In this document: positions 1 through 64,000 of the stretch, piece after piece
Layout of the letters: each line of letters begins with the position of its first letter
How positions within the stretch are numbered: the stretch's first letter is position 1
Assembly: GCF_000739065.1 (NCBI RefSeq)
Contig: NZ_CP009149.1
Location: 1 to 64,000 of the forward strand
Direction: 5' to 3'
DNA from: Methanocaldococcus bathoardescens
GTDB taxonomy: Archaea > AGJL01 > Methanococci > Methanococcales > Methanocaldococcaceae
DNA length: 64,000 nucleotides
Notes under the pieces: model-generated
The model's database searches: none
What the model was told of the DNA's origin: nothing
Seen by the model: only the letters and a program-made list of their open reading frames with translations
Made by a program: the position numbers and the translations under genes

Positions 1-9
1 TGAAAGAGG

Positions 10-1413
10 TTAATTTTTCTTTTTCTTCTTTTCTGGTTCTTCTTTTGTAATGATTATTTTCTCTGCCTTAATCACAGCATTGTATAGAACTATTTTTATT
101 CCTGGTGGTAATCCAGCAAATGTTCCCGGTAAAGTCATTGTTGGTACTTCAATTCCTTCAGCTTCTTCCATCTCTTCTTCAACTTCTTCCTCTTCCCCTA
201 CTGCTTTACTCTCAACCCCTATTCTCTCAGCACATGGATGTCCTTTCTCTTTCAAGAATTTAACTAACTCATCAGTAGTTTTAACGTCTTCTTCGGTTGC
301 TATCTTATCATACAACTCTTCTGGTATCGCATCTTTAACTCTCTCTTTTAACTCTTTTGGTAACCAAACTACCCTCTCCCAACCACCATCTCCTTGTAAG
401 AATTTAGGTGATTTCATGTATGCTATCGATATACCAACAAACCCTGGAACTTGCTTTCCTCCACTGCACTGTCCTGCTAATGTTGAAAATGGAATTCCCA
501 TAGGAGTTTCTCCTTTAAATCCTCTATGCGCTATCCCAAATCCATCAACTTCAGGAATGTAGAAAGCAACTGCTTCAAAACAACCACAAGATGTACATGG
601 TTTTTCTAATCCACTATGTAAAGTTACTTCTTCAACTGTTCCTTGCGACCTTTCTCTAACGACATCATTTACTCCTGAGTAAATCCCTAATTTTTCATCT
701 AAACATTCCCCTTTAGGTATTTCAAATATGGGCCCATTAGGGTCTATCTTAGCAGCTGCTCTCGCATCTAAATAATTAATTCCTCCACACAACGCTGGTC
801 TATCTGGTGTTATAACACATACATGAGTTGGGGCGAAACTTTGACACATTATACAACCATAGAATACATCAACATCTTCTTCATGTAATGCCCTTGTTCT
901 TTCATCCCTATTGTTATAGATTTCTCTTGCTTTCTCCAACTCTTCTTTAACTTTATCTGGGTCTGTAATTAATATAACATCACACTTTTCGATAAATGGA
1001 AACTCTGCCTTAAACAATCTTTGAACGACTTTACCAACATGCTCTAATCTTAGCCCTTTACCAAACGAATTCTTGTTTATCCTAATCCATACTTGGTCTC
1101 TCTGGTTTAAGTGCATAACTCCTTCTATGTAATTAAAGAACTCGTGAATTCTTCTCTCTAAAACCCCTTCTAAATCTTCTTCTAAGTTATCACCACTAAC
1201 TTGAACGATTATAGCGAATGGGTTTCTACTACCTTCTTCCATCTCATCGATATCTTTTCCGATAATTTCAACTTTATCCTCTGCTTTATCGACTACTTTA
1301 ACTAACTCAAAACCATAACTCTTAGGCCCTGCTAACTCAACATACATGTCAGGACCTCTAACTCTCTCTCCTTCATTCATCGGTCCTACTGAGACAGGGA
1401 TATCATCAAACAT
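10..1413 (-). CDS. cdhC: ACDS complex subunit beta (acetyl-CoA synthase)
   Basis: A 467-aa protein that joins a methyl group, CO and CoA into acetyl-CoA at the nickel-iron A-cluster of the acetyl-CoA decarbonylase/synthase complex. The A-cluster region is visible: Cys187/Cys190 in GCIMCQSFAP, and Cys273, Cys276 and Cys278 in CTSCGCFE. By analogy with characterised CdhC proteins the ligands are C190, C276 and C278. The C-terminus (about residues 405-467) is Glu/Lys-rich and low complexity. It lacks the N-terminal ~285 residues present in the second beta-type gene at 5059-7278. It is last in a leftward operon after the polyferredoxin, cdhB and cdhA. Two tracts are identical in DNA to the paralogue. 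Certain as a family member. Confidence 0.95.
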   Translation of the reverse strand: MFDDIPVSVGPMNEGERVRGPDMYVELAGPKSYGFELVKVVDKAEDKVEIIGKDIDEMEEGSRNPFAIIVQVSGDNLEEDLEGVLERRIHEFFNYIEGVMHLNQRDQVWIRINKNSFGKGLRLEHVGKVVQRLFKAEFPFIEKCDVILITDPDKVKEELEKAREIYNNRDERTRALHEEDVDVFYGCIMCQSFAPTHVCVITPDRPALCGGINYLDARAAAKIDPNGPIFEIPKGECLDEKLGIYSGVNDVVRERSQGTVEEVTLHSGLEKPCTSCGCFEAVAFYIPEVDGFGIAHRGFKGETPMGIPFSTLAGQCSGGKQVPGFVGISIAYMKSPKFLQGDGGWERVVWLPKELKERVKDAIPEELYDKIATEEDVKTTDELVKFLKEKGHPCAERIGVESKAVGEEEEVEEEMEEAEGIEVPTMTLPGTFAGLPPGIKIVLYNAVIKAEKIIITKEEPEKKKKKN

Positions 1414-1437
1414 GTCCTCTCACCTTAAGTGTTTTAT

Positions 1438-1893
1438 TTATAGCTTCTCTTTAGCTTCTTCTCTTAGGATTTTCAATATCTTTTTTCTTTTCTCTTCTTT
1501 CATCATATCAAGTGTTTCTTCTGATACTAACAATAAGGCATTATCTTTACATGCTTCAATACAAGCAGGTGTTATTCTATCAGTGTCTAAGCAGAGAGTG
1601 CATTTGTGAGCAACCTTATTTTTTATAAATATTGCTCCTATAGGACAAGCAATTGCACACATTCCACAAGCTATACATCTTTCTTTTTCTACAATTGGAA
1701 TGCCATCTTTTAGATAAATTGCATCAACAGGGCAGATTTCTTTACAAGGAGCTCTTTCACACTGCATACAGAATATAGGAATGCCGTCAACTTTTCTTAC
1801 TCTACTTTCTCCATGAATCTCTTTGCAGATGTTTATGCAATCATAACATTTGGTGCATTTTTCAGGATTTAAGACAATAATTTTTGGGTTCAT
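1438..1893 (-). CDS. Polyferredoxin-like 4Fe-4S protein of the ACDS operon
   Basis: A 151-aa electron carrier with four cysteine clusters: CTKCYDCINICK near residue 13, CMQCERAPCKEICP near 42, CIACGMCAIACP near 73, and a looser CTLCLDTDRITPACIEACKD near 97. This is the HycB/CooF type of layout, suited to passing electrons to or from the CO dehydrogenase subunit. The start ATG follows GGAGGGG, which overlaps the end of cdhB; the two genes are 1 nt apart, so translation is probably coupled. It lies between cdhB and cdhC in the operon. Function as the ferredoxin partner of ACDS is inferred from position. Confidence 0.9.
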   Translation of the reverse strand: MNPKIIVLNPEKCTKCYDCINICKEIHGESRVRKVDGIPIFCMQCERAPCKEICPVDAIYLKDGIPIVEKERCIACGMCAIACPIGAIFIKNKVAHKCTLCLDTDRITPACIEACKDNALLLVSEETLDMMKEEKRKKILKILREEAKEKL

Positions 1894-1894
1894 C

Positions 1895-2335
1895 TTACCC
1901 CTCCAACAATTTCTTCAGATAATCTAAATACTCATCCTCACTGAGATTTGGGAAGGAATAGATAGTATTTGGCTGGTAATATTTGTCTATAGAAACTGTT
2001 ATCACATTTGAAAACTGTTTTAAGTGTGTTGCTGCCTGAGCTAAGTAATAGTAAGTTATTCCTGTGAATAAAGCTAAATCATAATCACTATTTGCTAAAT
2101 ATTTCATTATTGCCATTAAATTCATTTCTTCTGGTGTTTTTATTACTTTTAAGTTATATCTCTCAATTAATTTGTTAATTAACTCTTTCTCATCATTCTC
2201 TAAGTTCTCTCCCAATATTAAGATTGGTTTTTTAGCCCTTCTAATCATCATTTTAACAAGTGTTGGGGAAGTTATCTCAGCATGAGCTACATTACTTCCA
2301 GCTGTTGGGATATAGGCTATAAATCTCTCATCCAT
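1895..2335 (-). CDS. cdhB: ACDS complex subunit epsilon
   Basis: A small subunit (146 aa from the chosen start) that binds the alpha subunit of the ACDS complex and is proposed to assist electron transfer or stability of the CO dehydrogenase component. The sequence shows the family's Rossmann-like fold with the hydrophobic strands PILILGEN and LALFTGITYYYLAQ. The open frame extends 6 codons upstream to a TTG, but GGTGAT sits just before the internal ATG that begins MDERFIAYIP, so that ATG was chosen. It lies downstream of cdhA, separated by a palindromic repeat element. Confidence 0.9.
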   Translation of the reverse strand: MDERFIAYIPTAGSNVAHAEITSPTLVKMMIRRAKKPILILGENLENDEKELINKLIERYNLKVIKTPEEMNLMAIMKYLANSDYDLALFTGITYYYLAQAATHLKQFSNVITVSIDKYYQPNTIYSFPNLSEDEYLDYLKKLLEG

Positions 2336-2406
2336 CGCTATCACCAGATTCAAAAAATTAAATTAAGTTTTTCAAAAATTTAAAATTTAGATTTTAATCT
2401 CTTCAA

Positions 2407-2488
2407 CCATAGAGAGAGTGAAACCCCTCTATTGGAATACTCCTCCAATTTTAAAGTGGGTTGCCCCAATAGGGGCAAAGCTCTATGG
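2407..2488. repeat. Palindromic intergenic element between cdhA and cdhB (E1)
   Basis: An 82-bp imperfect palindrome bounded by CCATAGAG and CTCTATGG. Internal hairpins include TTGCCCC/GGGGCAA. It starts 2 nt after the cdhA stop codon. Its ends and core (ACCATAGAG...CTATTGG) resemble elements at 41337-41430 and 58029-58106, so it belongs to a divergent repeat family. Lying inside an operon, it could act in RNA processing or partial termination between alpha and epsilon. Role inferred, structure seen. Confidence 0.75.
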
Positions 2489-2490
2489 GT

Positions 2491-4812
2491 TTAATACAGT
2501 ATAGTTGGGTCTTGTGGATATTTTTCAAGAGGTTTCCATCCTTTCTCTTCCAAGTAAGCCATTATCTTATCTTTCATCATGAAAGGAATGTCTTTTTCAG
2601 TTCTAACGAATTTTTCTAAATCAGGTGGCATCTTTCCAAAGTATTTTTCATATAAATCAACGTAGTGGTAAATCTTGTTAGCTCTACCTTTTGGATTGTC
2701 ATTTGGCCTCATACATAGCTTTGGAATCATGCAGATACATTCTTTAACATTTTCAGCAGTTACAATTAGATGTTCAGGAACGGGGTCTATCTCTAAAATT
2801 TCTCCTGTTTTTTTATCTTTAACTTTGAATTTCTCTCCATTGCTTAGGTATAGTCTTCTATACTTAGCCCCATGTGGTCCTACAATAACAGGTATTCCCC
2901 ATCTATTGACTCCAGTAGCAATTGCAGCAGCTTTTTGACTCATAGCTCCCCATGCAACTCCAACAGCTCCAACCTTGTTTAGTATGTAATCAGCAACTTC
3001 AGCATAGTTCCCTCTTAACGGAACTTTAGCAAAGATGTTAGCTATTTTTATAGCAGCTCCGGTAATGTGGCAATTTGATAGACAAGAACCACAATTTACA
3101 AGCCCTCCTGCTCTGAACTCACCTGGATATTTTTCATATAATGTTTTTCCATCTTTATCCTTCCACATTGCAATTGACATTGCAGCACAACCAGATGTTA
3201 CAACTATATATTTCCTCTCCAAGAACTCTTTTGCTATTAAGGCAACTTCTTCTTCACCATTTGGATGGTTTGAACAGCCAACTAAAGCAACAACTCCTGG
3301 GATGTCTCCAAATACAATTGGTGCCCCAACACTTCTAATTTCAACATCTTTGATAGGCCCTCTTCCAGCTCTTATCTTGAATTTTAAATCTTTGTAATAA
3401 GCTTCTCCTACTTTTGTTGTCATGCTAACTATTGGCAAATTCCTTGGACAGATTGTTTCACATCTTCCACAGCTGTAACATTTTTTGTATAAATCAACAA
3501 ATCCATCAAAATTACCTTGTTTTGCTAAAGTCATTGCTTCTTTAACCTTAAATGCGTTAGGACAGTTTCTGTTACACCATCCACATTCAGTGCATTGCTT
3601 TGCCAATTCAACAACTTCATTTAAATCTGGTAGAGTCTTTCTGTCCTTTCTTTCTTTAGCAACTATTTTAGCAACTTCAACAGCAACTTTTCCAACTTTT
3701 TCTTCATCTAAAATTAAAGCTGCTCTATTTCTTAATAAGTAGCCAATAATTTCATCTTCACTTAAATGTGAAACATCCTCTAAACCTAAGCACATCTTTT
3801 CATTTGTTGCAATCAACACAGCCCCAGTTTTTAAAACCTCTTCTAAAATATCTGTTCTAATACACTGCTCATCTACAACAACAACATCTGCAACTCCACT
3901 TCTAACAAACATCAACTGTCTTGATAAAGGCCCAACAATCTTTGCTTTATCTGAAACTCTTGAGATATCTATAGCTGTACAGCAGATACCACAAACCTCT
4001 ACATCATCTTCCATATTATTTTCTTCTAAATATTCCAATATATAACTACCTGGAACTACATTATGCCCTATACATAAGATAACCGGCTTACTCTTATCTA
4101 TACAACCAAATCCTAACTCTATCAAAGGAGCGTCTTCATCTCCTTTTGGCATGTTGTAAGCAACTATTTGAGCTATATCTCCAACTTCCCTTGCTAAATC
4201 ATCAATCATTCCTGCATGGAATGCTTTACTCTCAAAATCTAAGTAATCTCCCTCTTGTCCAGTATGTGCTGCTGATAAGAGATGAGTTATTTGCTCTTCA
4301 CAATAATCTAAAATTTTCTCTAAATCTCCTAAAGTTTTTGGTCTAATGCCCATGACAGTTCTTGTTATTGGTGCTTCAACCTCTATCTCATTGCCTAAAT
4401 TAATTGGATAGTCCTTCCCTAACTTTTCAATTAGGTGATGAACTAAATGCCTACTATGCCCTGTGTGACATGCAGTCCCAATACAGCAAGCGATTAAAAC
4501 TATCCTTGCCTGTTGTGCTTTAATATTTAAACCACAAGCCCCTTTCTTTCCTCTGCTTAAATCACACTTTCCAAATGTACATAAACAACACAAATCACAG
4601 ATTGGCATATAAAAGGGAGGATATCTTTCCAATAGTTTAAAATCCCAATGTCTTAATGTAGGAACTTTTGGTTTTGGTGTAGGTCCCATTGGTTCCCAAT
4701 CTTCTTCCTCCTCTGCTTCACCAAACTTTACACTCATTGATATATTGGCGTTTTTCATCTTAACTAAAGGCGTGAGAAGTTTTTTGACATCCATTTCTAT
4801 GTTATTCCCCAT
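2491..4812 (-). CDS. cdhA: ACDS complex subunit alpha (nickel CO dehydrogenase)
   Basis: A ~773-aa subunit that interconverts CO and CO2 at the Ni-Fe-S C-cluster and supplies CO to the acetyl-CoA synthase subunit. N-terminal cysteines [14 protein letters not shown] bind the B/D clusters. Two ferredoxin-type clusters follow, [12 protein letters not shown] near residue 411 and [12 protein letters not shown] near 448. C-terminal CGSCLSNCH and [10 protein letters not shown] belong to the catalytic domain. Possible starts are GTG 4821, ATG 4818 and ATG 4812; GTGAT four nt upstream favours 4812. It is the first gene of a leftward operon. A TATA-like TTTATATATC (minus strand) lies near 4875-4885, and an operator-like palindrome lies further upstream at 4952-4966. 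Confidence 0.95.
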
Positions 4813-4951
4813 AACCATCACTTCTTAATTGTCATGATTAATCATTATAATTCTAAGGTTAGTTTGTAAGACTTTGATATATAAACTTTGTTATGATGAA
4901 AATCTATTTTGGTATGAAAATAAGGATTAAATTTCTCTCTCTAATAAAAAA

Positions 4952-4966
4952 TTACGCATTTCGTAA
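4952..4966. promoter_or_regulatory. Lrp-type operator candidate upstream of cdhA
   Basis: TTACGCATTTCGTAA is a 15-bp inverted repeat (TTACG, 5-nt spacer, CGTAA) in a 236-bp AT-rich gap that otherwise holds only the cdhA TATA box near 4875-4885. It has the ACG-N5-CGT format of the published binding site of Ptr2, an Lrp-family activator of M. jannaschii, and sits ~70 bp upstream of the TATA box. A 12/15 match lies upstream of the second acetyl-CoA synthase gene. Function is inferred. Confidence 0.6.
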
Positions 4967-5058
4967 TTTATTTTTAGAAAAATTATAAAAATAAACATCA
5001 ATTAATTTAAAAAAATAAATAAACATGAAAATAAAAAAATAAAAATTAGGTGAAAGAA

Positions 5059-7278
5059 TTACTTCTTTACATTAAAGTTAATAACTATCTTAACATTTTT
5101 CATAATAATCTGAATTCCTCCCTCTTTTGCTAACTTAGTTATCATTTCACCAACTTCAAGCCCTTCTTTCTCTTCTTTTTCAGCTACTACTGTTTCTTCT
5201 TTTTCTTCTACCTCTTCAGCAACATCTTCTGATTTCTTAACTATTGGATGTCCTTTCTCTTTCAAGAATTTAACTAACTCATCAGTAGTTTTAACGTCTT
5301 CTTCGGTTGCTATCTTATCATACAACTCTTCTGGTATCGCATCTTTAACTCTCTCTTTTAACTCTTTTGGTAACCAAACTACCCTCTCCCAACCACCATC
5401 TCCTTGTAAGAATTTAGGTGATTTCATGTATGCTATCGATATACCAACAAACCCTGGAACTTGCTTTCCTCCACTGCATTGCCCAGCAAGAGATGAGAAT
5501 GGCAATCCGAAAGGAGTTTCTCCCCTAAAGTTTCTATGCACTACTCCAAACCCATCTACATCTAGAATATAGAAGACAATTGCCTCAAAACAACCACAAG
5601 ATGTACATGGGTTAGTTAAGGCACTATGCAATGCCATTTCTTCTACACTACCCTGCGACCTTTCTCTAACAACGTCATTTATTCCAGAATAAACTCCTAA
5701 TTTTTCATCTAAACATTCCCCTTTTGGTATCTCAAATATTGGTCCATTAGGGTCTATCTTTGCTGCAGCTCTCGCATCTAAGTAGTTTATACTACCACAT
5801 AGTGAAGGTCTATCTGGGGTTATAACACATACGTGTGTTGGGGCAAAACTTTGACACATTATACAACCATAGAATACATCAACATCTTCTTCTCTTATAG
5901 ATTTTGTTTTTTCATCCCTCTTCTTGTAAATTTCTTTTGCTTTTTCTAATTCTTCCTTAACTTTATCAGGGTCGGTTATTATAATTACGTCACATTTTTC
6001 TATTATTGGGAAATGCTCTTTAAAGAGCTGTTTTACGACCTCACCAATGTGTTTTAACCTTAGCCCCTTATTAAACGAATTCTTGTTTATCCTAATCCAT
6101 ACTTGGTCTCTCTGGTTTAAGTGCATAACTCCTTCTATGTAATTAAAGAACTCGTGAATTCTTCTCTCTAAAACCCCTTCTAAATCTTCTTCTAAGTTAT
6201 CACCACTAACTTGAACGATTATAGCGAATGGGTTTCTACTACCTTCTTCCATCTCATCGATATCTTTTCCGATAATTTCAACTTTATCCTCTGCTTTATC
6301 GACTACTTTAACTAACTCAAAACCATAACTCTTAGGCCCTGCTAACTCAACATACATGTCAGGACCTCTAACTCTCTCTCCTTCATTCATCGGTCCTACT
6401 GAGACAGGGATATCAAACTCAACAACTTTAACCTCAACACCTTTCATTTTTAGAGCATTTTCTATTATGTTATCAATATCTGAACTCTCTAAAGCTCCTT
6501 CAATAACTGGCACTTCATTGTTGGTTATAACTGGGACCCCTGCCTTTATACACCCAGCCCCAGCGGCTAAAGTTATATCATCTAACTCACCTAAAGCTAC
6601 AACAATAGCTGGGACTCTGTTTTTTAAATAATCAATAATCTCTTCCACTTTTCCTGGTTCAATTCCACCAAAGATTAATGGGGCTCTTATAGCTAAGTTT
6701 GCTGCGTGTATTGCTGAAGTTATTTCCTCACCAATAGGAACAAGTAATTTATCTAAGCCATATTCAATTCCTGCTTCATCCATTTCTTTAATTATATCCC
6801 CAACTAATAATGCCAAAATGTTTCTCTTTTTTATGTCATCAATGAGTTTCTTTAGTTTATCTTTATCCCCAACTTTTCCAATAACTACTAAAATAGCTGG
6901 AATCTTACCTTCAACAAGTGGAACCCCCAAACCTCTCAATATCTCATCTGGAATAAAGCCAACATACGGCTCTTTATATGGTTTATCACTCTTTGCATAT
7001 TTTAATGCCTCAATTGCCTCAGCACATATTAAAGTTACAACACCAGCATCTAAGGCATTTTCTAAGCTCTCTTCTTCTTTTATTTCAAGTGAATTAATTA
7101 ATTCTTTTAAATCTTTAACTGTCTCTACTTTTTTTCCTAAAAGTCCATATATAATTGGCAGATTGTAGTTTGTTCCAGGATATGATACCTTTAAATTATC
7201 ATCTTCCTTCTCTAAAATCTCTTTTGTTAGCTTTAGAGCTGTTTTTCCACCTTCTATTATGTTGCTTACAACCATCAT
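5059..7278 (-). CDS. Long-form acetyl-CoA synthase beta (AcsB-like, with N-terminal domain)
   Basis: A 739-aa paralogue of CdhC. Residues ~1-285 form an extra domain resembling the N-terminal, CODH-contacting domain of bacterial AcsB; residues ~286-739 match CdhC. A-cluster cysteines are conserved: C475 in CIMCQSFAP, C561 and C563 in CTSCGCFE. A Glu/Val-rich linker precedes a short hydrophobic C-terminus. ATG 7278 follows GGTGA closely and a second ATG lies at 7275. It has its own promoter (TATA 7348-7358) and operator. M. jannaschii also has both long and short forms, as I recall. Why both are kept is unknown; two portions of its coding DNA are identical to cdhC. Confidence 0.93.
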   Translation of the reverse strand: MMVVSNIIEGGKTALKLTKEILEKEDDNLKVSYPGTNYNLPIIYGLLGKKVETVKDLKELINSLEIKEEESLENALDAGVVTLICAEAIEALKYAKSDKPYKEPYVGFIPDEILRGLGVPLVEGKIPAILVVIGKVGDKDKLKKLIDDIKKRNILALLVGDIIKEMDEAGIEYGLDKLLVPIGEEITSAIHAANLAIRAPLIFGGIEPGKVEEIIDYLKNRVPAIVVALGELDDITLAAGAGCIKAGVPVITNNEVPVIEGALESSDIDNIIENALKMKGVEVKVVEFDIPVSVGPMNEGERVRGPDMYVELAGPKSYGFELVKVVDKAEDKVEIIGKDIDEMEEGSRNPFAIIVQVSGDNLEEDLEGVLERRIHEFFNYIEGVMHLNQRDQVWIRINKNSFNKGLRLKHIGEVVKQLFKEHFPIIEKCDVIIITDPDKVKEELEKAKEIYKKRDEKTKSIREEDVDVFYGCIMCQSFAPTHVCVITPDRPSLCGSINYLDARAAAKIDPNGPIFEIPKGECLDEKLGVYSGINDVVRERSQGSVEEMALHSALTNPCTSCGCFEAIVFYILDVDGFGVVHRNFRGETPFGLPFSSLAGQCSGGKQVPGFVGISIAYMKSPKFLQGDGGWERVVWLPKELKERVKDAIPEELYDKIATEEDVKTTDELVKFLKEKGHPIVKKSEDVAEEVEEKEETVVAEKEEKEGLEVGEMITKLAKEGGIQIIMKNVKIVINFNVKK

Positions 7279-7347
7279 TTCACCATATAATTAAATTTTT
7301 GAATATTTAATTTTAACATAAGTTTTTCAATTTTAAGTTTATGCATT

Positions 7348-7376
7348 ACTATATATAGCTACTACGCAATGCGAAA
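7348..7376 (-). promoter_or_regulatory. TATA box and adjacent Lrp-type operator of the long acsB-like gene
   Basis: Reading leftward, CTATATATAGT at 7358-7348 is a strong TATA box ~70 bp before the start codon. Directly upstream, where an activator would sit, is 7362-7376, whose reverse complement TTTCGCATTGCGTAG matches the cdhA operator candidate at 12 of 15 positions and keeps the CG...CG spacing. The placement just upstream of the BRE/TATA fits an activator that recruits TBP. Confidence 0.6.
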
Positions 7377-7555
7377 TTTTTATGCAAATTATTTTCTACA
7401 AAATTATAAAATTTGAGATAAAAGTAGCAAAAACCTAAACATTAATTAAAAATTTTTATGAGTTGCAAAATAGAAAATAGGGCTTTTTTAAATGTTTCTA
7501 TTTGATTTCTTTGGTAATATTTGATTTTTTTATTTATTAATGAAGTAATAAAATT

Positions 7556-8002
7556 TTATATTGGCATCTTACTACCATCTTTAAAAGTCCTTAATACGAG
7601 AGTTACCTTACATCCGTTAACATTAACTAATGGATATATCTTCTCTGCCAAAAAGTTCCCTAAACTTTCCATATCCTTTAAAATTGCTATACAGACAGCA
7701 TCATATTCTCCAGTTGTTTGATAAAGCTCTACAATTTCATCAAGCTCTTTTAATTTATTGAGCGTTTCTTCAACCTTAGATGGCTTTATATATAAACCTA
7801 AAATAGCCACAACTTCAAACCCTAAATTTTTTGGATTTATGGATGCATGAAAACCTGTTATAATACCATTTTCAATCATTTTTTTTACTCTATTTCTTAC
7901 AGTCCCCTCACTAATCCCCAATTCCCTCCCAATCTCTCTAAATGATTTTCTGGCATTTTCATTTAAAATTCTTAGGATTTTTAAATCAATCCTGTCAATC
8001 AT
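7556..8002 (-). CDS. Lrp/AsnC-family transcriptional regulator
   Basis: A 148-aa regulator. Residues ~1-60 are a winged helix-turn-helix (LKILRILNENARKSFREIG, then SEGTVRNRVKKMIENGII); residues ~65-145 form the RAM ligand-binding/oligomerisation domain (VVAILGLYIK, YDAVCIAILKD). The size and sequence are those of the Ptr-type Lrp activators of Methanocaldococcus; I believe the M. jannaschii equivalent in this position is Ptr1 (from memory). It lies 4 nt after the V4R gene at 8007-8513 and is probably co-transcribed with it. Likely targets, by proximity and by the shared palindromes, are the two ACDS transcription units to its left. Confidence 0.92.
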   Translation of the reverse strand: MIDRIDLKILRILNENARKSFREIGRELGISEGTVRNRVKKMIENGIITGFHASINPKNLGFEVVAILGLYIKPSKVEETLNKLKELDEIVELYQTTGEYDAVCIAILKDMESLGNFLAEKIYPLVNVNGCKVTLVLRTFKDGSKMPI

Positions 8003-8006
8003 TTAA

Positions 8007-8513
8007 TCACCAATACAATCTATCTTCAATCTTTACCAAAAATTCGCAGTATTCATCCCCATTACCACAGCATTTTACTTCAACAGCATTAACTTTCCTT
8101 CTCAGCTTTTTTTCTAAGGTTCCTGCTATTAATCCTGCTTCAAAATGACATAGAGTTGTGCCAACATTTGGAACGTTATGGCAAGAGATGCAATCTTTTA
8201 AAATTAACACCATTTCATCTTCATCAACTTTTTTTGTCTCTAAAATTCCAATCTTTGCCTTCTTTAATATCTCTGCAAAGCTTTCAAGTAAGTTAGATTC
8301 ATCAACACATCTGGAAATTACTTCCTTACCAATGTCTTTTCCAATATTGTAAATTATTGCTTCAATTCCACAACCAGCGGTTAAAACCCCTATCCTTACT
8401 GCCTGAAATATAGATAAAGGTATTAAATTTCCTAATGTTCTCTCTGGGGGGTTATTATTTATTAAATCTTTAATATCTTTCCTGATTTTTTTATGCAAAA
8501 GTTCTTTGTCCAT
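8007..8513 (-). CDS. V4R (4-vinyl reductase) domain sensor-like protein
   Basis: A 168-aa protein. Its second half carries the V4R pattern: CISCHNVPNVGTTLCHFEAG followed by VEVKCCGNGDEYCEF, with cysteines that in relatives bind a metal or small hydrophobic ligand. The first half (IFQAVRIGVLTAGCGIEAIIY) is helical and typical of this group. An upstream in-frame ATG at 8525 has no ribosome site, while GAGGGAT precedes the ATG at 8513. It sits immediately upstream of, and in one operon with, the Lrp-type regulator, so a ligand-sensing or chaperone role in the same circuit is plausible but unproven. Confidence 0.85.
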   Translation of the reverse strand: MDKELLHKKIRKDIKDLINNNPPERTLGNLIPLSIFQAVRIGVLTAGCGIEAIIYNIGKDIGKEVISRCVDESNLLESFAEILKKAKIGILETKKVDEDEMVLILKDCISCHNVPNVGTTLCHFEAGLIAGTLEKKLRRKVNAVEVKCCGNGDEYCEFLVKIEDRLYW

Positions 8514-8587
8514 GCTATCCCTCATATAGTCAATAATTTATATGATGATGATTTACTCATTAAGTAAAACTTATTTATTCTGATACT

Positions 8588-8800
8588 ATGTTTAGAGATA
8601 TTGCATTTGAATTTTTTATAATGATTGCCTTAGGTATTTTTATTGGTTATATGGTGGCTAAATATACAGATAATAATTTGTGGATAGTTGTCTTTTTATT
8701 ATTTGGCATTTTCTGTGCATTTGGAAGGTTATTTAAAATGATTAAAGATTATGAAAAAGGTGATTTTATTGGAAAAAACTCAGGAAAAAAAGATAAATAA
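8588..8800 (+). CDS. Small two-helix membrane protein (AtpZ/AtpI-like)
   Basis: A 70-aa protein with two transmembrane helices (about residues 9-26 and 31-48) and a Lys-rich C-terminal tail. The size and topology resemble the AtpZ/AtpI group, but no diagnostic residue settles this. It precedes cbf5 and overlaps its 5' end, so the two are probably co-transcribed. Its reading frame is the only one here with coherent membrane segments. Confidence 0.7.
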   Translation: MFRDIAFEFFIMIALGIFIGYMVAKYTDNNLWIVVFLLFGIFCAFGRLFKMIKDYEKGDFIGKNSGKKDK

Positions 8801-9773
8801 TATAGAAGGAGAGCTTATAGTTAGAGAAGATGCTGAAACAAACTGGAATTACGGATGTGACCCATATAAAAGAAAAATAGATGATTTAATAAAATATGGT
8901 GTTGTTGTAGTTGATAAACCAAGAGGTCCAACATCTCATGAGGTTTCAACATGGGTAAAGAAAATCTTAAACTTAGATAAAGCTGGACATGGTGGGACAT
9001 TAGACCCAAAGGTTACTGGTGTTTTGCCTGTTGCGTTAGAGAAGGCTACAAAAACAATACCAATGTGGCATATTCCGCCTAAAGAATATATCTGCCTAAT
9101 GCATCTACATAGGGATGCTTCCGAAGAAGATATATTGAGAGTCTTTAAAGAATTTACAGGAAGGATTTATCAAAGACCACCATTAAAAGCGGCTGTTAAA
9201 AGAAGATTGAGGATTAGGAGGATTCATGAGTTAGAATTATTAGATAAAGATGGTAAGGATGTTTTATTTAGGGTTAAATGCCAATCTGGGACTTATATAA
9301 GGAAATTATGTGAAGATATAGGGGAAGCGTTAGGAACATCTGCCCACATGCAAGAGCTAAGAAGAGTTAAAAGTGGATGCTTTGAAGAGAAAGATGCTGT
9401 TTGTCTGCAAGATTTAGTTGATGCATATCATTTTTGGAAAGAAGATGGAGATGAAGAGGAGTTAAGGAGAGTAATAAAACCAATGGAATATGGATTGAGA
9501 CATTTAAAGAAAGTTGTTGTTAAGGATTCTGCTGTTGATGCTATTTGCCATGGAGCAGATGTTTATGTTAGGGGGATAGCTAAATTGAGTAAAGGTATTG
9601 GAAAGGGAGAAACAGTTTTAGTTGAGACGTTGAAAGGAGAAGCAATTGGAGTAGGAAAGGCATTAATGAACACAAAAGAGATTTTAAATGCAGATAAAGG
9701 CATTGCTGTTGATGTTGAAAGAGTTTATATGGATAGGGGAACGTATCCAAGGATGTGGAAAAGAAGGAAGTGA
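8769..9773 (+). CDS. cbf5: Cbf5/TruB pseudouridine synthase (H/ACA catalytic subunit)
   Basis: A ~334-aa enzyme that isomerises uridine to pseudouridine in rRNA as the catalytic subunit of H/ACA ribonucleoproteins, and can also modify tRNA U55. The catalytic Asp is in HGGTLDPKVTGVLPVAL. VDKPRGPTSHEV and SGTYIRKLCEDIG are TruB motifs, and the last ~80 residues form a PUA RNA-binding domain. The frame is open from an ATG at 8751, but GGTGAT at 8759-8764 points to the TTG at 8769. It overlaps the upstream small membrane protein gene by 32 nt. Confidence 0.95.
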   Translation: MEKTQEKKINNIEGELIVREDAETNWNYGCDPYKRKIDDLIKYGVVVVDKPRGPTSHEVSTWVKKILNLDKAGHGGTLDPKVTGVLPVALEKATKTIPMWHIPPKEYICLMHLHRDASEEDILRVFKEFTGRIYQRPPLKAAVKRRLRIRRIHELELLDKDGKDVLFRVKCQSGTYIRKLCEDIGEALGTSAHMQELRRVKSGCFEEKDAVCLQDLVDAYHFWKEDGDEEELRRVIKPMEYGLRHLKKVVVKDSAVDAICHGADVYVRGIAKLSKGIGKGETVLVETLKGEAIGVGKALMNTKEILNADKGIAVDVERVYMDRGTYPRMWKRRK

Positions 9774-9794
9774 AATTAAAAATGGTGATTTAAA

Positions 9795-10889
9795 ATGAAA
9801 TTCTTTAACAGAGAAAAAGAAATTAACGAAATTTTATCAATCTTAGAAGGAGAACCAAATAGTATTTATTTCATCTATGGCTCTATAAATAGCGGCAAAA
9901 CAACTTTAATAAAGCACATAATAGAAAATAAACTAACTGATGATTATAAGGTTTTCTACATTAATTTTAGAACCTATTTAATCTCAGAAAAGAGAGAATT
10001 TATTGAGGCAATTTTTACTACTAAAAAAGATGATTTTTTTGAGAAGATAAAGGATAAAAATGAAGTTTTAAATTTGATAACAAAAGGAGCTAAGATTTTA
10101 ACCGGTATTCCAATACCAGAAATTGAATTTGATAAACTATTTGAAGAGAAGATAAACGATGCCTTCCAATACTTAAACAGCTTATTGTTGGCTGTTAAAA
10201 AGAGTGGGAAAAAGCCGATATTAATCTTTGATGAGCTTCAAATGATTAAAGATGTTGTTTTAAATGGACAAAAATATTTATTAAAAGAATTGTTTCAGTT
10301 TTTAGTTTCTTTAACTAAAGAACAACATTTATGTCATGTTTTTTGTCTAAGTTCGGATAGTTTGTTTATTGAGTATGTTTATAATACTGGAGAGTTAGAG
10401 GGAAGGGTGAAATATCTATTGGTTGATGATTTTGATAAAGAGACAGCAATAAAGTTTATTGATTTCCTATCAGAAAACATTTTAAATAAAAGACTCTCTG
10501 ATGATGAGAAAGAGTTAATCTATAGCTATGTAGGGGGGAAGCCAATATACATCTACAATGTAATTGATGAGATGAGATATAAAGAGCTAAAAGAAATTTT
10601 AGATTATATGTTAAAAGAAGAGACATCAAAACTAAATATGTTTTTAGAAATCTTAGAATATTCAAAACCAAAAGTAGAGATTGGCGATGAAAAAATTGAA
10701 ATAAATAAAGAAGATATAGTTAGTGCATTAAGATTGTTTAAGGAAAGGTATGAAATTCCTAAAAAAGAGATTTCAATGCCCGTATATATTTATCTAATTA
10801 AGAAAAATATTCTATTCTTAAATCCTATTGAAGGAATTTTAAGACCACAATCATTTTTAATCTGGAATGCTATAAAAAGAGTGCTATAA
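9795..10889 (+). CDS. Archaeal P-loop ATPase (ATPase_2 family)
   Basis: A 364-aa STAND-like archaeal ATPase. Walker A is [10 protein letters not shown] near residue 36 and Walker B is [10 protein letters not shown] near 140; the sensor region is [14 protein letters not shown]-terminal winged-helix-like part ends the protein. It starts [11 protein letters not shown], a signature shared with the paralogue at 58116-59132. Cellular role unknown; relatives are often linked to mobile elements or DNA handling. The stop codon abuts a MITE-like element, TAA followed directly by ATAGGAC. Confidence 0.88.
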
Positions 10890-10967
10890 ATAGGACTTTC
10901 ACAGGAACAAATTTTTGATTGAACTAACTGCCTGAATGAACTTTAATATATAAACTGTGAGTCCTAT
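10890..10967. repeat. MITE-like element A (ATAGGACTTTC terminal inverted repeats)
   Basis: A 78-bp element with ends ATAGGACTTTCACAG and, inverted, ATAGGACTCACAG. It begins one base after the ATPase stop. It carries TTAATATATAAACTG near its right end, a TATA-like stretch that could serve the ferredoxin gene starting at 11008. Related to elements at 11197-11292, 21238-21327 and 34102-34195. It lacks the internal GATGCC hairpin of the other copies, so it is a shortened member. Confidence 0.75.
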
Positions 10968-11007
10968 TTAATATATCAAAATATCAAAAAAGTATGGAGG
11001 GATAATA

Positions 11008-11217
11008 ATGAAGATAGAAATAAATGAAAACTTCTGTAAGGGATGTGATATATGTATTGTAGTATGCCCAAGAGGAGTGTTTGAGAAATCAAAAAAGTTG
11101 AATAAAAAAGGTATCTATCCACCAATCCCAGTAAATGCTGAAAAATGCACAAAGTGCAATCTCTGTGTATTACAATGCCCAGACCAGGCAATATCAATAG
11201 AACTTTCGCAGGAATAA
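11008..11217 (+). CDS. 2[4Fe-4S] ferredoxin, oxidoreductase delta-subunit type
   Basis: A 69-aa protein with two clusters: CKGCDICIVVCP near residue 10 and CTKCNLCVLQCP near 47. The insertion between clusters (PRGVFEKSKKLNKKGIYPP) resembles the delta subunits of 2-oxoacid:ferredoxin oxidoreductases such as KorD, but no partner subunits are adjacent. GGAGGGAT precedes the ATG. The last five residues (ELSQE) and the stop codon lie within MITE-like element B, so the insertion has rewritten the C-terminus. The gene is bracketed by elements A and B. Confidence 0.88.
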   Translation: MKIEINENFCKGCDICIVVCPRGVFEKSKKLNKKGIYPPIPVNAEKCTKCNLCVLQCPDQAISIELSQE

Positions 11218-11292
11218 AATTTTATTATTGCACAAAGATGCCTTTTGGCATCAATGTTCCTTAATTAAAGGTATAAACTGCGAAAGTTCTAT
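11197..11292. repeat. MITE-like element B
   Basis: A 96-bp element with perfect 15-16 bp inverted termini, ATAGAACTTTCGCAG and CTGCGAAAGTTCTAT. The centre holds the hairpin GATGCC-TTTT-GGCATC. It overlaps the 3' end of the ferredoxin gene and supplies its last codons and stop. The remainder of the gap to 11425 is AT-rich promoter sequence for GTP cyclohydrolase III. Confidence 0.85.
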
Positions 11293-11425
11293 TCAATAGA
11301 AGAGTAATTAATTTTTTTAATAGCCTACACATAAACTTTTTAATGAATAATAATAAATAAAACTACATTGAAGTTAATTATTTGCTAAACTAATATTTAC
11401 ATAAATTATTGAAAGAGATGGGAAG

Positions 11426-12232
11426 ATGATTCAAATAACGGTAATTCAAATAGATAATTACGGACCTTGGACAGTTACACCAAATCCAAGAAGAGAGAGT
11501 GATTTACAAGCTCTGCAGAGCAGATTATATGCTGATTTAAATCTCATGTTTGGGGCTCATAAGGGATTGGTGTTTTATACAAGATTTGATAATTTAATAG
11601 CTATAACAAATGGTATTGATTTAATTACACATAAGAGAATTCAGGAAAGTATAAGGAATAGGTATCCATTTACAGTTAGTATGGCTATTGCTTCAGCTGA
11701 AACACCTTATGAAGCTCAAAAACTTGCTACAGAAACACTACAAGAGCATGGAAGTGCTCAGGATGAAAACAGAAAGGAAGTTTTAGATGTTACCAATGAG
11801 TTAGTTGTTGATGGATATGTTCAGATTGCCCACATTGATATAAATAACATTACAGGAACTCTTACAGATATAGTGAGTGCCTATGACACCTATCTAAATG
11901 TAAATAAAGTTAAATTGGCATTGATGGAGGAGCTTTTAAAACATAATGCTTTGTTGTTTTTCATAGGTGGAGATAACTTCATGTCTCCATCAAATGGAAT
12001 GAATGAGGAAGATTTCTTAGATATTTTCAACAGAATCAATAAAAAGTATAAGATAGAGCTAAAAGCAGGAATTGGGATAGGAAGAACTGCTGAAGATGCC
12101 TCAAACTTAGCAGATATTGGATTAGAAAAAATTAGAGGAAAGTTGGTTGATAAGAATGTATGCACTTTAAAGCAGGATGACTTTTTAGAGCAAAATATAA
12201 CAACTGGAAGATTATGTGGATTACAAAGGTGA
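11426..12232 (+). CDS. gch3: GTP cyclohydrolase III
   Basis: A 268-aa enzyme that opens the GTP imidazole ring to give the formylamino-pyrimidine intermediate (FAPy), the first step of archaeal F420 and riboflavin synthesis. It is made of two tandem half-domains related to nucleotide cyclases: [15 protein letters not shown] in the first and [16 protein letters not shown] in the second, where the Asp residues bind metal. Length equals the family norm. It is 9 nt upstream of the Dus-like gene, suggesting one operon. Confidence 0.95.
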
Positions 12233-12241
12233 TTACATACT

Positions 12242-13018
12242 ATGAACAAAAAAATAGAAGAATTAAATGAGTTAGATAAAAAAGTTGTCTTAGCTCCAAT
12301 GGCAGGCATTACTGATGGGGATTTCTGCAAAAAATTTAAAGATTTGTTTGCCATTGTTACCATTGGTGGCTATAATTTAGATACTGCAACTTATAAAGCA
12401 AGTAAAGAGATAGAAAAAAGAGGAAGGAAGGAATTTTCTATAAATTTGGAGGAGTTCAACAACTATATAATTGAGCAAATAAAAAAGGCAAGAGAAAGCA
12501 ATGCCTTAGTTTCAGTTAATGTTAGATTTGTTGATATAGATGAAGCTTATGATAAATTATTAACCATTGCTAAACATGCTGATGTCATTGAACTTAACTG
12601 CCATTGTAGGCAGAAGGAAATAACTTCATTAGGCATAGGGCAAGAGTTAATGAAAAATAAAAATCTTCTGAAAGAATTTTTAACTAAAATGAAAGAGTTA
12701 AATAAACCAATTTTTTTAAAGATAAGGTTAAATTACATCCCATTAAAAGAGTTAATAGATAATTTAAACTATGTGAGAGATTATTTTGATGGATTGCACG
12801 TTGATTGTTTTTATCCCGGAAAACCTTATGCTGATTTAAACTCATTAAAAACCTTAGCAGAAGAATTTAGTGATAAGGTAATAATTGGAAATAACTCAAT
12901 CGATTCATTAGAAAAAGCTAAGGAAATGCTAAGATACTCTGATTTTGTATCTGTTGCAAGGACTGTTTTAAAAGGTAATGTTAAATGGATAAAAGAGCTA
13001 AATGAAAGAGACATTTAA
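12242..13018 (+). CDS. Dus-like FMN TIM-barrel protein
   Basis: A 258-aa TIM-barrel flavoprotein related to tRNA-dihydrouridine synthases. VVLAPMAGITDGDFC near residue 14 is the FMN-binding start and KPIFLKIRLN near 155 carries the conserved Lys-x-Arg. The usual Dus active-site segment is altered (ELNCHCRQKEITSLGIG), and the protein is shorter than true Dus enzymes, so the substrate is uncertain. It forms an operon with GTP cyclohydrolase III and ends overlapping the convergent hemA by 4 nt. Confidence 0.8.
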   Translation: MNKKIEELNELDKKVVLAPMAGITDGDFCKKFKDLFAIVTIGGYNLDTATYKASKEIEKRGRKEFSINLEEFNNYIIEQIKKARESNALVSVNVRFVDIDEAYDKLLTIAKHADVIELNCHCRQKEITSLGIGQELMKNKNLLKEFLTKMKELNKPIFLKIRLNYIPLKELIDNLNYVRDYFDGLHVDCFYPGKPYADLNSLKTLAEEFSDKVIIGNNSIDSLEKAKEMLRYSDFVSVARTVLKGNVKWIKELNERDI

Positions 13019-14193
13019 TTTTTATTTTTACTACCGAGTTTTTTAAATTCTTTGGCTAAGCACTCAAAAACCTCTTTATCTTCCACATTCTCAAATATCT
13101 TTATTATATCGTAAATTATCCTTTTACACAATGCCTTTGAAAAATCTTCTAAAACTTCTTCAACAGATTTATTTTTATTCTTCAATATCTTTTTCGCTTT
13201 TTCAACTTCCTTCTTTCTTACATTTTCAATATACTGCCCAAGTTCTTTTATTGCTGTTTCAAATCTCATTTTATCAAGAAGCTCTTTTAACTGCTCCAAC
13301 TCCTCACAAATAATCATCTCAACCTTTGGAATTTCTTCTTTCCTCTTCTTTAAATTTTCCTCAGCCACTAATCTCAAATCATCAATTGTAAATAAAAAAA
13401 TATCTGGCAACTCTCTAATATCATCAGTTGTATCTCTTGGATTGGCTATATCTATAATAATTGTCTTTCCAGCATTTTTTAATCGCTCTTTATTTAAAAT
13501 TGGGTGTGGGGCTCCTGTTGCTGAAATAACTATATCGGCATATCTTAAAGCTTCTTCCAATTTATCAAACTTTATAGCCATTCCTCCAAGTTCTTTAGCT
13601 AATTTTTCAGCTTTTTCATAGGTTCTGTTTGCTACAATAATTGCTTTAATGTTTTTTTCCTTCAACGCCTTTATAACTAAATTTGCCATCTCTCCAGCTC
13701 CAATTAATAAGACATTTTTTCCTTCTAATCCAAAAATTTTTTCTGCCAATTCAACTGCCGCAGAGCCAATTGAAACCCCGCCTTCGTTTATCTTTGTCTC
13801 CACTCTCGCTCTCTGTCCAGTATGTATTGCTTTTAAAATAATTTTCTCTAATTTTTTAGATATTTTGCCTTTTTCTTTTGCTTTTAGATAGGCATTTTTT
13901 AACTGCCCAAGTATTTGGTTTTCTCCAACAATCATTGACTCTAAACCACATGCAACTCTAAAAAGATGCTCTACTGCTTTATCTCCAATCAAAATGTCAA
14001 ACTTCTCTAAATTTACGTTTTTAAGGTTTTTGATTTCTTCTAAGCTATCTACATCAAATATTATTTCTACTCTGTTGCATGTTTGTAATAATATGGCATT
14101 ATCAAACATCTCATAAAATTTTTCTTCATCCATTCTAAGCTTTTCTAATTCAGAAACGTTATATTTTTTATAATCAGCTTTTAGTATTATCAT
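13015..14193 (-). CDS. hemA: Glutamyl-tRNA reductase
   Basis: A 392-aa NADPH-dependent enzyme that reduces Glu-tRNA(Glu) to glutamate-1-semialdehyde, the first committed step of tetrapyrrole (F430, corrinoid, siroheme) synthesis. The nucleophilic Cys is in LLQTCNRVEI near residue 38. ACGLESMIVGENQILGQL is the substrate-binding signature, and NVLLIGAGEMA is the NADPH-binding loop. A C-terminal helical dimerisation domain follows. Its start overlaps the upstream precorrin-2 dehydrogenase gene by 20 nt, so the two are one operon. Confidence 0.97.
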   Translation of the reverse strand: MIILKADYKKYNVSELEKLRMDEEKFYEMFDNAILLQTCNRVEIIFDVDSLEEIKNLKNVNLEKFDILIGDKAVEHLFRVACGLESMIVGENQILGQLKNAYLKAKEKGKISKKLEKIILKAIHTGQRARVETKINEGGVSIGSAAVELAEKIFGLEGKNVLLIGAGEMANLVIKALKEKNIKAIIVANRTYEKAEKLAKELGGMAIKFDKLEEALRYADIVISATGAPHPILNKERLKNAGKTIIIDIANPRDTTDDIRELPDIFLFTIDDLRLVAEENLKKRKEEIPKVEMIICEELEQLKELLDKMRFETAIKELGQYIENVRKKEVEKAKKILKNKNKSVEEVLEDFSKALCKRIIYDIIKIFENVEDKEVFECLAKEFKKLGSKNKN

Positions 14194-14809
14194 TCTCCCA
14201 CTTCTCTATTAATCTTTTTAGTTCTTCTCTAAATTTCTCATTTTCAAAAATCTTTTTTAATATTTTTTCTCGGTCTCTCTGTTTAGGAATTGTCTCTTTT
14301 AAAAACTCTCTCATATATGCCATCATATTTATGTCAGTTGATTTTAGATAGTTTTCAACAAAAATTCTTATATGCTTAGCTATTAAAGGGCTTTTTCCTT
14401 TTGTGTATATGCTAAATATTACTTCATCAACTTCTGTATAGGCAGGGATGATAAAATTAACTCCTTCTGTCTTTGTTGAAGAATTTACAAATTTATTTAG
14501 CTCTTTAGCTAACTTAACTATCCTCTTATTAATTTCATCGTTGATAGCTGTAATTATAAAATCATACGTCATTATAATATTTTTTAGCTCTTTATCACTC
14601 AACTGATTAATATCAATTTCAATTAAATTTAGGTTTTTGTTATTTTCTTTTAATTTTTTTATTTCTTCATCAAATTCCTTAGAGTAAATATCAACAATTC
14701 CCCCACTTTTTAATATTTTCTTAGCCCTTCTCTTTCCTACACTTCCACAACCAAATACTGCAACTTTTTTTCCTTCAAAAGATAACAAAACAGGAAGCAA
14801 ATTAATCAC
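14174..14809 (-). CDS. Precorrin-2 dehydrogenase / siroheme synthase, Met8-like
   Basis: A 211-aa bifunctional dehydrogenase-ferrochelatase type protein. The Rossmann motif KVAVFGCGSVGKRRAKKI lies near residue 15, and FIIPAYTEVDEVIFSIYTKG with GKSPLIAKHIR is typical of the CysG-N/Met8 group. It lacks the methyltransferase domain of CysG. It oxidises precorrin-2 to sirohydrochlorin, the precursor of siroheme, F430 and cobamides. It overlaps the radical SAM gene upstream by 8 nt and hemA downstream by 20 nt. Confidence 0.92.
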   Translation of the reverse strand: MINLLPVLLSFEGKKVAVFGCGSVGKRRAKKILKSGGIVDIYSKEFDEEIKKLKENNKNLNLIEIDINQLSDKELKNIIMTYDFIITAINDEINKRIVKLAKELNKFVNSSTKTEGVNFIIPAYTEVDEVIFSIYTKGKSPLIAKHIRIFVENYLKSTDINMMAYMREFLKETIPKQRDREKILKKIFENEKFREELKRLIEKWENDNTKS

Positions 14810-16304
14810 CTATAATTTTTCCTTCTAAATACTTTTCATAAGCTTTAATTATTTTAACTTTCTTTGTTTTTCCAATAAATTTAGCTCCATCTTTAACAAC
14901 AACCATTAATCCGCTATCTGGAAGATAGCCAATAGCATCTCTTTTATTTCTAAAGTGTCTCTCTGATATTATAACTTCTAAAACTTTTCCTACATATTTT
15001 TTCTTTATCTCTAAATTTATTTTATTGGCTGTTTCTCTAATTAGTAAAGAATGCTTAGTAATATTTGGCTTAAAATTTTGAAATGCAGACATAGGTAGAG
15101 GCCTAAATTTATAGACAGTTATTTTGTCAATATATGGTTTAATTTTGTGCATAAAATTAACTGTGTTTTTTGCAGTCTCCTCATTCTCCCCAGGTAATCC
15201 ATAGATAAAATATACTTGGGCTTTTAAATTATATTTTTTTGCTATTTTAACAGCTTTTAAGACATCGTCTGGTGTTGCAGGTCTTCCTAATAATCTGCAA
15301 TGCTCTTTATCTCCACTCTCACAACCAATATAGATTGGGGTTTTTAGATATTTGCTAAATATCTCTGCTACTTTCTCATCAAACAAATTTGCCTTTATAT
15401 TCTCAATTAATATGTTTGCATTATATTTATCAGCCAAATCTTTACACTTTGATAATAAAGATTCAATTGCTTCATAGTTTGGCTCTGGGAAGTGGGGATT
15501 TGTTAATTTCTCTCCTCTTTTATAATCTAAAAAATCTGGAGCAGATAAAACAATTCTTTTAACTCCTTCCTCTAATAATGCCTTAACCTCTTTTAGTATA
15601 TCTTCTTCATCTCTACTTCTTGCATATCCAAAGACAGAAGGGACAGAGCAGAAACCACAACCAGGATTTATATTTAGAGGGCATTTTAATGTTCCATTTT
15701 CACATAAGTTGCATCTTTTGTTAGTGCATAATAATAGAGGTCTTTTAAAATTGCTACAGCCCCTAACAACCTCAACATAAACTCTCGCAGAGAAGTAATT
15801 TTTATAGTCTTTAATTTCTGTTGATGGGGTTATTAACTTTAAATCAGTTAAAATCTTCCTTAGAGGATTTATTTTTAACTCATCTTCATCATAATCCCAA
15901 TATGTTGTTCCTTTAACATCTTTAGCATCAAAATCCTTCTTTATTAATTCTCTTATTGTTACCTCTCCCTCTCCAACTATGCTTATATCTGCCTCTATTT
16001 TTTCTAAAAGGTTTATATCATTAGCTATAGGCCCTCCGACAATTATTTTACTGTTAGTTTTTAATCTAATTCTTTCAACCAATTTTTTAACACATTTAAA
16101 GTCAGAAGTCATTGCACTAATAAAAATTAGGTTGTATTTTTTAACATTTTTAATATCTAAATCCTCTACAGGGGTTATCTTTGCTTCAATTCCTTCATTT
16201 TGCAAAATACCTTTAACTGTTCTCGGCCCAGCTCCAATAACATCCCTTGCTAAAATCCTTTTTCCATCACCAGAAGCTAAACAATCAATAATTAATGCTT
16301 TCAT
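14802..16304 (-). CDS. B12-binding/radical SAM protein with C-terminal TRAM-like domain (MJ1487 type)
   Basis: A 500-aa protein with a cobalamin-binding-like Rossmann domain (residues ~1-150; IIVGGPIANDINLL, ISIVGEGEVT), a radical SAM domain, and a C-terminal TRAM-like beta-barrel (~430-500; GKVLEVIISERHF, KVKIIKAYE). The Fe-S motif is split: GC near residue 184, then about 35 residues with four more cysteines (CTNKRCNLCENGTLKC), then GCGFC. It heads the operon with precorrin-2 dehydrogenase and hemA. Substrate unknown; a methylation or methylthiolation of RNA or protein is possible. GTGAG precedes the ATG. An IS6-like element ends 36 bp upstream, so promoter context may be altered. Confidence 0.85.
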   Translation of the reverse strand: MKALIIDCLASGDGKRILARDVIGAGPRTVKGILQNEGIEAKITPVEDLDIKNVKKYNLIFISAMTSDFKCVKKLVERIRLKTNSKIIVGGPIANDINLLEKIEADISIVGEGEVTIRELIKKDFDAKDVKGTTYWDYDEDELKINPLRKILTDLKLITPSTEIKDYKNYFSARVYVEVVRGCSNFKRPLLLCTNKRCNLCENGTLKCPLNINPGCGFCSVPSVFGYARSRDEEDILKEVKALLEEGVKRIVLSAPDFLDYKRGEKLTNPHFPEPNYEAIESLLSKCKDLADKYNANILIENIKANLFDEKVAEIFSKYLKTPIYIGCESGDKEHCRLLGRPATPDDVLKAVKIAKKYNLKAQVYFIYGLPGENEETAKNTVNFMHKIKPYIDKITVYKFRPLPMSAFQNFKPNITKHSLLIRETANKINLEIKKKYVGKVLEVIISERHFRNKRDAIGYLPDSGLMVVVKDGAKFIGKTKKVKIIKAYEKYLEGKIIGD

Positions 16305-16339
16305 TTTCTCACTTATAAAAAATCTAAGATTTTTTAGAG

Positions 16340-17043
16340 AGACTGTCAGGTTAAATTTTTATCAATATGTCGATAAAAAATAGTAAATATGAAGCTCGCA
16401 ATAGATGTAATAAAGGAGAGAATCGAAGAGAAGAAGCTTTTTAAGAGGAATAGGAAGTCGATAGAAGTTAAAATCTTAGCAGGGCTTTTATACTACCTCG
16501 GGTTATCGTTGAGGAAGACGAGTTTATTTCTCTCCCAATTCGAAAGTATAAGCCACGAGTCAGTTAGAGTTTATTATCACAAGATTAAAGAGGTTTTAAA
16601 CAAGCCTGAGAAGACTGTAAGAAGGTTAACTGCAATCGACGAGACTAAACTAAAGGTCGGAGATAAGAATATTTACGTATGGTCTGCTATTGACGTTGAA
16701 TCGAAGGAATGCTTGGGAGTTTATATATCAAAAACAAGAAATTACCTCGATACTATATTATTCGTTAGGAGTATATTAAAATTTTGCTCGAATAAGCCCA
16801 AGATTTTAGTCGATGGTGGAAAATGGTATCCGTGGGCATTGCAGAAGTTGGGCTTAAAATTTGAGAGAGTCCGATTCGGATTGAGAAATTGTATAGAAAG
16901 CTTCTTCTCACTACTCAAACGAAGAACAAAAGCATTCTTTAATAGATTCCCTAATAATAGTAAGTTCGATACGGTTATTAGTTGGATAAAGAGCTTCATG
17001 ATGTTCTACAATTGGATACTATCAATAACTTGACAGTCTCCTC
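16340..17043 (+). mobile_element. IS6-like insertion sequence
   Basis: A ~704-bp element with inverted ends around GACTGTCA(G/A)GTTA. A 10-bp direct repeat TTTTTTAGAG flanks it (16330-16339 and 17044-17053) and is the likely target duplication, though the right terminus is then four bases longer than the left. It encodes one intact transposase. It sits between the radical SAM gene and birA, which belong to different gene-order blocks in M. jannaschii as I remember them. Confidence 0.85.
16389..17033 (+). CDS. IS6-type DDE transposase
   Basis: A 214-aa transposase. The catalytic triad is visible: Asp in [11 protein letters not shown], Asp in [12 protein letters not shown], and Glu in [17 protein letters not shown]. 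The N-terminal helix-turn-helix includes [15 protein letters not shown]. The frame is intact and its stop codon TGA lies inside the right terminal inverted repeat. Codon use includes TCG and CGA, commoner here than in neighbouring genes. Probably active. Confidence 0.92.
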
Positions 17044-17113
17044 TTTTTTAGAGATAACAATTCATAAATATTCCAACTAACAGAAAATATTATGTAGGCA
17101 GTATTTAAAATGA

Positions 17114-17839
<726 letters not shown>

Positions 17840-17867
17840 AAGATTACATCAAATTAGGATGATAACC

Positions 17868-18239
17868 ATGAAAATAATAAAAAGTGAATATGACAAAATT
17901 AAGCCCTATATTACTAAAGATGGCTCAATAATTAGAGAATTAATGCATCCTAATGTTCATGGAAATGTAAAACAAAGTTTAGCGGAAGCTATAGTTCCAG
18001 TAGGTTCTAAAACTTTATTACATAAACATTACAAATCTGAAGAGATATATTATATTTTAGAAGGAAAGGGATTAATGACATTAGGTGATGAGAAATTTGA
18101 AGTTAAAAAAGGAGATACTATATTAATTCCTCCTGAAATTCCTCATAAAATTGAAAATATTGGCAATGTTCCTTTAAAGATATTGTGTTGCAGTTATCCT
18201 CCATATTCTCATGAAGATACAAAAATAATGAAAAAATAA
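17868..18239 (+). CDS. Small cupin-domain protein
   Basis: A 123-aa single cupin barrel. Metal-binding motif 1 is LLHKHYKSEEIYYILEG and motif 2 is IPPEIPHKIENIG. Such proteins are isomerases, dioxygenases or sugar/metal binders; the substrate cannot be told. An upstream in-frame ATG at 17859 is part of the ribosome site GGATGAT, so the ATG at 17868 was chosen. It follows birA by 28 nt and may be co-transcribed. Confidence 0.85.
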   Translation: MKIIKSEYDKIKPYITKDGSIIRELMHPNVHGNVKQSLAEAIVPVGSKTLLHKHYKSEEIYYILEGKGLMTLGDEKFEVKKGDTILIPPEIPHKIENIGNVPLKILCCSYPPYSHEDTKIMKK

Positions 18240-18244
18240 TTTTT

Positions 18245-18523
18245 TTATTTTATTCTTATTCCAAAAGTAAATAAAAACATCCAGATAATCATTAATATTA
18301 GTATCAATACAGAGAGTGCCATTAAACCTGGGGAATTCCCAAAGATTATTGGTATAGGTCCTATCATTACAATTCCAGAATATTCAACATTATTTTCATC
18401 AGTTTTTTCAGTTTTTAGCTTTTTATAATCTTCTTGAGAGCTTGGTAAAATAATACCCAAAGTTATCATAAAAAATCCAATAAACATTAAAATAATTCCT
18501 AAAAATATTAATATTGGCTTCAT
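18245..18523 (-). CDS. DUF131-type small membrane protein
   Basis: A ~92-aa protein with a transmembrane helix near residues 4-25 and another near 68-90, joined by a polar segment containing GIVMIGPIPIIFGNSP. This loop motif is characteristic of an archaeal family (DUF131/TIGR00304) of unknown function. ATG 18523 lies after GGGATGAT; an ATG two codons earlier is possible. It converges on the cupin gene. Confidence 0.8.
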   Translation of the reverse strand: MKPILIFLGIILMFIGFFMITLGIILPSSQEDYKKLKTEKTDENNVEYSGIVMIGPIPIIFGNSPGLMALSVLILILMIIWMFLFTFGIRIK

Positions 18524-18565
18524 AATCATCCCTTTTTAAAAAATAAGATAGTACTATCTGAAATA

Positions 18566-18631
18566 TTATTTACCTAATGGATAGTTAGGTGCTTCATTGG
18601 TAATGATAATGTTGTGAGGATGGCTCTCAAC
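18566..18631 (-). pseudogene. Second, detached copy of the guaB 3' end
   Basis: On the minus strand these 66 nt read [20 protein letters not shown], then K and stop, matching the last 21 codons of guaB with one amino-acid change (Asp to Asn) but many third-position changes. It lies ~130 bp downstream of the intact guaB terminus, separated by a GC-rich double-hairpin segment. The mostly synonymous divergence means the copies separated while both were under protein-level selection, so this is not a fresh local duplication. Confidence 0.9.
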
Positions 18632-18691
18632 GAAAGGGGCTTCGCCCCTTTTCAAACCTCAAGGATACCTCCTCGCTTCGCTCGGAGGTAT
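18632..18691. repeat. GC-rich double-hairpin element between guaB and its detached end
   Basis: Two hairpins: AAAGGGGC-TTC-GCCCCTTT (18633-18651) and ATACCTCC-(11 nt)-GGAGGTAT (18665-18691), the second with an inner GC-TTC-GC. GC content is far above the surroundings. It separates the guaB stop codon from the detached copy of its 3' end. It may also terminate guaB transcripts. Confidence 0.8.
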
Positions 18692-18698
18692 AAAGAAG

Positions 18699-20198
<1,500 letters not shown>

Positions 20199-20375
20199 TT
20201 AGTAACCTTTTTAACTATATTTAGAAGAGGGGTATTTATACTTTTTATGTGATGACTTTATGACTTTAAGTATGTGGTTATTTGAAATAATTGTAAAATT
20301 CAGTAAAGATTAATTATATAACTACAGTGGGATATAAAATAATTACTATACTTAATTTGAGTGTTAGGTGGTTAT

Positions 20376-21146
20376 ATGACAAATGAACCCTCAGAAATTG
20401 CAAGATTTTCTGGTAAAGGTGTATTGATTACTCCAAAAACTTTAGAGAAACCATTATTAAGATGGGAAAAATTAGAAATAATACTATATAAAGACAAAAT
20501 CGTATTTGAATTTTTAGATAAAAAAATTGAAGCAAAAATAGAAGATATTGAAGATGTGGGGGATGAGTTGCCAAAAAAGGTTATTGATGGTGCTAAATGT
20601 TTATTGGAAGACATTACTTTCCATTCATCAATAGTCATTAAATCCAAAGAATTTGGCAGTATAATGATAGGTTTTGCCCCAGAAACATCACTATATGGAA
20701 AGACTCCAGTGGACAATTTTTTAAGGAAACTGTTTTGTCTATTATTAAATAACAAAGAGGTTAAAATATTGTATGATGTTAAAGAGGAAAATTATGAGAA
20801 TAAAACTTGGGAAAATGGGCATTTAAAATTTATTAAAGAGCGTATTAAAGAGGAATTTGTAGTAAAGATTGAGTATAAATTAGTAGTTGAAGTTTTGAAA
20901 AATAAAGAGGCAAAAATATATGATATATTTAGCAATATAAGGGATGTAGAAATAGAAGAAAAAGATGTTAATGGGGAAATAAAACTAGTATTAAAAATAC
21001 AGCAAAAAAAGAATGGAAAGAGTATAATATCGTATTTATATACTGAAAATAGAAAGGTGAGGTTGTTTTTATTAAGATATATGTTACTATTATTAGATTG
21101 CAAATATGTTGGAATTTTACGGTATCTTCAAGAAACGGTGGAATAG
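20376..21146 (+). CDS. CheF-like archaeal protein (DUF439)
   Basis: A 256-aa protein resembling CheF, the archaeal adaptor that links chemotaxis proteins to the archaellum in haloarchaea. Visible features are an N-terminal beta-rich domain ([20 protein letters not shown]), then a second domain ending with a Leu-rich helix ([16 protein letters not shown]). No che genes are seen here, and I recall none in M. jannaschii, so a taxis role is doubtful. Start chosen at the ATG 4 nt after GGTGG; a GTG at 20361 is in frame. It diverges from guaB. Confidence 0.7.
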
Positions 21147-21237
21147 ATAAAAATTGAGGAATCAACAAGTTTATTTTTAGATACAAATAAAAATTTAGCG
21201 GATGGGATAAAAATTTAAATTCAAGAAAGTATTTTTA

Positions 21238-21327
21238 ATAGGACTTTCGCAGTTTATATATGCAATTTGGAACTTAGATGCCAAGGGCATCAACTTTCCT
21301 TAAAAATTTATTCCTGCGAAGTCCTAT
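21238..21327. repeat. MITE-like element C
   Basis: A 90-bp element with ends ATAGGACTTTCGCAG and CTGCGAAGTCCTAT, in opposite orientation to element B. Central hairpin GATGCC-AAG-GGCATC. CAGTTTATATATG near its left end is TATA-like. Its right end abuts the apgM stop codon (TAA then ATAGGAC on the minus strand), the same junction as element A has with the ATPase stop. Confidence 0.85.
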
Positions 21328-22560
21328 TTAAGCACCAAACTTCTCATTTCTTCCAGTTAAATCTAATAAAATTTTCATTATATGTTCTCCTTTAATCCAG
21401 TGTAAAGCTCCTTTAGCGCATGCAAATTCATTAAATTCTGTAACATCATCAACTCTAATACTCTTCCCCCAAATGACTATTGGAACTGGGTCTGCTGAGT
21501 GGTCTTTCATTTCTATTGGTGTTGAGTGGTCTCCAGTTAATACAAAATAAACTTCATCTTTGTTAATATGCTCAAATACGTAAGAAAGCATTTCATCTAT
21601 CTTCTCTAAAACTTCTTTTTTAAGTTCATATTTACCATCATGGCTTGCTTCATCAGCTCCTTTAACATTCACTAACACGAAATCATATTCTTTTAATGCC
21701 TCAATCAATGCCTTTGCCTTACCCATAAAGTTTGTTTTTGGTGTTCCTGTAGCTCCTTCGACCTCTATAACATCTAAACCAATCATTTTAGCCATTCCTT
21801 TTATTAGTCCAGTTCCACAGATGCAAGCTCCTCTCATGTTGTATTTTTCAGAGAACTTCTCTATCTTTGGAACAACTCCAGCTCCTCTTGGCAATATTAT
21901 GTTAGCAGGCGGCAACCCTTTCTTTCTTCTTTCTTCATTTATTGGGTGGTTGTTTAATTTCTCATAAACAATTCTTAATAATTTATTTAAAATTTCAGCA
22001 GTTCTTTTTGCTTCTTCTGAATTATCTAAAGGTTTTATCTCACTAACTTTAACTCCCTCTTCATGCGGGTCTCCATCACTTACTCTGCATGATAAACCTT
22101 CCCCTCTCAAAACTAAAGCTCCTCTGTATCCTTTTGAAGATTTAAAAATAACTTTAACCCCATCAATCTCTAAACCATCAATCTCTTTCTCTAATTCTTT
22201 AGCTTCTTCTGGACTTATTCTTCCAGCCCTTCTATCTAAAACAACAAAGTTCTCATCAACAGTAGCAAAATTACATCTAAACGCCACATCCCCTTCTTTC
22301 AAATCCAAACCAACACCAAATGCCTCTAAAGGACCTCTACCAGTATAAACTTCATAAGGATTGTAGCCCAAAATAGCTAAGTGAGCTGTGTCACTTCCTG
22401 GTCTTACACCAATATCTATGGCATTCATTAATCCACAAATTCCCTCTTTAGCAATTCTATCCATTGTTGGTATCTTTGCCTCTTTTAAAGGTGTTAAGCC
22501 TTTCTCATTTGGCCTATCTCCCAACCCATCTATAATAAATATAACACACTTTCCTTTCAT
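21328..22560 (-). CDS. apgM: 2,3-bisphosphoglycerate-independent phosphoglycerate mutase (archaeal)
   Basis: A ~410-aa member of the alkaline-phosphatase superfamily that interconverts 3- and 2-phosphoglycerate in glycolysis/gluconeogenesis. CVIFIIDGLGDRPN is the metal site and nucleophile region start, PGSDTAHLAILGYNP contains the catalytic Ser, and NVKGADEASHDG and LTGDHSTPIEMKDHSADPV supply metal ligands. GGTGAGGGAG before the internal ATG at 22560 favours that start over the ATG at 22575. The gene lies directly downstream of the tnpB element on the same strand, so its leader now comes from that element. Confidence 0.95.
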   Translation of the reverse strand: MKGKCVIFIIDGLGDRPNEKGLTPLKEAKIPTMDRIAKEGICGLMNAIDIGVRPGSDTAHLAILGYNPYEVYTGRGPLEAFGVGLDLKEGDVAFRCNFATVDENFVVLDRRAGRISPEEAKELEKEIDGLEIDGVKVIFKSSKGYRGALVLRGEGLSCRVSDGDPHEEGVKVSEIKPLDNSEEAKRTAEILNKLLRIVYEKLNNHPINEERRKKGLPPANIILPRGAGVVPKIEKFSEKYNMRGACICGTGLIKGMAKMIGLDVIEVEGATGTPKTNFMGKAKALIEALKEYDFVLVNVKGADEASHDGKYELKKEVLEKIDEMLSYVFEHINKDEVYFVLTGDHSTPIEMKDHSADPVPIVIWGKSIRVDDVTEFNEFACAKGALHWIKGEHIMKILLDLTGRNEKFGA

Positions 22561-22591
22561 TCTCTCCCTCACCATTATCTATCGCTAAGGA

Positions 22592-22611
22592 AGCTCCGAG
22601 CTTTAGCTCGG
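22592..22611. repeat. Hairpin at the tnpB 3' end
   Basis: CTCCGAGC-TTTA-GCTCGGAG, a perfect 8-bp stem with a 4-nt loop, just after the tnpB stop codon and before apgM. It may be the subterminal recognition hairpin of the element, part of the guide RNA that overlaps tnpB 3' ends, or a terminator. It shares stem design, loop and flanks (GGAA before, AGGA after) with 23921-23940. Confidence 0.8.
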
Positions 22612-22618
22612 AGAGGAA

Positions 22619-23710
22619 TTAAGCTTGTTTAGAAGCTACTTTTTTAGCAATATTTATTGAAGCATTCAAATCCCTATCAATCTCTAAACCGCATTTTGGA
22701 CAAACAAATATTCTCTCATTTTTTAATCTCCTATTAACATAACCACATCTACTACAGGTTTTAGAAGTATTTCTCGGAGAAATCTCAACAACTGGAACCC
22801 CTTCTAACTTTGCTTTGTATTTTATCTTTTTAATCAAATCAGCATAACTCCATATATGTAATGCCTTCCTAATATTTTTTGGTTTTGATTTATTAAGCTT
22901 ACTCTTTTTTAATCCCTTTAACTTCTCTAATACAATCCCGGCATTATACTGCTTTGCTTTTTTAACAATCTCCTTAGAAATTACATGATTAATATATTTT
23001 GAATAATTGCTAATTTTATTGCCCACTTTTGTATATTTGTTAAAGTTCCTCTTCTGTCTGCTTTGAATTCTTGCCCTATACTTTTCTAATTTCTTCTTAT
23101 ACTCTTTAACTATTTCCCCATCAAACCTTAAAATCTCCCTCCCCTTACTATCTGCAACGACAACCAAATTATAAACACCCAAATCAACACCAAACCATAG
23201 AGTTGGTTTATACGGCTCTTTTTCTTCAACTTTTATAGACAAATAAGCATAGTAATCATTACCTTCTTTTTTAATAACCAACCTTCCAAACGTCCCATTT
23301 TGTAAATATTTTTTGTATTTCTTTGGAATATATAGTGGGATAAAAACTCTCTTTCCACACAATGGGATGATTAAACCCTCATTTTCATATTTATAATCAA
23401 CTGATTTGTAAGAAACCATTAAAGTGTTAAATATTGGTTTTTTATTGGGATTTAGTTTTATAGAACTTCTTAATATCTGTATAGCCCAATTCATAGCATC
23501 TTGAAGAGAGTTGGAATATAAGTTGGGATACTTTTCCCTTAATTCTTTATATCCGTAAGAGTGGAGCTTTCTGTCTGTGATTTTTCCATCATTCCAGGAT
23601 ATATCAATCCAATCATTTACGGCATTTTTGAAATCAATTAGTGTTTTTTCTAACATAAACATTTTGTTTGTCCTTAATGGCTTTATTTTCATTTTTAATG
23701 ATAATTTCAT
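22619..23710 (-). CDS. tnpB: TnpB RNA-guided nuclease (IS200/IS605 OrfB)
   Basis: A ~363-aa TnpB, ancestor-type of Cas12. All three RuvC residues are present: Asp in WFGVDLGVYNLVVV, Glu in GIVLEKLKGLKK, and Asp in GLEIDRDLNASINI. The zinc ribbon is CSRCGYVNRRL with CPKCG. The N-terminal wedge region begins KIKPLRTNK. Start taken at the ATG of MKLSLKMK. No tnpA lies nearby. In characterised systems the guide (omega) RNA overlaps the 3' end of tnpB, here near 22580-22700, and the element end acts as the guide junction. A TATA-like TTTATATATTG (minus) lies near 23756-23766. Likely functional as a nuclease. Confidence 0.95.
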   Translation of the reverse strand: MKLSLKMKIKPLRTNKMFMLEKTLIDFKNAVNDWIDISWNDGKITDRKLHSYGYKELREKYPNLYSNSLQDAMNWAIQILRSSIKLNPNKKPIFNTLMVSYKSVDYKYENEGLIIPLCGKRVFIPLYIPKKYKKYLQNGTFGRLVIKKEGNDYYAYLSIKVEEKEPYKPTLWFGVDLGVYNLVVVADSKGREILRFDGEIVKEYKKKLEKYRARIQSRQKRNFNKYTKVGNKISNYSKYINHVISKEIVKKAKQYNAGIVLEKLKGLKKSKLNKSKPKNIRKALHIWSYADLIKKIKYKAKLEGVPVVEISPRNTSKTCSRCGYVNRRLKNERIFVCPKCGLEIDRDLNASINIAKKVASKQA

Positions 23711-23835
23711 AATAACCACAATATGTGAATTTTATATTACGCAGTATGATTGAAACAATATATAAACTTTTGCGTTAGTAAAATTTTACGCAGAATAGTA
23801 AGATTTATATATAAATAAAGCAACATTATTTATTG

Positions 23836-23951
23836 AGGGTAGCTCTGACCCTGCCCGATGACACCAACCTGTCCAATGACTCCTCGGCGACGAGGATGAG
23901 AGGGCGTTCCGTGTTGGAACCTCCACCCTTTAGGGTGGAGAGGAGGTCAGA
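23836..23951 (+). ncRNA. GC-rich structured RNA with its own promoter (candidate hgc-type or omega-like RNA)
   Basis: A ~116-nt GC-rich island in AT-rich DNA. A closing stem TCTGACC/GGTCAGA (23844-23850 with 23945-23951) surrounds GCCC/GGGC (23853-23856 with 23902-23905) enclosing hairpin TCCTCG-GCGA-CGAGGA (23881-23896, GNRA tetraloop). Two more hairpins follow, GTTCC-GTGTT-GGAAC (23906-23920) and CTCCACCC-TTTA-GGGTGGAG (23921-23940). A TATA box TTTATATATAAAT at ~23804-23816 places transcription start near 23836. It could be one of the high-GC RNAs known from M. jannaschii by GC screening, or a guide RNA scaffold of a TnpB element. Its 3' end overlaps the convergent amylase stop codon. Confidence 0.75.
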
Positions 23952-25392
23952 CAATTATAAATCCTCCAAATGCATCATGTTTTTTATCATTTTTATCTTT
24001 ATCTCCTTTTTTATCTTGGTTATAAATACTTTCTGTATCCTCTATATCATTGTTTGCTATTATGATATCTGGTTTTACAGAATTTTCTTCATTTATATTT
24101 TGTGTATCTTTTTCTTTCTGATTGTCTATAATGTTTTGATTATTTTTTGATTTAGAATTTTTGTCGATATCTTTGTTAATTTCCAATTTATTTAATACTT
24201 CTTTTATATGGTATTCAAAATCATATAAAATGTTCAAATAATTTGCATACGCGTCAAAGGGTGAATCAAAGTGACTAAAATAAGTATGAACATCCATGTC
24301 TCCAAAACCTTTAGTGCATTGATAATAAAAGTTGTCACTTGTTTGTAAAACTTTATACATCTTATAAATTTCATCAAATTTTCCTAATTTCTTTAATTTA
24401 TTTTCATTTTCTTTTATAAATACTCCAATATCCTTTAATTTTTCAAATGATATTCTCTGCATCTTATTTCCTAACCATGCACTTACATCTCTCTCAGTAT
24501 CTGCCCATGATATTGTAGAGAATTCATGCACATAAATTTCTCCTCTCGGCTCCAATCTCTCAACAACCTCACTGACATTAACAACCTCTAAATGCTCATG
24601 TTTAGCTATCTCTATAGGCAAATATCTTAAAAATTCAAATATTCCTGTTTCTTTCCAGTGATGCTCTCCAAATGTCTCATAGTCCATATAGATGTTTATA
24701 ACCTCCCCTGGTGTTGAAGCCAGCCACGTAGCATATTTATCAGCTGTTAATGGATATTGGTTCCAATCTCTTGCTGAAAACCTAAAGCCGATATCATCAC
24801 TTAATCTATAATTTCTCAGCAAAATATTCATACCATCTGGTGATTGGTAGAGATAATTTGGACTTCTCCAACCTAAAATTTTTTCTATCCCTTCTGTAAA
24901 TATTGCCTCAAACCCTAAATCTTTTGCTATCTTTGCAATTCTATTGTTGTATATTAGCTCAGTATTTCTAAATACCTTAGCTTTAAAGCCAAATATATCT
25001 TTATAAAGCTTTTTATGCATCTCAATATCTTCAATAAACTCTTCCTCACTCTCAAATAAACTTGATAATGAGTGATGATAAGTTTCAGCAATTAGTTCAA
25101 CATTTCCTGTTTTCACCAAATCTTTGAATAAATCTAACACATAATCATTAAACTCCAAAGCCTGCTCTATAAAAATTCCAGTAATTGAATAATTTACTTT
25201 AAAATCATATTCGTCAATAAGCTCTAATATCAACTCATTTGCAGGAATGTAGCATTTATTAGCTACTTTGTTAAAAATTTCTTTATTTAATTTTGTATCT
25301 ACATATTTTTCCCATAATGAATTTCCTCTCCTATTAATGTCTTTATTTAATCTGTGTGGTTGATGAACTTCGAAATTGAATGTTATTAACAT
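23947..25392 (-). CDS. GH57 alpha-amylase
   Basis: A 481-aa cytosolic glycoside hydrolase that cleaves alpha-1,4 glucans. The N-terminal TFNFEVHQPHRLNK, the nucleophile Glu in KVFRNTELIYNN, the acid/base Asp in NIYMDYETFGEHH and the WADTERDVSAWLGN segment define GH57. The last ~75 residues are a low-complexity Asn/Lys/Asp tail ending AFGGFIIV, whose stop codon lies in the GC-rich RNA element, so the original terminus may have been altered. Start chosen at the ATG after GAGATGAT. It is last in a leftward pair with the glucoamylase gene. Confidence 0.93.
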   Translation of the reverse strand: MLITFNFEVHQPHRLNKDINRRGNSLWEKYVDTKLNKEIFNKVANKCYIPANELILELIDEYDFKVNYSITGIFIEQALEFNDYVLDLFKDLVKTGNVELIAETYHHSLSSLFESEEEFIEDIEMHKKLYKDIFGFKAKVFRNTELIYNNRIAKIAKDLGFEAIFTEGIEKILGWRSPNYLYQSPDGMNILLRNYRLSDDIGFRFSARDWNQYPLTADKYATWLASTPGEVINIYMDYETFGEHHWKETGIFEFLRYLPIEIAKHEHLEVVNVSEVVERLEPRGEIYVHEFSTISWADTERDVSAWLGNKMQRISFEKLKDIGVFIKENENKLKKLGKFDEIYKMYKVLQTSDNFYYQCTKGFGDMDVHTYFSHFDSPFDAYANYLNILYDFEYHIKEVLNKLEINKDIDKNSKSKNNQNIIDNQKEKDTQNINEENSVKPDIIIANNDIEDTESIYNQDKKGDKDKNDKKHDAFGGFIIV

Positions 25393-25435
25393 AACTATCA
25401 TCTCAAAAATTTTGTAATTTTTATTAAGTTTGAAC

Positions 25436-27274
25436 TTATGGTATTATAATATCATCATTTTCATATATATAGATAAGAAACATTGCATTACTCCATCCTA
25501 AAGGCATAGCAGACATTGGAATGCCAAGCTCTTTATGTATCTGCTCTGGAAACAACCCATTAAAACTGTATTTCATTACCCAATCAAATAGTTTTTTAGA
25601 TTTTTGCAAATATCTATCTGCTCTATCATCATTTTTCTCTTTTAAAACCTTAGATAACCTTCTATAGTATAAAGAAAGCCATAGTGTAGTTATAATCCAT
25701 GGATTTCCTCCAAAGTAGATATCTCCCGGATATCTTCCAATCCCACCCACCTTGTATTTAAATGCCTTTTCAATAGCTTCAGCAGTTTTTATCATCCTTT
25801 CATCATCAACATCAATTAAATTGAATGGATAGCTCAACCCCAATATGCTTGTATCTATCTCTTTATTTAGAGGATTTATTGATTTAGCAAATCTCTCCTC
25901 ATCTTTCAAATAGAATCTCTTTGAAGCCTCATATTTTAAAAATTCAATGGTCTTTTCCCAATGTTTAACCTTATCTCTCTTATCAACTGCCTTACTCATG
26001 CTATAAGCACATTTCAACCCAGCGTAGATAGCACCCATTGTATATGCAAAAACCCCAAATTTTTCTTCCCATAAATCAAAGCATGGTGTGAAGTTTAAAG
26101 CAGCCAAATTTAAATAATTTCCAGCTTTTTCAATAGTATTCCAGTATCTCTTAACAAATTTTCTATCTCCGCTTAATCTATAATGCACATCCATAGCCCA
26201 TAACATAGAACCGATTTGGTCAATCTGCATTGCCGTTAATCTTGGTTTTCCATTAACATAATAATTTTGTAGCCATGAACCATCATCATTTTGTATTTTA
26301 GACATGAATTCAAAAAATCTATCAGGAATTCCTCTAATTCCAAATAAATCTAATGCAATTGCTATATAAGCTCCATCCCTCCCCCATACATACCTATAAT
26401 CAGGATGCAAAGAAGGAGCTGCTATAATCCCTCCATCTTTATCACACAGCATTAAAAGAGTCATTAAAGCCCTTTTGGCTATAGAGTATATTTCCTTATT
26501 TGAACGAAATTCGGGATGGATGCATCTTTTTATATCTCCTATAACATTTTTCCAATAATTCATTGAGAGATTTTCAATGTGCTCATTGTTATCCATTATA
26601 ATCTTTAGTTGTTCAGTAATTATTGAAAAATCTCCATCAAATTTTTGTGGAAGTATATAGATGTTGAATGCTAAGCTTCTTTTCTCATCAATTTCTATAT
26701 TCCATGATATGGCACTATCGGTCATTAATCCATAGCTTTCTTTATGCTCCATTAATATCCCATTTTCAATATCTACGTATGCACTATTTTTGCTGTATCT
26801 ATTTCCACATTGAAATGAATCTATCTTTTTATCACTTCCAATGCAGAAAATGTATTTTTCATCATACTTAACAATACATCCATCTTCTAAAAACCTTACA
26901 GTATTTTTTGTAGGATTTTCTCCAATTCTCAAACTTTCATAAAAAAATAATTTAAAATTCAATTTTTTGTCGAGTTTATTTTTTATATGCAATCTTCTAA
27001 TGAGTACATTATGTGAAACAGGAACGAAATCCTTAATTGTTAATATAATCTTATCATCTTCTAATATAGTTTTGAATATGTTAGTTTCTTCAATATATTT
27101 TTGGGATATGTCCCAATCATTATCCCAGTGCCATTTTGCTTTTTTATCATAGATTGCCAATGCAGAGTCAAAGAAATGAGTTTCATAACCTACATGTGGA
27201 TAAAAAATATAGCTAATCTCTCCATAATCTCCAATTTTAACTAATAAGCTATTATTTCCAACAATTCCGCCCAT
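25436..27274 (-). CDS. GH15 glucoamylase / glucodextranase-type
   Basis: A ~612-aa enzyme that releases glucose from non-reducing ends of glycogen or starch. An N-terminal beta-sandwich (~1-250) is followed by an (alpha/alpha)6 barrel: YVWGRDGAYIAIALDLFG contains the catalytic-site Arg-Asp, DGSWLQNYYVNGKP and LWEEKFGVFAYTMGAIYAG follow, and the general base Glu is in FPEQIHKELG near the end. The ATG 27274 after CGTGATTT was preferred to the GTG at 27283. No signal peptide, so it acts in the cytoplasm on stored glycogen. Confidence 0.93.
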   Translation of the reverse strand: MGGIVGNNSLLVKIGDYGEISYIFYPHVGYETHFFDSALAIYDKKAKWHWDNDWDISQKYIEETNIFKTILEDDKIILTIKDFVPVSHNVLIRRLHIKNKLDKKLNFKLFFYESLRIGENPTKNTVRFLEDGCIVKYDEKYIFCIGSDKKIDSFQCGNRYSKNSAYVDIENGILMEHKESYGLMTDSAISWNIEIDEKRSLAFNIYILPQKFDGDFSIITEQLKIIMDNNEHIENLSMNYWKNVIGDIKRCIHPEFRSNKEIYSIAKRALMTLLMLCDKDGGIIAAPSLHPDYRYVWGRDGAYIAIALDLFGIRGIPDRFFEFMSKIQNDDGSWLQNYYVNGKPRLTAMQIDQIGSMLWAMDVHYRLSGDRKFVKRYWNTIEKAGNYLNLAALNFTPCFDLWEEKFGVFAYTMGAIYAGLKCAYSMSKAVDKRDKVKHWEKTIEFLKYEASKRFYLKDEERFAKSINPLNKEIDTSILGLSYPFNLIDVDDERMIKTAEAIEKAFKYKVGGIGRYPGDIYFGGNPWIITTLWLSLYYRRLSKVLKEKNDDRADRYLQKSKKLFDWVMKYSFNGLFPEQIHKELGIPMSAMPLGWSNAMFLIYIYENDDIIIP

Positions 27275-27344
27275 ATAAATCACGCTAAAAATTAATTAAA
27301 AAAATAAACTGAATTTTAATAATTAAAAATAAATTTAAAATTTC

Positions 27345-27557
27345 CTATTTCAGTTTAATAACCCACTTTTTCTCATCCTTCAATACAAATATTTTGTCTT
27401 CTCTTGCTAACCATCCAATAGCCATTTTTACAATATTAGAATTGTATCCTTCTTTTCTTAAGATTTTTTCTATTTGAGATAAGCTCTTTTCTCCTTCTTC
27501 TAATAAATGGTAGATTCTTCCAGCAGTTTCACCAATTTTTCCCCACATATCTTCCAT
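27345..27557 (-). CDS. Small winged-helix protein (DUF2582-like)
   Basis: A 70-aa winged-helix domain: KIGETAGRIYHLLEEGEK is helix 1, SQIEKILRKEGYNSNIVKMA holds the helix-turn-helix, and FVLKDEKKWVIKLK is the wing. GAGGGAT precedes the ATG. It sits between glycogen-related genes on the same strand and may regulate them, but no operator is identifiable. The 180-bp gap upstream (27558-27737) has no gene or clear element; it holds an imperfect inverted copy of the GT4 gene end near 27706-27760. Confidence 0.8.
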   Translation of the reverse strand: MEDMWGKIGETAGRIYHLLEEGEKSLSQIEKILRKEGYNSNIVKMAIGWLAREDKIFVLKDEKKWVIKLK

Positions 27558-27737
27558 ATTATCCCTCGAAACTTTTAGAAAAAGTTTGATAAAATTTTTA
27601 CGATTTTGTAGCCAGAAAGCAGACCTTCTGTTAAACGAACCTTAATGGATTTGTAACTGAAGCTTATGCTTTGGTTTCATCAAAATAAAATTATGGGACA
27701 TGGAAATAGATGGAGGAATTCCATATGCCTCTAAGCA

Positions 27738-28910
27738 TTATTTTCCCATCATTTCCATAGCTATTTTATAAACATTCACAGTCTCTTTGGCTATATTGTC
27801 CCAGCTATATTTTTCATAAACATCTTTTTTGGCATTATTAACTATATACTCTCTAAATCCTAAATCTGATAAAACTCTATCAACTCCCCAAGCAATTGAA
27901 TCAGGATTTTTTGGATAAACCCAAACACCATTGAGTTCATGCTTTATAATCTCTCTCAATCCCCCAACTGAACTAACAACTACTGGTGCACCAGCAGCCA
28001 TAGCTTCTAAAGCTACAATACCAAAAGGTTCATAAACTGATGGAATTACGACAACATCTGCAGATTTGTAGAGTTTTTTTAACATATCTCCATTAACAAA
28101 TCCTAAAAAAACTACCTTATGCCTAACTCCCAACTGATAGCATAAATCCTCCAAATAGTTTCTCATATCTCCAGAACCTGCTATAACCAATTTTGCATTG
28201 TGCCTTTCAAGAATTTTTGGCATTGCCCTTATTAAATACTCAACTCCTTTTTGATATGTTAATCTTCCAACAAACAAAATCATTTTTTCATCATCTTGAA
28301 CGCCTATACTTCTTCTAAAATTTACTCTCTCTTCCCAACTTAGATTAATATCAAATTCCCATGGATTTATGCCATTGTAAACGACTTTAACTTTATCTTC
28401 TGGTGTATTGAATATAGAACAAATCTCCTCCTTTAAAGAATGACTTACAGTTATTACTTGGCAAGATTCATAAGTTGAAAGATATTCTATTGTATGTATT
28501 GCCTTTGAGTCATCTGAATGCAATCCCCCACATCTTCCAATCTCTGTGCTATGTATTGACTGAACATAAGGCATTTTACAGGCATGTTTTAAATTAGCTC
28601 CAACAAAGTGTGTCATCCAATCATGGCAGTGTATTACATCATAATTATCAATTCCCAAAATGCCTAACTTTTTTTCCATCTCTTCAGCCATAAACATAGT
28701 CCAAGTTAAAAAATGTGGGTGAGTTATTGGCCTTACTCTATAGACATTTACTCCATTCATGTTTTCATAATCAGGCAAATCATAGCCAACAGATATAACA
28801 TCCACTTCATGCCCATTTCTAACTAATCCCTCTGCTAAACCTTTACAATGAATGGCTAAACCTCCAATAATTCTTGGGGGATATTCCCATGTCACCATAG
28901 CAATTCTCAT
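27738..28910 (-). CDS. GT4-family glycosyltransferase (glycogen synthase-like)
   Basis: A 390-aa GT-B enzyme. The N-terminal domain begins MRIAMVTWEYPPRIIGGLA with the nucleotide-sugar loop GGL, and the C-terminal domain has ILFVGRLTYQKGVEYLIRA and the EX7E motif in PSVYEPFGIVALEAMAAG. It is divergently arranged with the GT5-like glycogen synthase (106-bp gap), which suggests joint control and a role in alpha-glucan synthesis, though other sugar acceptors cannot be excluded. Confidence 0.9.
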   Translation of the reverse strand: MRIAMVTWEYPPRIIGGLAIHCKGLAEGLVRNGHEVDVISVGYDLPDYENMNGVNVYRVRPITHPHFLTWTMFMAEEMEKKLGILGIDNYDVIHCHDWMTHFVGANLKHACKMPYVQSIHSTEIGRCGGLHSDDSKAIHTIEYLSTYESCQVITVSHSLKEEICSIFNTPEDKVKVVYNGINPWEFDINLSWEERVNFRRSIGVQDDEKMILFVGRLTYQKGVEYLIRAMPKILERHNAKLVIAGSGDMRNYLEDLCYQLGVRHKVVFLGFVNGDMLKKLYKSADVVVIPSVYEPFGIVALEAMAAGAPVVVSSVGGLREIIKHELNGVWVYPKNPDSIAWGVDRVLSDLGFREYIVNNAKKDVYEKYSWDNIAKETVNVYKIAMEMMGK

Positions 28911-29016
28911 AATATCATCATAAAGTTTGTAGTAAGGTTTAAATAATCTTTAATAAAATATCTCAATATTATATAACATTGTATATGTTATGTGATATAA
29001 AAATGTTGTGATAAAT

Positions 29017-30582
29017 ATGAAAATAGTAATTCTTGCTCCAACGATAACTCCGATTGTTTCCTGTGGCGGGTTAGGGGATGTAATGAGAGATTTGCCAAAA
29101 TTTTTAAAAAAAGATAATGATGTTTTAGTTTTAACTCTCAACCATTATAATAGATATTCCAATCTTCCTCATGAAGTCATTAAAAAAATAACTGTTGTCT
29201 ATAAAGGCTCTAAGATTTCTTTTGATGTTTTAAAAACAAAGCATCCAACAACAGGGGTTGATTTAATTGTATTTAGTAATGAGAATGTTAATAATTTAAA
29301 TGTTTGGGATTCTATTAAGTATGAAATTTTTGCTGATTTGGTTGTTAGTTATTTGGATGATATTAATGATATTGATGTCGTATCTGGACATGATTGGATG
29401 TGTGGTTTAGCTATAGCTAAATGCAACGATATCTTAGATTTACCAACGACTTTAACTATACACAATGAGGCTTTTAAAGGAGGGGTGATTGAGTATAAAG
29501 GGGAAGTTATGACTTTCTTAGAATTGGGAATTAAATATGCTGATGCTGTTAATACTGTAAGCCCTACGCATGCTGAAGAGATAAAAAACTGCCAATATAT
29601 AAAGAAATATTTAAATAATAAACCATTCTTTGGAATTTTAAATGGTATTGATATTGATGAATACGACCCTATGAAAATAATAGATAGAATGATAACTCTC
29701 TCAAATAACAAACTCGACCCAAGAAATTATGCCTACATTTCCCCTTATTCAGCTGAAGATGCTTATGATATAAAGCCAAAAATAAAATATTCATGGTTTT
29801 ATAAAGGGGGAGTTTATGAATATGTTGAGGATTGGAATAAGATAATAGATAAAGGAATTTCAGCTACTGAAGTTGAAGTATATGGTGGATTAAAAGGAGA
29901 TATAGAAACGCCATTGATTGGGTTTGTTGGAAGAGCCACATATCAGAAAGGATTTAACACGATGTTTGAAGCAGTTCCTGAACTTTTAGAGAAACATAAT
30001 ATAAGATTTGTGTTTTTAACAAAAGGAGAGAAAGAAATTGAAGACAAACTAAAAAGTCTTGCTAATGACTATGATGGGAAGATTTTGGCATTGATAGGTT
30101 ATTCCTTACCACTATCATCTTTAGTATTTGCGGGAAGTGATTGGATAGTTATGCCTTCATATTGGGAACCATGTGGTTTAGTGCAGATGGAATCTATGGC
30201 ATACTGCACCCCAGTTATAGCTACAGAAACTGGGGGTTTAAAAGATACCATAATTCCTTTGCATCACAACCCTTATGAGCATTCAAACTTTGATAAAGCA
30301 ACAGGCGTTTTATTTAAAGTTCCAGATAAGATAGGGTTTATTTGGGGAGTTGAACATGCGTTAAATTGGACATTTTATAAACTTAATGAGATATGTATGT
30401 TTATGCAGTATGTAAGATACAAATGCCCTAAACATCCTTATGATGAAAACGCCCCTCTCCCTATGATGATGAAAAACTGCTATTATCATGTATTTAGAAA
30501 CTTAAGTTGGCAGAACTCTCCATCTATAAGAAAATATAAAGGTTTATTTGGTGGGGCAATTTACAATCATTATCTAAAATGA
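29017..30582 (+). CDS. Glycogen synthase (GT5-like)
   Basis: A 521-aa glycosyltransferase that extends alpha-1,4-glucan from a nucleotide-glucose. PTITPIVSCGGLGDVMRDLP near residue 10 contains the GGLG loop; IGFVGRATYQKGFNTMFEA and PSYWEPCGLVQMESMAYC near 380 (EX7E) are the C-domain motifs. A GTG at 29008 is in frame, but the ATG at 29017 has TGTGAT at the right distance. It heads the rightward operon glycogen synthase-pgi-ADP-dependent kinase. Confidence 0.93.
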   Translation: MKIVILAPTITPIVSCGGLGDVMRDLPKFLKKDNDVLVLTLNHYNRYSNLPHEVIKKITVVYKGSKISFDVLKTKHPTTGVDLIVFSNENVNNLNVWDSIKYEIFADLVVSYLDDINDIDVVSGHDWMCGLAIAKCNDILDLPTTLTIHNEAFKGGVIEYKGEVMTFLELGIKYADAVNTVSPTHAEEIKNCQYIKKYLNNKPFFGILNGIDIDEYDPMKIIDRMITLSNNKLDPRNYAYISPYSAEDAYDIKPKIKYSWFYKGGVYEYVEDWNKIIDKGISATEVEVYGGLKGDIETPLIGFVGRATYQKGFNTMFEAVPELLEKHNIRFVFLTKGEKEIEDKLKSLANDYDGKILALIGYSLPLSSLVFAGSDWIVMPSYWEPCGLVQMESMAYCTPVIATETGGLKDTIIPLHHNPYEHSNFDKATGVLFKVPDKIGFIWGVEHALNWTFYKLNEICMFMQYVRYKCPKHPYDENAPLPMMMKNCYYHVFRNLSWQNSPSIRKYKGLFGGAIYNHYLK

Positions 30583-30598
30583 GATTTTGGGGGGGAAT

Positions 30599-33194
<2,596 letters not shown>

Positions 33195-33212
33195 GTTAAT
33201 TTTATTATTATT

Positions 33213-33893
33213 TTATTTTTTTAATGTTTTTACACCTTTTTTTGTCCCTACTAATACTTTATCTACTTTTGTAAAGATACCATTCTCAACAACTCCTGGG
33301 ATGTTGTTTATTTCTTTCTCAAGCTCTATCGCATCATCAACTTTCATAAACACATCTATAATCATATTTCCATTGTCTGTTATAACTGGTCCTCTTTTTC
33401 TATCCCCTAATCTAATCACTGCCTCTCCTCCCATTTCTGATAACGCCCTAATTACAACCCTATAAGCTGAAGGAATAACTTCTACAGGGATTGGAAACTT
33501 TTCCCCTAATTTTTTAACTAATTTGCTTTCATCAACTAAAACAACAAATTCATCTGCGTTGTAATCAACTATCTTTTCTTGAGTATGACAACCTCCTCCT
33601 CCCTTTATTAAAAATAAGGTCTTTTCTTCAACTTCATCAGCCCCATCAAATGCAATATCAACGTCATACTCATCTAAAGAAACTAATGGTATTTCATATT
33701 GCATAGCTAACATTTTGGCCTCAAATGAGGTGGGGATTCCAAAGACAGTTAATTCTTCTTCTTGAATTCTATTTCCAAGCTCTCTGATAAATAAAGCTGC
33801 TGTTGAACCTGTCCCTAATCCAACAACCATCCCATCTTCAACTAACTTCACAGCTTCCTTAGCTACTTTTAACTTTAAATCTTCATTTGACAC
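33213..33893 (-). CDS. rpiA: Ribose-5-phosphate isomerase A
   Basis: A 226-aa enzyme interconverting ribose-5-P and ribulose-5-P. MVVGLGTGSTAALFIRELG near residue 22 binds phosphate, DIAFDGADEVEE near 81 holds catalytic Asp residues, and LIKGGGGCHTQEKIVDY near 93 completes the site; Lys in DESKLVKKLGEKFPIPVEV is also typical. It converges on the kinase gene. The 332-bp gap upstream to tiaS holds AT-rich promoter DNA and MITE-like element D; no gene is seen. Confidence 0.97.
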   Translation of the reverse strand: MSNEDLKLKVAKEAVKLVEDGMVVGLGTGSTAALFIRELGNRIQEEELTVFGIPTSFEAKMLAMQYEIPLVSLDEYDVDIAFDGADEVEEKTLFLIKGGGGCHTQEKIVDYNADEFVVLVDESKLVKKLGEKFPIPVEVIPSAYRVVIRALSEMGGEAVIRLGDRKRGPVITDNGNMIIDVFMKVDDAIELEKEINNIPGVVENGIFTKVDKVLVGTKKGVKTLKK

Positions 33894-34101
33894 AGTTATC
33901 CCTCTATAATCTTTTTATGATTTTGTTATTGAAATATTAAGAATGTTATAAAAAGTTTTTGGAATTTTTAGATTTGGATGTATAAATTAAGGTGTAAAAA
34001 TAGTTTTATTTTTATCTAAATTTTTCACGTGATAACCATAAACCTACTTAATAATATTAACAAATATAAAATCAGCAACGTAAATTATTTGAGCTTTTTA
34101 T

Positions 34102-34195
34102 GTAGGACTTTCGCATCTTATATAATTTAATTTAATGTAGTTTAATGCCAAAGGCATTACTTCATTAAAAATTTTTATTCCTGTGAAAGTCCTAC
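34102..34195. repeat. MITE-like element D
   Basis: A 94-bp element with ends GTAGGACTTTCGCA and TGTGAAAGTCCTAC. Central hairpin AATGCC-AAA-GGCATT. Located 30 bp upstream of tiaS, inside the 332-bp gap 33894-34225. By remembered M. jannaschii gene numbers the order jumps here (rpiA MJ1603 to tiaS near MJ1095), so it sits at or near a rearrangement junction. Confidence 0.85.
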
Positions 34196-34225
34196 AATAT
34201 TCACGAAATTTTTTGGTGATGTGTG

Positions 34226-35491
34226 ATGTTTATCGGAATTGACGATACAGACAGCCCAAACAAGTACTGCACTACCTATATAGCAACTTTATTAATAGAG
34301 GAATTAAAAGGTAATGGATATAGCGTAGATATGCCAAAACTCATTAGAATGAATCCAATGGTTAAATATAAAACAAGAGGTAATGGAGGAGTTGCAATAC
34401 ACGTTTTAGATGAGCTATATTCAAAAGATAAGGAAGAGATTAAAAATATAACCATTAGTTTAGTTGAAAAATACACTGATTTTGAATGCGAAAACACAAA
34501 TCCCGGAATTGTATTTTTGGATGAAACAAAATATAAAGAGAATAGGGAAAAACTTAACTATTATTATAAAAAAGTCCTTTATGATATTGTTGATGTTGAT
34601 TATGCTGAAAAATTCATCTTAAAGGTTGGAGGAGAGTTTATAAAGTATAAATTGGGTAGGGGGATAATTGGAGCTTTAGGAGCTGTATCATCAACTCCAC
34701 CTTACACTTATGAGCTTTTAGCTTACAGAAAGAAGGAGATGTGGGGAAAGAAAAGGGAGATTGATGAAAATAGTGTTATAAAAATGGATAAAGAGACATT
34801 TCCTTACACATTTGACAACTACGATTATGAAAATAATAAGATTTTAATAACACCAAACACACCATGCCCTGTTTTATTTGGAATTAGAGGAATTGATGTA
34901 GAAGTTTTATTAAAAGCAATGAACATGATTGAAGGAGAAAAACCAGAAAGATTTATGATTTTTAAAACAAACCATGGGACGGATGTTCATTTAAGAAAAA
35001 TGAATATTAAAGATATTTATCCAAATACTGGGGTTATTGTTTATGGAAAAGTTGTAGAAGAGCCGAGAGATATAGAAGGCGGGCATGTAATATTTAAATT
35101 ATCAGATGGAACTGGAGAAATCGATTGTGTAGCTTACGAACCAACAAAAGGATTTAGGGATATTATAAGAAAGTTAATAGTTGGGGATTACATAGCTGTT
35201 TATGGAACTGTGAGAGAAAAGCCTTTAGGAATAAATGTTGAAAAGATAAAAATCTTAAAATTGGAAAAAAAGTTTGTTAAGGATAAGAGATGCCCATACT
35301 GTGGAGGAACATTAAAAGCAAAGGGTAAAAAAGCTGGTTATAAATGTAAAAAATGTAAAAAATCTATTGCTTACGATGAAATCAAAAAGATAGAGGTTGA
35401 GAGGGATTTAAAAATTGGGTTTTATGAAGTGCCTGGTTCTGCAAGGAGGCATTTAAGTAAGCCAATACAGTTAGTAGATTTAATATGGTAA
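34226..35491 (+). CDS. tiaS: tRNA(Ile2) 2-agmatinylcytidine synthetase TiaS
   Basis: A 421-aa enzyme that attaches agmatine to C34 of tRNA(Ile2) so that it reads AUA. MFIGIDDTDSPNKYCTTYIA is the N-terminal kinase-like Asp motif. KTRGNGGVAIHV follows, then an OB-fold (~270-340; VIVYGKVVEEPRDI) and a zinc ribbon CPYCGG...CKKCKK near 350-375. GGTGAT five nt upstream selects the ATG at 34226 over the GTG at 34223. First gene after element D. Confidence 0.95.
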   Translation: MFIGIDDTDSPNKYCTTYIATLLIEELKGNGYSVDMPKLIRMNPMVKYKTRGNGGVAIHVLDELYSKDKEEIKNITISLVEKYTDFECENTNPGIVFLDETKYKENREKLNYYYKKVLYDIVDVDYAEKFILKVGGEFIKYKLGRGIIGALGAVSSTPPYTYELLAYRKKEMWGKKREIDENSVIKMDKETFPYTFDNYDYENNKILITPNTPCPVLFGIRGIDVEVLLKAMNMIEGEKPERFMIFKTNHGTDVHLRKMNIKDIYPNTGVIVYGKVVEEPRDIEGGHVIFKLSDGTGEIDCVAYEPTKGFRDIIRKLIVGDYIAVYGTVREKPLGINVEKIKILKLEKKFVKDKRCPYCGGTLKAKGKKAGYKCKKCKKSIAYDEIKKIEVERDLKIGFYEVPGSARRHLSKPIQLVDLIW

Positions 35492-35560
35492 AGTTATATA
35501 AAGTTGTAATATTGTTATAATAATAAAAAGAAAAGAATAAATAATGAGGGGTTGAGGTTA

Positions 35561-36718
35561 ATGGATATAACATACAAATTAGCAAGTTATAGAATTTGCA
35601 ATCCAGAGGAGACATTTGAAAAGATACAGGAGGCGTTAAAAAAGATACAGACAATAGAAATTGGGAATATACAACATTTGGATAAATTGGGAATTCCAGT
35701 TTATTATTTAAAAAGAAGAGTTATTGTAAATGGGAAAGAAGGAGAGGCAGTTCATTATGGAAAGGGAGCTACTGAAATACAGGCGAAGGTCTCTGCATGC
35801 ATGGAAGCTATAGAGAGGTTTTCAGCAAGTTATGATAAAAATAAAGTTAAAGAAAAAGCTGATAATCCAATAAACATTGAAGATTTAATTGTACCACAAT
35901 ATGCAGATAAAAATGTCAAAGAATGGGTTGAAGGAATTGATATTATTAATGATGAGGTTGTTGATGTTCCAGCAGAAGCTGTTTTCTATCCAACCGCTGG
36001 AAAATTGTTTAGAGGAAACACCAATGGATTGGCAAGTGGAAATAATTTAAATGAAGCAATTTTACATGCTACTTTGGAGATTATTGAGAGGGATGCATGG
36101 AGTTTGGCAGATTTAGCAAGAAAAATACCAAGAAAGATAAATCCTGAAGATGCAAAAAACCCATTAATTCATGAGTTAATTGAAAAGTTTGAAAAAGCTG
36201 GAGTTGAAGTAATTTTGAAGGATTTAACACCAGAGTTTGAGATTCCAGTAGTTGCGGCTATTACAGATGATTCAAGTAAAGACCCATTGATGCTGTGTGT
36301 TGGTGTAGGATGCCATTTACATCCAGAGATAGCTATTTTAAGGGCTTTAACTGAGGTTGCTCAAAGTAGAGCTTCTCAACTTCATGGATTTAGAAGAGAT
36401 GCAAAATTAAGAGAAGAATTTACTTCAAAAATCCCTTATGAGAGATTAAAGAGAATACATAGGAAATGGTTTGAATTTGAAGAGGAAATAAATATTGCTG
36501 ACATGCCAAACAACGCAACATATAATTTAAAGAAAGATTTGGAATTCATAAAAGATAAAATCTCAGAGTTTGGGTTTGATAAATTAATATATGTTGATTT
36601 AAATAAGGTTGGAGTTGATGCAGTTAGAGTTATAATTCCAAAAATGGAAGTTTATACAATGGATAGAGACAGATTATCAAAAAATGCTATTGAAAGAGTT
36701 AAAAAACTGTATTATTAA
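35561..36718 (+). CDS. ycaO: YcaO-domain protein, probable McrA-glycine thioamidation enzyme
   Basis: A 385-aa YcaO enzyme that uses ATP to activate a backbone amide. In methanogens it converts a glycine of methyl-CoM reductase subunit McrA to thioglycine. Nucleotide-binding YcaO motifs are visible: [39 protein letters not shown] and IIERDAWS, and near 245 [29 protein letters not shown] 35561 lies 5 nt after GAGG. No TfuA partner is adjacent, consistent with reports that the M. jannaschii enzyme can act alone with a sulfide source. Confidence 0.92.
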
Positions 36719-36733
36719 AAATTATTTTTAGAT

Positions 36734-37657
36734 TTAATGTGAAAAATGCTTCAAATCAAATACATCCAGTTTTTTGTTCTTTTCTTTATTTTTTTCTTTG
36801 AAGAAATCTTCTAATATTTTCTTTTCTTTTATTAAACCAGCTGAATCTGCCCTACACTGCCCACAAGCTCTGAATTGTGGAAGGTATTTTTCACATTCTT
36901 CTCTAACCCTCTTTATTTCTTCACATGTTGGAGCTCTCAGATGTTTCATTTTGTATAATGGAATTAGAGGAATAATATTTTGCATATAAGCAAAATCTTT
37001 TAACTCTTTAGCAATATCAACAACATGTTCCATATTTATCTCTGGAATTAAGACAGTATTTATTTTTATTATTAATCCTTCATCATAGGCTTTCTTTATT
37101 CCATCTATTTGATTCTCTATCAATATCTTAGCCCCTTCAATGCCATGATGTATTTTTTTATCATAATACACCCATTCAATTATATCTTTTAAAATCTCTG
37201 GGTCTATGGCATTGACAGTTACAGTAACTGTCTTTACATTTAAATCAGCCAATTTTTTATAGTATTTATTTAGTAACAGCCCATTTGTAGAGATACATTT
37301 TATAAGGTCTGGAAACTTTTCGTTAATAATCTCTAATGTTTCAAATGTCTCTTTATTAAATAAACTATCTCCCGGCCCAGCTATTCCAACAACTTTAACA
37401 TTTGGAATCTCTTTTAACACTTTGTTTAAGTAGTTTTCAACATCTTCTAGCTTTAATACTGATAAAGCTACCCCTGGCCTATGCTCACATGCCTCTTTAC
37501 CCAAACTTCTTCTACAAAATTTACATGCAATGTTACATCTTGGAGCTACTGGAAGATGTACTCTACCAACTTTATCATGAATTTTTTCGTTAAAGCATGG
37601 ATGAACTTTTGTTATATGAGAAAATTTTAACATCTTTTTTTGTCTATTTTCTTCCAT
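36734..37657 (-). CDS. nifB: NifB-like radical SAM protein
   Basis: A 307-aa radical SAM enzyme of the NifB group, which fuses two 4Fe-4S clusters into the 8Fe precursor NifB-co. The SAM cluster is RCNIACKFCRR near residue 39 and CGQCRADSAGL near 275 holds the C-terminal cluster cysteines; HPCFNEKIHDKVGRVHLPVA is the typical NifB N-terminus. It lacks the NafY-like C-terminal domain. No nif structural genes are in the window, so in a non-diazotroph its product would serve another purpose. Confidence 0.9.
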   Translation of the reverse strand: MEENRQKKMLKFSHITKVHPCFNEKIHDKVGRVHLPVAPRCNIACKFCRRSLGKEACEHRPGVALSVLKLEDVENYLNKVLKEIPNVKVVGIAGPGDSLFNKETFETLEIINEKFPDLIKCISTNGLLLNKYYKKLADLNVKTVTVTVNAIDPEILKDIIEWVYYDKKIHHGIEGAKILIENQIDGIKKAYDEGLIIKINTVLIPEINMEHVVDIAKELKDFAYMQNIIPLIPLYKMKHLRAPTCEEIKRVREECEKYLPQFRACGQCRADSAGLIKEKKILEDFFKEKNKEKNKKLDVFDLKHFSH

Positions 37658-37733
37658 AATATCACATTAATTTGGCTAATTTTTAATGTTATATAATAGT
37701 GCCTTTTATAAAATTTAAAACTTTCCTTTGGAT

Positions 37734-38369
37734 TTAACTCAGATTTAAATGTCCAATAATTGGATGAGATATTGTGTATAGGCCAATTAATATAATCATC
37801 CCCCCACTTATTAAAGGTAGTTTTGATATTTTTTTGCTTCCAACATATTTTTTAATTAATTCTTTACTTTTAACAAAAGTAATAGCTAAACCAGTTAAAG
37901 ATACAGCCAATCCAATACTAAATATTGCAACATAAATTAAACCATCAAATAAATTTCCTGATGAAATTGATAATAATAAAACTGCCAGTGCAGCTGGACA
38001 TGGAACTAAACCTGCTGATAATCCTAAAGCAATAATTCCCTTTTTTGTATCTATCTTATGCTTATGCGGATAAAAATAATTTTTTACTATCCAGATTCCC
38101 ACTGCAATTAATATAGAACCCCCAATAATACTCATCATATCATGCACTACATTAACATTTAAACCTTCTAATAAATAAATTGATAAAATTCCTAATAAAA
38201 ATATAATTGCTGTGTGGGATAGAGTTATAGTTGCCCCCAATAGAATAGCATCTTTTAGAGACGTTTTTGTTCCTAAAATATAAGCTGCTAAAACATTTTT
38301 CCCATGTCCTGGTTCTAATGCATGCAACATTCCGATTATGAAGGCAGTTATTGTGTATAGAAGTTCCAA
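37734..38369 (-). CDS. NicO/RcnA-like nickel or cobalt transporter
   Basis: A ~211-aa polytopic membrane protein with about six helices. The signature MLHALEPGHGKNVLAAYILG in the first helix contains the metal-handling His residues, and GLSAGLVPCPAALAVLL is the second conserved motif. Uptake or efflux cannot be told from sequence. Possible starts are GTG 38378, ATG 38375 and TTG 38369; GGTGAT four nt upstream favours the TTG. It diverges from cbiMNQO across a 289-bp region that holds an operator-like palindrome. Confidence 0.85.
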   Translation of the reverse strand: MELLYTITAFIIGMLHALEPGHGKNVLAAYILGTKTSLKDAILLGATITLSHTAIIFLLGILSIYLLEGLNVNVVHDMMSIIGGSILIAVGIWIVKNYFYPHKHKIDTKKGIIALGLSAGLVPCPAALAVLLLSISSGNLFDGLIYVAIFSIGLAVSLTGLAITFVKSKELIKKYVGSKKISKLPLISGGMIILIGLYTISHPIIGHLNLS

Positions 38370-38412
38370 AACCATCACCGTAATAACTAATTTTTATACT
38401 ATACTATCTTTT

Positions 38413-38429
38413 GTAATACTTAATATTAC
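38413..38429. promoter_or_regulatory. Palindromic operator candidate between the NicO-type gene and cbiMNQO
   Basis: GTAATA-CTTAA-TATTAC is a perfect 6-bp inverted repeat with a 5-nt spacer in the divergent region. It lies just upstream of a TATA-like AGTATAAAAAT for the leftward gene, or over its start site if CTATTTAAATA near 38447 is used. The cbiM TATA (TTTATATAAG, ~38597-38606) is ~170 bp away. A metal-responsive repressor is a natural candidate; identity unknown. Confidence 0.45.
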
Positions 38430-38658
38430 CTTAATTGGGTTATTATTTAAATAGTTTATTACTAAAAAAGAAAAATTAATCAATACTAAAAATGTCTTTA
38501 ATTTAAAATGATAATAAAAAATAATAAAAAAATAAGAAAATTCATTAAAAATAATATAATTAAAATTTATTTTATCATCTATAAAATACCGTTAAATTTA
38601 TATAAGATAAAGAATACTGTAAAAATATAAAGTTTCCTTTAATTAATGGGGTGATAAT

Positions 38659-39357
38659 TTGCACATAATGGAGGGGTTTCTTCCAATACAATGGTGCATA
38701 TTTTGGTATGTTCTTTCTGGTATTGTAGTGGCTTATGGAATAATGCAATTAAAGAAAATAATTTCTGAAAATCCAGAAGCAAAGCCATTAATAGCTGTTG
38801 CTGGAGCATTTATGTTTGTTTTAAGTTCTTTAAAGATGCCATCAGTTACTGGAAGTTGCTCCCATCCTTGCGGTAACGGTTTAGGGGCTGTGTTGTTTGG
38901 TCCTGCTGTTACAGCAGTGTTGGCAACTATAACCTTATTGTTCCAAGCATTGTTGTTAGCTCATGGGGGAATTACAACATTAGGGGCTAATGTTTTCTCA
39001 ATGGGTATTGTAGGGCCGTTTGTTGGCTGGATTATCTATAAAGCATTAAAAGGAAAAATAAACTCAACTTATGCAATTGGTTTAGCGGCAATATTTGCTG
39101 ATTGGGCAACTTACGTTACAACATCAATCCAATTAACTTTAGCATTCCCTGGAACAGACCCAATTAAGACATTTACAGCTTTTGCTACAGTGTTTGCAGT
39201 AACACAAATCCCATTAGCAATTGCAGAAGGTCTTTTAACAATGGTATTGTGGGACTACATAAAGAAATTAAGACCAGACATTTTGTTGAAGTTAGGAGTT
39301 ATTGATGAAAGTGAAGTTCCTAATTTGAAGGTATCTCCATCAGCAGGAGGTGAATAA
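38659..39357 (+). CDS. cbiM: Cobalt ECF transporter substrate-binding membrane subunit CbiM
   Basis: A 232-aa integral membrane protein that captures Co2+. Its N-terminus [13 protein letters not shown] supplies the metal site (amino group, His2, and a later His) and fixes the TTG start at 38659, 3 nt after GGGGTGAT. Further motifs: [19 protein letters not shown] near residue 74 and [19 protein letters not shown] near 102. First gene of the cbiMNQO operon. Confidence 0.97.
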
Positions 39358-39358
39358 T

Positions 39359-39649
39359 TTGGAAACAAAACACATTCTAATGCTTTTGGGTGTTGTAATT
39401 TTGTGTGTTATTCCATTAATAATGTATGCAGGTAAAGGTGAAGAAGAAGGATACTTTGGAGGAGCAGATGATGCAGCAGAAGGTGTTATTGAGCAGGTAG
39501 ATCCGGGTTATCAATCATGGTTTAAACCAATCTGGGAGCCACCAAGTGGAGAAATTGAGAGTTTATTGTTTGCTTTGCAGGCGGCAATTGGGGCAATAAT
39601 TATTGGTTACTTTATCGGCTATTATAAGGCAAAATCTCAATATGCCTAA
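39359..39649 (+). CDS. cbiN: Cobalt transporter auxiliary subunit CbiN
   Basis: A 96-aa protein with two transmembrane helices around an extracytoplasmic loop containing FGGADDAAEGVIEQ, which in CbiN contacts CbiM and assists metal insertion. The TTG at 39359 is preferred because GGAGGTGA lies just upstream, overlapping the end of cbiM; a GTG at 39350 is part of that site. The presence of CbiN rather than NikN/L marks the system as cobalt-specific. Confidence 0.93.
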   Translation: METKHILMLLGVVILCVIPLIMYAGKGEEEGYFGGADDAAEGVIEQVDPGYQSWFKPIWEPPSGEIESLLFALQAAIGAIIIGYFIGYYKAKSQYA

Positions 39650-39696
39650 AATTTTATTTTTAATTTATTTTAAAATAAAATTTAAAGGTGATTTTT

Positions 39697-40479
39697 TTGT
39701 TGCAGAATACAATTGATAGCATTGCTTTTAATAATAATTTAAGGAATATTAATCCAAAATTAAAGGTTATTTTTGCTATTTTATCCTTATTTATTTGTGT
39801 CGCTTCAAAATCGGTTATTGTTCCTTTAATTATAACAATTATAATGATTTATTTAACTTTATTTAAGGCAAAAGTCCCAAAAAAGATATATTTAACTTTA
39901 TTTTTCCCTGTATTTGGATTTGGTTTATTTACATTAATATTTATGGCATTTTGGTATGGAACAACAGAGATGTATTCATTTAAAATATTTGGATTTACAA
40001 TTGGATTCTACAAAGAAGGTTTAGATATGGGGCTGTTAGTTTTTAGTAGAATGCTTGGAGGTGTTGCATCAACTCTATTTTTAGCTTTAACAACACCAAT
40101 GACAGAGATTTTTTATATTTTGAGGAGTTTAGGTTTGCCGAGTGTTGTGGTTGATATAGCTATGATGATGTATAGATATATCTTTGTATTACTTGATGAG
40201 CTAATTAGAATGCAGAATGCACAAGAAACAAGGTTGGGATATAAAGATTTAAAAACAACATATAAATCGTTGGGAATGTTAGCATCAAATTTATTTATAA
40301 GAACTTGGGAAAAAGGAGAGCAGTTATTTATAACCATGAGTTCAAGAGGGTATGATGGCGAGCTAAGAATTCTCGGAGAGATAGAAAACCCAAAATTAAT
40401 TTATATGATTGGGATAATATTATTTGAAATAATTTTAGTAATAATATCTTACTTAACCATGGATTTCAAACCCATTTAG
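39697..40479 (+). CDS. cbiQ: Energy-coupling factor transmembrane subunit CbiQ
   Basis: A ~260-aa T-component that couples ATP hydrolysis to movement of the CbiMN module. Several helices are followed by the cytoplasmic coupling helices with Ala-Arg-Gly-type motifs, here AQETRLGYKDL and SSRGYDGELRIL. GGTGAT at 39687-39692 points to a TTG start at 39697 (or 39700). It overlaps the ribosome site of cbiO. Confidence 0.93.
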   Translation: MLQNTIDSIAFNNNLRNINPKLKVIFAILSLFICVASKSVIVPLIITIIMIYLTLFKAKVPKKIYLTLFFPVFGFGLFTLIFMAFWYGTTEMYSFKIFGFTIGFYKEGLDMGLLVFSRMLGGVASTLFLALTTPMTEIFYILRSLGLPSVVVDIAMMMYRYIFVLLDELIRMQNAQETRLGYKDLKTTYKSLGMLASNLFIRTWEKGEQLFITMSSRGYDGELRILGEIENPKLIYMIGIILFEIILVIISYLTMDFKPI

Positions 40480-40488
40480 GTGAAATAA

Positions 40489-41328
40489 ATGTATATGATT
40501 GAAACAAAAGATTTGTATTTTAGATATCCTGATGGGACAGAGGTTTTAAAAGGTATAAATTTTAAAGTAAAAAAAGGAGAAATGGTTTCTATATTAGGGC
40601 CGAATGGAGTAGGAAAATCAACCTTATTTTTACATTTTAATGGAATTTTAAGACCTACAAAAGGAGAGGTTTTAATAAAAGGAAAACCAATAAAATATGA
40701 CAAGAAGGGTTTAATAGAAGTTAGAAAGACTGTTGGTTTAGTTTTTCAAAATCCTGACGACCAAATCTTTGCCCCCACAGTTAAAGAAGATGTTGCCTTT
40801 GGGCCTTTAAACTTAGGATTGCCTAAGGATGAAGTTGAGAGAAGAGTTAGAGAAGCTTTAAAAGCTGTGGGAATGGAAGGATTTGAAAATAAACCTCCTC
40901 ACCATTTAAGTGGAGGTCAAAAAAAGAGAGTAGCAATAGCTGGGATTTTAGCTATGCAACCAGAAGTTATTGTCTTAGATGAGCCAACATCTGGTTTAGA
41001 TCCTGTTGGGGCATCAAAGATAATGAAACTTCTATATGACTTGAATAAAAAAGGAATGACTATAATAATCTCAACGCATGATGTGGATTTAGTTCCAGTT
41101 TATGCTGATAAGGTTTATATTATGTATAATGGGAAGATTTTGAAAGAAGGAACACCAAAAGAAGTTTTCAGTGATGTTGAGACAATAAGAAAAGCTAATT
41201 TAAGATTGCCAAGAGTTGCTCACTTAATTGAGATTTTGAATAAAGAGGATAACATCCCTATTAAATGGGGCTTCACTATTAGAGAAGTTAGGAGGAATTT
41301 AGCTGAATATTTAAAAGAAAAGTGTTAA
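40489..41328 (+). CDS. cbiO: Cobalt transporter ATP-binding subunit CbiO
   Basis: A 279-aa ABC ATPase. Walker A is LGPNGVGKST near residue 35, the Q-loop is VFQNPDDQIF, the signature HLSGGQKKRVAIAG near 140, Walker B VIVLDEPTSGLDP and the switch His in ISTHDVD. GGTGA from the end of cbiQ is its ribosome site. The 3' end (LKEKC, stop) is followed by a palindromic element and then a second version of the same end (LKEEKC, stop) at ~41432-41453. Confidence 0.96.
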   Translation: MYMIETKDLYFRYPDGTEVLKGINFKVKKGEMVSILGPNGVGKSTLFLHFNGILRPTKGEVLIKGKPIKYDKKGLIEVRKTVGLVFQNPDDQIFAPTVKEDVAFGPLNLGLPKDEVERRVREALKAVGMEGFENKPPHHLSGGQKKRVAIAGILAMQPEVIVLDEPTSGLDPVGASKIMKLLYDLNKKGMTIIISTHDVDLVPVYADKVYIMYNGKILKEGTPKEVFSDVETIRKANLRLPRVAHLIEILNKEDNIPIKWGFTIREVRRNLAEYLKEKC

Positions 41329-41336
41329 TTCATACA

Positions 41337-41430
41337 CCATAAGGGGCTTTGCCCCCTATTAGTATACCCCAAAAAATTTTTGATGAAACTTTAAGAAAGT
41401 TTCATACTAATAGAGAGTTTCCTTCCATGG
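41337..41430. repeat. Palindromic element E2 downstream of cbiO
   Basis: A 94-bp imperfect palindrome with ends ACCATAAGG and CCATGGT and an inverted core CTATTAGTAT/ATACTAATAG. GGGGCTTTGCCCC forms a strong hairpin. Sequence and layout relate it to 2407-2488 and 58029-58106. It separates the intact cbiO end from a duplicate of that end. Confidence 0.8.
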
Positions 41431-41454
41431 TTTAAAAGAAGAAAAGTGTTAATT
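41431..41454 (+). pseudogene. Detached second copy of the cbiO 3' end
   Basis: TTTAAAAGAAGAAAAGTGTT plus AA repeats the end of cbiO (41311-41328) with one extra GAA codon; in the cbiO frame it reads L K E E K C stop against L K E K C stop. Only ~24 nt, so chance cannot be ruled out on this copy alone, but it repeats the pattern seen at guaB and at the 58116 gene. Confidence 0.65.
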
Positions 41455-42387
41455 TATCATTTTACATTTGAAGATTTTTACATTTTCTTTATTTAGTTCT
41501 TTTAACAGCTCTTTCTCTTTTTCTTCATTAACTAAGATTATTACACATCCCCCTCCTCCAGCTCCTGTTAACTTTGCTCCAAAACCAAATCTATTCCCAA
41601 TATCTACAACTTTATCGAGTTTTGGTGTTGAGATATTTAATTTCTTTAATAGTTCATGATTTTTAGTCATTAATTTCCCAAAATCTTCTTTATTATCTGT
41701 TTTTAAAGAGTTTTCAATAATCTTATCTATTTTTTTAAATATTTCATCCTTATTTTCAATTTTTGCCACTTCATTAACTAATTCAGCAGTTTTTTTCTTT
41801 CTTTTTTCAGCATAAACTATTAAAAATTTACAACTTTTTAAAAACTCCTCAAATTTCCCTTCAATTTTTTTAAATTTGTTGTTTTTTATCTCTAAGATGC
41901 CTTTATATGTTATTGTTGAAGTGTCTGTAATACTTGCCTTTCCTTGAATCTCTTTCTCAACCATATAACCAAGTTTTGCAATCTCATCATCTTTAAGCTG
42001 TTTATTATAAAATTTACTAACAGTCCTTATAGTTCCAATTGTTATTGAGGCAGAGCTACCCAAACCACAGCTTATTGGAATTTTTGAGCTAATATTTATC
42101 TCAAACCCCGTTTTTGGTTCTATATTTAAATAATTAATAGTGTTTTTTATTGCACAAAGGCAGTATTTGAAATCACCAAAGTTATTTGGATTGATATTTT
42201 TTATCTCATTTAAATTCAACCTTAAGCTTTTATTTAAGTCATTTAAATTTAAAATTATTTCATTCCCATCTATATCTCTAATTTCTATAGTTGATGTTAA
42301 ATCAATAGCCATAGATATAGCCCTATAACCATAAACAACTGCATGCTCTCCAAATAATATAACCTTTGATGGTGTTTCAATTATCAT
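41449..42387 (-). CDS. mvk: Mevalonate kinase
   Basis: A 312-aa GHMP kinase that phosphorylates mevalonate for isoprenoid lipid synthesis. ETPSKVILFGEHAVVYGYRA is the N-terminal motif, ISCGLGSSASITIGTIR near residue 107 the ATP-binding motif 2, and AKLTGAGGGGCVIILV near 274 motif 3. The usual length and complete motifs indicate an active enzyme. It follows two same-strand genes of unknown function. Confidence 0.96.
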   Translation of the reverse strand: MIIETPSKVILFGEHAVVYGYRAISMAIDLTSTIEIRDIDGNEIILNLNDLNKSLRLNLNEIKNINPNNFGDFKYCLCAIKNTINYLNIEPKTGFEINISSKIPISCGLGSSASITIGTIRTVSKFYNKQLKDDEIAKLGYMVEKEIQGKASITDTSTITYKGILEIKNNKFKKIEGKFEEFLKSCKFLIVYAEKRKKKTAELVNEVAKIENKDEIFKKIDKIIENSLKTDNKEDFGKLMTKNHELLKKLNISTPKLDKVVDIGNRFGFGAKLTGAGGGGCVIILVNEEKEKELLKELNKENVKIFKCKMIN

Positions 42388-42400
42388 AACAAGCCCTATT

Positions 42401-43423
42401 TTATCTTTTTATTTTTATATATTCATTAAACGCTTCTCTTGTAGTTCCTACAACAACCCTCTTATATCTTTCTCCATTTTTATTAATGACTTCTTCCAAT
42501 TTACCTCTTGCTATAATTTCTTCACCATTAAAGCACTGTCCAGCATAAGTGTGAGTGAAAGAAACAACCTCTTTTATATCCTCATCATTATAGCACTCTA
42601 TCTTATAAACTGCAGGATTATCAAAGGCAAAGTCATCATTTAAAACTCTTCCCTCTATTTTTATAAAACCCAAGTTTCTATATCTTCTATCCCCATATTT
42701 CTCATTTATCTCTTCCCATTCCCTTGTAAACAACAAATCAAACATTGTATTATCTATAGTGCCTCTATTAAACTTTCTCTTTTCATAAAATACAAACTCT
42801 TCATAAGTTAGAGTTCCATCTTTAATTCTCTTTTCATAAGCTATCTTCCAAAAATTATCAGATAATGGCTTTAACTTATTATCTTCAAATGCCTGTTTTA
42901 AAGCTTCCCTCCCTTTTTTATGCATATCTTTTCCATAAATTACAAAATCAATATCTGAATTTTTATTATTTAATTTTAACAATAAAGAGCCACTAACACC
43001 CATACTTTTAATTGGAACTCCATAATCTTCTAAAATTAGAGCTAATTTTCTACATTTTTCCTCTAACTCATTTAAATTGTTTTCTTCATTAACAATTTCT
43101 TTTAATCTCTCTTTTGGGCTTAAAATTCTTTTAACATCTTCTTTTGGAATAGCATGCATTAAAACGTTAATTGTTTCATCATAAAAAAGATATTTATCAA
43201 ATTTTTCTTTTAAAAATTTGTAAGCTTTATGAGTTTCAGCCATTTTTACATACTTTTTTCCATTAATCTCCCTAATGTTATTTTTATCCACTTCAAAATC
43301 TACAAATTCATAAGGAACATATCTTAAAAAAGCAAAAAATCTATCTTCTGGGTAATAATAAGTATTTACAGCAAAGTATAATCCTTCAACTGTCTCTATA
43401 AAGTCTCTTATCCTCACCCTCAT
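42401..43423 (-). CDS. Nucleotidyltransferase-domain protein
   Basis: A 340-aa protein. Residues ~155-230 contain a polymerase-beta-type nucleotidyltransferase core: GVSGSLLLKLNNKNSDIDFV (GS and DxD) with a later Asp in NTMFDLLFTREW. The C-terminal part (FTHTYAGQCFNGEEIIARG) is a compact beta domain. Archaeal relatives are uncharacterised. Its start overlaps the end of the next gene upstream by 4 nt, so the two are translationally coupled. Substrate unknown; RNA or nucleotide modification is possible. Confidence 0.8.
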   Translation of the reverse strand: MRVRIRDFIETVEGLYFAVNTYYYPEDRFFAFLRYVPYEFVDFEVDKNNIREINGKKYVKMAETHKAYKFLKEKFDKYLFYDETINVLMHAIPKEDVKRILSPKERLKEIVNEENNLNELEEKCRKLALILEDYGVPIKSMGVSGSLLLKLNNKNSDIDFVIYGKDMHKKGREALKQAFEDNKLKPLSDNFWKIAYEKRIKDGTLTYEEFVFYEKRKFNRGTIDNTMFDLLFTREWEEINEKYGDRRYRNLGFIKIEGRVLNDDFAFDNPAVYKIECYNDEDIKEVVSFTHTYAGQCFNGEEIIARGKLEEVINKNGERYKRVVVGTTREAFNEYIKIKR

Positions 43424-44943
43424 AATACCACATCTGCCTTTATCTTTTCAATTCTTTTCGTAACTAATTCAGTATATAACTTTCTTAATAACTCAACATC
43501 TAAATTAATTTCTCCGCTTTCAACTGTAAATGGAATAATATAATCTTCAATTTCCTTATAAGATAGATATTTTGAATTATTTAGTATATAATCTTTAAGT
43601 GAGGCGTTACTTATAACTAAAGCTCCAAAGTTTTTGATATATTCTATTATAAGGTCATAAGCTTCATCTTTTGATTCAACCTTTTTAATATTGCATTCGT
43701 TAAACAAATAATTGCAAATTTCTTTTCCTTTAATTTTATAGTATGTTGCCATATCTGTTATAACTACCACATTTTTAAATTCAGCATTTTTAATTTTTTT
43801 AATAAGGTTTTCTATAGATTCAGATGAGAGATTGTGTATATTTTCCAAAATACTTATGGCATCGATAATGACGATTCTCCTTGATGGTTTTGGTGGATAT
43901 ATTCTCTTAAATATTTTCCCTTCTTTACTATATTCACCAAGAAGGGAAATAGTTTCGCTATTTTCTAAATATTCTTCCAAATCGTCTATCGTAGCAAATC
44001 TTGTAGAATACCAAGATGGTACTGACATATTAGAAAGTTTGTTTAACATATCTTTTTTTATCTTCATTAATTTTTCCTTTTCTTTTAATTTATTGTATAA
44101 ATCTTTGAGATTTATTGTTTCATCTAACTTTAAAGCCATTAAAATCTTTAATAAATAACCTTCTTCAAATGTTTCTAATTCAAAGTTTTCACATATTCTT
44201 TTTAGTTCCCTATACTCTTTAAACTCTTTTTCACTTGACACTCCAATAGCTTTTGCTATTCTATATTCTTCTGCATCATTAAACCCTCTACTTAGTGCAT
44301 CATTGTATTCATACGCATCTTTAAATCCTCTTTTTAATGCATCTTGGTATTCTTTAATATCGCCAAAACCTAATCTTAATGCATCTACTAACTCATCAAA
44401 GTTACTAAATCCCTTTTCTAATGCAAAGTTATAGAGTTCAGCATCGTTTAAAAATAACTGCTCTTCTAATATTCCATAAAATAGGTATTCTATACAATAC
44501 TTATCATCTATTTTTCTTGCAATGCCTTCTTTTACAAGTTCTTGAAGCCCTCCAATAAAACCAAGTTCTTTAGCTTTTTTATACTCTTCAATATTTCTAA
44601 ATCCCGAGGACTTGTACTTTTTATACTCATCAATATTTTCAAACTCTAAGTATTCATAATACTCTTCAGCACTTAATCCTAAAGATTTTGCATCAATTAA
44701 ATCTGACAATGATTTAAATCCATTAGTGGGGATGTAAAATATAACTCCATTATCTACAAAGAAAAATATTTGCTCAAAATTATCCTTATATCTGTAAATT
44801 ACATGTTTTCCAAGAACTCTATGGGCTTCTAAGAACTCTTCAACACTTTTAACTTTTACTTTTGGTAAATTTTCTATTTCTTCCACATCCACATATTTTA
44901 TTAAATCTGCCTTTATTTTTAAAATATTTAGCTTTTTGTCCAT
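43420..44943 (-). CDS. Helical-repeat protein with C-terminal PIN/NYN-like nuclease domain
   Basis: A 507-aa protein. Residues ~75-245 contain about seven repeats of ~18 residues of the form EYxxAxxxGF (e.g. EYKKAKELGF, EYQDALKRGF, EYNDALSRGF, EYRIAKAIGV), probably a helical scaffold. Residues ~345-480 look like a PIN/NYN nuclease fold: RRIVIIDAISILENIHNL with the first Asp, NVVVITDMATYYK with the second, and GALVISNASLKDYI with a third polar site (Asn-Ala-Ser where NYN enzymes usually have an Asp). Coupled to the nucleotidyltransferase gene. RNA processing is an inference. Confidence 0.75.
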   Translation of the reverse strand: MDKKLNILKIKADLIKYVDVEEIENLPKVKVKSVEEFLEAHRVLGKHVIYRYKDNFEQIFFFVDNGVIFYIPTNGFKSLSDLIDAKSLGLSAEEYYEYLEFENIDEYKKYKSSGFRNIEEYKKAKELGFIGGLQELVKEGIARKIDDKYCIEYLFYGILEEQLFLNDAELYNFALEKGFSNFDELVDALRLGFGDIKEYQDALKRGFKDAYEYNDALSRGFNDAEEYRIAKAIGVSSEKEFKEYRELKRICENFELETFEEGYLLKILMALKLDETINLKDLYNKLKEKEKLMKIKKDMLNKLSNMSVPSWYSTRFATIDDLEEYLENSETISLLGEYSKEGKIFKRIYPPKPSRRIVIIDAISILENIHNLSSESIENLIKKIKNAEFKNVVVITDMATYYKIKGKEICNYLFNECNIKKVESKDEAYDLIIEYIKNFGALVISNASLKDYILNNSKYLSYKEIEDYIIPFTVESGEINLDVELLRKLYTELVTKRIEKIKADVVL

Positions 44944-45001
44944 AGTATCCCAATCTTCTTGTCAAATAATATTTTATAAAGTTTATTTTTTATTAATTAT
45001 C

Positions 45002-45988
45002 ACCTTAGTTCCCATCATACATTCAAATATTCATTTGTTATAATAATCTTTCTCTAATTTTTTGATGTTGTATGCGATTGTGAAGAGTGAGAGTTTTACG
45101 CTTAAGCCCTTTTTGCTTACACTTCGAATGTGTTTGGGATATGCTTCAATCATTTCTGAAAATTTTGTTTCGATTATTTTTCTTGATTTGTTCAGTTGTG
45201 AATATATCATCCCCTCTTCATTCGATTTTATCATGTTTTTTCTTTTTATGGCTATGAATTGAACTCCTCCGAGTTTAAATAGATTTTGAAGTCCTTTGTC
45301 AATATAACCCTTATCTCCGATTATTACACAGTTTTTGAATTCTTTAACGATTACCCTATAATTCTCTTCTAAGATATCTTTATCATGTTGATTCGCTGGG
45401 TTTATAAATAGTAACGTTAGAAACCTCCCATCGGTAATGTAAGTTGCCTTATATCCAAAATAATAACATTTTTTCGAAGGGTTGTATCCGACACTACCAT
45501 TTTTTTAATAAGCACTGAAAATTCCATCTTCTCATGTCGATTTCTCCTTACAAGCTCTTTTGTCTTAATCGGCATCGTATCAATGAATAACCTACTGTTT
45601 CTTTCTATAAAAGCTTTCTGAATTTCAATTAACAATTGTTCGTATCTGTTTATTCGTTCAACTATCTTATTATACCTAATTTTCGGAAATAATCCTAGAT
45701 CTTCAATTAAAAACTCGTATCTACGTTTATACACGCCTGAAAAATACACCATGCACAAAACCGAAAATATTATTAAGTCCGAGAGAGATATTATTTCTCT
45801 GCGGGTGTATGGCGATATATACTTGGCAACTATCGGGTAGAATTTAGCCCTCATAATCTTTATTAATCGTTTAATTCGATGCATTTTTGATTTTTTCATA
45901 AAATATCACCTTCGAACTGTTTTTAATTTTTTTAATTAATTTAGTATTAAGGTATTTATATATCTATCTGCTTGATGGGAACTATGGT
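45002..45988 (-). mobile_element. IS982-type insertion sequence, copy 1
   Basis: A 987-bp element with 16-bp termini ACCTTAGTTCCCATCA and ACCATAGTTCCCATCA (one mismatch). An 8-bp target duplication TAATTATC is at 44994-45001 and 45989-45996. It inserted into the last codons of aroE. It differs from copy 2 (52997-53983) by apparently a single base (45210 region, Gln versus Glu codon). Confidence 0.95.
45031..45899 (-). pseudogene. IS982 transposase in two frames (frameshift at an A7 run), copy 1
   Basis: The first frame (45899-45417) gives 160 aa with the N-terminal domain and the first catalytic Asp (LFIDTMPIKTKE). At ATT AAA AAA ATG (near 45507) reading should move by one base to give NGSVGYNPSKKCYYFGYK, which continues through GDKGYIDKGL (second Asp) and KIIETKFSEM (Glu) to 45031. 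A one-nt slip on the seven A residues, either transcriptional slippage or -1 ribosomal frameshifting, would restore a ~290-aa enzyme. Otherwise it is dead and mobilised in trans. Confidence 0.85.
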
Positions 45989-46832
45989 TAATTATCTTAT
46001 CAATTATCGCGTTTTTCATAACCTCTATATTTGGTTCTACACCAGTCCATATTTTAAACGCAACGGCTCCTTGATATATCAACATCCCCAATCCATTTAT
46101 TGTTTTTGCATTAACTTTTTTCGCCTCTTTCAATAAAACTGTTTCTAATGGATTATAGATTAAATCCATAACCACCATATCTTCTCTCATATTTTCTGCT
46201 TTAACTATTGGTTCAGCATCAACATTTGGATACATTCCAATAGGTGTAGCGTTAATTATTATATCAACTCCATCTAAATCTACATCTAATCCACTAAATT
46301 TGACTTCTTCACCAAATTTTTTATTTAATTTTTCAGAAATTTCTTTAGCTAAGTTTTCAGCTTTTTCAATGGTTCTATTAGCTATTATAATGTTGTTATC
46401 TTTTGCCAATTCAAAAGCTACCGCTCTTCCTGCACCACCAGCTCCATAAATAACTATATTTTTATCTTTAACTTTTCCAATCTCTTCCTCTAAAGCCATT
46501 CTTGCCCCAATGCCGTCTGTATTATAGCCAATAGCTTTCCCATCCTCTATCTTTATTGTATTTACTGCCCCAATTAATTGAGCATCTTTATCTATCTCAT
46601 CTAAATATTTCATAATCTCTATTTTGTGTGGAATTGTTACATTAAACCCAACTATCCCAAGGGCTTTAGCTCCATCTATCACATACTTTAAATTTTCTGG
46701 CAAGACATCAAAAGCCACATAAACATAATTTAATCCTTTATCTTTAAAAGCTGCATTGTGCATTATTGGTGAGAAAGAATGCTCTACAGGATGCCCAATC
46801 AACCCAATAACTTTGGTTTTTGCATCTACCAT
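45936..46832 (-). CDS. aroE: Shikimate dehydrogenase with IS-encoded C-terminus
   Basis: An NADP enzyme reducing 3-dehydroshikimate to shikimate. Motifs: LIGHPVEHSFSPIMHNAAF near residue 10, FNVTIPHKIEIM with the catalytic Lys near 70, GAVNTIKIEDGKAIGYNTDG near 90, IYGAGGAGRAVAFELA near 133. CGTGAT before the ATG at 46832 excludes the 24-codon upstream extension. The last 16 residues (HSSHQADRYINTLILN) are encoded by the IS982 copy; joining the flanks across the target duplication would give an original end DKIINKK and stop. The core is intact, so activity is likely kept. Confidence 0.93.
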   Translation of the reverse strand: MVDAKTKVIGLIGHPVEHSFSPIMHNAAFKDKGLNYVYVAFDVLPENLKYVIDGAKALGIVGFNVTIPHKIEIMKYLDEIDKDAQLIGAVNTIKIEDGKAIGYNTDGIGARMALEEEIGKVKDKNIVIYGAGGAGRAVAFELAKDNNIIIANRTIEKAENLAKEISEKLNKKFGEEVKFSGLDVDLDGVDIIINATPIGMYPNVDAEPIVKAENMREDMVVMDLIYNPLETVLLKEAKKVNAKTINGLGMLIYQGAVAFKIWTGVEPNIEVMKNAIIDKIINHSSHQADRYINTLILN

Positions 46833-46921
46833 ATTATCACGTAATTTAGTTTTTATATATTTAAATTTTAAATTACAAAGAAAAAGAACAAAAATAAATT
46901 TCAAAATAACATAAAAGTATT

Positions 46922-47503
46922 TTATTTTTTAATTAACTTAACAACTTCAGCTATCTTTTTACCTAAGTTTCTTGCAGTTTCTAAACCAATGTTATCGTCT
47001 TTACAATCTCCTGGACTTTTTCCTACACCTGTTCCTCCATAATGAGCTGTTGGGTCGTTATCTCCAACGACTATCATTGAATGTATTAAGAAAAAGTTAT
47101 GTATCTGTTGAATTGTTGTTTCCTGCCCACCATTTCTACTTGCTCCAACTGCTATAGCTCCCCCAACTTTATTTCTTAATTGAAAACCAATTCTTAAGGG
47201 TCTTGACCTATCCATCAACATCTTTAGCTGAGCTGAAACTCCTCCAAAGTAAACTGGTGAGCCGAGTATAATTCCATCAGCTTCTTTCATCTTTTCTAAT
47301 ATCTCATCAACATCATCAATTATCTGGCAACTTCCAGTCTCTTTACACATATTGCATGCAATACATGGATTTAATTCTTTATCAGCCAATGATATAAATT
47401 CTGTTTCAATCCCTTCTTCAGCAATAGCATTTAAGGCCTCTCTAACTAATAAAGTTGTATTTCCTTCAGGTCTTGGACTACCACTTATCCCTATAACTTT
47501 CAT
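46922..47503 (-). CDS. Iron-sulfur flavoprotein (flavodoxin/NADPH-FMN reductase family)
   Basis: A ~193-aa flavodoxin-fold protein. MKVIGISGSPRPEGNT is the FMN phosphate loop, and CIACNMCKETGSC near residue 50 is the compact 4Fe-4S motif of the Isf family of methanogens, which transfer electrons from ferredoxin to O2, H2O2 or other acceptors. GSPVYFGGVSAQLKMLMDRS and the final helix are typical. GGGGTGGGA precedes the ATG. Probably a redox-defence or electron-transfer protein. Confidence 0.9.
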   Translation of the reverse strand: MKVIGISGSPRPEGNTTLLVREALNAIAEEGIETEFISLADKELNPCIACNMCKETGSCQIIDDVDEILEKMKEADGIILGSPVYFGGVSAQLKMLMDRSRPLRIGFQLRNKVGGAIAVGASRNGGQETTIQQIHNFFLIHSMIVVGDNDPTAHYGGTGVGKSPGDCKDDNIGLETARNLGKKIAEVVKLIKK

Positions 47504-47555
47504 ACTTCCCACCCCATAGCGATATTATTATCAATGTTATTTTGTCAAAATAGAT

Positions 47556-47930
47556 TTAATAATTTTTCTCATCTCTGCATTCTCTAAAATAGCTAAGCCA
47601 TTTTTTAACATTCTGATACCAATCATCCAATAGCTCCTCAATGATATCACTCACTTTATCTAACTCTACAGCGTTGTATATGTATTTGTATCCAACTTTC
47701 TCTGTTACTTTCTTTCTACTGACTAAACCGCAGTTCATTAAGCTTCTTAAAGCTTTTTGCACAGTAGTTCTATCCCTATTAACCCTCTCAGCAATTTCTA
47801 ATACACTACCCTCTCCATTCTCTAAAAGGTCAAAATAAACCTTTATTTCAATCTCTTGCAGTCCTAAAATACATCTCATTAAATCTTCAATGGTAAATTT
47901 TTTTAGCCTGTTTATGATAAAATCCTTCAT
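47556..47930 (-). CDS. TrmB/MarR-like winged-helix regulator
   Basis: A 124-aa DNA-binding protein: residues ~25-95 form a winged helix (EIKVYFDLLENGEGSVLEIA, NRDRTTVQKALRSLMNCGLV, with wing KKVTEKVGYKYIYNAV) and the rest is helical. It lies upstream of, and on the same strand as, the iron-sulfur flavoprotein gene with a 52-bp gap, so it may control that gene. Ligand unknown. Confidence 0.85.
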   Translation of the reverse strand: MKDFIINRLKKFTIEDLMRCILGLQEIEIKVYFDLLENGEGSVLEIAERVNRDRTTVQKALRSLMNCGLVSRKKVTEKVGYKYIYNAVELDKVSDIIEELLDDWYQNVKKWLSYFRECRDEKNY

Positions 47931-47960
47931 GATATCACAATAAACATTAACTTTGTTTTT

Positions 47961-48368
47961 TTATTTTTCTTTATCAGCTATTATTTTTACATAAAACTCT
48001 CTTCTTCTCGGTCCATCAAATTCAGCAAAAAATATTCCCTGCCAAGTTCCTAATAATGGTTTTCCATCTTTAATAATAATTGTTTGAGAACAGCCTACTA
48101 AAGAGCTTTTTATATGTGCATCTGAGTTCCCTTCTAAGTGTGTAAAATTCCAATTTTTTGGAATAAGATGAGAGAGGAAGTTTATTATATCATGCTTTAC
48201 TGACGGGTCGGCATTTTCATTTATAGTTATTCCAGCGGTTGTGTGTGGGACATAGATAACTGCTATCCCATCTTTAACTTTTGATTCAGATATTGCTGAA
48301 ACTATTTGTGGGGTTATATCTATTAGCTCTTCTCGTTTATTTGTTTTTATTTGGTATTTAAATAACAT
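47961..48368 (-). CDS. YjbQ/UPF0047 family protein
   Basis: A ~135-aa protein of the YjbQ family. HTTAGITINENADPSVKHDI near residue 44, HLEGNSDAHIKSSLVG near 77 and GTWQGIFFAEFDGPRRREFY near 108 contain the conserved His/Asp/Glu cluster. Members show weak thiamine-phosphate synthase activity, but the physiological role is unsettled. Two ATGs follow GGTGAT; the second (48368) has the better spacing. It heads a leftward group with the HTH and flavoprotein genes. Confidence 0.9.
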   Translation of the reverse strand: MLFKYQIKTNKREELIDITPQIVSAISESKVKDGIAVIYVPHTTAGITINENADPSVKHDIINFLSHLIPKNWNFTHLEGNSDAHIKSSLVGCSQTIIIKDGKPLLGTWQGIFFAEFDGPRRREFYVKIIADKEK

Positions 48369-48492
48369 CATATCACCAAGTTTATACTTTTAAAGCTTTA
48401 TATCTTATTCAACTAAAACTTTAAATATGTATTGTGATTTTAACATTAATCTTGAATAATTATTGATTTAAAACGATTATTGGAGGGAGATT

Positions 48493-50316
48493 ATGGATAT
48501 CAAACATAGAATACCAATTTTGTTATTGGTTTTATATATTATTCTTGGAGGGATTATTCAATATAATGGAATTTCAGAGTTTAAATCTTTGCCGTCACCA
48601 ATCTATGGTGGAGATTATTATTATCAGATGGGGGTTATTTGGCATATTAGAGAAGGAGGAAATCCATTAGAGAGTTCCTCAATGGTTGGAGGGATGCCTG
48701 GTTATCTTCCATTATATGCCTATATTTGTGCTAAATTTTGTGATTTATTTAATTTAGATACAATGAAAGGAATGTTTTATTTCTCTATAGTGTTATTTGT
48801 TGTGGCGAGTGTTATATGGTTCTGCCTATTTAGAGTTTTGTTTAAAGATGATTGGATAGCTTTAATTGGGGTGGTTTTAGCAAATGGTATAAGTGCATAT
48901 CCAATATTGAAATATACAAACTTTACTCATCAAATTATGTTACCTTTATTTATCCTTACTTTATATTTAGCATTTAAAGAAAGGAAAATAATTTATTATG
49001 TCTCATTGGGATTAGTTTATGGATTATTGACCTTATCTCACATGGTTGCATTTGTTGGAGCAACTTTAATAATAGCAACTTTTGTTATTTATGAGATGTA
49101 TAAAAACAAAGATAGAATTTTGGAATATTTAAAAGAAAATATAAAAAATTGGGGAATTTTTGGGATTGTTGCATTGCCTATATTGATGCTTTATTGGTAT
49201 AAGCCAATATTTGTTTATCATCTACATAGACCTTATGATAGGATTCATATGGATATTATGGATTTTGGAAGATTGGATGTTCAAATAAAATTCTTGTTCA
49301 ATACTCTAAGTTCTTACCTACTTAACTTTAAGTCAATAGGTGGAATTATAACAACAGTGTTGGTTTGGCTTGGTATTTATGGATATTACAAGTCAGAAAA
49401 CAGCGATTTAAAAGAATTCTTAAAAATCTTTGCAATAGGTTCAGTATTTGCCACATTTTGTTATTTCGTAACCGAACCTCTATTCGGGATAAACTTTATC
49501 CCTACATACATGTCTTACTTTTACATTTGGGCAACTGCAATATTATTTGCTTTGTTTGGAATAAATTATGTTAAAAATCATTTAAGATTGCACGAAGTTG
49601 AAAATATTTCAAAAAAATTGGTTGTTTTTGGAACGATATTTGTAATTTTACTTGCAAATACAACATTTGCTTTCGTTAATTACATAAACAACGATAGATG
49701 GGCAAATGTTGGGAAACACCCAATGCCAGATGTTTACATATCTTTACAAAATTATTTACTAAAAAATACTGATGTAAATGATGTTATATTATCAACAAAA
49801 GAGTTAAGCTTTGTAATTAATGCAATTAGTGGAAGGAAGGTTATGGTTAATAGATGGGCTCAACAAAATGACCCATATATGAATTTGCCTCAAAGAGATA
49901 TGGATGCCTCTATAATTTTGTATGGAAATGATACAAAGAAAAAATTAGAATTAATAAGGAAATATAACATATCCTACCTATACTGGGATTATTATTGGAT
50001 AAATTCAGAGTTTCAATTTGATAATAATGGAAGAATAATTGGAATGTATGATCCTCTAATGACTTATGACACAAAAGAAAATAGAGAATATTTAGATAAA
50101 TATGGGGTAAAATATATCCCTATGAATTTTTGGATAGACCCTTCATGTAGAAATGATAATATTAGGAAATTCAACATTTTGGTTATTTCACCTCAGAATT
50201 ATTACAATTTTACAAATCCATGGAAACCCGATTTAAATAAATATTTGGTTGAAGTTTGGAATTATACTTATAATGGACAGAAAATAGCTGCCCTATATAA
50301 AATTAAGGTGGATTAA
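48493..50316 (+). CDS. Polytopic GT-C-like glycosyltransferase
   Basis: A 607-aa membrane protein with about a dozen helices in the first ~400 residues and a soluble C-terminal domain (~410-607). The first exterior loop has SPIYGGDYYYQMGVIWHIRE, with an Asp in the place of the GT-C catalytic acid. GGGAGATT precedes the ATG. The next gene is a GT2 that could make the lipid-linked sugar donor; the two are adjacent with no gap. Likely function is surface glycan or S-layer glycosylation; the sugar is unknown. Confidence 0.75.
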   Translation: MDIKHRIPILLLVLYIILGGIIQYNGISEFKSLPSPIYGGDYYYQMGVIWHIREGGNPLESSSMVGGMPGYLPLYAYICAKFCDLFNLDTMKGMFYFSIVLFVVASVIWFCLFRVLFKDDWIALIGVVLANGISAYPILKYTNFTHQIMLPLFILTLYLAFKERKIIYYVSLGLVYGLLTLSHMVAFVGATLIIATFVIYEMYKNKDRILEYLKENIKNWGIFGIVALPILMLYWYKPIFVYHLHRPYDRIHMDIMDFGRLDVQIKFLFNTLSSYLLNFKSIGGIITTVLVWLGIYGYYKSENSDLKEFLKIFAIGSVFATFCYFVTEPLFGINFIPTYMSYFYIWATAILFALFGINYVKNHLRLHEVENISKKLVVFGTIFVILLANTTFAFVNYINNDRWANVGKHPMPDVYISLQNYLLKNTDVNDVILSTKELSFVINAISGRKVMVNRWAQQNDPYMNLPQRDMDASIILYGNDTKKKLELIRKYNISYLYWDYYWINSEFQFDNNGRIIGMYDPLMTYDTKENREYLDKYGVKYIPMNFWIDPSCRNDNIRKFNILVISPQNYYNFTNPWKPDLNKYLVEVWNYTYNGQKIAALYKIKVD

Positions 50317-51033
50317 ATGGGTTCAAATATAAAAAAAGTATCTATAATAATTCCGGCATACAATGAAGAAAAAACCATACAAAAAATTTTAAAAAAGGTT
50401 TTAGATGTAGAATTACCATTAGAAAAAGAAATTATCGTTGTAAATGATGGTTCAACAGATAAAACAAAAGAAATTGTTGAAGAATTCAAAAAAAATCATC
50501 CAAATGGAAATATTAAACTCCTAAATAAAAAAAATGGCGGAAAAGGTAGTGCGTTAAAAGTTGGAATTAAACATTCAACAGGAGATATAATAATCATTCA
50601 AGATGCGGATTTAGAATATGACCCAAATGACTATCCAAAACTAATAAAACCAATATTAGAAGGAAAGGCAAAAGTGGTGTATGGTTCAAGATTAAGAAAA
50701 ATAGGAAATAAATTTTCTCATTTATCATTTTTAATAGGCGGTTTAGGGATAACATTAATTACAAACTTACTTTATTTTACATTTTTAACTGATGAACCTA
50801 CGTGCTATAAAGTATTTCATAAAGAATTAAAAGATATATTAATAAATGCCGAAGGAAATAAATTTGACTGGGAACCAGAAGTTACTGCAAAGATTTTGAG
50901 AAGAGGTTATAAGATTTATGAGGTACCAATAAGTTATTATCCAAGGACTTTAAAAGAAGGTAAAAAAATACGATGGAGAGATGGTGTTGATGCAATTTTA
51001 ACTCTTTTAAAATGGCGATTTAAAAAATTTTAA
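50317..51033 (+). CDS. GT2-family glycosyltransferase (dolichyl-phosphate sugar synthase-like)
   Basis: A 238-aa GT-A enzyme. VSIIIPAYNEEKTIQKIL at the start, VNDGSTDKTKEIVEEF near residue 44 and IIQDADLEYDPNDYPKL near 93 (DxD-type) are the family motifs. FDWEPEVTAKILRRGYKIYEVPI and RTLKEGKKIRWRDG near the end are typical of DPM1/DolP-glucose synthases. GGTGGAT from the preceding gene end is the ribosome site. It probably loads a sugar on dolichyl phosphate for the neighbouring GT-C proteins. Confidence 0.88.
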   Translation: MGSNIKKVSIIIPAYNEEKTIQKILKKVLDVELPLEKEIIVVNDGSTDKTKEIVEEFKKNHPNGNIKLLNKKNGGKGSALKVGIKHSTGDIIIIQDADLEYDPNDYPKLIKPILEGKAKVVYGSRLRKIGNKFSHLSFLIGGLGITLITNLLYFTFLTDEPTCYKVFHKELKDILINAEGNKFDWEPEVTAKILRRGYKIYEVPISYYPRTLKEGKKIRWRDGVDAILTLLKWRFKKF

Positions 51034-51073
51034 AAGTAAATATCAAAACATCAAAAATACGGAAAATATAAAT

Positions 51074-52873
51074 TTATTTTATTTCTATAACTGTGATGTT
51101 ATTTTTACTATATATTTTTTCAAAGTAATCTTCATCTTCGAAGAATTCGTAATTTACTTTAATATTTTTTGAAATGAAAACATAGCTTATATTATTGCTT
51201 TTGCAAAAATGAATAAATTCATCATAGTTATTATACCAAGTATAGTTAATTATTTCTTTTGCTGTAACATTATTGAATTTGTTGCCGTTTCCCCAACAAA
51301 AAACACATTTATTATTTGTAAATATCGGGATGAATTGCCCACTGTCTTGACCAAAATTTAAAAATAGTTCGTTAGATATATTATTTTCATTTATAAAATT
51401 AAATGCATCTATTTCATCACTCCCAACTAAGTAAAATTTCCAGTAGTATTTTGGATGAGTGGAATATGTTGTGTAAGCATTATAACTTAATAAAGTGATA
51501 ATAATGGCAGTAATGATAAGTTTTCTTTTTGTGGGGATTATTTTACTTATATAATACAAACCACAACCATAAAATACAGGCATTAAAATCTGAAAATTGT
51601 AGAACCATCTTATAGAATTATATAATGCACTAAAAAATGGTATTTTAAAGCCAATAAGCTGATTATTTAATATCCAAAGTATCATAAGTAAACCATAAAA
51701 CACAAAATACCCTTTTTTATTTTTCACTAAGAAAATCATCCCAAAGATAAACAATACTATATACGTGATCGTAGCTAACAGACACTTTATAAAAAGAGAA
51801 AATGGAAGCTGGTGGCTGAATAATAAGGCTATAGCCACAGTAGTAAAGTAACATGTCCCTATACCACCCAATATAAAGATAATAACATTATATAAAGTGA
51901 TAAGGTTTATATTATGTATGACATAGGAAGTGTTAGAGTAAGATATTATATCATTGATAAGTTTAGAATATATGATTATAAGGGAGCAAAGTATTGAGAT
52001 AGAAAAAAATTTAATGTATTTGGAGATATCAATGTATTCTTTATACATAACATCCCAGAGCATTAACGAAACTAAGAACAAAGTTAACATTAAGAATGGA
52101 AATGTGTGTGTAAATATTAAGCTAAATACTCCAAAACTAAATAAATAAAGGTAAATATTATTTTTTGTGCTTTTATATCTCAACAAAAAGGCAATTAATA
52201 TTAAAAATATGCAATATCCCAGTGCATTTGGATATATGGCTTTAAGCAGTATTCTATAAAACTCATAATTTAATGGAACGAATAAAGCAGTATAAATACC
52301 AATTCCTTTTTTTATACATTCTCCTATATAGTAATGAGAAAGAACAAACAACATTACTATAAAAACCTCTATAAAGTATATTGTATTGGGTATATCTCTA
52401 ACATCAGATGCTAAGAAGTATGTAAAAGAGTGAAATCCTGACGGATAATGCCAATATCTAATATACTCCTGATTTTTGTAAAATATGTTTTTTTCCATTA
52501 TTATTGCCTTAATTTTGTACATATGGAATTGAGAATCCCACTTTTCACATGGATATTTTGGAAATATAACATATCCTATAAACATTGAACATAATAGAAT
52601 AAATATTAAAATTAGATGCTTTATTAAATTTAATTTGAAGCTGAATAAATTACTATTAAGTTTACTTTTTATAACTAATAGCATAATTATCAAAATTAAT
52701 GGGATAAGATATAATACTTTGTACATAGGAATATCCAAAAAAGATAGCAAATATGAAGTTCCGATTATATAAAAAATGGATATAAATGGGGATGTGATAA
52801 TCTTTTCTTCATTTTTTAATGGATTTATTAAGTAAATTAAAAACAAAACTATTATAAATAAAAGTATGTTCAT
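51074..52873 (-). CDS. Polytopic membrane protein, GT-C-like
   Basis: A 599-aa membrane protein with about 12 hydrophobic helices up to residue ~470 and a soluble C-terminal part. After the fourth helix, FPKYPCEKWDSQFHMYKIKA holds an Asp in the position of the GT-C catalytic loop, and RYWHYPSGFHSFTYFL follows. It converges on the GT2 gene. It is highly AT-rich with many AAA/TTA codons, even by this genome's standard. Accessory surface-glycan gene; no specific activity can be assigned. Confidence 0.72.
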   Translation of the reverse strand: MNILLFIIVLFLIYLINPLKNEEKIITSPFISIFYIIGTSYLLSFLDIPMYKVLYLIPLILIIMLLVIKSKLNSNLFSFKLNLIKHLILIFILLCSMFIGYVIFPKYPCEKWDSQFHMYKIKAIIMEKNIFYKNQEYIRYWHYPSGFHSFTYFLASDVRDIPNTIYFIEVFIVMLFVLSHYYIGECIKKGIGIYTALFVPLNYEFYRILLKAIYPNALGYCIFLILIAFLLRYKSTKNNIYLYLFSFGVFSLIFTHTFPFLMLTLFLVSLMLWDVMYKEYIDISKYIKFFSISILCSLIIIYSKLINDIISYSNTSYVIHNINLITLYNVIIFILGGIGTCYFTTVAIALLFSHQLPFSLFIKCLLATITYIVLFIFGMIFLVKNKKGYFVFYGLLMILWILNNQLIGFKIPFFSALYNSIRWFYNFQILMPVFYGCGLYYISKIIPTKRKLIITAIIITLLSYNAYTTYSTHPKYYWKFYLVGSDEIDAFNFINENNISNELFLNFGQDSGQFIPIFTNNKCVFCWGNGNKFNNVTAKEIINYTWYNNYDEFIHFCKSNNISYVFISKNIKVNYEFFEDEDYFEKIYSKNNITVIEIK

Positions 52874-52996
52874 TTAACTCACCAGGTATTAATAATTTAC
52901 ATACTTTACTTTATTAGTATAATAAATATATACACTTCAATATTGTAGTAAAATAAAATTTTATGTTTATATATTTATTGCTATTTCATTTAAAAA

Positions 52997-53983
52997 ACCT
53001 TAGTTCCCATCATACATTCAAATATTCATTTGTTATAATAATCTTTCTCTAATTTTTTGATGTTGTATGCGATTGTGAAGAGTGAGAGTTTTACGCTTAA
53101 GCCCTTTTTGCTTACACTTCGAATGTGTTTGGGATATGCTTCAATCATTTCTGAAAATTTTGTTTCGATTATTTTTCTTGATTTGTTCAGTTCTGAATAT
53201 ATCATCCCCTCTTCATTCGATTTTATCATGTTTTTTCTTTTTATGGCTATGAATTGAACTCCTCCGAGTTTAAATAGATTTTGAAGTCCTTTGTCAATAT
53301 AACCCTTATCTCCGATTATTACACAGTTTTTGAATTCTTTAACGATTACCCTATAATTCTCTTCTAAGATATCTTTATCATGTTGATTCGCTGGGTTTAT
53401 AAATAGTAACGTTAGAAACCTCCCATCGGTAATGTAAGTTGCCTTATATCCAAAATAATAACATTTTTTCGAAGGGTTGTATCCGACACTACCATTTTTT
53501 TAATAAGCACTGAAAATTCCATCTTCTCATGTCGATTTCTCCTTACAAGCTCTTTTGTCTTAATCGGCATCGTATCAATGAATAACCTACTGTTTCTTTC
53601 TATAAAAGCTTTCTGAATTTCAATTAACAATTGTTCGTATCTGTTTATTCGTTCAACTATCTTATTATACCTAATTTTCGGAAATAATCCTAGATCTTCA
53701 ATTAAAAACTCGTATCTACGTTTATACACGCCTGAAAAATACACCATGCACAAAACCGAAAATATTATTAAGTCCGAGAGAGATATTATTTCTCTGCGGG
53801 TGTATGGCGATATATACTTGGCAACTATCGGGTAGAATTTAGCCCTCATAATCTTTATTAATCGTTTAATTCGATGCATTTTTGATTTTTTCATAAAATA
53901 TCACCTTCGAACTGTTTTTAATTTTTTTAATTAATTTAGTATTAAGGTATTTATATATCTATCTGCTTGATGGGAACTATGGT
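52997..53983 (-). mobile_element. IS982-type insertion sequence, copy 2
   Basis: A 987-bp copy almost identical to 45002-45988, in the same orientation, with the same termini. The direct repeat here is TTAAAAA (52990-52996 and 53984-53990), 7 bp and different from copy 1, so the two were separate insertion events. It lies 73 bp upstream of the TctA-like gene and must have displaced its original promoter region. Confidence 0.95.
53026..53894 (-). pseudogene. IS982 transposase in two frames, copy 2
   Basis: Same two-frame layout and same seven-A run as copy 1. The first frame is identical in protein sequence (53894-53412); the second differs by one residue (YSELNKS here, YSQLNKS in copy 1). 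The DDE residues are all present across the two frames. Frameshifting or mobilisation by an intact copy is needed for activity. Confidence 0.85.
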
Positions 53984-54056
53984 TTAAAAATTTAAAAAAT
54001 AAATGAAAAGTAATAATATAAATAATAAAATAGATAAAAATATAGAAAGTGAAACA

Positions 54057-55247
54057 ATGATAAATCTTCTATATCTAATTTTAGGCATAATATGTGGAAC
54101 TATTACAGGACTCTTCCCAGGAATTCATCCAAATAATATTGTTGCTTTATCATTCTTAATTTTGCCTTATTTTGGAGTAGATAATTATATTCCATTTTTA
54201 ATTGGTTTAGTTATTGCTCACTATTTTATAAATTTTATCCCTTCTGCGTTCTTAGGAGTTCCAGATAATGAAACGGCAGTTTCTGCTCTACCAATGCATA
54301 AATTAACTTTAAATGGTAACGGATATGAAGGGGTTGTATTAGCAGGATTTGGAAGTTATTTAGGAGTAGTTTTTTCAATAATAATATCTTTATTATTAGT
54401 TTCTACAAATATAGATATCAACTCTTTTTATCAATCAGCAAAACCATTTATTCCTTTTATTTTAATTGTCTTTGTTTTATATCAAATTTTAATATCAAAA
54501 TCAATTTGGGAGGTTTTAGTTATATTCTTATCTGGTATTTTTGGAATTGCTGTTTTGTATTGCAATGAAACGTTTAATATCACTTTAACTGCAATATTTA
54601 CAGGAATGTTTGGGATTCCTTTGCTTATAAACAATCTAAAAACCTATAAAATAAAAAGTCAGATGATAAGCTTTCCAGAATTTGAGTTAAATTTTTTAAA
54701 ATTATCATTTTTTGCTTCAATTGTTGGATTTTTTAGAATATTTTTGCCAGGAATTAGTGGAGCTCAGTTAAATTATATACTAAGCAAAATTTTAAATGAA
54801 AAGGATTTGAAAAGCTTTATTATCTCTCAGGGAAGTATTATTTTATCGAATGAGGTCTTTTCTATATTGGCAATTATTTTTATTGGAACTGGAAGAAGTG
54901 GAGTCGCAAATGCAATACGGAATTTAAATATTGAGATTAATTTAACATATATAATTTTTTGTATTTTAATAGCCTCAACAATATCATTGATTATTTTATT
55001 AAAATTATCAAAATACATTCTTCTTTTCATTAGAAAAGTTAATTTTAAACTTCTATCATTATTTTTCATTGTCTTTTGTTCATTTATTATAATAATCGGA
55101 AGTTATAAAACTTATCTAATTTACCATCTTATTGTTTATATAACCTCAATTTGTATAGGACTTTTGGCATTAAAAAGCAACTCTAATTTATCAAATATGA
55201 TGAACGTCTTAATATTTCCAACGATATTGTATTTTTTAAGGGGATAA
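54057..55247 (+). CDS. TctA-like (DUF112) membrane protein
   Basis: A ~396-aa polytopic protein. LGIICGTITGLFPGIHPNN near the start and ISQGSIILSNEVFSILAI resemble the two repeated halves of tripartite tricarboxylate transporter TctA proteins (GxxxGxxPGIHP motif). No TctB/TctC partners are present, as is usual in archaea. The frame continues 18 codons upstream, but GTGA before the ATG at 54057 marks the likely start; the extension abuts the IS982 copy. It is followed after 1 nt by the flippase-like gene. Confidence 0.8.
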   Translation: MINLLYLILGIICGTITGLFPGIHPNNIVALSFLILPYFGVDNYIPFLIGLVIAHYFINFIPSAFLGVPDNETAVSALPMHKLTLNGNGYEGVVLAGFGSYLGVVFSIIISLLLVSTNIDINSFYQSAKPFIPFILIVFVLYQILISKSIWEVLVIFLSGIFGIAVLYCNETFNITLTAIFTGMFGIPLLINNLKTYKIKSQMISFPEFELNFLKLSFFASIVGFFRIFLPGISGAQLNYILSKILNEKDLKSFIISQGSIILSNEVFSILAIIFIGTGRSGVANAIRNLNIEINLTYIIFCILIASTISLIILLKLSKYILLFIRKVNFKLLSLFFIVFCSFIIIIGSYKTYLIYHLIVYITSICIGLLALKSNSNLSNMMNVLIFPTILYFLRG

Positions 55248-55248
55248 G

Positions 55249-56217
55249 ATGGATTTAAAAAATCAGATTCTGAATAAGAGGATGGTGGTTTCTTTTATTG
55301 TATCATTTGGGATAATTTTATATATTTTTTCAAAAATAAATTTGAATAAGTTAATATTAATCTTAAGGAATGCTAATGTTCTTTATTATTTTTTTGCGTT
55401 TGCAATGTTCTATCTTTCAATCTTAATTAAAAGTTATCGTTGGAGAATTTTTTTAAAAAATACAGATATTGATTTAAAATTAAAAAATGCGTTTGTTATA
55501 TACTATCTTTCAATGTTTATAAATTCATTAGTTCCTGCTAAGTTAGGGGATATTTATAGGGGATATTTATTAAAGAAAAAAACGAATAAATCAATATCTT
55601 TGGGTTTTGGAACTGTTTTTATTGAAAGAGTTTTTGATTTGGTAGCAATGATTAGTTTATTATTTATCTCTGCTTACTTATCATTTAAGTCAGATATTCC
55701 AGAAGAGGTTAGTTATTCAATTAAATGGGGAGTTGTTATAATCTTATTTTTAATTCTTCTGATTTTTGGTTTTTTAGTAGTTAACAGTAAGATAAATTTA
55801 AAAAATGATAAGATAAACAGAATATTAATGAATTTTGAAAAGGGTTTGAGAGCCGTGAAATGGAACTCACTTCCTTTATTGATAACTTTATCATTTGTTG
55901 GATGGTTTATTGAAGGACTAACTATTTATTTTATATTTTTAGCATTAAATCTAAATTTAGAAATCTTATTTGGAGTATTTTCTGATTTAGCTTCTTCTTT
56001 ATTAACTGCTATCCCTATAACTCCTTCTGGATTAGGAATCGTAGAGTATGCGTTAATTTATATATTAAAGCTAAAAAATATAGATGAAAACAATGCCTTT
56101 GCTGTCCTTATTTTATATCGTTTAATATCATATTTTTCAATTGTTTTGTTTGGAGCGATAATGTTTTATATCGTTGAAGGAAATATTCTAAGAGAATCTA
56201 AAAATGAGAGATGCTAA
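55249..56217 (+). CDS. Flippase-like membrane protein (UPF0104/AglD-type)
   Basis: A 322-aa protein with about eight helices. SLVPAKLGDIYRGYLLKKKT near residue 88 and FIERVFDLVAMISLLF near 123 are signatures of the lysylphosphatidylglycerol synthase TM/flippase-like family, and ITPSGLGIVEYALIYI near 255 is its second motif. In haloarchaea the domain occurs in AglD, a glycosylation enzyme. Its place beside glycan genes supports a role in lipid-linked sugar export. Confidence 0.85.
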   Translation: MDLKNQILNKRMVVSFIVSFGIILYIFSKINLNKLILILRNANVLYYFFAFAMFYLSILIKSYRWRIFLKNTDIDLKLKNAFVIYYLSMFINSLVPAKLGDIYRGYLLKKKTNKSISLGFGTVFIERVFDLVAMISLLFISAYLSFKSDIPEEVSYSIKWGVVIILFLILLIFGFLVVNSKINLKNDKINRILMNFEKGLRAVKWNSLPLLITLSFVGWFIEGLTIYFIFLALNLNLEILFGVFSDLASSLLTAIPITPSGLGIVEYALIYILKLKNIDENNAFAVLILYRLISYFSIVLFGAIMFYIVEGNILRESKNERC

Positions 56218-56219
56218 AT

Positions 56220-56320
56220 TTAGTGTTTTTCAAAATATTTTGTAGAAAAAGGTATTTATAAAAGCTTCCGGCTTTTATATAAATGCCTTAGAAAATTTAA
56301 TAAGTTTTGAAAAACACTAA
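56220..56320. repeat. 101-bp palindromic element with 16-bp perfect termini
   Basis: Termini TTAGTGTTTTTCAAAA and TTTTGAAAAACACTAA are perfect inverted copies. The centre is a second long palindrome, GGTATTTATAAAAGC-TTCC-GGCTTTTATATAAATGCC (imperfect). TAAAT flanks both sides and may be a target duplication. It begins 2 nt after the flippase-like stop codon. Different family from elements A-D. Looks like a MITE. Confidence 0.8.
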
Positions 56321-56412
56321 TAAATTACGTTTCCAAAAACACAATAAAAAACATAAATACCCAATATTATCATTATTCTTAGGAAGGAAATAATGTATCA
56401 TTGGTGATAATT

Positions 56413-57978
56413 ATGAAACTTACTTTTGATTTAGATGGAAAAATGATATTTAGCAAAGAGTTGAATGAAGAGGCAAAAAAAGCGGTTGAAGAAGTTTTAA
56501 AAAATGCAGATAGCATATTTTTAAAAGGTGTTCCAAAGGGTAAAGAAGATGAAGCATCAAAAATAATAGATTATGAATTTGAAGGGAACACTTTAAAATT
56601 AAAGATTGTCTCTGGAACCTACACAAGAGCTCATGAGGGATTAATTAGGCTGAGAAAACCATTGGCTGAAAAATTGGGAAGAAACTTTAGAATTGGGGTT
56701 AGAGGGATTGAAATAGATAATTATGTAATAACAATTGAAACAGATGAAGATAAAGCTAAAAAATTAGAAGGCATTAAAGTTCCAGAGTGCGAGGCAAAGG
56801 TTGAAGGAAACAAAATTATATTAACATTTAAAGACATTGGAGAGAGTGAATTAAAAAGAAACATTATTGATAGAGCAATAAAGTTTGTAAAAACAGAGTT
56901 GGAAAAAGAAGAAGAGGATTTGACATTTAAAGTTTGTAAAATCCCACCAGGGACAATAGTTAGTGAATATAAAGCAAAGAGAAAAATAACGTTTGATAAA
57001 GACCCAACAGATGTGGCTGAAAAACTTGGATGGGTTAAAAAATTCCCTGGAAGAGGGCAGTGGTTTTATGCTCCACCAATAACAGCATTATTTAGAGCTT
57101 TAGAAGAGTTAATAGTTGAAGAAGTGGTTAAAAAAATTGGATTTCAAGAATGCCTATTTCCAAAACTCATCCCATTGGAGATTATGTATAAGATGAGATA
57201 CTTGGAAGGTTTACCAGAAGGAATGTATTATGTATGTCCACCAAAGAGAGAACCAGAGCTCTTTAAAGAGTTTGTAAATGAAATGATGATTAAGAAAGAG
57301 ATTCCAATTGAAAAACTAAAAATTCTACTTAGAGACCCAGGTTATGTGTTAGCCCCAGCTCAATGTGAGCCATTTTACCAATTCTTTGAAGGGGAGGTTA
57401 TAGATGTTGATAAACCAATAATGTTCTTTGATAGAAGTGGATGGACATACAGATGGGAAGGAGGAGGAGCGAGAGGTTTAGATAGAGTTAATGAGTTCTT
57501 GAGAGTTGAATGTGTTTGGATTGGAAGTCCAGAGTTTGTTGAAGAAACAAGAGATAAAACGTTAAAATATGCTGAAAAGTTAGCTCAAAAACTTGATTTA
57601 GAGTATTGGGTTGAAGTTGGAGATGACCCATTCTATTTAGAGGGAAGAAAGAAGGAAGATAGAGGAATAGAGTTCCCAGATGTGCCAAAGTATGAGATGA
57701 GATTGTGGCTTCCACATATAAAAGATGAGAGAAAGGGAGTTGCTGTAACCTCTGCCAATGTGCATGGAACACACTTTGTTGAGGGCTTTAGAATTAAAGA
57801 TTATAAGGGAAGAAAGGTTTGGACAGGTTGTACTGGATATGGAATAACAAGGTGGGTTGTTGGATATTTAGCTCAGTATGGATTTGATTTTGATGACTGG
57901 CATCCAATAATAAAGAAAAAAATTGAGAAGTTGCCAGAAGTTCCACAATTAATAACTTGGCCTAAGAAAGATGAATAA
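56413..57978 (+). CDS. serS: Methanogen-type (class II, type 2) seryl-tRNA synthetase
   Basis: A 521-aa enzyme charging tRNA(Ser), of the rare zinc-dependent form restricted to methanogens. A large N-terminal tRNA-binding domain (~1-165) replaces the coiled-coil arm of common SerRS. Catalytic zinc ligands lie in [16 protein letters not shown] (Cys), [14 protein letters not shown] (Glu) and [15 protein letters not shown] (Cys and motif 3 Arg). GGTGAT selects the ATG at 56413. It could be taken for prolyl-tRNA synthetase on class II motifs alone, but the zinc site decides. Confidence 0.95.
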
Positions 57979-58006
57979 ACTTTCTTTAATTTTTTTAACC
58001 GTTTGG

Positions 58007-58030
58007 TGATAATATGAAATTTTATAATCC
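58007..58030 (+). pseudogene. Detached first copy of the ATPase gene start
   Basis: GGTGATAATATGAAATTTTA (58006 on) followed by TAATCC has a ribosome site and a start reading M-K-F-Y-N, the same five residues that begin the intact ATPase at 58116 (MKFYNRE), with synonymous differences TTT/TTC and TAT/TAC. The frame is cut off by a palindromic element. Translation from it would give only a short peptide. Confidence 0.75.
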
Positions 58031-58106
58031 ATAGGGGCAAAGCCCCTATTGGTATGCCCCACGTCCATTAAGTTGGGGCTTTCAGCCCCAATTAATGTTC
58101 CATAGG
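58029..58106. repeat. Palindromic element E3 between two copies of the ATPase gene start
   Basis: About 78 bp, bounded by CCATAGG at both sides. Hairpins AGGGGC-AAA-GCCCCT and TTGGGGCT-TTC-AGCCCCAA are strong and GC-rich. Related in design to 2407-2488 and 41337-41430. The intact gene's ribosome site GGTGAT begins at the element's right edge. Confidence 0.8.
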
Positions 58107-58115
58107 TGATTTATA

Positions 58116-59132
58116 ATGAAATTCTACAATCGAGAAAAAGAACTTAACTATCTAAAGAATTATGTTCAATTAGAACCCACCTCCATCTTATTTGTTTATG
58201 GTCCTAAGTCATCAGGTAAATCTACCGTAATGATGAGAGTTATTAAAGAATTGGAAAATAGTAATATTGTCTTTTTCTACTACAATCTAAGAAAATACGC
58301 TACACCAACAAAAGATGAGTTTTTGAGTATATTTTTTGAAAAATCAGATAAAAAATATCTATTAAATAAGTTAGAAATTAATCTAAAAATCTTTAAGTTT
58401 GGTATAGAGGAAAATTTTGATTTTAATGACGTAAAACTAAATGATGTTTTTGCTAAAATAAATGAGTGTATAAACGCAGTTATAAAAGATGGAAAAAGAC
58501 CTGTTTTGGTTATAGATGAACTCCAAAAATTAAAAAATATTTACTTCAATGGTGGGAAATCCTTATTAAACGAACTATTTAATTTATTTGTCTCTTTAAC
58601 TAAGATGGAACATCTATGTCATGTTATTTGCCTGACTTCTGATACTTTATTTATTGATAATGTCTATAGACACTCCTCCCTATCAGAAGCATCAGAGTAT
58701 TATCTAATCGACTGGCTAAAAAAACATGATATTAAAAAAATCCTAAAAGAAGAGGAATTTAATGAAAAAGAAATAGATTATTGCTTAAATTATTTATCAT
58801 TACCTTATGAGATTTCTCAATTAATAAATAATAAAAAATTAGGTTTATCAGTTGAAGAAACTATAAAACGATGGGTAAATATTGAAGCAGATGGGATAAA
58901 ATATTTAATAGACACTTCCGATTTAATTGAAGAAGAGATTTATAAAGTACTTTCTAAGTTTAAGGATAAAATAAAAATTAACTATAAAAAAGATGTTAAA
59001 AAAGAGGAAATGAAGTATATAAAGTTTTTAATTGAGAATGAAATTTTGTTCTATGATGTTATAAATGGTGTTATAAAACCAACTTCGATAAAGAAGTGGT
59101 ATGCCATAAAAGAAATTTTAGATAATAGGTGA
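58116..59132 (+). CDS. Archaeal P-loop ATPase (ATPase_2 family), second copy
   Basis: A 338-aa paralogue of the ATPase at 9795-10889. Walker A is [11 protein letters not shown] near residue 29, Walker [14 protein letters not shown] near 131, sensor [15 protein letters not shown] near 170. It begins [11 protein letters not shown]. The N-terminus has been re-created downstream of element E3. It ends 4 nt before trpE, whose ribosome site overlaps its end. Role unknown. Confidence 0.88.
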
Positions 59133-59136
59133 TTTA

Positions 59137-60561
59137 ATGATAATTAAAAAAATAAAAATGGATGTCTGCCCATTAGATGTTTATGAGCAAATTAGAGGAG
59201 AAAATACATTTTTGTTGGAATCAGCTGAAGGAGTTCCAAAGGTAGCGAGATACTCAATCTTAGGAAAGGCAGAAGGAAAAGTAACATTTAAAGAAGGAAA
59301 GTTAAAAGTTGAAAGCTTTACAGAATTTGGAGATAAAGCTAAAGATTTAGAAGGGAAATATGAATGTCCTTTAGATGCTTTAAGAGAAGTTAGAAATGAA
59401 TATCTTAAATATATTGATATATCCAACATTGAACCAATACCAAGATTTAAAGGAGGTTTAGTAGGCTATTTAAGTTATGATATTATTAGATACTGGATTG
59501 ATTTATCAAATATTAATCCAAAGCCAATAAATGATTTAAAATTCCCTGATGCAGAGTTCTTTATTGTTAAGGACTTTATTTCATTTGATTTAAAGGAAAA
59601 GGTTATTAATTTAATAGCAGAGAATGAAGAAGGTATTAAAGAACTTGAAAAAATTGTAAAGAATGCAAAAATAAAGAATAACAAAGAGAAAGAAGAAAAA
59701 ACTATGGAAAATAAAGAATTAAAAATCAAATCTAACATGAGTAAGGAAGAATTTATAGAGGCAGTAAAAAAAGCTAAAGAGTATATATTTGCTGGAGATA
59801 TCTTTCAAGTGGTTTTATCAAGGAGGATAGAGATTGATTTGGATAACTTAGACCATTTAGCAATTTACAAAAAAGTTAGGGAAATAAATCCTTCCCCATA
59901 CATGTATTACTTAGATTTTGGAGATAGAAAAATTATTGGCTCATCACCAGAGATTTTAGTTAGAACTGATTATAAAGATGGGAAGAGATTGGTTATAACA
60001 AGACCTATAGCTGGAACAATAAGGAGAGGAAAAACTGAAGAGGAAGATAAAGAGTTAGAGAAAAAGCTGTTAAGTGATGAGAAAGAGAGAGCTGAGCATG
60101 TTATGCTTGTAGATTTAGCAAGAAATGACATTGGAAAGATATCAAAATTTGGAACTGTAGAAGTTACAGATTTCATGATAATAGAGAAATATTCTCATGT
60201 TCAACATATAGTGAGCAATGTTGTTGGGGAGTTAAAAGACAATTATGACTCATTCTTAGCAGTAAAAGCTACATTTCCAGCAGGAACTTTAAGTGGGGCA
60301 CCAAAAGTTAGGGCGATGGAGATTATTGAAGAGCTTGAAAAAACCTGGAGAGGGCCGTATGGAGGAGGGGTTGGTTACTTTGGATGGGATGATTTAATGG
60401 ATTTGGCAATAACCATTAGAACCTTTGTAATATCAAAAAATAGAGGATATATTCAAGTTGGTGCTGGAATTGTGGCTGATTCAATTCCAGAAAATGAATG
60501 GGAAGAGACAGAGAGAAAAGGAATGGCTAATGTCAAGACAATTGAGAGTTTAGTTCAATAA
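59137..60561 (+). CDS. trpE: Anthranilate synthase component I
   Basis: A 474-aa subunit that makes anthranilate from chorismate and ammonia for tryptophan synthesis. FLLESAEG near residue 22 is the Trp-feedback site, and [71 protein letters not shown] and [17 protein letters not shown] are the catalytic motifs in order. The glutamine amidotransferase subunit TrpG is not adjacent. It is coupled to the ATPase gene ahead of it. Confidence 0.96.
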
Positions 60562-60619
60562 AATAAACTAAATATATAAATAATATAAATAGTAATATAA
60601 GTATATTATAAAGAGCTAA

Positions 60620-60626
60620 GGAGGGG
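60620..60626 (+). promoter_or_regulatory. Strong ribosome binding site before a non-AUG start (rio2)
   Basis: GGAGGGG lies 3, 6 and 9 nt before in-frame ATC (60630), ATA (60633) and ATT (60636). No ATG, GTG or TTG lies within useful distance in the rio2 frame. The site is stronger than most in the window and decides that translation begins here rather than at the internal TTG 60705 or ATG 60711. Confidence 0.75.
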
Positions 60627-60632
60627 ATAATC

Positions 60633-61574
60633 ATAATTAAAAAGCTAATTGAGGCATTAAGACAGACACAAGATGAAGATTTTAAAATATTAAAAATTAT
60701 AGAATTGTCAATGAGATATCATGAGTGGGTGCCATTAGATGAGATTGTTAGAAAGGCAAAGATGCCTGAAAAAGATGTACTTTACAGATTAAAGAGACTA
60801 AACAAATTTGGATTTGTTGTGAGAAGCACTTATGGTTATGCTGTCTCAATGGGGGGCTATGATGCTTTAGCTGTAAATGCATTTGTTAAAAAAGGAATAT
60901 TAAAAGCTATAGGCAATAAATTAGGTGTTGGTAAGGAAGGGGATGTATATACAGTATTGTTGGATGATGGAAGAGAAGCAGTGTTAAAATTCCATAAACA
61001 TGGAAGAACTTGCTTTACAAGAGGAAAGAGGTATAGAGGATATTTAGCTGATAAACATCATATAAGTTGGCTCTATGTCTCAAGATTAACAGCTGAGAGA
61101 GAGTTTGAGATTCTAAATGAACTTTTCCCAATAGTTAAAGTTCCTGAGCCAATAGAATGGAATAGACATGCTATAATTATGGGAAAAGTTGTTGGAGAAG
61201 AATTAAAGAGATTAGATTTATCAGAATTTATGAGTAAAAAAGAAATTAAAGACTTATTCTGGAAAATTATTGAAGAGGTTAAAAAAGCTTATGAAATTGG
61301 CTATATACATGGAGATTTAAGTGAATTTAACATTTTATTAGATGAGAATGGGGATTTTGTTATTATTGACTGGCCTCAGGCAGTTCCTAAATATCATCCA
61401 GATGCTGAATTCTACTTAAAGAGGGACATTTGGAACGTAATAAGGTATTTCAAAAAGTATAAGATTGATAAGGAGGATGAGAAGATTGATGTTGATAAAA
61501 TCTTTGAGTACATAACTGGAAAAGAGCCAATTCATAAATTTAAAGAGACAGGGCTTGCAGAAGGCCAAGATTAG
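60633..61574 (+). CDS. rio2: RIO2-type protein kinase
   Basis: An atypical kinase/ATPase of small-ribosomal-subunit maturation. The N-terminal winged helix (ILKIIELSMRYHEWVPLDEI; RLKRLNKFGFVV) needs residues upstream of TTG 60705, so the start is set at the ATA 6 nt after GGAGGGG, reading (M)IKKLIEALRQ. Kinase motifs: GVGKEGDVY (loop), AVLKFHKHGRT (Lys), YIHGDLSEFNILLD (catalytic Asp) and VIIDWPQAV (metal Asp). A full winged helix plus kinase domain is the RIO2 layout. ATG-to-ATA change of the start is the simplest reading. Confidence 0.9.
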   Translation: MIKKLIEALRQTQDEDFKILKIIELSMRYHEWVPLDEIVRKAKMPEKDVLYRLKRLNKFGFVVRSTYGYAVSMGGYDALAVNAFVKKGILKAIGNKLGVGKEGDVYTVLLDDGREAVLKFHKHGRTCFTRGKRYRGYLADKHHISWLYVSRLTAEREFEILNELFPIVKVPEPIEWNRHAIIMGKVVGEELKRLDLSEFMSKKEIKDLFWKIIEEVKKAYEIGYIHGDLSEFNILLDENGDFVIIDWPQAVPKYHPDAEFYLKRDIWNVIRYFKKYKIDKEDEKIDVDKIFEYITGKEPIHKFKETGLAEGQD

Positions 61575-61651
61575 TCAATAGAGGGACTATAAAAAACTAA
61601 AAAATTTAAATAACAAAAACAAAAATATATGAATTTTATGAGGGTGATTTT

Positions 61652-62077
61652 ATGGCCATCACCTATGCTAAATTATATGAGTTGATATATAAAAATGTTA
61701 AGGATGAAAAGAAGGCAGAAGAGTTATACAAAATTGTTGAAGAATTTATAAAAGAAAATGAACAAAGAATTGAAGATAAATTTAAGAACGAAAAAGTTAT
61801 TATTAAAAATGAATTAAAAGATGAGTTAAAAAATGAGTTAGCTACAAAAGAGGATATCTTATTAACTAAAACAGAACTTAAAAATGAAATTGACTTAGTT
61901 AGAGAAGAAATAAAAGCAATGGAGGAGAGGATTTTAAGGTATGTTGATAATAAAATCTATGAAGTTAGAAACGATATTACTCAAATAAAAATATTGGTAA
62001 TAATTACCTTACTTGCTGTAGTTATTTTAAATCCTTATGCTTATGAAATTGTAAAAACTTTAATTGGATTAAAATAA
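61652..62077 (+). CDS. Coiled-coil protein with C-terminal membrane anchor
   Basis: A 141-aa protein. Residues ~20-110 are charged and heptad-like (IKNELKDELKNELATKED, KTELKNEIDLVREEIKAMEE), forming a coiled coil, followed by a single transmembrane helix (ILVIITLLAVVILNPYAYEIV) at 113-133. The pattern resembles DUF1640/CCDC90-like proteins. GGTGAT precedes the ATG. Function unknown; the next genes on the strand also encode membrane-associated proteins. Confidence 0.75.
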   Translation: MAITYAKLYELIYKNVKDEKKAEELYKIVEEFIKENEQRIEDKFKNEKVIIKNELKDELKNELATKEDILLTKTELKNEIDLVREEIKAMEERILRYVDNKIYEVRNDITQIKILVIITLLAVVILNPYAYEIVKTLIGLK

Positions 62078-62095
62078 CTTTTTAAGTGAAATTTT

Positions 62096-63037
62096 ATGGC
62101 TTTTGATGAAATTTGTGATGAAATTATATTGGATTATGAGGATGCCAAAGATTTTGCTTATATCTTAAAATTAATTTATTTGAATGAATTTGAGAAAATT
62201 AAAAATTTAAATTTAGATAAATTTGGTATTATTGAGAAAGATGATTTATTATTCTATGGGAAAAACTATCCTCTATTTAAAAGTTTATTATTTTTTAATG
62301 AAATTCCTGTATTTAGGGAAGAGAAGGAAAGTATTTTATTTTTAAAGAGTATTGGGTTATCTCCAAGAAATACTTTAAACTCATTAACTTATAAAGAAAA
62401 AGTAAAGTTGGGAAACGAATTTCTAAAAAGATGTATAGGCCTTGTTCCTAAGGAATATATCAGCTATATTCCTCAGCTAATTTTTGGAAGAGAATATTAT
62501 TTTAAAGGGGTTTGTTTAAAAGAGTATGTTTCTGCTTTAAATGGACTTTATAAGATTGGTAAGAAAAATAAGGTTAAAAAACTAATAATCAGTATGGAAC
62601 TACCTGATGAGAAGGATGTTAAAAAGTATAAGAAAAAATTAGCAAAGAAAATAGACTTATTTAAGAAAAAATTAAATAGCTATGAAATAAATTACCTTAA
62701 CTTAAAGTTTAATAACAAAAACTTTAAATGTCAATATATCTATGTTAGACAATCAATATGGAATAAAGTCCTTGGTTTGTTTGGGGAAGAAATTGAACTA
62801 AAATATTATCCAACTTTGGTTAATGTTGCCCATTCCCATGAAAAAGTTGATTTCTTAAAGTCATTGTTTATATTTGTTGATAGGGGAGACATTTCTGTTT
62901 ATGCAAAAGTTCCTAAGCTTGTTTATTTAAAAGATGGATTAACATTGAATCATTTGAATCTAAGGGGGAAGTATATATATTTCGGTAATTGGGAAAAAGA
63001 GAGATTTTGGAAAATTATTAAAAAGGGAGCATTATGA
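62096..63037 (+). CDS. Uncharacterised protein
   Basis: A 313-aa soluble-looking protein, Lys- and Leu-rich, not recognised. It has a hydrophobic strand set (KKLIISMELPD), a coiled stretch KKYKKKLAKKIDLFKKKL near residue 180, and a C-terminal PTLVNVAHSHEKVDFLKSLF motif with paired His. No signal peptide or membrane helix. It overlaps the next gene by 4 nt (ATGA), implying coupled translation with an exported, anchored protein. Confidence 0.7.
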   Translation: MAFDEICDEIILDYEDAKDFAYILKLIYLNEFEKIKNLNLDKFGIIEKDDLLFYGKNYPLFKSLLFFNEIPVFREEKESILFLKSIGLSPRNTLNSLTYKEKVKLGNEFLKRCIGLVPKEYISYIPQLIFGREYYFKGVCLKEYVSALNGLYKIGKKNKVKKLIISMELPDEKDVKKYKKKLAKKIDLFKKKLNSYEINYLNLKFNNKNFKCQYIYVRQSIWNKVLGLFGEEIELKYYPTLVNVAHSHEKVDFLKSLFIFVDRGDISVYAKVPKLVYLKDGLTLNHLNLRGKYIYFGNWEKERFWKIIKKGAL

Positions 63038-63507
63038 GAAAATATTTAATACTAACAATGCTCCTCTTACTTTTAAATAGCAGTTTTGGTTATTATTTTG
63101 AGTATATTAAGATAACCGAGAGTAATCCTACTAAAACAATAACATTTAAAATTAATAAGGTTGAAAATTATACTTACAAACTTAGTTTTGTTCATTATGG
63201 AACTATAAAAGAAAATATGCAAGTAAATATTTATTTAAATGGAAATTTAGTTTATGTAATTGATGATTCTAATGATGCATCCCCTGCATATAAGAAAAAC
63301 GTCTCTATAGATATAACAGATTATTTAAAAGATGGAGAGAATGTTTTAAAAGTTGATGGTGTAAATTTAATTGGAAATGGAAATTACCACCCATATTATG
63401 TTTTAAAAGATGTTTATATAAACGAACCAACTAAAACTCCAATAGATTTTAAATTAATGATTTATACTTTATTGATTATTGGTTTTTTAATATATAGGAA
63501 ATGTTAA
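63034..63507 (+). CDS. Exported beta-rich protein with C-terminal anchor
   Basis: A 157-aa protein with an N-terminal signal peptide (MRKYLILTMLLLLLNSSFG), a beta-sandwich-like middle (VNIYLNGNLVYVIDD; ITDYLKDGENVLKVDG, resembling carbohydrate-binding jelly-roll domains) and a C-terminal helix (LMIYTLLIIGFLIYRKC). Likely anchored on the outer face of the membrane. Start overlaps the preceding gene (ATGA). Function unknown. Confidence 0.75.
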   Translation: MRKYLILTMLLLLLNSSFGYYFEYIKITESNPTKTITFKINKVENYTYKLSFVHYGTIKENMQVNIYLNGNLVYVIDDSNDASPAYKKNVSIDITDYLKDGENVLKVDGVNLIGNGNYHPYYVLKDVYINEPTKTPIDFKLMIYTLLIIGFLIYRKC

Positions 63508-63609
63508 AAAAATGATATTCTTCTAATCATGAATTTTAAAAAGCTATGTTTGTAGGTCGTAATAAACTGAAAAGTCATCTATTCTTAACAATGATTAAAT
63601 GGTGAAACT

Positions 63610-64000
63610 ATGAATAAAATTTCGATATTAAGAAGTGTTGATAAATATATTGGAAATTTAATAATATCATTTTTATCTATTTTTAAAACCAAGACACATA
63701 AAAATTTAATAAATAAAAAGCCAAAGAATGTTTTAATTATTAGATTATGGACTTTAGGGGAGAGTTTATTAACTCTTCCAATGATAAAAAGATTAAAAGA
63801 AAATGGACATAATATTTCTGTTTTAGTAACAAAGAGAAGTAAAGGAGTTTTTGAAAATGTTGACTTTGTTGATGAAATTATTGATTTTGAAAATTTTTGG
63901 GAAGTTTTAAAAAAATTTAAAAAATACGATGTTGTTATTGATACAGAGCCGTATCTTAATATATCTGCTATATTGGGCTGGTTTTTAGGTAGAAATGTTA
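63610..64000 (+). CDS. GT9-like glycosyltransferase, 5' part (runs off the window)
   Basis: The frame opens at ATG 63610 after GGTGA and remains open to the window edge (130 codons seen). KNVLIIRLWTLGESLLTLPM near residue 40 is the N-terminal signature of ADP-heptose:LPS heptosyltransferase-like GT9 enzymes, followed by the second strand ISVLVTKRSKGVFEN and KYDVVIDTEPYLNISA. In an archaeon the product would add a sugar to a lipid or surface glycan. Confidence 0.85.
   Translation, partial: MNKISILRSVDKYIGNLIISFLSIFKTKTHKNLINKKPKNVLIIRLWTLGESLLTLPMIKRLKENGHNISVLVTKRSKGVFENVDFVDEIIDFENFWEVLKKFKKYDVVIDTEPYLNISAILGWFLGRNV

Follow-up and report, generated by a model that had tools for sequence, protein, structure and literature searches.

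Long-lasting recurrent concerted evolution was found in a survey for 26 prokaryotic genes, including tuf, psbA, and amoCAB, and cdhC/acsB is absent from this set (PMC6053082). Among methanogens, domain-limited concerted evolution is described for the paralogues mtrA-1 and mtrA-2 of Methanococcales and Methanomicrobiales (PMC4632066). The A1-type domain of the bacterial acetyl-CoA synthase (ACS) holds four of the five CO alcove residues, and CdhC is devoid of this domain (PMC11321310).

We analysed a window of 64,000 nucleotides (contig NZ_CP009149.1, positions 1 to 64,000) of Methanocaldococcus bathoardescens, the genome of which is a single contig of 1,607,556 bases. The window contains two ACS genes, designated here S (short cdhC) and L (long AcsB-type paralogue). 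As with mtrA-1/mtrA-2 (PMC4632066), these are ancient paralogues of methanogens, belonging to the same order, in which a shared domain appears to be homogenised by recurrent conversion and other parts differ. Unlike in that pair, the spared segment of S and L lies inside the shared catalytic core, between the converted tracts, and is not a non-homologous domain; furthermore, S and L are often unlinked. With the 26-gene set (PMC6053082), they have in common paralogues more alike within than between species and a conserved synteny, but the conversion between S and L is partial and mosaic. S/L is thus a new case of the known domain-limited concerted evolution, in which a spared active-site segment within a converted core is unusual. 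A second mtrA, intended as a positive control for conversion, was not available: the search of the window genome for the MtrA family gave one match only. The two genes and their neighbours are as follows:

10-1413, minus strand: gene S, cdhC, ACDS/ACS beta subunit, 467 aa (TIGR00316, 873.6 bits; PF03598 and PF19436)
1438-1893, minus strand: polyferredoxin-type gene of the S operon (Fer4 families; order cdhA-cdhB-fd-S conserved)
1895-2353, minus strand: cdhB, epsilon subunit (TIGR00315)
2491-4821, minus strand: cdhA, CODH alpha subunit (TIGR00314, 1418.6 bits)
5059-7278, minus strand: gene L, long acetyl-CoA synthase of AcsB-like architecture, 739 aa (NF007078, NF040764; PF18537, PF03598, and PF19436)
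6424-7278, minus strand: N-terminal (A1-type) domain, present only in L (PF18537; orthologous across species)

The product of S scored above the cut-off of TIGR00316 and contained the CdhC and ACS_CODH_B_C domains, and its gene forms an operon with cdhA and cdhB. In archaea, proteins of this type supply the ACS component of the complex of five subunits. In length, domains, and operon partners, S matches CdhC of M. thermophila (9c0s_E) but, unlike the latter, possesses identical tracts in common with a second, longer ACS gene. L was above the cut-offs of the full-length models for AcsB-type bifunctional ACS with an N-terminal CODH-binding/tunnel domain (NF007078, 1060 bits with a cut-off of 809; NF040764, 939 with a cut-off of 800). 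Like bacterial AcsB (7zkj, 6ytt, 1oao), it has an A1-type N-terminal domain, the core domains, and six A-cluster cysteines; unlike bacterial AcsB, it has a core of the Methanococcales CdhC type (about 45% to bacterial cores) and an archaeal acidic tail, and it coexists with S. The N-terminal domain of L aligned to the bacterial ACS 7zkj_B and 6ytt_A, with matches to bacterial A1 segments around G-V-P-L-V (118-122) and I-F-G-G (202-205), and by this alignment the two segments putatively carry the CO alcove residues. The AlphaFold2 model of L had a mean pLDDT of 80.1. The literature search for the presumed locus tags MJ0152/MJ0156 yielded no papers. Directly upstream of L (7556-8525), an Lrp/AsnC-type regulator and a V4R-domain protein are encoded, which accompany L in most related loci. 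In genome G001, which is without L, truB directly adjoins cdhA, and the Lrp/AsnC-type and V4R genes are both gone. These two proteins may regulate the long ACS.

The core common to S and L comprises 391 codons (1173 nt) and is divided into the following parts:

1063-1405, minus strand: tract N in S (5' part of the cdhC core), 343/343 identical to 6073-6415
6073-6415, minus strand: tract N in L, identical to 1063-1405
469-1062, minus strand: unconverted middle of the S core, 127/594 differences, containing all seven order-wide S/L diagnostic codons
5479-6072, minus strand: unconverted middle of the L core, with L-type E421, H422, I425, S492, S496, F590, and L592
235-468, minus strand: tract C in S (3' part of the cdhC core), 234/234 identical to 5245-5478
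5245-5478, minus strand: tract C in L, identical to 235-468
1006-1008, 1003-1005, 994-996, 793-795, 781-783, 499-501, and 493-495, minus strand: the seven S/L diagnostic codons in S (diagnostic columns)

A sequence-only reading of the window had reported the exact identity of the 234-nt and 343-nt tracts and a clearly diverged segment of about 594 bp, of equal length in both genes, between them. The coordinates of the tracts were reproduced precisely, and the middle aligned without gaps at a constant S-L offset of 5010, with 127 mismatches; third codon positions account for 84 of these, first positions for 28, and second positions for 15. Homology between S and L stops within a few codons outside 235-1405, and both the left and right flanks are unrelated. 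Tracts N and C therefore reach the edges of homology, i.e., both ends are identical and the middle is diverged. None of 20,000 shuffles of the 553 genus-variable sites produced stretches of concordance as long as the top two (153 and 106 sites). At four-fold degenerate sites, S and L of the window genome showed 0/33 and 0/27 differences in the two tracts, and S of the window genome differed from S of genome G003 at 13/33 and 9/25 sites; in total, 0/60 within the genome compares with 30-68% between species. Purifying selection as the cause of tract identity is ruled out because these sites show 0/60 differences within the genome vs. 22/58 between the S genes of the window genome (G000) and G003. 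The expectation that converted tracts be more alike within a genome than between orthologues also held, with 100% identity within vs. 87-88% to the orthologues of the nearest species.

PF03598 was searched in 36 Methanococcales genomes, followed by alignment of S and L; 14 genomes gave both genes. Seven of the genomes with both S and L are presumably Methanocaldococcus (G000, G002, G003, G004, G005, G006, and G013), the genus label of the comparison genomes being presumed from sequence. Identical S/L runs were located at the same two ends in G003 (332 and 254 nt), G013 (395 and 245 nt), and G006 (769 and 240 nt). In G004, S and L were identical over all 1173 nt, although one gene lies at 217 kb and the other, on the opposite strand, at 850 kb. 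The S/L core of G002 was 98.1% identical, with the genes also far apart, and G005 had short identical runs only. The tract sequences were private to each species in six Methanocaldococcus genomes; therefore, each tract was made after the species split. Orthologues sharing the tract sequence gene by gene, which would speak against conversion, were looked for, and the sequence was found to differ elsewhere.

In the trees of the N and C segments, S and L paired by species and not by gene in six of the seven genomes with both genes, even when more than 200 kb separates the two. Enforcing S and L clades on the end tracts of G000, G003, G006, and G013 cost 328 and 246 lnL units (AU p 1.9e-47 and 6.4e-61). 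In the tree of the middle, L of the window genome grouped with L of G003, and pairing by species was rejected (AU p 0.002). Strict S/L clades over the four mosaic species (G000, G003, G006, and G013) were also rejected in the middle (p 0.006), as expected because partial conversions occurred there in G006 and G013. By the AU tests, segments of the same S and L genes thus support conflicting trees, i.e., the topology is mosaic. The gene orders truB-V4R-Lrp-L and cdhA-cdhB-fd-S were common to the window genome, G003, G006, G004, G005, G034, and G035; the same applied to G013, with truB not seen in the stretch read. The N-domain of L was 93.5% identical to that of G003 and 87.7% to that of G013, and is as conserved as cdhA (93.5 and 93.9% to G003, respectively). 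In the protein tree, L formed a clade that branched outside these genera's S genes. Synteny and the L clade indicate that the S/L duplication predates the species.

Several further ACS loci were recorded in the comparison set. In L013 (2832-5023; also in L049), the reading frame of the long gene changes inside the core, through either a frameshift or a sequence error, so that the gene occupies two frames. In L007 (15724-16437), a second partial cdhC, 60% identical and on the other strand, lies at the contig end and is possibly the end of the L gene of that genome. In a Thermoplasmatota archaeon (L014, 6100-10236), an open frame encodes 1379 aa, in which about 677 extra residues precede an L-like ACS (38% in the N-domain, 46% in the core), possibly as a fusion.

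Identity of this kind could be produced by an assembly or consensus error if short reads of one copy had polished both, and the sequencing method of the window genome was not found in our literature search. However, the same pattern was present in four separately sequenced genomes, the copies of G004 lie more than 600 kb apart on opposite strands, and in the window genome each copy sits between unique flanks within a single contig. Nor are species-specific tract lengths abutting diagnostic codons expected from a false consensus. Assembly collapse, which the sequence-only reading had named as a possible refutation, is very improbable, as the pattern recurs in independent genomes, also with unlinked genes. 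The pairing of the end tracts by species would also fit a lineage-specific re-duplication of cdhC into L with later divergence of the middle, but the N-domain and the neighbours of L are conserved, its clade predates these genera, and a duplication would not be expected to leave divergence in the middle alone. Species-specific re-duplication was rejected by synteny, N-domain orthology, and the L clade in the middle, and its probability is practically negligible. Both genes being mosaic, the copies could also have become different by import of a foreign middle through allelic recombination with another species; the trees rejected this explanation, which is hardly credible: at ordinary distances, each middle joins its own gene type, S or L, from the nearest species. 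The gene conversion originally proposed for the two tracts gained support from its recurrence, the species-wise pairing of the ends, and the conserved synteny, and on this comparative evidence real, recurrent gene conversion between S and L is almost certain.

The direction of conversion was read from 23 sites with S/L-separating residues taken from other genera. The ends of L in the window genome are largely S-type (F31, K35, V37, K44, and L78), including AYMK where unconverted L has EYMR; S-type residues have taken the place there of C31, K/N37, G/T44, and EYMR, which mark L across the order. The middle of the same gene stays L-type, with E, H, and I at core positions 133, 134, and 137, S and S at 204 and 208, and F and L at 302 and 304. 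Therefore, at least within the lineage, S sequence probably replaced the ends of L. At some end sites, both genes of the window genome are L-type, and older transfers may accordingly have gone in either direction. Judging from these residues, conversion would have proceeded mainly from S to L. In G004, the N part and the middle came from S, with 93-97% to S of G005 vs. 83-88% to L of G005.

All seven residues separating S from L in every unconverted genome used (three genera) fall in the middle. The dN of this segment between S and L was 0.123 vs. 0.038 for S orthologues and 0.030 for L orthologues, i.e., 3-4 times higher; dS was 1.03 vs. 0.96 and 1.45 for the orthologues and was not clearly higher. 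At core nt 780-930, dN was 0.23 vs. 0.04, with a lower dS. Nonsynonymous to synonymous counts in the middle were 52:74 between S and L vs. 17:72 for orthologues (Fisher p 0.0006). The finest mosaic was observed in G013. Its N tract ends immediately ahead of diagnostic codon 133 (core nt 397), and its C tract begins after codon 304; core nt 525-778 are identical except for one further base and a 19-nt island (611-629), which covers the Ala/Ser and Gly/Ser codons flanking an A-cluster cysteine (C494 in L). All seven diagnostic codons of G013 are inside unconverted islands making up 22% of the core (circular shift p 0.008). The same test gave p 0.06 for the window genome and 0.04 for G003, which is weak since the sites were partly chosen using these two genomes, and failed in G006 (p 0.41); it is convincing for G013 only.

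The unconverted sites carry paralogue-specific residues conserved across lineages, from which G002, G004, and G006 depart. The whole core of G002 and G004 is homogenised, mostly to S-type, and in G006 the L-type residues 204/208 were copied into S and the S-type residues 133-137 into L. Two ACS types are therefore not needed in every species. Residues of the L-type are not unique to L: Ser at core position 204 is present in CdhC of M. thermophila, and Ser at 208 in the ACS of L012 and L021. The L-only genomes G022 and G033 have S-type residues at the diagnostic sites, which fits a requirement for the S type where only one ACS is present. In G033 and G022 (L080 6731-9001, L081 8226-5938), the single ACS gene combines the L N-domain with an S-type core and is located behind cdhA-cdhB-fd. 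In G029 and G023 (L004 6500-10395, L065 3035-6916), L and S stand side by side in tandem behind cdhA-cdhB-fd, and G029 has a 149-nt identical S/L run inside the middle. Since L and S are in tandem in the relatives G023 and G029, the single gene of G022 and G033 likely originated by an L/S crossover.

The sparing of the middle could be neutral. Conversion would be real, and the middle would simply be too diverged for strand exchange, with no functional difference needed; the C tracts of G000, G003, G006, and G013 start within 25 nt of each other (core nt 939, 915, 933, and 927), as an inherited heterology barrier would give. Nevertheless, conversion passed through all or part of the middle in G004, G002, and G006, and tracts are present inside the middle of G013 and G029, yet they spare the diagnostic codons. 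Moreover, the surplus of amino-acid change between S and L over orthologues, at a silent divergence that is similar or lower, is not predicted by a neutral barrier. We consider the neutral barrier rather unlikely. The best explanation of the spared segment, and one that we moderately favour from these comparisons, is selection protecting the middle and keeping two ACS types. The functional specialisation of the middle suggested by the sequence-only reading is backed by the order-wide diagnostic residues and the excess of amino-acid divergence, which fall short of proof. Its other suggestion, an interrupted conversion tract, does not suffice by itself, given that several species spare this same middle.

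The following mechanism is proposed for the S/L pair. S (cdhC) and L (ACS of AcsB architecture) are old Methanococcales paralogues, between which homologous recombination without crossover would repeatedly copy stretches of the core. Frequent conversion would be supplied by recombination proteins and cell polyploidy, as in archaea in general. Conversion occurred independently in the window genome and at least five other Methanocaldococcus lineages, probably mainly from S to L, and recently in the window genome. The ends of the core would be freely homogenised, and conversions overwriting the middle would be mostly removed because L retains residues of its own both around the A-cluster and in the latter half of ACS domain A2. 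S would act in the CdhABC(DE) complex and L with its own A1/CO-tunnel domain, and the residues of the middle would tune the A-cluster site of L or its interface to the tunnel domain. As a whole, this explanation, with old paralogues, recurrent conversion, and a middle kept distinct by selection, appears likely to us. The middle stays different independently in several species; therefore, the S and L enzymes probably do slightly different jobs.

With S and L, the central enzyme of archaeal CO2 fixation joins the few genes known to undergo recurrent gene conversion, and whole-gene CdhC/AcsB trees in Methanococcales mix two histories. The unconverted codons are candidate residues separating the archaeal-type ACS from the ACS of AcsB architecture in one cell. 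Tentatively, hyperthermophilic methanogens may keep two acetyl-CoA synthases, one of the archaeal type and one with the bacterial-type tunnel domain, the cores of which would be continually rewritten except for a few residues near the A-cluster, and the conversion tracts may map the type-determining active-site residues at near single-codon resolution.

Follow-up and report, generated by a model that had tools for sequence, protein, structure and literature searches.

The question raised by this locus is why the start of one ATPase gene should be present twice, once on each side of a hairpin element. The locus lies in a window of 64,000 nucleotides, the whole stretch of DNA analysed, which is part of a 1,607,556-base chromosome (G000) of Methanocaldococcus, a genus of thermophilic, methanogenic archaea. 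Read directly, positions 58005–58131 of the forward strand hold, in order, the end of proS, a ribosome site, ATG AAA TTT TAT AAT C, hairpin A, hairpin B, a second ribosome site, ATG AAA TTC TAC AAT C and the ATPase gene.

Two starts of one ATPase gene

The element, E3, consists of the two hairpins (58029–58101) and is flanked by an orphan start, GGTGATAATATGAAATTTTATAATC (58005–58029), and a working start, GGTGATTTATAATGAAATTCTACAATC (58105–58131). The orphan, which is the native ATPase start, has a GGTGA ribosome site and an ATG at 58014, encodes MKFYN and is cut after AATC; it is collinear with empty sites in two relatives, G001 and G003. Hairpin A (CCATAGGGGC-AAA-GCCCCTATTGG plus TATGCCCC; 58029–58060) adjoins the orphan with its CCATAG end and matches our covariance model at E = 8.7e-9, while hairpin B (GTCCATTAAGTTGGGGC-TTTCA-GCCCCAATTAATGTTCC; 58063–58101), of which dispersed copies occur elsewhere, forms the end towards the rebuilt start. 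Both fold as read, with a shuffle z-score of just −2.2. The rebuilt start also has a GGTGA ribosome site, with the ATG at 58116, and encodes MKFYN; the open reading frame that begins there (58116–59132) specifies a 338-residue protein of the ATPase_2 family (Pfam, E = 4.7e-54). The differences between the coding parts of the two starts are TTT/TTC and TAT/TAC, both synonymous.

The first point to consider is whether two MKFYN starts might merely be a chance likeness within AT-rich DNA. Taken alone, the E3 flank match is within chance and not statistically significant: its local score of 24.5 was equalled or beaten in 24% of controls placed at random and 15% of those at gene ends, and a search of the 64-kb window with the 16-mer gave no excess at three mismatches. 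However, the proS–ATPase junction lacks the element in G001 and G003, where the native start is TTTGGTGATAATATGAGATTTTATRAT. This start and the text upstream of it align with the E3 orphan, whereas the gene body aligns with the second copy, so that the insert comprises the element together with the second start. The duplication is secure because of these empty sites, and not from the window sequence by itself. Chance is refuted by the two relatives, the same arrangement recurs across the genome, and we regard coincidence at E3 as hardly credible. The claim of the first-pass annotation that two MKFYN starts with synonymous differences stand astride E3 was thus borne out, both by direct reading and by the relatives.

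The same annotation had grouped E3 with two further genes in the window, guaB and cbiO, as cases of an element between two versions of a gene end, and both cases held when the duplications were measured and empty relatives found for each. On the reverse strand, an orphan guaB 3′ end of 21 amino acids lies at 18566–18631, and the attached 21-residue end at 18699–18764; the 66-bp copies are 80% identical. A two-hairpin element lies between them (18632–18698), and the site is occupied with identical junctions in G000, G006 and G013 and empty in G001, G003, G004 and G005. One hairpin of this otherwise orthologous insertion is inverted between G000 and G006 (locus L143; CTCCGAGCGAAGCGAGGAG vs CTCCTCGCTTCGCTCGGAG). 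On the forward strand, the attached cbiO 3′ end (41315–41333) is followed by a hairpin element (41334–41438, with module A at 41337–41370) and by the orphan, native end (41439–41457). This duplication is 19 bp with one mismatch. The site is empty in G006 and G001, and the orphan runs on into native downstream text, which matches the empty site in G006.

Duplicated gene ends across the genome

Elements were sought by similarity and with a covariance model derived from 20 hairpin A copies, which gave 57 matches at E ≤ 0.01 in G000 and matches in 12 of the 14 genomes of the genus. In G002 and G008 there were no hairpin A copies at E ≤ 0.01 and ATPase_2 relatives are present; these may serve as element-free comparison genomes. 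Reading the stretches around element matches in G000 yielded 64 element sites, a partial census. At each, the 200-base flanks were aligned locally, with a score of at least 35 taken as duplication. Duplicated flanks were found at 27 of the 64 sites, compared with 0.9 expected from mismatched flanks, and were not clear at the other 37. The controls gave 52 of 1500 random positions (3.5%; Fisher p = 1.9e-20 for the comparison with 27/64) and 6 of 398 gene-end positions. The excess of duplicated termini at palindromes over controls, whose absence from a genome-wide scan the first-pass annotation had named as its refutation, is therefore present, and the 27 sites support its proposal of a hairpin family lying between two versions of a gene terminus, at 5′ as well as 3′ ends.

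For most duplicated flanks, a long open reading frame begins or ends in one copy and the other is orphaned, working and orphan copies being assigned from reading-frame length and synteny rather than expression. The duplicated termini are mostly 3′ gene ends, with a few 5′ ends and two tRNA gene 3′ ends, those of tRNA-Ala and tRNA-Val (L090, 1417–1493, and L098, 1611–1686), one of which scores just under the cut-off. The duplications vary in length from about 19 to 73 bp, the copies are mostly 75–97% identical, and the inserts measure about 60–260 bp. Because the second copy restores gene ends and tRNA 3′ ends, the pairs might be viewed as attL/attR scars of site-specific integrase elements, which use gene 3′ ends and tRNA genes. 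However, about 25 different target genes, 5′ ends included, are served by one hairpin family, the cores are mostly non-identical and the inserts are too small for an integrase gene. We consider this origin extremely improbable.

Relatives provide a second line of evidence. Neighbouring-gene anchors placed 14 sites in nine relatives, six of which supplied the stretches that were read, and duplication was scored at 12 sites in every genome read, up to seven genomes. At these 12 sites the gene-end duplication was confined to genomes that bear the element, the sole exceptions being two alignments of AT-rich, low-complexity sequence in G013. Of the close sister genomes G004 and G005, for instance, only the latter has an element at s145. 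In G003, clear duplications ending in a stop codon were seen at at least two of nine sites (50 bp with two differences and 35 bp with two).

The flank test was also applied to G005, where many of the strongest module A sites lie inside CRISPR arrays; this inflates the mismatched-flank null, and replication in that genome is confounded. Elements are located within CRISPR arrays, or at their end, at L201, L202, L206, L209, L210 and L211, where CCCTATGG adjoins a repeat (GTTTAAAATCAGACC) at its first base and the repeat copy on the other side is truncated at its end; at L203 and L204 an element comes after a degenerate repeat of another kind (GTTTGAATCGATAGTCCATTAAAACAAGGATGGAAAC). Such sites bring to mind a Cas1-type integration, in which the CRISPR adaptation complex or a relative of casposase would insert the element and duplicate its target as with CRISPR repeats. 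In the G005 arrays the CCATAG end adjoins the first base of the repeat and most of the repeat is duplicated, and the element targets include gene 3′ ends and tRNA 3′ ends, both of which are also targeted by casposons. Set against this, the length of the duplication varies, from about 20 to 73 bp, and the CRISPR copies in G005 have junction text in common and may be the descendants of a single insertion. Integration of this type is, in our view, very unlikely to be the explanation.

Polarity and divergence of the two copies

The element has a preferred orientation relative to the duplicated ends. With sites read from the attached copy to the orphan, the CCATAG end of hairpin A adjoins the orphan 16 times and the working copy twice (binomial p = 0.0013); A is at both ends in two further cases and at neither junction in seven. 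The CCATAG end is usually 0 nt from the orphan. Where A is missing, its place is taken by a different hairpin (GATGAAAC..GTTTCATC or GGTTTGAAAGGGGC..), recognized by eye, and the two ends of the element usually differ, with hairpin A or D at the orphan and B or C at the working copy. As the polarity is the same at 5′ and 3′ gene ends, it is not explained by the direction of transcription. Hairpin B itself contains, in some copies, an additional element whose inverted repeats are ACCAATTATCAAAG..CTTTGATAATTGGT, apparently at TA (L016, L018 and L024; near 738.9, 1433.5 and 1086.0 kb of G000), and hence the elements nest in one another.

The differences between the copies are informative about their origin. 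Over 25 gene-terminus pairs these fall 21/20/75 by codon position, with 70 synonymous and 46 non-synonymous. Among young pairs (up to 12% apart) there are 24 synonymous and four non-synonymous differences, a non-synonymous share of 0.14, whereas simulated free drift of the orphan predicted 0.64; the lowest value in 2000 runs was 0.32, and no run came down to the observed level. For native ends compared between species the share is 0.27. Older pairs, more than 12% apart, show 46 synonymous to 42 non-synonymous differences, as the orphans decay. Drift of an identical duplicate cannot give the pattern of the young pairs, which points to separate origins, probably in different alleles or paralogs. 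The simplest reading is that they diverged as functional ends in different genomes or genes and were then joined, with the orphan decaying afterwards.

These results bear directly on plain transposition with a long target-site duplication, in which the copies would be identical at birth and then drift, the orphan being free to decay. Such an event would place the copies directly at the flanks of the element, often at 0 nt offset on one side, as is found; some pairs barely differ (guaB in G013, at 2/66 positions, and s1195 in G006), and old orphans do decay. However, the simulation rejects simple duplication followed by drift for the young pairs, the 16:2 bias in the way the element faces the gene is unexpected, and the working copy may match a species or paralog other than the one matched by the gene body. 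As a full account, plain transposition is strongly disfavoured, and we judge it unlikely.

Another reading is that the orphan is itself translated and under selection as an alternative terminus. Orphans common to several species do keep their reading frame (s1195, s745 and guaB). Yet the 3′ orphans lie behind stop codons, the one at s155 in G003 has lost its own stop, old orphans decay, and the tRNA-Ala orphan has an altered T loop, with GTTTAAAT for GTTCAAAT. It is thus highly improbable that the orphans are maintained as termini.

Signs of mixing are seen at individual sites. At s155, the working copy of G000 differs at 1/37 positions from G001 and at 9/37 from G006, while its gene body differs at 13/150 from G006 and 24/150 from G001, and its orphan at 2/37 from G006. 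At s158 the working copy is closest to G001 and the body closest to G003. At guaB, G000 and G006 have the same working copy (0/66 differences), in an identical tract that extends about 60 bases into the body, whereas their orphans differ at 10/66. The E3 working start lies within a 52-base stretch, spanning the ribosome site and about 13 codons, that matches the start of an ATPase paralog in G006 at 98% identity; compared with the G003 orthologue it has six differences in the first 30 coding bases and none in the next 30, and the body follows G003. Upstream of an ATPase paralog at 93266 in G000 we read TTAATTAATGTCCCACAGGTGATTT, resembling the hairpin B end and ribosome site of E3 (AATTAATGTTCCATAGGTGATTT), as if an element had once stood there.

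Origin of the duplicated ends

Given the element-dependent duplication, the polarity, the synonymous pattern and the empty sites in relatives, we think it fairly probable that a dispersed two-hairpin element duplicates a gene terminus and that the copies, from different alleles or paralogs, were joined by recombination. E3 is one copy of this palindromic element. Its insertion beside a gene terminus would duplicate about 20–70 bp of that terminus, leaving the gene with a working copy, then the element, then the old native terminus as an orphan at the CCATAG end. Insertions would survive mostly where the duplicated segment extends across the gene end, which leaves the gene whole. The mostly synonymous differences would reflect recombination of different alleles or paralogs in place of drift of one identical duplicate, and the E3 working start matches that of another ATPase gene.

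Two routes to this outcome can be envisaged. A long target duplication could be followed by the exchange of occupied alleles between strains, which is favoured by pairs with hardly any differences, guaB in G013 among them. Alternatively, in one step, the CCATAG end could join a homologous gene end, the element carrying its neighbouring terminus with it; the polarity and the short foreign patches favour this route. A specific form of the latter, in which the element travels with the adjoining terminus, its CCATAG end joining inside the homologous end of an allele or paralog and the other side being resolved by homologous recombination in the gene, is a tentative possibility that we hold with some doubt. 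If true, one insertion would swap in a foreign terminus and turn the native one into an orphan, and E3 would represent a small, polar, homology-assisted mobile element that exchanges gene ends without breaking its target. The earlier suggestion that these elements exchange gene ends therefore stands in part: the copies do appear to be drawn from different alleles or paralogs, but the element need not be the agent, as ordinary between-strain recombination after a long target duplication may account for them.

Relation to known repeats

As multi-copy palindromes dispersed through Methanocaldococcus genomes, the hairpins most probably belong to the known MJRE family, matched by description rather than by consensus sequence. 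MJRE are reportedly dispersed palindromes of about 100 bp, some lying within genes without destroying them. To our knowledge their description does not include duplicated diverged gene ends, fixed polarity or terminus exchange, as seen or proposed here. The elements as sequences are thus most likely not new, and the gene-end duplication seems to be unreported; a search of the openly available literature found no report of it at these elements. MJRE1-3 are given as palindromic repetitive elements of Methanocaldococcus jannaschii in Suyama, Lathe and Bork (2005, FEBS Lett 579:5281), as cited in PMC2229807.

Other families fit less well. MITEs are bounded by matching terminal inverted repeats and leave short duplications of their target. 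Like them, our elements are short, non-coding and multi-copy and insert with target duplication, but their ends are usually different hairpins, the duplications are of about 19–73 bp and not of a short fixed length, and the copies differ synonymously; an autonomous partner was sought only as the Y1 transposase (PF01797). This transposase is absent from G000 and present in only two of the 14 genomes, and REP/RAYT, which are likewise two-hairpin units close to gene ends, are rejected on that ground; we also know of no target duplication left by REPs. Against an integrase attachment-site scar, most sites lack an identical attL/attR core and the inserts have no room for an integrase. MITEs of bacteria and archaea are reviewed in PMC10969869, which also describes Rickettsia palindromic elements inserted in frame inside proteins. 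The latter are also palindromes tolerated by genes, but in our case it is a gene terminus that is doubled, with the length of the gene roughly preserved.

Prokaryotic palindromic repeats are usually catalogued by their hairpins, whereas here dozens of copies record their own arrival, in a duplicated terminus on each side, a preferred polarity and differences that indicate separate histories. They offer a test system for the spread of such elements through a dense archaeal genome without gene breakage, and suggest that element sites are places where these archaea exchange gene termini, starts as well as ends, between strains and between paralogs. For annotation, orphan starts or stops beside hairpins should be read as remnants.

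An Rfam search matched the hairpins of the window to no family. The window does contain an HgcC family RNA at 23835–23963 (Rfam RF00062, 122.9 bits). Elsewhere in G000, two element clusters of the same composition, at 145534–145730 and 146402–146597 (L071), lie about 867 bases apart and resemble a tandem duplication.
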